From assembly GCA_003557545.1 (NCBI GenBank), contig PWOD01000168.1, forward strand, positions 1 to 18,389: a DNA stretch of 18,389 bases, written 5' to 3'. Positions 1 to 18,389 of this stretch are shown piece after piece; the stretch's first letter is position 1; each line of letters opens with the position of its first letter. The stretch is from a bacterium. Its GTDB lineage: Bacteria > T1Sed10-126. Under the pieces are notes generated by a model, which worked only from the letters and a program-made list of their open reading frames with translations, did not search any database and was not told where the DNA came from. Position numbers and translations under genes: made by a program.

Positions 1-153
1 CTTGAAGATCGTTATGACCGTGGTATTTTTGTTTCTCCCCATGGTTTTAAAAGCAGTGCCCGGCAGTTTGCTGATCAGAGTGAGATTGAGCTGCTCGGCC
101 CGGAAGAACTGACACCCCATTTACGGGAGGCATTTAAAGTTTATTCGACATGA
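1..153 (+). CDS. C-terminal part of an Mrr-like restriction endonuclease-fold protein (5' end outside window)
   Basis: Frame 1 is open from the window edge to a TGA at 151-153 and gives 50 residues. The stretch GIFVSPHGFKSSARQFAD followed by IELLGPEEL resembles the end of Mrr-type (Mrr_cat) nuclease domains, where a strand reading G-I-F-hydroxyl is followed by a helix with A-R-x-[FY]-A and then a short I-E-L-[ILD]-x-x-E-L strand-helix. The catalytic residues would lie upstream and cannot be seen. The stop overlaps the secA start by four bases (ATGA), so the two genes are probably co-transcribed and translationally coupled. The assignment rests on a short tail and could be another member of the same nuclease fold. 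Confidence 0.6.
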   Translation, partial: LEDRYDRGIFVSPHGFKSSARQFADQSEIELLGPEELTPHLREAFKVYST

Positions 154-3140
154 AAAAATTCATTCCATTTTTTGATAAAATCTTACGCTTCTTTTTTGGC
201 TCTAAACAGGAACGTGATCTCAAGCGTCTGGCGCCGATTATTGAGCTGGTGAAACTGCTGGAAATTACCGTTTTCCAGCGGGATGACAGCTGGTTTGCCG
301 AGCAGACTGATCAGTTAAAAGAGCTTCTGAAGGCCGGGATAGACCCGGCTGGATGTCGGACAAAATACCTGGAAAATTTGCGAACGGCTCAGGCTCAACT
401 GTCCCAGCTGGATCCTGATGTTGCCGCCCGGGAGTTGGCTGAAAAATTCCAGGGTAACCGTCGGGAACTGGTAGAAAAATATCAGGGTGATGCCTTTGAA
501 GGGGCAATTAAGTCGCCCCTTTCCGAAAAAAATATTAACCGGCTGGAAACGGCCTTCCGCCACCGGCTTGAACGGTGGCAGGAGCGGGATGAGCAGCAGT
601 TGTTGGAGCGGTTTGACCGGCTCTGGGAGCAGTTTCTGGATGTCACCCCGGCGGGGGATGAAGCAGCTCATCTCTGGTATATTTTACCGGAGGCTTTTGC
701 CATGGTAAGGGAGGTGGCCCATCGCCGTCTCGGATTGCGCCATTACGAGGTTCAGCTGTTGGGAGGGGTGGTGTTGCATGAAGGACGTATTGCCGAGATG
801 AAGACCGGTGAGGGGAAAACTCTGGTGGCCACTCTGCCACTTTATCTTAACAGTCTTACCGGTAAGGGTTCCCATCTCGTTACGGTGAATGATTATCTGG
901 CCCGCAGGGATGCCCGGTGGATGGGGGAGATCTATCGGTTTCTCGGGGTTGAGGTGGGACTGATTCAACAGGGGATGAAACCAGAGGAGCGTCGCCCTGC
1001 CTATCAGGCCGATATTACCTACGGGACTAATAATGAATTCGGGTTTGACTACCTGCGCGATAATATGGCGGTGCGGCTGGAGGATATGGTCCAGCGGGGA
1101 CACTCCTTTGCAATTATCGATGAGGTCGATAGTGTTCTGATAGATGAAGCTCGGACTCCGTTGATTATTAGTGGCCGAGCCGGCGAACCGGTGACCCTTT
1201 ACAAACAGATAGATAAGATTGTCCGAAAATTGCGGGTTGATCGGGATTATGAAATCGATGAGAAGAAAAACTCTGTGTCGCTGCTCGATGAGGGGACCGA
1301 TCGGGTGGAGGAACTGCTCGATCTGGATAATCTTTTCAGCACTAAAAATATGGGTCTGGTCCATCATATTCACCAGGCGATCCGGGCCCATGAGTTTTAT
1401 GAAAAGGATGCTGAATATGTGGTTAAGGGAAATCAGGTGATGATAGTTGATCAGTTTACCGGTCGCCTTCAGCCCGGCCGCCGCTTCAGCGATGGACTTC
1501 ACCAGGCGATTGAGGCCAAGGAAGGGGTGAAGATCAAACAGGAGAATAAAACTCTCAGTACCATCACAATCCAGAACTTTTTCCGGCTCTATAATAAACT
1601 GGCCGGAATGACGGGAACCGCTGATACGGAAGCAGAAGAGTTTCAGGAGATCTACCGGCTTGATGTAGTCGTTGTGCCAACTAATAAACCGGATATAAGA
1701 TTGGATTTTGAGGATGCTATTTACCGCACTCAGGCCGAAAAATTTCGGGCGGTGGTTGATAGAATAGCCCATCTGCACGAGCAGGGGCAGCCTGTCCTGG
1801 TCGGTACAATAGATATTGAAACCAGTGAACTGCTGGGAGGGCTACTTGACCGGCGGGCTGTTAAACATGAGATCTTAAATGCTAAAAATCATGAACGAGA
1901 GGCGGCTATTGTCGCCCAGGCCGGTCAGCCCGGTGCAGTAACCATAGCGACTAATATGGCCGGACGGGGAACCGATATAGTGCTGGGCGAGGGTGTCATC
2001 GAGGATGACTGTCCAATCACTCCGGAGGATTCTCCGGAAGCTGCCCCTTTCTGTCCCCATGAACCTAACTGTGGTCTCCATGTGCTGGGAACTGAACGGC
2101 ATGAGGCGCGGCGGATCGATAACCAGCTGCGTGGTCGGACCGCCCGTCAGGGTGACCCCGGTGTCAGCCAGTTTTTTGTCTCGTTGGAGGATGACCTGAT
2201 GAGATTGTTTGGCTCCGAAAGAATCTCTGGGATCCTGGAAACAGTTGGTCTGCAGGAGGGGCAGAAGATTGAGCACAGCTGGATAAGTCGCTCGATCAAA
2301 CGGGCTCAGTCGAAGGTGGAAGCCCATAATTTTGAGATCCGGAAGCGGTTGTTGGAATACGATGATGTTCTGGACCGGCAGCGTAAGCTGATTTACCGGG
2401 AACGTAACCTTGCCCTGCGTGAACCGGATATCTCGGCGGAAACCCGACGATTTATTAAAGCTCAGGTGGATGAATGGTTTGATTTTTATGGCCGCCCCCG
2501 TCGGCCTGCGGAAGATTGGCCCCTGGAGGATCTGCTGGGAGCAATCGAGGCTTTGCTGGATTGGACTCCTGCCTGGGAGGAGGAAAACTGGCAGAAAAAA
2601 TATCTCGATGAACTGCAGGAAATTTTGCTGGATAAAGTTCTCCAGCGCTATAGTGTTCGTCAACAGGAGTTGGGGGAGGAACAGTTTTCCCGCCTGGAGA
2701 AACAGCTGTTGTTGCAGGTGATAGATGCTCACTGGAAGGATCATATCGATGCCATGGATAGTCTTAAACAGGGGATCCATCTGGAGGGGATGGCTCAGAA
2801 AGATCCGCTGGTTGAATATAAACGGCAGGGTTTTGAAATGTTTAATCAGCTGCAACGTCGTATTCGTGAAGATTATCTACGCTTTCTCTTCCAGGTCGAA
2901 ATTGTTGAGGAAGAACCTCGCCTGGCGGCTCCGGATGTTACTGAATATAAACATGATACCGCTGGTTCGCTGTCCGATTTGGTGGCTGATGATACGGCTA
3001 CCGCTCAACAGCAGGCTGTTCGGTCTGGTTCTGGCAGCGCGGCTGCTAAACAGCAGACCTTTGTTAAACAGGATGACGTTGGACGTAATGATCCCTGCCC
3101 CTGTGGTTCGGGGCGTAAATATAAACATTGCTGTGGGTAA
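150..3140 (+). CDS. secA: Preprotein translocase ATPase SecA, with a large N-terminal insertion
   Basis: SecA is the cytosolic motor that pushes unfolded preproteins through SecYEG. Seen: Walker A MKTGEGKT at residues 217-224, Walker B DEVD at 324-327, the AGMTGTADTE segment, ATNMAGRGTDI, the ERHEARRIDNQ segment, the helical scaffold and wing region, and a C-terminal zinc motif CPCGSGRKYKHCCG at 983-996 that binds SecB or ribosomes in this family. At 996 residues it is about 100-150 longer than usual. The extra length is mostly a roughly 108-residue charged, helix-rich insertion between the N-terminal helix and ILPEAFA at 178 (the matching position is near 64 in E. coli). A second short insertion at 615-641 holds C621, C635, H637 and C641. 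Motif VI reads GRTAR rather than the usual GR[SA]GR. The start is chosen by family alignment; a GGGAGG lies about 20 bases upstream, and coupling to the overlapping gene probably helps. Confidence 0.97.
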   Translation: MKKFIPFFDKILRFFFGSKQERDLKRLAPIIELVKLLEITVFQRDDSWFAEQTDQLKELLKAGIDPAGCRTKYLENLRTAQAQLSQLDPDVAARELAEKFQGNRRELVEKYQGDAFEGAIKSPLSEKNINRLETAFRHRLERWQERDEQQLLERFDRLWEQFLDVTPAGDEAAHLWYILPEAFAMVREVAHRRLGLRHYEVQLLGGVVLHEGRIAEMKTGEGKTLVATLPLYLNSLTGKGSHLVTVNDYLARRDARWMGEIYRFLGVEVGLIQQGMKPEERRPAYQADITYGTNNEFGFDYLRDNMAVRLEDMVQRGHSFAIIDEVDSVLIDEARTPLIISGRAGEPVTLYKQIDKIVRKLRVDRDYEIDEKKNSVSLLDEGTDRVEELLDLDNLFSTKNMGLVHHIHQAIRAHEFYEKDAEYVVKGNQVMIVDQFTGRLQPGRRFSDGLHQAIEAKEGVKIKQENKTLSTITIQNFFRLYNKLAGMTGTADTEAEEFQEIYRLDVVVVPTNKPDIRLDFEDAIYRTQAEKFRAVVDRIAHLHEQGQPVLVGTIDIETSELLGGLLDRRAVKHEILNAKNHEREAAIVAQAGQPGAVTIATNMAGRGTDIVLGEGVIEDDCPITPEDSPEAAPFCPHEPNCGLHVLGTERHEARRIDNQLRGRTARQGDPGVSQFFVSLEDDLMRLFGSERISGILETVGLQEGQKIEHSWISRSIKRAQSKVEAHNFEIRKRLLEYDDVLDRQRKLIYRERNLALREPDISAETRRFIKAQVDEWFDFYGRPRRPAEDWPLEDLLGAIEALLDWTPAWEEENWQKKYLDELQEILLDKVLQRYSVRQQELGEEQFSRLEKQLLLQVIDAHWKDHIDAMDSLKQGIHLEGMAQKDPLVEYKRQGFEMFNQLQRRIREDYLRFLFQVEIVEEEPRLAAPDVTEYKHDTAGSLSDLVADDTATAQQQAVRSGSGSAAAKQQTFVKQDDVGRNDPCPCGSGRKYKHCCG

Positions 3141-3144
3141 TGCT

Positions 3145-3160
3145 CCGATTAGTTGATCGG
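3145..3160 (+). terminator. Weak hairpin just after secA
   Basis: CCGAT at 3145-3149 pairs with ATCGG at 3156-3160 across a six-base loop, followed by TTTG. It lies four bases after the secA stop. A five-pair stem with only three T residues is a poor intrinsic terminator, so this is tentative. Confidence 0.2.
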
Positions 3161-3222
3161 TTTGAAAACTTACCGTGAGTAAAGCTGTAATCTCCTCATT
3201 TTATTTCTAAATATTATCTCAC

Positions 3223-3239
3223 CACCCGCCGGTCGGGTG
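3223..3239 (+). terminator. GC-rich hairpin between secA and tetR, possible secA terminator
   Basis: CACCCG at 3223-3228 pairs perfectly with CGGGTG at 3234-3239 around a five-base loop. The following bases (ACTCAGTTGTTT) are only partly T-rich, so termination efficiency is uncertain. The hairpin sits between the secA stop and the strong promoter at 3292, where a transcription boundary is expected. The gap of about 217 bases between secA and the TetR gene otherwise holds only that promoter and operator. Confidence 0.35.
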
Positions 3240-3291
3240 ACTCAGTTGTTTAAGTCCAGCCGGATAGCTATAAAAATAAATTAAGCAGCTG

Positions 3292-3320
3292 TTGACAGAG
3301 ATTAATAAACAGTCTAAACT
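3292..3320 (+). promoter_or_regulatory. Sigma-70-type promoter of the efflux operon
   Basis: A perfect -35 TTGACA at 3292-3297 is followed after 17 bases by TAAACT at 3315-3320 (4 of 6 matches to TATAAT). Transcription would start near 3327, about 30 bases before the TetR start. No other convincing promoter is seen up to 10157, so this probably drives the whole operon. Confidence 0.7.
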
Positions 3321-3329
3321 ATACGGACG

Positions 3330-3341
3330 GACTGGTCAGTC
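3330..3341 (+). promoter_or_regulatory. Palindromic operator, probably bound by the adjacent TetR protein
   Basis: GACTGGTCAGTC is a perfect palindrome of two five-base arms around GT. It lies just after the predicted transcription start and just before the ribosome site of the TetR gene, the classic position for autorepression. Many TetR/AcrR-family operators have a similar GAC-rich, GTC-rich dyad with a GGT or CGG centre. Binding by this protein is inferred. Confidence 0.6.
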
Positions 3342-3357
3342 AGGAAGGAGATTAAAG

Positions 3358-3966
3358 ATGATTTCAGAAAAAATCGAGACCGAGACAAAAGAGGTTTTAA
3401 TTCTCAACGCCGCCCGGGAAATATTTGCTAAAAAGGGCTATCATCAGGCCCGTGTGTCGGAAATAGCCCAACAGGCCGGAGTGGGTAAGGGAACTGTTTA
3501 TCGTTATTTTGATAATAAATCCGGACTTTTTGTAAGTCTGGTTGAGGATATAGCTGAACGGATTTTAGGCTGGGTTGAGCAGGCACTCCGTGAAAGTGAC
3601 GATCCCGAAAAACAGCTTGAAATAATTGTTCTGGCCCATCTTAAGCTGTTCGATGAAAATCCTGAGGTGGTCGATATAATTGTTAATGAAGGGCTGGAAA
3701 GGACCGGGATTAAGGAGTATGAAGTTGTTACCCGGTGGGATAAATATCTTGATGTGGTGAGAGATATTTTGCGCCGGGGAATTGAACAGGGATGTTTTAA
3801 ACAGCTTTCGGTGGAACGTGGTACATGGATTATTATCAGTGCTATCTGGGGCCTGTTACGCAATGCCGTGACCTTTGGTCTGACCGATTTAAATACTGCT
3901 TATCGTGATGAGTTTTTCAATATATTGAAAAAAGGAGTGTGTCGATCAGCTGATGAAAACAGTTAA
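3358..3966 (+). CDS. TetR/AcrR-family transcriptional regulator
   Basis: A one-component repressor of 202 residues. The N-terminal helix-turn-helix (about residues 14-58) contains ILNAAREIFAKKGY, then VSEIAQQAGVGKGTVYRYF and NKSGLF, the hallmark of the family. The rest is helical and would bind a small ligand and dimerise, as in AcrR-type regulators. The ATG at 3358 is chosen because AGGAAGGAG ends seven bases before it; an in-frame TTG at 3292 is part of the promoter -35 box and has no ribosome site. The gene is first in the operon and overlaps the TolC gene by 14 bases, so it most likely controls the pump encoded behind it and itself. The ligand cannot be told from sequence. Confidence 0.9.
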   Translation: MISEKIETETKEVLILNAAREIFAKKGYHQARVSEIAQQAGVGKGTVYRYFDNKSGLFVSLVEDIAERILGWVEQALRESDDPEKQLEIIVLAHLKLFDENPEVVDIIVNEGLERTGIKEYEVVTRWDKYLDVVRDILRRGIEQGCFKQLSVERGTWIIISAIWGLLRNAVTFGLTDLNTAYRDEFFNILKKGVCRSADENS

Positions 3967-5290
3967 AATTTGGTTTGTCGGTCTGCTGATTTTGACATTG
4001 TCCGGACTGCTTCTGTTAGCTGTTCCGGCGGCCGCCAGTAAACCGTTAACCCTGAGTGATGCATACAGGATTGCATTGAGATCAAATGAAAATCTAATGG
4101 TTCTGCGGGAACAGTTGAAAGAATCGGAGGAAGAGGTGGTAGTGGCAACTTCCCATATTCTACCGCAGCTTGATCTGCGGGCGACTGCGGTTAGAGGTCG
4201 GCAGCGGCAGCCTTTTGCTGTTGATCAACTGGGAAATATATCTCCGGATGGATCGGTTAGCACTGAGGATTCATGGCGGGCTGAAGCAGTTTTAACTCAA
4301 CCGCTGTACCGGGCCGGGCAGCTGTTGTCAACCCGGGAGATTGCTCGTTTGCGTCGGCGTGAGATAGAACTTGATAATTTCTATCAAACCCAGCAGGTAC
4401 TGTTCGTTGTGGCCAGTCGGTTTTATGCGGTAAAACAGGCAGAAAAACAGGTGGAAATCTGGGAAAGCAGTCTGGCAAGGGCTAATAAACAGCTGGCCCG
4501 CTCAGAAGCGTTATTTGAGCAGGGGATGATAACCCGAACTCCAAAGTTAAGAGCCAGAGTTCAGGTGGCTGAAGCCGAACGGGAGTTGACCCGGGCAAAC
4601 AATCGTCGCCAGCTGGCTTTTTCTCAACTGCAGCTGGAACTGGGCGGGGAGGAGATTGAGCAGCTTGCCGGTGTAGAGCTGGTAGAAAAAATTCAGCTGG
4701 AAAAACTTCAGGAATATTATCAACAGGCCCGTCGTCACCGTCGGGATTACCTGGGAACGGTGGAGCGTCTGGAACAGGCAAGACGGTACGTGGAGGTTAA
4801 GCTGGCCGGTCGTTACCCGTCGGTTGACCTGCAACTGAGGGGAATTAGGTATGATGAAGAGATTGCCGGGGAGGATCAGGAATGGGAGATCATGGGCACG
4901 GTTAATTTTCCTCTGTTCAGCGGTGGGCGGATTTCAGCTGAAATCCGCCAGGCCCGAGCGATGTTCAGCCAGACCGAAGCAGGACTGTCCAGGCTGCGCC
5001 GGGAGCTTAAGGTTCAGGTTGAAGAGGCTTACCGGCAGGTCACCACACGGCGGGGAGTTTTACGCTCTCTCCAGCAGGAGGTGGCCGCCGCTCGTGAAAA
5101 CTATCAGGAAGTGGCTGCTAAGTTTTCCGAGGGACTTGCTGATGCCGTTGATGTCAGTGATGCCAATACTATTTTGAATGAATCGGAACTATTGCTCTCT
5201 ACCGAACAGTTTAATTTACAGTTAGATCTATTGAGTCTGCAACTGGCAGTGGGTAATTTTCAAGCGGAACTTCTGACCTCTGAACTTTAG
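3953..5290 (+). CDS. TolC-like outer-membrane efflux channel
   Basis: An outer-membrane factor of 445 residues that would form the trimeric exit duct of a tripartite pump. An N-terminal signal peptide (KTVK, a hydrophobic core to about residue 24, then PAAA) is probably cleaved after residue 28. The mature part starts with LTLSDAYRIALRSN, the typical opening of OEP repeats, and has two long coiled-coil repeats: one with ALFEQGMITRTPKLRARVQVAEAE near 184-207, the other with the matching KFSEGLADAVDVSDANTIL near 391-409. The beta-barrel strands are marked by LPQLDLRAT and YPSVDLQLRG. The start overlaps the TetR gene by 14 bases, with GGAG about 15 bases upstream. Its presence implies an outer membrane. 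It could also serve other exporters. Confidence 0.9.
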   Translation: MKTVKIWFVGLLILTLSGLLLLAVPAAASKPLTLSDAYRIALRSNENLMVLREQLKESEEEVVVATSHILPQLDLRATAVRGRQRQPFAVDQLGNISPDGSVSTEDSWRAEAVLTQPLYRAGQLLSTREIARLRRREIELDNFYQTQQVLFVVASRFYAVKQAEKQVEIWESSLARANKQLARSEALFEQGMITRTPKLRARVQVAEAERELTRANNRRQLAFSQLQLELGGEEIEQLAGVELVEKIQLEKLQEYYQQARRHRRDYLGTVERLEQARRYVEVKLAGRYPSVDLQLRGIRYDEEIAGEDQEWEIMGTVNFPLFSGGRISAEIRQARAMFSQTEAGLSRLRRELKVQVEEAYRQVTTRRGVLRSLQQEVAAARENYQEVAAKFSEGLADAVDVSDANTILNESELLLSTEQFNLQLDLLSLQLAVGNFQAELLTSEL

Positions 5291-5353
5291 TCGGTGGAGG
5301 TTTTAGCTGGATAGGAATAAGCTGGTGAAATTTTAAAAGCAGGGTGAACTGAA

Positions 5354-6463
5354 ATGAACAGGATAAACCGCCGTGGATTATTTTCTATAGTTGTAATCTG
5401 TGTGGCCTTACTATCGCTGGTGGGCTGTGCTGACCAGGGTGAGGAGATAGAGCAGGAAGAGCGGCGGATTGCTATTGAACCGGTTGAGGCCGTTACTATT
5501 AAACTGGAGGAAACGGTCAGCGCAATTGGGTCGATTGAAGCCACCGAAGAGGTGATGATCAGGCCGGAGCTGAGCGGTCGTATAGAACGGATAAAATTTG
5601 CGGAAGGCAGCTGGATTGAGAAAGACCAGCCGCTCTATGAGATTGAAGCGGTAGAGCTGCGTGAGGAGGTTGAAGCACTGAAATCCTCACTGCATGCGGC
5701 TCGAGTCTCACGCGAAACTACCGAAAAGGATTATCAAAGAATGAAAAATCTTTTCCAGCGTGGGCTTACGCCGGCTCAGCAGTTTGAGCAGGCCGAGCAG
5801 CAGTATCAAACGGCAAAATCTCGGGTTGATGAGCTATCGGCCCGGCTTCGCCAGGCACAAAAACGATACAGTGATTCAATAATTATTTCACCCCTGGAAG
5901 GATATGTTAGTGAGATCCTTGTCGATACCGGTAATTTTGTTGGTAGTGGGGATGAACTGGCAGTGATCTATCGTTCCCGCCGTCCTGAAATCAGTTTTAC
6001 TGTTCCTGAACGGCACTCTAACCGGGTTGATTCCGGTCAGCTGGTTCGGGTGCGAACTGCTGCTTTGCCGGGTCGTCAGCTGGAGGGACGTGTCAATTTC
6101 GTCAGCCCGGTGATTAGTCCCGGTTCACGTTCTTTGCTGGTTAAAGCGCTGCTTCAGGAGAACGATCTGCTGTTACGTCCCGGCGGATTTTCTCACGTAG
6201 AGCTTGTGCTGGCCGAGCGGCCCCAGCGGCCGGTTATTCCTGAAGAGGCACTGGTTGCCACCCGGGAGGGTCATATGGTTTTTGTGGTTGAGGATGAAAC
6301 GGCCCATAGTCGGGAGGTTGAGGTGGGAATGAGAATACCCGGCAAGGCGGAGATTGTTTCTGGCCTGGAGATTGGTGAGATTGTTGTTCGAACCGGACAT
6401 ATGAATCTTCGGGACGGGTCGCCCGTCCGCTCGGTACAGGGTGAAGGTGAGCAGCTTCAATGA
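5354..6463 (+). CDS. RND efflux periplasmic adaptor (membrane-fusion lipoprotein)
   Basis: A HlyD/AcrA-type adaptor of 369 residues that would join the inner-membrane pump to the TolC channel. The N-terminus is a lipoprotein signal: RINRR, a hydrophobic stretch and the lipobox LVGC, with C25 as the acylated residue. Domains in order: a lipoyl half (about 60-95, GSIEATEEVMIRPELSGRI), a coiled-coil hairpin (about 100-170, with RMKNLFQRGLTPAQQFEQA at its turn), the second lipoyl half (IISPLEGYVSEILVDTGNFV), a beta-barrel (about 210-280) and the membrane-proximal domain with VIPEEALV. AGGGTGA lies six bases before the ATG. It follows tolC by 63 bases and overlaps the RND gene by four (ATGA), which argues for coupled translation. 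The substrate is not evident. Confidence 0.92.
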   Translation: MNRINRRGLFSIVVICVALLSLVGCADQGEEIEQEERRIAIEPVEAVTIKLEETVSAIGSIEATEEVMIRPELSGRIERIKFAEGSWIEKDQPLYEIEAVELREEVEALKSSLHAARVSRETTEKDYQRMKNLFQRGLTPAQQFEQAEQQYQTAKSRVDELSARLRQAQKRYSDSIIISPLEGYVSEILVDTGNFVGSGDELAVIYRSRRPEISFTVPERHSNRVDSGQLVRVRTAALPGRQLEGRVNFVSPVISPGSRSLLVKALLQENDLLLRPGGFSHVELVLAERPQRPVIPEEALVATREGHMVFVVEDETAHSREVEVGMRIPGKAEIVSGLEIGEIVVRTGHMNLRDGSPVRSVQGEGEQLQ

Positions 6464-9400
6464 TCTGGAATTTCTGTATAAAACGTCCGGTATTTACTAC
6501 TGTAATCTTTTTAATTCTGGCTATCTTTGGTATCTATGGATATTCTGATCTACCGGTTCGTAATTTTCCTGATATTGATATACCGGTTGTCAGTGTTGAC
6601 GTTGTCCTGCCGGGGGCAGAGCCGGAGGTTGTGGAGCGGGAGATAATCGATCCGCTGGAGGAGGAAATAAATACAATCGAAGGGCTGGATACGCTGCAAT
6701 CTACCGCCCGCGAACAGGTGGCATCGATTACTGCTGAGTTTAATCTTGAGCGTGATATCGATATTGCCGCCCAGGATGTTCGAGATGCTGTTGAACGTGC
6801 CCGTCGCCGTTTACCCTCTGATGCCGAGGCACCGATTGTCCGTAAACTTGATATGGATGCCATGCCCATCGTCTGGGTCGCCTTCACCGGTGATGAGCGC
6901 TGGGATGAGGTGCGGATGTCCGATTATGTAGATCAATATGTGGTTAATCGACTGGAGCCGCTTCCGGGGGTCGGTCGCGTCATGGTCGGCGGTGATCAGC
7001 AGTATGCCGTGCGGGTGGTTTTAGATCATGAAAAACTTGCAGCTCACAGGGTTACTGTTCAGGACGTTGTGAGCACAATTCAGGCTAATAACGTCGATAT
7101 TCCCTCCGGTCGAATTGAAGGTAAAACACGTGAATTTATGGTTAAGACGCTGGGCCGGTTGGATAGTCCCGAAGCTTTTAACCGGCTGATAGTCGGTCAG
7201 GGTCTGGAGGGCCCGGTCCGGCTGGCTGATGTCGGTGAGGCCCGGGATGGTGTGGAAAGTGATCGCCGGCTCTCCCGCTTTAACCGGCTGCCTGCCCTGG
7301 GGGTGGGAGTCATACAACAGTCCGGTGCCAATACCGTTGAAGTGGCCCAACAGGTTGTCCGGCGGATGGAGGAGATAGGTCCTGACCTTCCGGAGGGTCT
7401 TGACTATCATATCGCCAGCGATCAGTCGGAGTTTATCAGTGAATCGATTCGTGATCTGCAGGTCTCGATACTGCTTGCGACACTGCTGGTTTTTGTTGTC
7501 ATAATGTTTTTCCTCCGCTCTCTCGGGGCCACCTTGATTACTACCGTTGCAATCCCCACCTCGCTGGCCGTGGGTATGGCACTTATCTATGCTTTCGGTT
7601 TCAGTATGAATGTGATTACTCTGCTGGGTTTGATTCTGGTGATTGGGATTGTGGTTGACGATGCCATAGTTATACTGGAAAGCTCCTACCGCCATCTTGA
7701 AGAGGGTAGTTCTCAGAAAGCCTCGGCTCGGGTCGGTACCACCGAGGTTGCTTTTGCTGCCATCGCTAATACCCTGTCCCTCGGTGCTGTCTTTATTCCG
7801 GTAGCTTTTACCCGGGGAATTATCGGTCGGATATTCTTTGAATTTGGGATTACTGTTGCCGTTACCATCTTTGCCTCGACCTTTACAGCCCTGACCCTCA
7901 CTCCGATGCTCTGTTCTCGATTTTTACGTGTTTCTCCCAGCCGGGGATGGGTCTCTCGCTCGATTGATCGGGGTCTGGATCGACTGGGTGATTTTTATAA
8001 CCTGGTTTTGAACTGGAGTTTAAAACATCGGGGTATGGTGGTTTTGCTGGCCGTTGTAGTCCTGGTTAGTGGCATTCTGTTTTTCCTCGGCCTTTCGACT
8101 GAATTTCAGCCGGATATCGACGCTGGTGAGTTTATTCTGTCATTTGAGACAGCCGAGGGTACAACCCTCAGGGAGACCGATCGTTATGTGACACAGATTG
8201 AAGAATATTTAGAAAAGCAGGCTGAAGTGGATAATTTTTTCCTTCTGATCGGGGGGATGGGCGCCGGAGAAGAGGTTAATTCTGGAATGATAATTGTTGG
8301 TCTGGTCGACCGGGCCGATCGGGCCGATCATGAACAGGTGATCATGGACCGGTACAGGAATGATTTAGAGCAGATACCTGGTGGTCAGATATATACTGTC
8401 CAGTTTGGTGGTCCGGGTGGCGGGGAAGCTCCCCTTCAGGCGGTTATTCAGCATGAAGATCTTGAGGAGCTTGATCGGCTGCAGCGAGAGATCACCGATT
8501 GGATGCGGCAACAGCCCGAGTTTGTCGGCGTTGATGCCGATCTGTCGTTGGAAAGACCTCAGGTCGAGGTTCGGTTTGATCGGGATATCGCCGCTCAACA
8601 TGGCATATCAGTTACTGAAATATCTCAGGCACTTCGTTATCTGTTGAGTCAACCTGAGATTGGCGAGGTAGAAATTGGTCAGCAGCGTTATGATTTAATA
8701 AGTGAAATAGCCAGCCGTGGTCGGACCGTCCCGGATCTCCTGGAAGAGATTTATTTGCGGGATAGCGCGGGTGAACTGGTGGCCCTGGCTAATCTGGTTT
8801 AACTGTCAGAGGGTGTTGGTCCCAGTGAAATTGGCCATTATAACCGCCGTCGGGCAGTAATTGTTTCAGCCTCTACTCCTCCCGGTGTGATACTGGGCGA
8901 TGCCAATGCCCTGCTCGAGCGTTATCTAATAGAAAACCTTCCGCCGGATTCTGATTGGGAGATGGCCGGCACGGCTGAACTGATGGCCGAGTCTTTTGGC
9001 TATCTTACCGAGTCTTTGATCCTCGGGATCATCTTTGTCTACCTGGTAATGGCCGCCCAGTTTGAATCATTCCTCTATCCCTTGATAATTTTGATGACTT
9101 TGCCTCTCGCCGCAGTAGGGGCCTTTGGGCTGCTCTATATTTTCGGTATGACCTTCAACGTTTTCACTTTTATTGGGATCATTATGCTGGTGGGTCTGGT
9201 GACTAAAAATGGTATATTGTTGGTTGATTATACGACTGTCATGGAGGGACGTGGACAGGAGCTTTTCGCCGCCGTGGCCGAGGCCGGCCGGGTACGATTT
9301 CGTCCGGTCTTAATGACTGCGGTATCTACCATACTTGGTATGATGCCGATCGCCCTCGGATATGGGGTTGGTGGAGAGGCCCGTGCACCTATGGGCTGGG

Positions 9401-9864
9401 CTGTTGTTGGTGGAATGTTTTCCGCCACCGTGTTAACCCTGCTGGTGATTCCAGTTGTTTATACCTTGTTCAGCCAGCTGGCAAATGTCTGCACGAGAAA
9501 CTGCCACCGGCTTGCTCTGAACGCAGTAGCCCTGCTCAGCTTTATCATGGCTGGTTGGTTCTTTTACGCAGCCATTGTTTATTTTCAAGGTCCGATCGTT
9601 TTTCTGTTAATTATTCTGGCTCTTTCACTGGCTGGATTCTCCCTGCTGCTGTTTTTACACAGCCGGCTTGTAAAACTTTATATGCCATTGTTTGGTCTGC
9701 TGGCTTTGGCTGGACTGCTGCTGTTGATTACCCCCGGAATTTTTAAAGAATTGATCCCTCTGCTGGCTCCGGTGTCCAGTGGGATTTTGTTACTGCTTCT
9801 CGGTGTGGCCGGATTAGGATTTTTAAATCTTCCCTCGATTACTGCAGTTCTGGAGGAAAAATAA
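6460..9864 (+). pseudogene. RND efflux pump, inner-membrane subunit, interrupted by an in-frame TAA
   Basis: A proton-driven RND transporter of the AcrB/HAE1 kind. The first part has 780 residues; TAA at 8800-8802 stops it. The same frame continues through LSEGVGPSEIGHYNRRRAVIV to the stop at 9862-9864, so a single base change accounts for the break. Before the stop: the first helix, porter domain, TM2-6 with the proton-relay pair D400-D401 (VVDDAIVIL), TM7 and most of the second porter loop. After it: the end of the loop, TM8-12 and the relay lysine K916 (VTKNGILLVDY). No ribosome site or good start follows the TAA; the first in-frame GTG (8887) has none. The usual family end falls near residue 1007, but about 127 more residues follow with some four hydrophobic helices. 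The start overlaps the adaptor gene. Non-functional unless the TAA is an error or is read through. Confidence 0.88.
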
Positions 9865-10157
9865 TGAAACTATTACAACTCAGTTTTCGTTTTGAATATC
9901 GTGAGACTATGGAGAATATTTTAGACGGTTACCAGCTGACAGATTATATCTGTTATCCGATGATTGAAGGAAAAGATAGCGATGGTAAACTTCAGGGTTC
10001 CAAGGTGCATCCGGGAAATATGACGGTAATTCAGGCCCAGGTGTCGGAGGAACAGATAGATTCCCTGCTGGACGAGCTTAAGGAGTTTAAGCAGGCCAAA
10101 CCATCCCATGAGCATCTCCAGGCTCTTCTGATTCCACTGGAAAGGCGTCTTAGCTGA
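9864..10157 (+). CDS. PII-like, PG0541-type transporter-associated protein
   Basis: A small soluble protein of 97 residues. It has the PII-like ferredoxin fold pattern: a first strand MKLLQLSFRFEY, a helix, YQLTDYICYPMIEGKDSDG with a flexible loop, GSKVHPGNMTVIQAQV as a central strand pair, EEQIDSLLDELKEF as the second helix, and a final strand LQALLIPLE. This matches small proteins encoded next to RND and CusA-type pumps (PG_0541 family), relatives of nitrogen-signalling PII proteins. It probably forms a trimer that binds a nucleotide or metal and acts on the pump; that role is inferred. GGAGG lies eight bases before the start, and the ATG shares one base with the pump stop, so it was made with the full-length pump. 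The 3' end overlaps the convergent PAP2 gene by eight bases. Confidence 0.75.
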   Translation: MKLLQLSFRFEYRETMENILDGYQLTDYICYPMIEGKDSDGKLQGSKVHPGNMTVIQAQVSEEQIDSLLDELKEFKQAKPSHEHLQALLIPLERRLS

Positions 10158-10740
10158 ACAGTCTCGACACTTTCCGATAGAGCTCTGTCGTACGGATTTT
10201 TTTCCAACCCGCCAGTTCCAGGTAGTAGGCCAGGACAGCACAGGCAGCTCCGACCAGCCAGCCGCTGATTATGTCCAGGGGATAATGGACACCCACCGCC
10301 ACCCGGGACAGGCCAACCAGCACTGTTATAACGGCAATTACCCATCCCCAGTTAGATTTACCACAGCGGAAGAAGACATAGACAAAGACTGCGGTGGCTA
10401 CCGCATGGTTGCTGGGCAGGGAAAAATCTGGTGCTGTAGAAATATAGGGTGAGGCTCCGGTCAGGGGGTTAAACCCTCCGGCAGCGTAGGGGCGTAATCG
10501 CTGGAACAGCTGTTGAAGTAGTTCGCTGAGGGGATAGCTGATTAATTGTCCCAGGGTGATAACAGCCGGCAGCTGCCAGCTATCACGAGTCCGTTGGAAC
10601 AGCCACACAGCCCAGAGAACAGCAAGAAAAATAACAAATCCTTCCTGGCTGTAGTCGGCCACCGTAGTCCAGAAACTGAGGAGAATAGTGGTCGAACCAA
10701 CAGTCATGGTTAGTTGATGAATAGTCTCAGTTGATAACAA
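10150..10740 (-). CDS. PAP2-family membrane phosphatase
   Basis: An integral-membrane lipid phosphatase of the PAP2 superfamily, 196 residues with about five or six hydrophobic helices. Motif 2 PSNH (catalytic-type H112) and motif 3 SR-x5-H-x3-D (S145, R146, nucleophile-type H152, D156) are intact. Motif 1 ends in the expected RP (R83, P84), but the lysine of KX6RP is replaced by Q76. Relatives remove phosphate from undecaprenyl pyrophosphate, phosphatidic acid or phosphatidylglycerophosphate; the substrate here cannot be told. The start is taken as TTG with AAAGGAG ten bases upstream; a later ATG at codon 12 has no ribosome site. The ribosome site overlaps the end of the DHFR gene, three bases away, so the two are coupled. 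Confidence 0.85.
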   Translation of the reverse strand: MLSTETIHQLTMTVGSTTILLSFWTTVADYSQEGFVIFLAVLWAVWLFQRTRDSWQLPAVITLGQLISYPLSELLQQLFQRLRPYAAGGFNPLTGASPYISTAPDFSLPSNHAVATAVFVYVFFRCGKSNWGWVIAVITVLVGLSRVAVGVHYPLDIISGWLVGAACAVLAYYLELAGWKKIRTTELYRKVSRLFS

Positions 10741-10743
10741 TAG

Positions 10744-11232
10744 TTAAAACTCCTTTCGTCTGTACAGGTAGATCTTAAAAGGCCAGGGATTTTCGGCTCC
10801 CTGAGGTTGGGAAATTAATAGTTCCTTATCCCAGGCTTCCGGCTGCAGGTCGGGAAAATAACGGTCTCCGTCAAAACGGTACTGGATAACGGTCAGGTAG
10901 AGTTTTCGGGCGAGCTCGATAAACTGAGAATAAATTGAGGCTCCTCCGGCAACGATTAACTCATCTTCCCCCGGACAGCAGTTCAGGACCTCCTCAATTG
11001 ACCGGCAAACTGTTACTCCCGCCGGCTGATAGTCCGATTGTCGGCTTAATACGATTAATCGCCGGCCATCCAGCTTTTTTGGGAGTGACTGATAGGTTCG
11101 CCGTCCCATGATAACGGTTTTACCCATGGTCAGATTACGAAAAAAGCTGAGGTCGGCCGGGAGATGCCAGGGCATTTTCCCGGCGCGGCCGATGGTTCCC
11201 TGGAGGTCAACTGCGGCTATCATGCTAATCAA
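10744..11232 (-). CDS. folA: Dihydrofolate reductase
   Basis: Reduces dihydrofolate to tetrahydrofolate with NADPH; 162 residues, the normal size. Seen are the Met20-loop segment GRAGKMPWHLPADLSFF with W22 and the catalytic D27, then GKTVIMGRRTYQSLP, IVAGGASIYSQF for NADPH binding, and KLYLTVIQ, which all line up with E. coli numbering when the TTG at 11232 is the start. An ATG four codons later has better spacing to a weak GGCAGG, so the true start may be 11223 (159 residues), which would trim the first beta strand. It lies between a NERD protein gene and a PAP2 gene in a three-gene minus-strand unit. No thymidylate synthase gene, a frequent partner, is nearby. Confidence 0.95.
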   Translation of the reverse strand: MISMIAAVDLQGTIGRAGKMPWHLPADLSFFRNLTMGKTVIMGRRTYQSLPKKLDGRRLIVLSRQSDYQPAGVTVCRSIEEVLNCCPGEDELIVAGGASIYSQFIELARKLYLTVIQYRFDGDRYFPDLQPEAWDKELLISQPQGAENPWPFKIYLYRRKEF

Positions 11233-11255
11233 CCTGCCAGTTGTTTTCGGGCTGC

Positions 11256-12149
11256 TCAGTTTAACCGCAACTTGTCCAGCTCATAATCGTCACTCTGTTT
11301 GACCGCTCTATCCGACGAGCTATCGTTTACCTGTTCGTCGCTGTCCGGCTGCTCCTGGATGCTTTCAGAACTATAGTTTTCTGGCAATTTTAGCCCGAGT
11401 TGATTTAGCAATCGGGCGATATCTTCCCGACTGTATTTTGCTTTATCCAGATATTTTTTAATCTTTTTAGGTATGAACCAGGCAAAGTCGATAGCAGAAC
11501 TATCACCGTCAATCTCCAGCCGATGATTTTTGTTGACCATGGCAATCAGGGAGTGAATATCCTCGCTTTTGAATGGTAGGTCATGTTTGTCGATGAACTG
11601 GCGGAGAATGGTACAGTGGTAGTTATTCTGACTGATGGGGTTGGTTAAACGGTTTTTTTGTTTTTTTCCACCATATTCTTTTGTCTGTACCCAGTATCGA
11701 TCGTCGACCTGGCCGGTCAGCTTACCGCTGTAGGCCTTGGTTTCAATCACAAACAGGCCGGCAGGTGTGATGATTAAATGGTCGATCTGGGTTGATTTGC
11801 CGCAGGGATCAAGTGAAAGATCGTTGATGATAAGACAGTTATCAGGTAGATTTTCCTGAAAGATTTTAGTGGCAAATTTTTCGCCCCGCCGCCCGCTGTC
11901 AAACCGAGCCGCGTCGCTGATATTCTGACGTGATTTTAGCCGGTGGCTGAAGGCCAGAAAGCAAAGAATACCACCTAAAATCAGCCAGCCGGGATGTCCC
12001 CGGTAGAGATAAAAAATTAATCCACCAATCAGCACCAGCCCGCCAATAATCAGTTCCAGCTGGATAACTCGGGTCAATATTGAACTTTCACGTCGCAGTG
12101 ATTGACTTTCCGCTGAGAGGCTGTCCTCTTCAGTTAAAATCAGGGCCAA
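11256..12149 (-). CDS. Membrane-anchored NERD-domain protein
   Basis: A 297-residue protein with two hydrophobic helices near residues 31-49 and 54-71, followed by a NERD (nuclease-related) domain at about 85-195. The putative nuclease residues are E90 (GRRGEKFA), D123 (TQIDHLII) and E136-T-K138 (FVIETKAYSG), the D-(E-x-K) arrangement of the restriction-endonuclease fold. A lysine-rich region and a serine- and acid-rich tail of about 45 residues follow. The family is linked to DNA processing, but its function is poorly known. The TTG start is supported by AAAGGAGGT seven bases upstream. It is first in a minus-strand unit with folA (23-base gap) and the PAP2 gene. Confidence 0.8.
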   Translation of the reverse strand: MALILTEEDSLSAESQSLRRESSILTRVIQLELIIGGLVLIGGLIFYLYRGHPGWLILGGILCFLAFSHRLKSRQNISDAARFDSGRRGEKFATKIFQENLPDNCLIINDLSLDPCGKSTQIDHLIITPAGLFVIETKAYSGKLTGQVDDRYWVQTKEYGGKKQKNRLTNPISQNNYHCTILRQFIDKHDLPFKSEDIHSLIAMVNKNHRLEIDGDSSAIDFAWFIPKKIKKYLDKAKYSREDIARLLNQLGLKLPENYSSESIQEQPDSDEQVNDSSSDRAVKQSDDYELDKLRLN

Positions 12150-12285
12150 TTTAACTACCTCCTTTTGCTGATTAACTCCCCTAATAGAGTATAAATCAAA
12201 CAGTTTAGGAGGGGAAGTCTCAACTGTCTGCTCCCGGGCCCCGTTGTTCGGCTTTCTGCTCGAGGTGGATTTTGCAGGCAGGACT

Positions 12286-12313
12286 ATTTTATCTAAACCG
12301 TTAAACTGGTAAA
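12286..12313 (-). promoter_or_regulatory. Candidate promoter for the NERD-folA-PAP2 unit
   Basis: On the minus strand TTTACC (12313-12308) and TAAAAT (12291-12286) are separated by 16 bases, which would start transcription near 12279 and give a leader of about 130 bases. The AT-rich block could equally serve the plus strand, since TAAAAT also occurs there at 12310-12315. The match is modest. Confidence 0.3.
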
Positions 12314-12320
12314 ATAAATT

Positions 12321-12351
12321 AATTGATCAAGCCGCCCTCGGTTGATTAATT
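12321..12351 (+). promoter_or_regulatory. Inverted repeat in the divergent intergenic region before yqeY
   Basis: AATTGATCAA at 12321-12330 pairs with TTGATTAATT at 12342-12351, ten pairs with one G-U in RNA, across an eleven-base GC-rich loop. It lies between the two divergent transcription units, 37 bases before the yqeY start. It could be an operator or a leader hairpin. The rest of the 239-base gap (12150-12388) shows only AT-rich promoter-like sequence. Confidence 0.4.
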
Positions 12352-12388
12352 GTATGAGTTGAAAACTGTAGATACTGGAGGTGGTTTT

Positions 12389-12835
12389 ATGGAACTGCTC
12401 AAGCGGTTAAATGATGAGTTTAAACAGGCCATGAAACAGCGTGATAAAGTGCGGTCGGATACCCTGAAGATGGTACGATCTGAGTTGAAAAATATTCAGA
12501 TAGAGCGGGGCGAAGAGCTGACTGAAGAAATGGTGATTAAAATTTTAAATCGCCAGGCCAAACGGCGCCGTGAAGCAATACAGCAGTACAGGGAGGGAGG
12601 ACGAACTGAGCTGGCTGAAAAGGAAGCGGCGGAACTTGAGATTATTAAGCAGTATCTTCCCGAACAGCTTGATGAGGATGAGTTGAATCAGCTGATCGAT
12701 CAGGTGATCGAAAAAACTGCTGCAGCTGGACCTGCTGATATGGGTCCGGTTATGGGCCAGGTAATGGCCCTTGTTAAGGGACGTGCCCCCGGCGACAAGG
12801 TAAACCGGATGGTGGCAGAAAAGCTGCGTGAGTAA
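12389..12835 (+). CDS. yqeY: YqeY/GatB-tail domain protein
   Basis: A helical protein of 148 residues matching the YqeY family, which is homologous to the C-terminal tRNA-binding tail of the amidotransferase subunit GatB. Typical segments are MELLKRLNDEFKQAMKQRDK, LKMVRSELKNIQIERG, RQAKRRREAIQQYREGGR, AELEIIKQYLPEQL, DMGPVMGQVMALVKGRAPG and the end VNRMVAEKLRE. The ATG is set by GGAGGT six bases upstream and by family length; an in-frame ATG at 12350 would add 13 non-conserved residues with no ribosome site. The cellular role is not established; a tRNA-related activity is suspected. It leads the yqeY-recA-recX unit, 65 bases before recA. Confidence 0.92.
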   Translation: MELLKRLNDEFKQAMKQRDKVRSDTLKMVRSELKNIQIERGEELTEEMVIKILNRQAKRRREAIQQYREGGRTELAEKEAAELEIIKQYLPEQLDEDELNQLIDQVIEKTAAAGPADMGPVMGQVMALVKGRAPGDKVNRMVAEKLRE

Positions 12836-12900
12836 TGGCTGAGTTTAAGCTGGACAGGCTGGAGAGACTGGAAGGATAATCTGAGTATGGAGGAGATTTT

Positions 12901-13953
12901 ATGGGTGACAAAGAGAAGAAAGAAGAGATACTCTCTGCAACAATAAGTTCTATTGAAAAGGATTATGGCCAGGGTTCAATAATGAAACTGGGGGAGTATC
13001 AGCAGGTTGATGTTCCGGCTATTCCGACGGGAGCCCTCACTCTGGATCTGGCTACCGGTGTTGGTGGAGTGCCCCGGGGTCGGGTGACTGAGATCTATGG
13101 ACCGGAGTCATCGGGAAAAACTACTCTGGCTCTGTCGACTATTGCCGAGGCACAAAGACTTGGCGGTATAGCAGCCTTTGTTGATGTTGAACATGCTCTT
13201 GATCCTGATTATGCCGAGGCGATCGGGGTGAAGGTAGAGGAACTTTATGTTGCCCAGCCTAATACCGGTGAAGAGGCCCTGGAAATCACTGAAAAACTTG
13301 TTAGAAGCGGTACCCTGGATATTGTGGTTATTGACTCTGTCGCCGCCCTGGTGCCCCGAGCGGAGATCGAGGGTGAGATGGGAGATTCTCATATGGGCCT
13401 GCAGGCCCGGTTGATGAGTCAGGCTCTGCGAAAACTCTCCGGAGCAATAAGCAAATCCCGCACCGCCTGTGTATTTTTGAATCAGATCAGGGAGAAGATC
13501 GGTGTGCTATACGGTAATCCGGAAACCACTCCCGGTGGCCGGGCCTTAAAGTTTTATTCCTCCCTTCGTATGGATATTCGTAAACGGGATGTTATTAAGG
13601 ATGGTTCTGAATCACTGGGTATACGTGTGCGAGTTCGTTGTGTGAAAAATAAGGTGGCAGCGCCTTTTCAGCAGGCAATGTTCGATATCATATATGGCGA
13701 AGGAATTTCTACTTCCGGCTGTATCCTCGACTGCGCAATTGAGCAAGAGATAGTGCGTCGCCGGGGAAGCTGGTACAGTTATGGTGATTTACAGCTGGCC
13801 CAGGGTCGGGAAAATTCATTACAGTTTCTCGAGGATAATCCTGAACTGCTGGCTGAGATTGAACAGCAGGTGAAGATTAAGTTGGGAATGATTGACCCGC
13901 CTGAACAGTCTGATCAATCAGCCGATGAGGAGTCTGATGGGGAGGATAATTAA
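12901..13953 (+). CDS. recA: Recombinase RecA
   Basis: The strand-exchange and SOS coprotease filament protein, 350 residues, normal length. Seen: an N-terminal helix with [11 protein letters not shown], Walker A GPESSGKT at 67-74, the segment with catalytic E97 (VDVEHALDP), Walker B-like [36 protein letters not shown] at loop L1, [28 protein letters not shown] covering loop L2, and an acidic tail ending EESDGEDN. Two positions differ from the common form: VDVEHALD instead of [IV]DAEHALD, and QPNTGE instead of QPDTGE. Neither touches the Walker lysine or the catalytic glutamate. A strong GGAGGAG precedes the ATG. No LexA box is visible in the 65 bases upstream, so SOS control, if any, would act from the promoter before yqeY. 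Confidence 0.98.
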
Positions 13954-13964
13954 AACCCCGCCCA

Positions 13965-14561
13965 ATGGTTAAAATAAAACGGATATTTAGCAGCCCTGGT
14001 GGTCGGCGGACTATTCTTTTGGATAGTGGAGAAAAGCTGAGCTGGCCGGCCCGTGTTATCACTGAAGCCGGGGTGAATGAGGCTGATAAATATGTTTCCG
14101 GTGAGCTGTTAGATCTGTTGCGGACCACCGCTGTCGAACTGTTCCCCCGGGTGGCGCGGGAATATCTGGGCCGCTATGAACAGAGCGTCCGTCGGTTTCT
14201 GGAGCATTTTACCCGGAAGGGATATCCGGCTGATCTGGTAAGGTCTGAACTGGACTCTCTTCAGCAGGAGGGCTATCTCGATGATCATCGTTATGCCCGG
14301 GAGTTCGTTGAATACCGGTTGCGAAGCTCCTGCCGCGGTAAAAAACTACTGCAGGCTGAACTTCAAAAACGTGGTATAGAGGCTGATCTGGCCCGAGCAG
14401 TTGTCGAGCAGCGGCTGGATCTCTCAACTGAGCTCCGGTTGGCCCGTCGTTATCTGGAAAAAAACAGCCATTTAACCCGGAACAAGCTGGCCCGCCGGTT
14501 GAGCGGTCGGGGCTTTTCAACTGCCGTAGTACGTGATATTTTGGAGGAACAGGGCGATTAA
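13965..14561 (+). CDS. recX: Regulatory protein RecX
   Basis: A small helical protein of 198 residues that caps or disassembles RecA filaments. The three-helix RecX repeats are recognisable: VRRFLEHFTRKGYPADLVRSEL, LQQEGYLDDHRYAREFVEYRLR, GKKLLQAELQKRGIEADLARAVV and the final NKLARRLSGRGFSTAVVRDIL. The first 65 residues form a less conserved N-terminal extension that is common in Firmicutes RecX. It starts 11 bases after recA and has no well-spaced ribosome site (GGGGAGG is about 19 bases away), so translation is probably coupled to recA and low. It ends six bases from the end of the convergent methyltransferase gene, with no terminator hairpin between them. Confidence 0.93.
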   Translation: MVKIKRIFSSPGGRRTILLDSGEKLSWPARVITEAGVNEADKYVSGELLDLLRTTAVELFPRVAREYLGRYEQSVRRFLEHFTRKGYPADLVRSELDSLQQEGYLDDHRYAREFVEYRLRSSCRGKKLLQAELQKRGIEADLARAVVEQRLDLSTELRLARRYLEKNSHLTRNKLARRLSGRGFSTAVVRDILEEQGD

Positions 14562-14567
14562 TCGGGT

Positions 14568-15146
14568 TTATTGATGGGGCTTTTTAGTCGCCACATACAC
14601 CCAGGCGGGAAAGATGTTTAACCAGACTCGAATTAGTTTTACCGGTCCGAAGACCTGCTCGATATCCTGCTGGTAATCCCTGGAATACTGAAACTGGATA
14701 TATTTCCCTCCCGGTTTTAAGCAGCTGTGGGTTTTATCGATTATTTCGCTTGATAGTGGGTCGGGCAGGGTGGTCAAGGGCAGGCCGCTAATTACATAAT
14801 CAAGTCCTTCCAGCTGACGTTCTTCGCAGATTATATCAAGTTCGGCGGCGCTGCGGTTGAGGATTTCGATCTCACCGGACTGTTCCTCTGAACTGTATTG
14901 ACGTCGTAGCTCCTGGCAGAAATTGTCGATGATTTCTATCAGCAGGAGTTGGCTCTCCGGGTCCATTCGTTCGACAATCGGTCCGGTGAGTGCTCCGTCA
15001 CCCGGACCCAGTTCAGCAATTGTTCGGGGTTGGGTAAAATCCACCTGGTCAGCAATAGTCCGGGCCAGGAACCGTGAACTGGGAAAGATAGTCGATAGTT
15101 CCCGGGGATTTTTGAGAGCCGTAATTATCCATCTGAATAATCGCAT
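14568..15146 (-). CDS. Class I SAM-dependent methyltransferase, phospholipid N-methyltransferase-like
   Basis: A 192-residue methyltransferase. After an N-terminal FRWIITALKNPRELSTIFPSS segment, typical of PmtA-like and KsgA-related enzymes, comes the SAM-binding motif IAELGPGDGALT (residues 43-54), the acidic strand end LLLIEI (E71), and the motif IV-like VISGLPLTTLP, where rRNA adenine methylases have N-[LI]-P-[YF] and phospholipid methylases have S-[SG]-L-P. The C-terminal WLNIFPAWVYVATK is also like PmtA relatives. Methylation of phosphatidylethanolamine is possible but not shown. The ATG has an in-frame stop 12 bases upstream and no ribosome site at normal distance (AGGAG is 20 bases away). 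A promoter at 15153-15180 would start transcription at or beside the ATG. Confidence 0.8.
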   Translation of the reverse strand: MRLFRWIITALKNPRELSTIFPSSRFLARTIADQVDFTQPRTIAELGPGDGALTGPIVERMDPESQLLLIEIIDNFCQELRRQYSSEEQSGEIEILNRSAAELDIICEERQLEGLDYVISGLPLTTLPDPLSSEIIDKTHSCLKPGGKYIQFQYSRDYQQDIEQVFGPVKLIRVWLNIFPAWVYVATKKPHQ

Positions 15147-15152
15147 AATAGT

Positions 15153-15180
15153 AGTTTATAAAAAAACTCCTGCAGGTCAA
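15153..15180 (-). promoter_or_regulatory. Promoter of the methyltransferase gene
   Basis: On the minus strand TTGACC (15180-15175) and TAAACT (15158-15153) are 16 bases apart. The -10 is identical to that of the efflux-operon promoter. The transcription start predicted seven bases downstream falls on the A of the ATG at 15146, suggesting a leaderless mRNA. Confidence 0.5.
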
Positions 15181-15295
15181 CCGTAATCCTACCACCGGTC
15201 CAATAATTACGACAATATTGCTCTATAAAATCTCTTCAAAAGGAGCTAAATCTATCCGCCGGCAGTGCTTTTCTGGCTTGAAATATCTCCCGCTT

Positions 15296-15317
15296 AACCG
15301 CGGTTTTCTGATATAAT
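15296..15317 (+). promoter_or_regulatory. Extended -10 promoter with an overlapping palindrome, before the radical-SAM gene
   Basis: TGATATAAT at 15309-15317 is a perfect extended -10 element. No good -35 lies 16-18 bases upstream; instead the perfect ten-base palindrome AACCGCGGTT (15296-15305) fills the spacer. A dyad here fits control by a bound regulator, either an activator that makes up for the missing -35 or a repressor. Transcription would start near 15324, leaving a leader of about 84 bases. Confidence 0.55.
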
Positions 15318-15344
15318 TTTAATTCTGATTTAGCTGTTTATTTT

Positions 15345-15360
15345 GAACCTGAAAAGGTTC
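15345..15360 (+). promoter_or_regulatory. GNRA-tetraloop hairpin in the radical-SAM gene leader
   Basis: GAACCT and AGGTTC form a perfect six-pair stem closed by the loop GAAA, a stable GNRA tetraloop in RNA. It lies in the untranslated leader, about 48 bases before the start. No U run follows, so it is not a plain terminator. Confidence 0.4.
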
Positions 15361-15376
15361 TGTCTGCATTCAAAAA

Positions 15377-15388
15377 ATACTGCAGTAT
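15377..15388 (+). promoter_or_regulatory. Perfect 12-base palindrome before the radical-SAM ribosome site
   Basis: ATACTGCAGTAT is a perfect palindrome ten bases before the AGGAGG ribosome site. It may be an operator. Together with the dyads at 15296 and 15345 it makes the leader unusually rich in symmetric sequence. Confidence 0.35.
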
Positions 15389-15407
15389 GTAGGGTCCAGG
15401 AGGAAAA

Positions 15408-16532
15408 ATGGCAATTGTTCAGGAGTTTAAACAGACCCGGGTGAATGGTGGAGATGCTCAGCCTGTTCACAGTGAACCATGTTTACATATTAAACGTGAA
15501 TACCGCGGGCCACTCAAGGGCTGGTCGACTTTTTATCAGCCGGTCCCGGCTCCCCGGTTGATTCTTACACCTTATGTAGGCTGTGTGTCTCGTTGTGAGT
15601 TCTGTTTTTTACGGGCGTTCCCCGGGCTTCACCGGCTGGGAACGGAAGAGATGATTGTTACGGTTTATTCTAACTATGTAGAACATTTTAAAAATTCCCT
15701 TGATCAGCTGCGTATTGCACCACCGGTGATAATTTCACCTTTCACCGATCCTTTTCAGCCGGTCAATGATCGTTACGGACTGTCTGAAAAACTTGTTCAG
15801 GTCGCCGTCTTAAACAATCTTCCAGTGGAGATAATCACCCGTCATGCTCTGCCTGACGAGGTGCTGGCGATGCTCGAATATCTGCCTGATTCAAGAATTC
15901 AGGTTAGTGTTGATCCGCTTCAGCGGGAGGGGGAAACCGCCTCGCTTGAGAGACGGCTGGACAGCCTGGAAAAAGTTCGCCGGCTGGGTATCTCCGCTAT
16001 TTTGCGACTTGATCCCCTGACCCCGGGAATTCCCGGGTTGAATGCCGGAATGGAACGGATAATAGCAGCTGCGGCCGACCGTAATATTGGTCATATTGTG
16101 ACGCGGTTTATTCAGGTTCCACCGGTTCTCCATGAGAGCTATGTTCGGCCTTATCAGGATTTTTATCAGGTCGATCCAGACCATAAAAACTGGTGGATTG
16201 TTGTTGAACAGGTTCGCCGTCAAATAATTACCCGGCTGAAAAAACTTACTGATAGTTATTCGCTCACCCTGGGCCTGCTGGAAGATCCCCGGTTGCACTC
16301 TGAGTTTGGCAGCTTTGAAACTATTTTCCCCCGGCCGATCCCGATTAGCCAGCGTTCCAGCAGCGGAGAGATTTTTTCCCCTGTTACCGGTTGCCCGGGG
16401 GACTGTCTGCTCTGTGAAACGGCTCCCTGTGGAATAGATGAACTGGCTGAACAGCCCTGGCGTCAGCGCCGCCTGTCGCTGGTCGATTGGAAACGCTGGA
16501 GTTCTAACCGGCTGCAGGGTGAACTTTTATGA
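15408..16532 (+). CDS. Radical-SAM protein of the SplB / DNA-photolyase-like group
   Basis: A 374-residue radical-SAM enzyme. The [4Fe-4S]-SAM motif CVSRCEFC (C59, C63, C66; CX3CX2C) follows TPYVGC, as in COG1533 proteins related to spore photoproduct lyase. Further family segments are ISPFTDPFQPVNDRYGLSE, VEIITRH, IQVSVDP and ILRLDPLTPGIPG. The C-terminus adds CPGDCLLCETAPC (C329, C333, C336, C341), a second cysteine set that could hold another Fe-S cluster. AGGAGG lies four bases before the ATG. Its end overlaps dnaG by four bases (ATGA). The substrate is unknown; repair of DNA lesions fits the family and the recA and dnaG neighbours but is inference, and nothing here shows that the cell forms spores. 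Confidence 0.85.
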   Translation: MAIVQEFKQTRVNGGDAQPVHSEPCLHIKREYRGPLKGWSTFYQPVPAPRLILTPYVGCVSRCEFCFLRAFPGLHRLGTEEMIVTVYSNYVEHFKNSLDQLRIAPPVIISPFTDPFQPVNDRYGLSEKLVQVAVLNNLPVEIITRHALPDEVLAMLEYLPDSRIQVSVDPLQREGETASLERRLDSLEKVRRLGISAILRLDPLTPGIPGLNAGMERIIAAAADRNIGHIVTRFIQVPPVLHESYVRPYQDFYQVDPDHKNWWIVVEQVRRQIITRLKKLTDSYSLTLGLLEDPRLHSEFGSFETIFPRPIPISQRSSSGEIFSPVTGCPGDCLLCETAPCGIDELAEQPWRQRRLSLVDWKRWSSNRLQGELL

Positions 16533-18295
16533 CGGCCGATATGGAGTGGGAGCGGGCTAAAGAGTTGATCCGCAGCCGGGTTGATCTGATTTCGCTGGTG
16601 GGAAAATATGTTCGGCTGGAACGTAAGGGTAACCGTTACTGGGCACCCTGTCCCTTTCACAATGAAAATGAACCCTCCTTTACCGTGACTCCAGAGATGG
16701 GTCTTTATAAATGTTTTGGCTGTGGTAAGGGGGGCGATGTTTTTAACTTTATTATGGAAATAGAGGGTTGTGATTTTGGCGAAGCGCTCCGTGAACTGGC
16801 CCGGGAGACCGGAGTCGAACTGCCGTCCGGGGGTGGGGATAAAAAATCCAGCCAGCGTCAGGACTGGTTTGAACTCAATCGCTATGTTGCGGATTGTTAT
16901 AGACAGGCTTTTACAACGGAGCCGGGTAAACTGGCAAGAGATTATATGACCGAACGGGGGTTTGACCTGGAGCTGTTAGATAGATTTGAAGTTGGCTATG
17001 CTTCCCCGGCGTGGAATAATCTGGTTAAGGCTATGAAACGTGATGGTAAGGAGATTAAACAGGCTCTGGAGCTGGGATTGCTAAAAGAATCTAAAGGCCG
17101 GAAATACGATTTCTTTAGAGATCGAGTGATTTTTCCTATTCATGATATATCTCGCCGAATTGTGGGGTTTGGCGGGCGCGCCCTGAATACCGATGATAAG
17201 ACCCCAAAATATCTCAACACCCCTGAAACCCCTATCTTTTCAAAACGTAACTTGCTCTATGGATTACGGCAGGCCCGCCGCCAGATGCGTGAGCGGGAAT
17301 ACTGCCTTGTTATGGAGGGTTATACCGATGTTATCTGTTGTCATGGCGCGGGTTTTGAAACTGCGGTCGCCGCCCTTGGAACGGCCCTCACGGCAACTCA
17401 GGTAAGACTTTTAAAAAGGTATGTTGATGAGGTAATACTGGTCTACGACGGGGATGAAGCCGGGCGCAAGGCAATCGTTCGGGGAGGAAAAATCGCTCTG
17501 CAGAATGGCCTCACTGTTACCGTTGCAGTACTTCCCGAGGGTTCAGATCCGGCTGATATTATTTCCCGTTCTCCCGAGGAGTTTGAACGATTGATCGCTA
17601 ACCGCCGGAGCTATCCCCGGGTCTTTTTTGATTTTCTTGCCAGCACCCGCCCGGCCAGTACTGCCCGGGATAAATCATATCTACTGGATAAAACTCTGCC
17701 ACTTGTTCGGTTGCTGCCCGATCGGCTCCAGCAGGAAGAGATGGTTAAATGGCTGGCTGTCCGGCTTGGAACCGAGGAGGATTTAATTTTTGCTCAACTG
17801 GCCCGGCTTGGCTCGGGGCGGCGCAGTACTCTGGCTGAGCGGATAAAAAATCAGTCCGGCCAGACCCTCGAAGAACAGTTTTTTGTGAGTCTGGCCAATC
17901 ATCCGGAAAGTTTCGAACAGACCATGGAAAAGCTTTCCCGCAAGGATTTTCTGGGAATATCCAGCAAACCGTTGGTCGATGCTCTGTTTAAAATCAAGAA
18001 GGAGAAGCTGGAGTTTACCCCTAAAAGATGGTTGAATTTTGTCCCCCATGAGCAGCATGCTTATCTGGCCAAACTGCTCAGCTCTGATCAAATTGAGGAG
18101 TTCTTGTCTGGAGTTGAACCACAGAAGATTGCTGAAATGATAAAAAAACAGGCTAACCGCCATGAACGGGCTCAGATTGAGCAGACCCTCGGTCAACAGG
18201 CTGGTTCTGAGAGTTCCGGAAAGGTTAATTCCGTGCAAAAAGCCCTCCTCAAGAAGCAGAGAAGATTGAAACAACAGGAGGAAAATCAGGCTTGA
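16529..18295 (+). CDS. dnaG: DNA primase
   Basis: Synthesises RNA primers at the replication fork; 588 residues, normal for the family. The N-terminal zinc-binding domain has C41, H44, C62 and C65 (CPFH and CFGC). The RNA-polymerase core follows with DRVIFPIHD, VGFGGRAL and KYLNTPETPIFSKRNLLYGL. The Toprim metal site is E263-G-Y-T-D267 and D307-G-D309-E310. The C-terminal part (about 430-588) is helical and should hold the DnaB-helicase-binding domain. The ATG overlaps the upstream stop and has AGGGTGA seven bases before it; a second ATG at codon 5 is also possible. In many Firmicutes rpoD (sigma factor A) follows dnaG, but the 94 bases visible after it show no such start. Confidence 0.97.
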   Translation: MTADMEWERAKELIRSRVDLISLVGKYVRLERKGNRYWAPCPFHNENEPSFTVTPEMGLYKCFGCGKGGDVFNFIMEIEGCDFGEALRELARETGVELPSGGGDKKSSQRQDWFELNRYVADCYRQAFTTEPGKLARDYMTERGFDLELLDRFEVGYASPAWNNLVKAMKRDGKEIKQALELGLLKESKGRKYDFFRDRVIFPIHDISRRIVGFGGRALNTDDKTPKYLNTPETPIFSKRNLLYGLRQARRQMREREYCLVMEGYTDVICCHGAGFETAVAALGTALTATQVRLLKRYVDEVILVYDGDEAGRKAIVRGGKIALQNGLTVTVAVLPEGSDPADIISRSPEEFERLIANRRSYPRVFFDFLASTRPASTARDKSYLLDKTLPLVRLLPDRLQQEEMVKWLAVRLGTEEDLIFAQLARLGSGRRSTLAERIKNQSGQTLEEQFFVSLANHPESFEQTMEKLSRKDFLGISSKPLVDALFKIKKEKLEFTPKRWLNFVPHEQHAYLAKLLSSDQIEEFLSGVEPQKIAEMIKKQANRHERAQIEQTLGQQAGSESSGKVNSVQKALLKKQRRLKQQEENQA

Positions 18296-18321
18296 ACATC
18301 TTTATCTGAATTTTTTCTCCT
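18276..18321 (+). terminator. Imperfect dyad across the dnaG stop, possible terminator
   Basis: AGGAG, AAAA and TCAG (18276-18289) pair with CTGA, TTTT and CTCCT (18306-18321) with small bulges and a 16-base loop that includes the dnaG stop. A run of six T residues is part of the descending arm. It could end dnaG transcription, but the stem is AT-rich and bulged. Confidence 0.25.
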
Positions 18322-18389
18322 CATAGCTCAAGCACTGTCCAGGCCGCTCCCTGTCGGGCAGTACTGCTGAGGCTGACAGGGTTATTATA
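18321..18389 (-). CDS. Possible C-terminus of a convergent gene (partial)
   Basis: On the minus strand a frame is open from the window edge to a TGA at 18323-18321, giving 22 residues that end SSTARQGAAWTVLEL. The composition looks protein-like but matches no family I recognise. A second minus-strand frame is also open over these bases, so the call is weak. If real, the gene would converge on dnaG with a 25-base gap. Confidence 0.25.
   Translation of the reverse strand, partial: YNNPVSLSSTARQGAAWTVLEL

Follow-up and report, generated by a model that had tools for sequence, protein, structure and literature searches.

An RND multidrug efflux permease frame in 'Candidatus Busufiota' with a lineage-specific C-terminal extension of four predicted membrane helices

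The permease frame of an efflux operon from the phylum 'Candidatus Busufiota' continues for 127 residues beyond the RND family core, and this tail, in which four additional membrane helices are predicted, is a real, lineage-specific add-on that is so far limited to one phylum of two genomes. The reading that we tentatively prefer is that the tail is a covalent membrane accessory of its own pump, with the PG0541-family PII-like protein encoded directly downstream being a separate regulator that acts as in tail-less relatives. The window, meaning the whole stretch of DNA that was analysed, comprises the 18,389 nucleotides of contig PWOD01000168.1, and the assignment of its genome to 'Ca. Busufiota' is well supported, though indirect. 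For this phylum (GTDB T1Sed10-126), PMC11382960 lists two genomes, 2.15-2.2 Mb in size, both from the sediment of hypersaline soda lakes. The only same-phylum relative available, MAG T1Sed10_126 (PWHN01000032.1), served as the sister, giving two genomes of the phylum in all.

Results

Organisation of the efflux operon

The genes form an efflux operon of the tripartite multidrug type in the order TetR-TolC-adaptor-RND-PG0541, in which the following features were delineated:

3292-3966, plus strand: TetR-type regulator, which opens the efflux cluster (Pfam TetR_N, 5.7e-18)
3953-5290, plus strand: OEP, TolC-like outer-membrane channel (Pfam OEP, 9.9e-44)
5354-6463, plus strand: periplasmic adaptor (membrane fusion protein; Pfam HlyD_D23, 2.4e-29)
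6460-9864, plus strand: frame of the RND permease, HAE-1 / RND_permease_2 type, 1134 residues long and containing an in-frame TAA (PF00873, NF033617)
8800-8802, plus strand: TAA stop, RND codon 781; in the intact frame of the sister MAG this codon specifies an amino acid
9481-9861, plus strand: C-terminal extension, residues 1008-1134, with four predicted membrane helices, TM13-16 (hydropathy; sister homologue)
9864-10157, plus strand: PG0541-family PII-like protein of 97 aa (NF045581, 51.4 bits, cut-off 45)

The stop codon of the adaptor gene overlaps the start of the RND gene, and in the sequence TAATG at 9862-9866 one A is common to the RND stop codon and the PG0541 start codon, as had been described for this junction in the original prediction. 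PAP2-like phosphatase and dihydrofolate-reductase-like genes occupy 10150-11232 on the minus strand. The sister MAG carries the same operon with its PG0541 gene, followed in the same order by phosphatase-like and dihydrofolate-reductase-like genes on the opposite strand.

Family assignment of the permease core

Profile positions 2-1020 of PF00873 (ACR_tran) are covered by the RND frame with 925.7 bits and '1 TAA' inside the match, which is the full-profile match expected of an HAE-1 RND permease. The best NCBIfam match of the frame was NF033617 (RND_permease_2), whose curated cut-off was missed because the frame was scored as two pieces. Residues 1-780 gave 4.3e-200 against NF033617 and 2.5e-76 against TIGR00914 (CusA/CzcA), assigning the pump to the HAE-1 (multidrug) rather than the HME (heavy-metal) permeases. 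The translation contains the proton-relay motifs VVDDAIVILE, TKNGILLVDY and RFRPVLMTA, with two Asp in TM4, Lys in TM10 and Arg in TM11, which we take to be the equivalents of AcrB D407/D408/K940/R971. Using Kyte-Doolittle hydropathy with one threshold for core and tail, exactly 12 hydrophobic segments were found in the core. The pump thus shares with HAE-1 permeases such as AcrB and MdtC (NF033617) the twelve-helix core, the family profile from end to end, the neighbouring TolC and adaptor genes and the DD, K and R proton-relay motifs, but adds to them 127 residues with four more predicted helices beyond TM12.

An in-frame stop codon in the window's copy

As assembled, the window encodes 780 residues, followed beyond the TAA by the remainder of the RND frame; the open frame expected of an HAE-1 permease is therefore broken at codon 781 in the window, whereas that of the sister runs uninterrupted for 1144 codons from stop to stop and ends in a tail of 128 residues with four predicted helices. 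The original prediction of one continuous pump protein had overlooked this TAA. The stop at 8800-8802 arose either by recent nonsense mutation or through a mistake in the assembly, and the pump may be dead in the window's genome. That the window's copy is a fresh pseudogene, so that the tail and the coupled PII-like gene no longer function in that genome, is possible but doubtful: the TAA does lie inside the assembled frame, but it is a single, isolated stop in a frame that is otherwise intact, with conserved residues on either side and an intact counterpart in the sister, and one wrongly assembled or misread base in a draft of 239 contigs (2,151,867 bases) would give an identical picture. As such a loss would be limited to the window's copy, it is compatible with every other reading of the tail.

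Predicted topology of the tail

The tail comprises the 127 residues after VIPVVYTLFSQL, which ends at residue 1007, and the PF00873 match ends ahead of it, with the final residues of the core (residue 195 in the downstream ORF of 325 aa). The hydropathy scan bore out an extension of about 127 residues with four hydrophobic stretches, as originally proposed for 9481-9861, giving four Kyte-Doolittle segments with means of 2.05, 2.81, 2.36 and 2.36. The following elements were assigned, each helix being represented by its best 17-residue hydropathy window:

9484-9504, plus strand: NVCxRNC patch, the best-conserved stretch of the tail, predicted cytosolic, TM12-TM13 loop (alignment with sister)
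9526-9576, plus strand: TM13, tail residues 16-32
9595-9645, plus strand: TM14, tail residues 39-55
9682-9732, plus strand: TM15, tail residues 68-84
9751-9801, plus strand: TM16, tail residues 91-107

The TM16 helix may sit a few residues further along, that of the sister being at 98-114. The helix windows are uncharged, except for K89/E90 at the edge of TM16, and positive charges are found in the predicted cytosolic loops (first and middle; R6/H9/R10 and H60/R62/K65 of the tail). The C-terminal end of the tail is predicted to be cytosolic, with about 16 helices per subunit in all, a number that agrees with the one first suggested, as 12 core and 4 tail segments were obtained by the same hydropathy test. 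Structure prediction of the C-terminal third, carried out with two sequences, yielded helices with a mean pLDDT of 45.7 and no usable fold. No family match was found for the tail in Pfam or NCBIfam, with none in Pfam even at E 10.

Conservation of the tail in the sister MAG

The tails of the window and the sister are homologous (E 5e-13). Identity between the two genomes is 34% in the tail, 71% in the RND core and 58% in the PII-like protein, and the least conserved 127-residue window of the core is still 54% identical; judged by these alignments, no part of the RND-PG0541 gene pair changes faster than the tail. Consistent with this, dN is 0.77 in the tail versus 0.22 in the core (dS being saturated). 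The smoothed hydropathy profiles of the two tails nevertheless correlate with r = 0.80, above the maximum of 0.66 reached in 2000 permutations, and this, together with a homologous tail in the intact frame of the sister, indicates that the tail is more than chance. Differences in the tail at codon positions 1, 2 and 3 were 0.59, 0.40 and 0.67, compared with 0.75, 0.66 and 0.74 for permuted codons, position 2 being the least changed. Given this codon-position pattern and the retained hydropathy, the tail behaves as a translated, membrane-embedded segment, its helical character being kept while its residues drift. None of the sister's three other RND proteins has enough spare frame to hold a tail of this kind, and only one place in that genome is matched by the tail model.

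Distribution of the tail among RND proteins

The RND matches listed from 145 diverse genomes, strong in 131 of them, comprise about 150 proteins, and C-terminal ends were inspected at the 34 places with about 60 or more open-frame residues past the profile match. Besides that of the sister, no multi-helix tail was found among the about 150 listed RND proteins: three of the 34 inspected ends are TolC-like channel fusions, the rest, the sister excepted, are short or polar, and the remaining listed proteins have too little room for a four-helix tail. The ending had been called unusual for the RND family, on the understanding that it should not prove to be a common one, and this held in the survey, where the candidate explanation of a common RND ending was rejected for want of a second multi-helix case. 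The TolC-like fusions (L126, L130 and L131) are likewise C-terminal additions, but they consist of >400 channel residues in which only one segment is hydrophobic, in contrast to the four helices predicted here. A search of 386 diverse genomes using the tail model gave convincing E-values only in the two carriers, all other matches being weak (E 0.002-0.05) and partial, with several crossing stop codons. Plasmids gave no match to the tail, and none was found in 43 genomes of the phylum containing the closest other PG0541-linked pump. A search of the available papers for RND proteins with extra helices found no report.

The PG0541-family neighbour

Scoring above the curated cut-off of NF045581 and linked to a transporter gene as is expected of the family, the downstream neighbour is, by profile and predicted fold, a genuine PG0541-family member with the fold of PII-like proteins, in line with the original description of a PII-like gene of the PG0541 type behind the pump. 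The structural model has a beta-alpha-beta-beta-alpha-beta fold at modest confidence (mean pLDDT 64.3); the PDB matches listed in a fold search with this model all come from the PII and PII-like group, led by GlnK3 (E 1.2e-3), and a sequence profile from 20 PG0541 members reaches a PII protein at 6.2e-6. The protein is ordinary for family NF045581 in its score, its place right behind an RND gene and its PII-like fold, but has VHPG where the family commonly has VWPG (His for Trp), as do a few other members. A search of genome contigs with an alignment of the PII-like proteins returned the sister MAG alone, and a search of the available papers for PG0541 function found no report.

Matches to NF045581 were obtained in 50 of the 386 genomes, and at 40 of the 50 other places inspected (the sister and 39 more) a same-strand RND gene lies directly upstream. 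Those 39 PG0541-linked pumps stop 2-34 residues past the core, with no membrane helix, and overlapping stop and start codons are frequent in the other RND-PG0541 pairs also. The RND-PG0541 pairing and its tight spacing are therefore widespread and independent of the tail; with 39 tail-free linked pumps, pairing needs no tail, and the idea that PG0541-linked pumps are generally marked by one was rejected. The suggested co-occurrence of tail and PII-like gene is seen in both carriers, although these represent one lineage (two genomes, one phylum) and lend it little weight.

PG0541 genes lie right behind RND genes in many unrelated lineages (L040-L083). Sub-threshold matches to the PG0541 model include PII-like proteins beside SbtA-like bicarbonate transporter genes (L085, L089) and, as a weak match, beside a DabA/DUF2309-like gene (L087), the neighbours being identified by eye. 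PII-like partners are known for SbtA and DabA type systems, so these matches support the PII assignment and hint at transporter control. Other weak or moderate matches, again judged by eye, lack an RND gene immediately upstream and lie behind RNase E/G-like genes (L086, L088) or, in one case, an oxidoreductase gene resembling glutamate synthase (L075). PII-NG proteins are encoded alongside CzcABC pumps (PMC7726332), which likewise place a PII-superfamily gene in an RND operon; there, however, the pump is a metal pump, the PII gene comes first in the operon and no tail is described (PMC7726332).

Discussion

In the preferred reading, a four-helix C-terminal module would have been added to a proton-driven RND permease in the lineage to which both known 'Ca. 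Busufiota' genomes belong. The tail helices would most likely lie against the membrane domain of their own pump, on the side that faces the lipid, where they could stabilise the pump or tune its lipid environment and substrate handling. By analogy, the PII-like protein probably regulates the pump, and would do so from the cytosol in the fashion of SbtB and SbtA, with the tail not required. The small membrane proteins AcrZ, YajC and WatS1 bind and modulate RND pumps (PMC10710835); the tail would resemble them in placing membrane helices against such a pump, but they are separate small proteins bound in trans, whereas the tail is covalent and has four predicted helices. An identity of 34% with kept hydropathy, and codon position 2 least changed, fits a membrane-packing element, and on these patterns a loosely constrained membrane accessory fits better than a conserved PII docking domain. 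Points against the accessory reading are the poor tail model (mean pLDDT 45.7), the lack of a Pfam match and the interruption of the window's copy.

The strongest rivals to the accessory reading are a near-neutral add-on and a docking module. The former, in which the tail arose when a stop codon was lost or when the frame fused with the gene of a small membrane protein, and is tolerated and stays hydrophobic without having a specific task, is somewhat unlikely. Low identity, the high dN of the tail relative to the core (dS saturated) and the detection of homologues only in two genomes of one phylum would suit it; however, the tail has been kept in two genera at 127 and 128 residues with four helices and the NVCxRNC patch, and a useless tail would be expected to be lost or scrambled in one of them.

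The original prediction took the tail for a docking or sensing module of the PII-like protein, much as GlnK grips AmtB and SbtB grips SbtA, with a PII-like trimer on the cytosolic face gripping the tail loops, perhaps at the NVCxRNC patch. In its favour, the PG0541 gene directly follows the tail in both carriers, that best-conserved patch is predicted to be cytosolic and the PG0541 model extends to PII-like proteins beside SbtA-like and DabA-like genes. However, 39 other PG0541-linked RND pumps have no such tail, and the tail has diverged far more rapidly than the protein it would bind (34% versus 58% identity), so that the proposal fared poorly and is now considered unlikely. Its more specific form, in which multidrug efflux by a phylum-specific 16-helix pump would be switched on and off by a PII-like nucleotide sensor acting at the covalent four-helix module with its cytosolic Cys-x3-Cys patch, is less probable again. 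SMR proteins are of comparable size and have four helices, the first of which must carry an acidic residue (Glu) for transport. That the tail is a second, SMR/EmrE-like transporter or channel fused to the pump, as four helices in 127 residues might suggest, is highly improbable and SMR membership was rejected, as the window's tail has no Pfam match up to E 10 and TM13 contains no acidic residue in either tail.

To our knowledge, RND pumps of the HAE-1 kind are nearly invariant at twelve helices, and the 16-helix pump predicted here would mean that an RND membrane domain can grow by four. In many bacterial lineages, PG0541 PII-like proteins are coupled to efflux pumps that have no special docking domain; cultivated bacteria with ordinary pumps that lack a tail should therefore be suited to testing whether drug efflux is under PII-type control at all.
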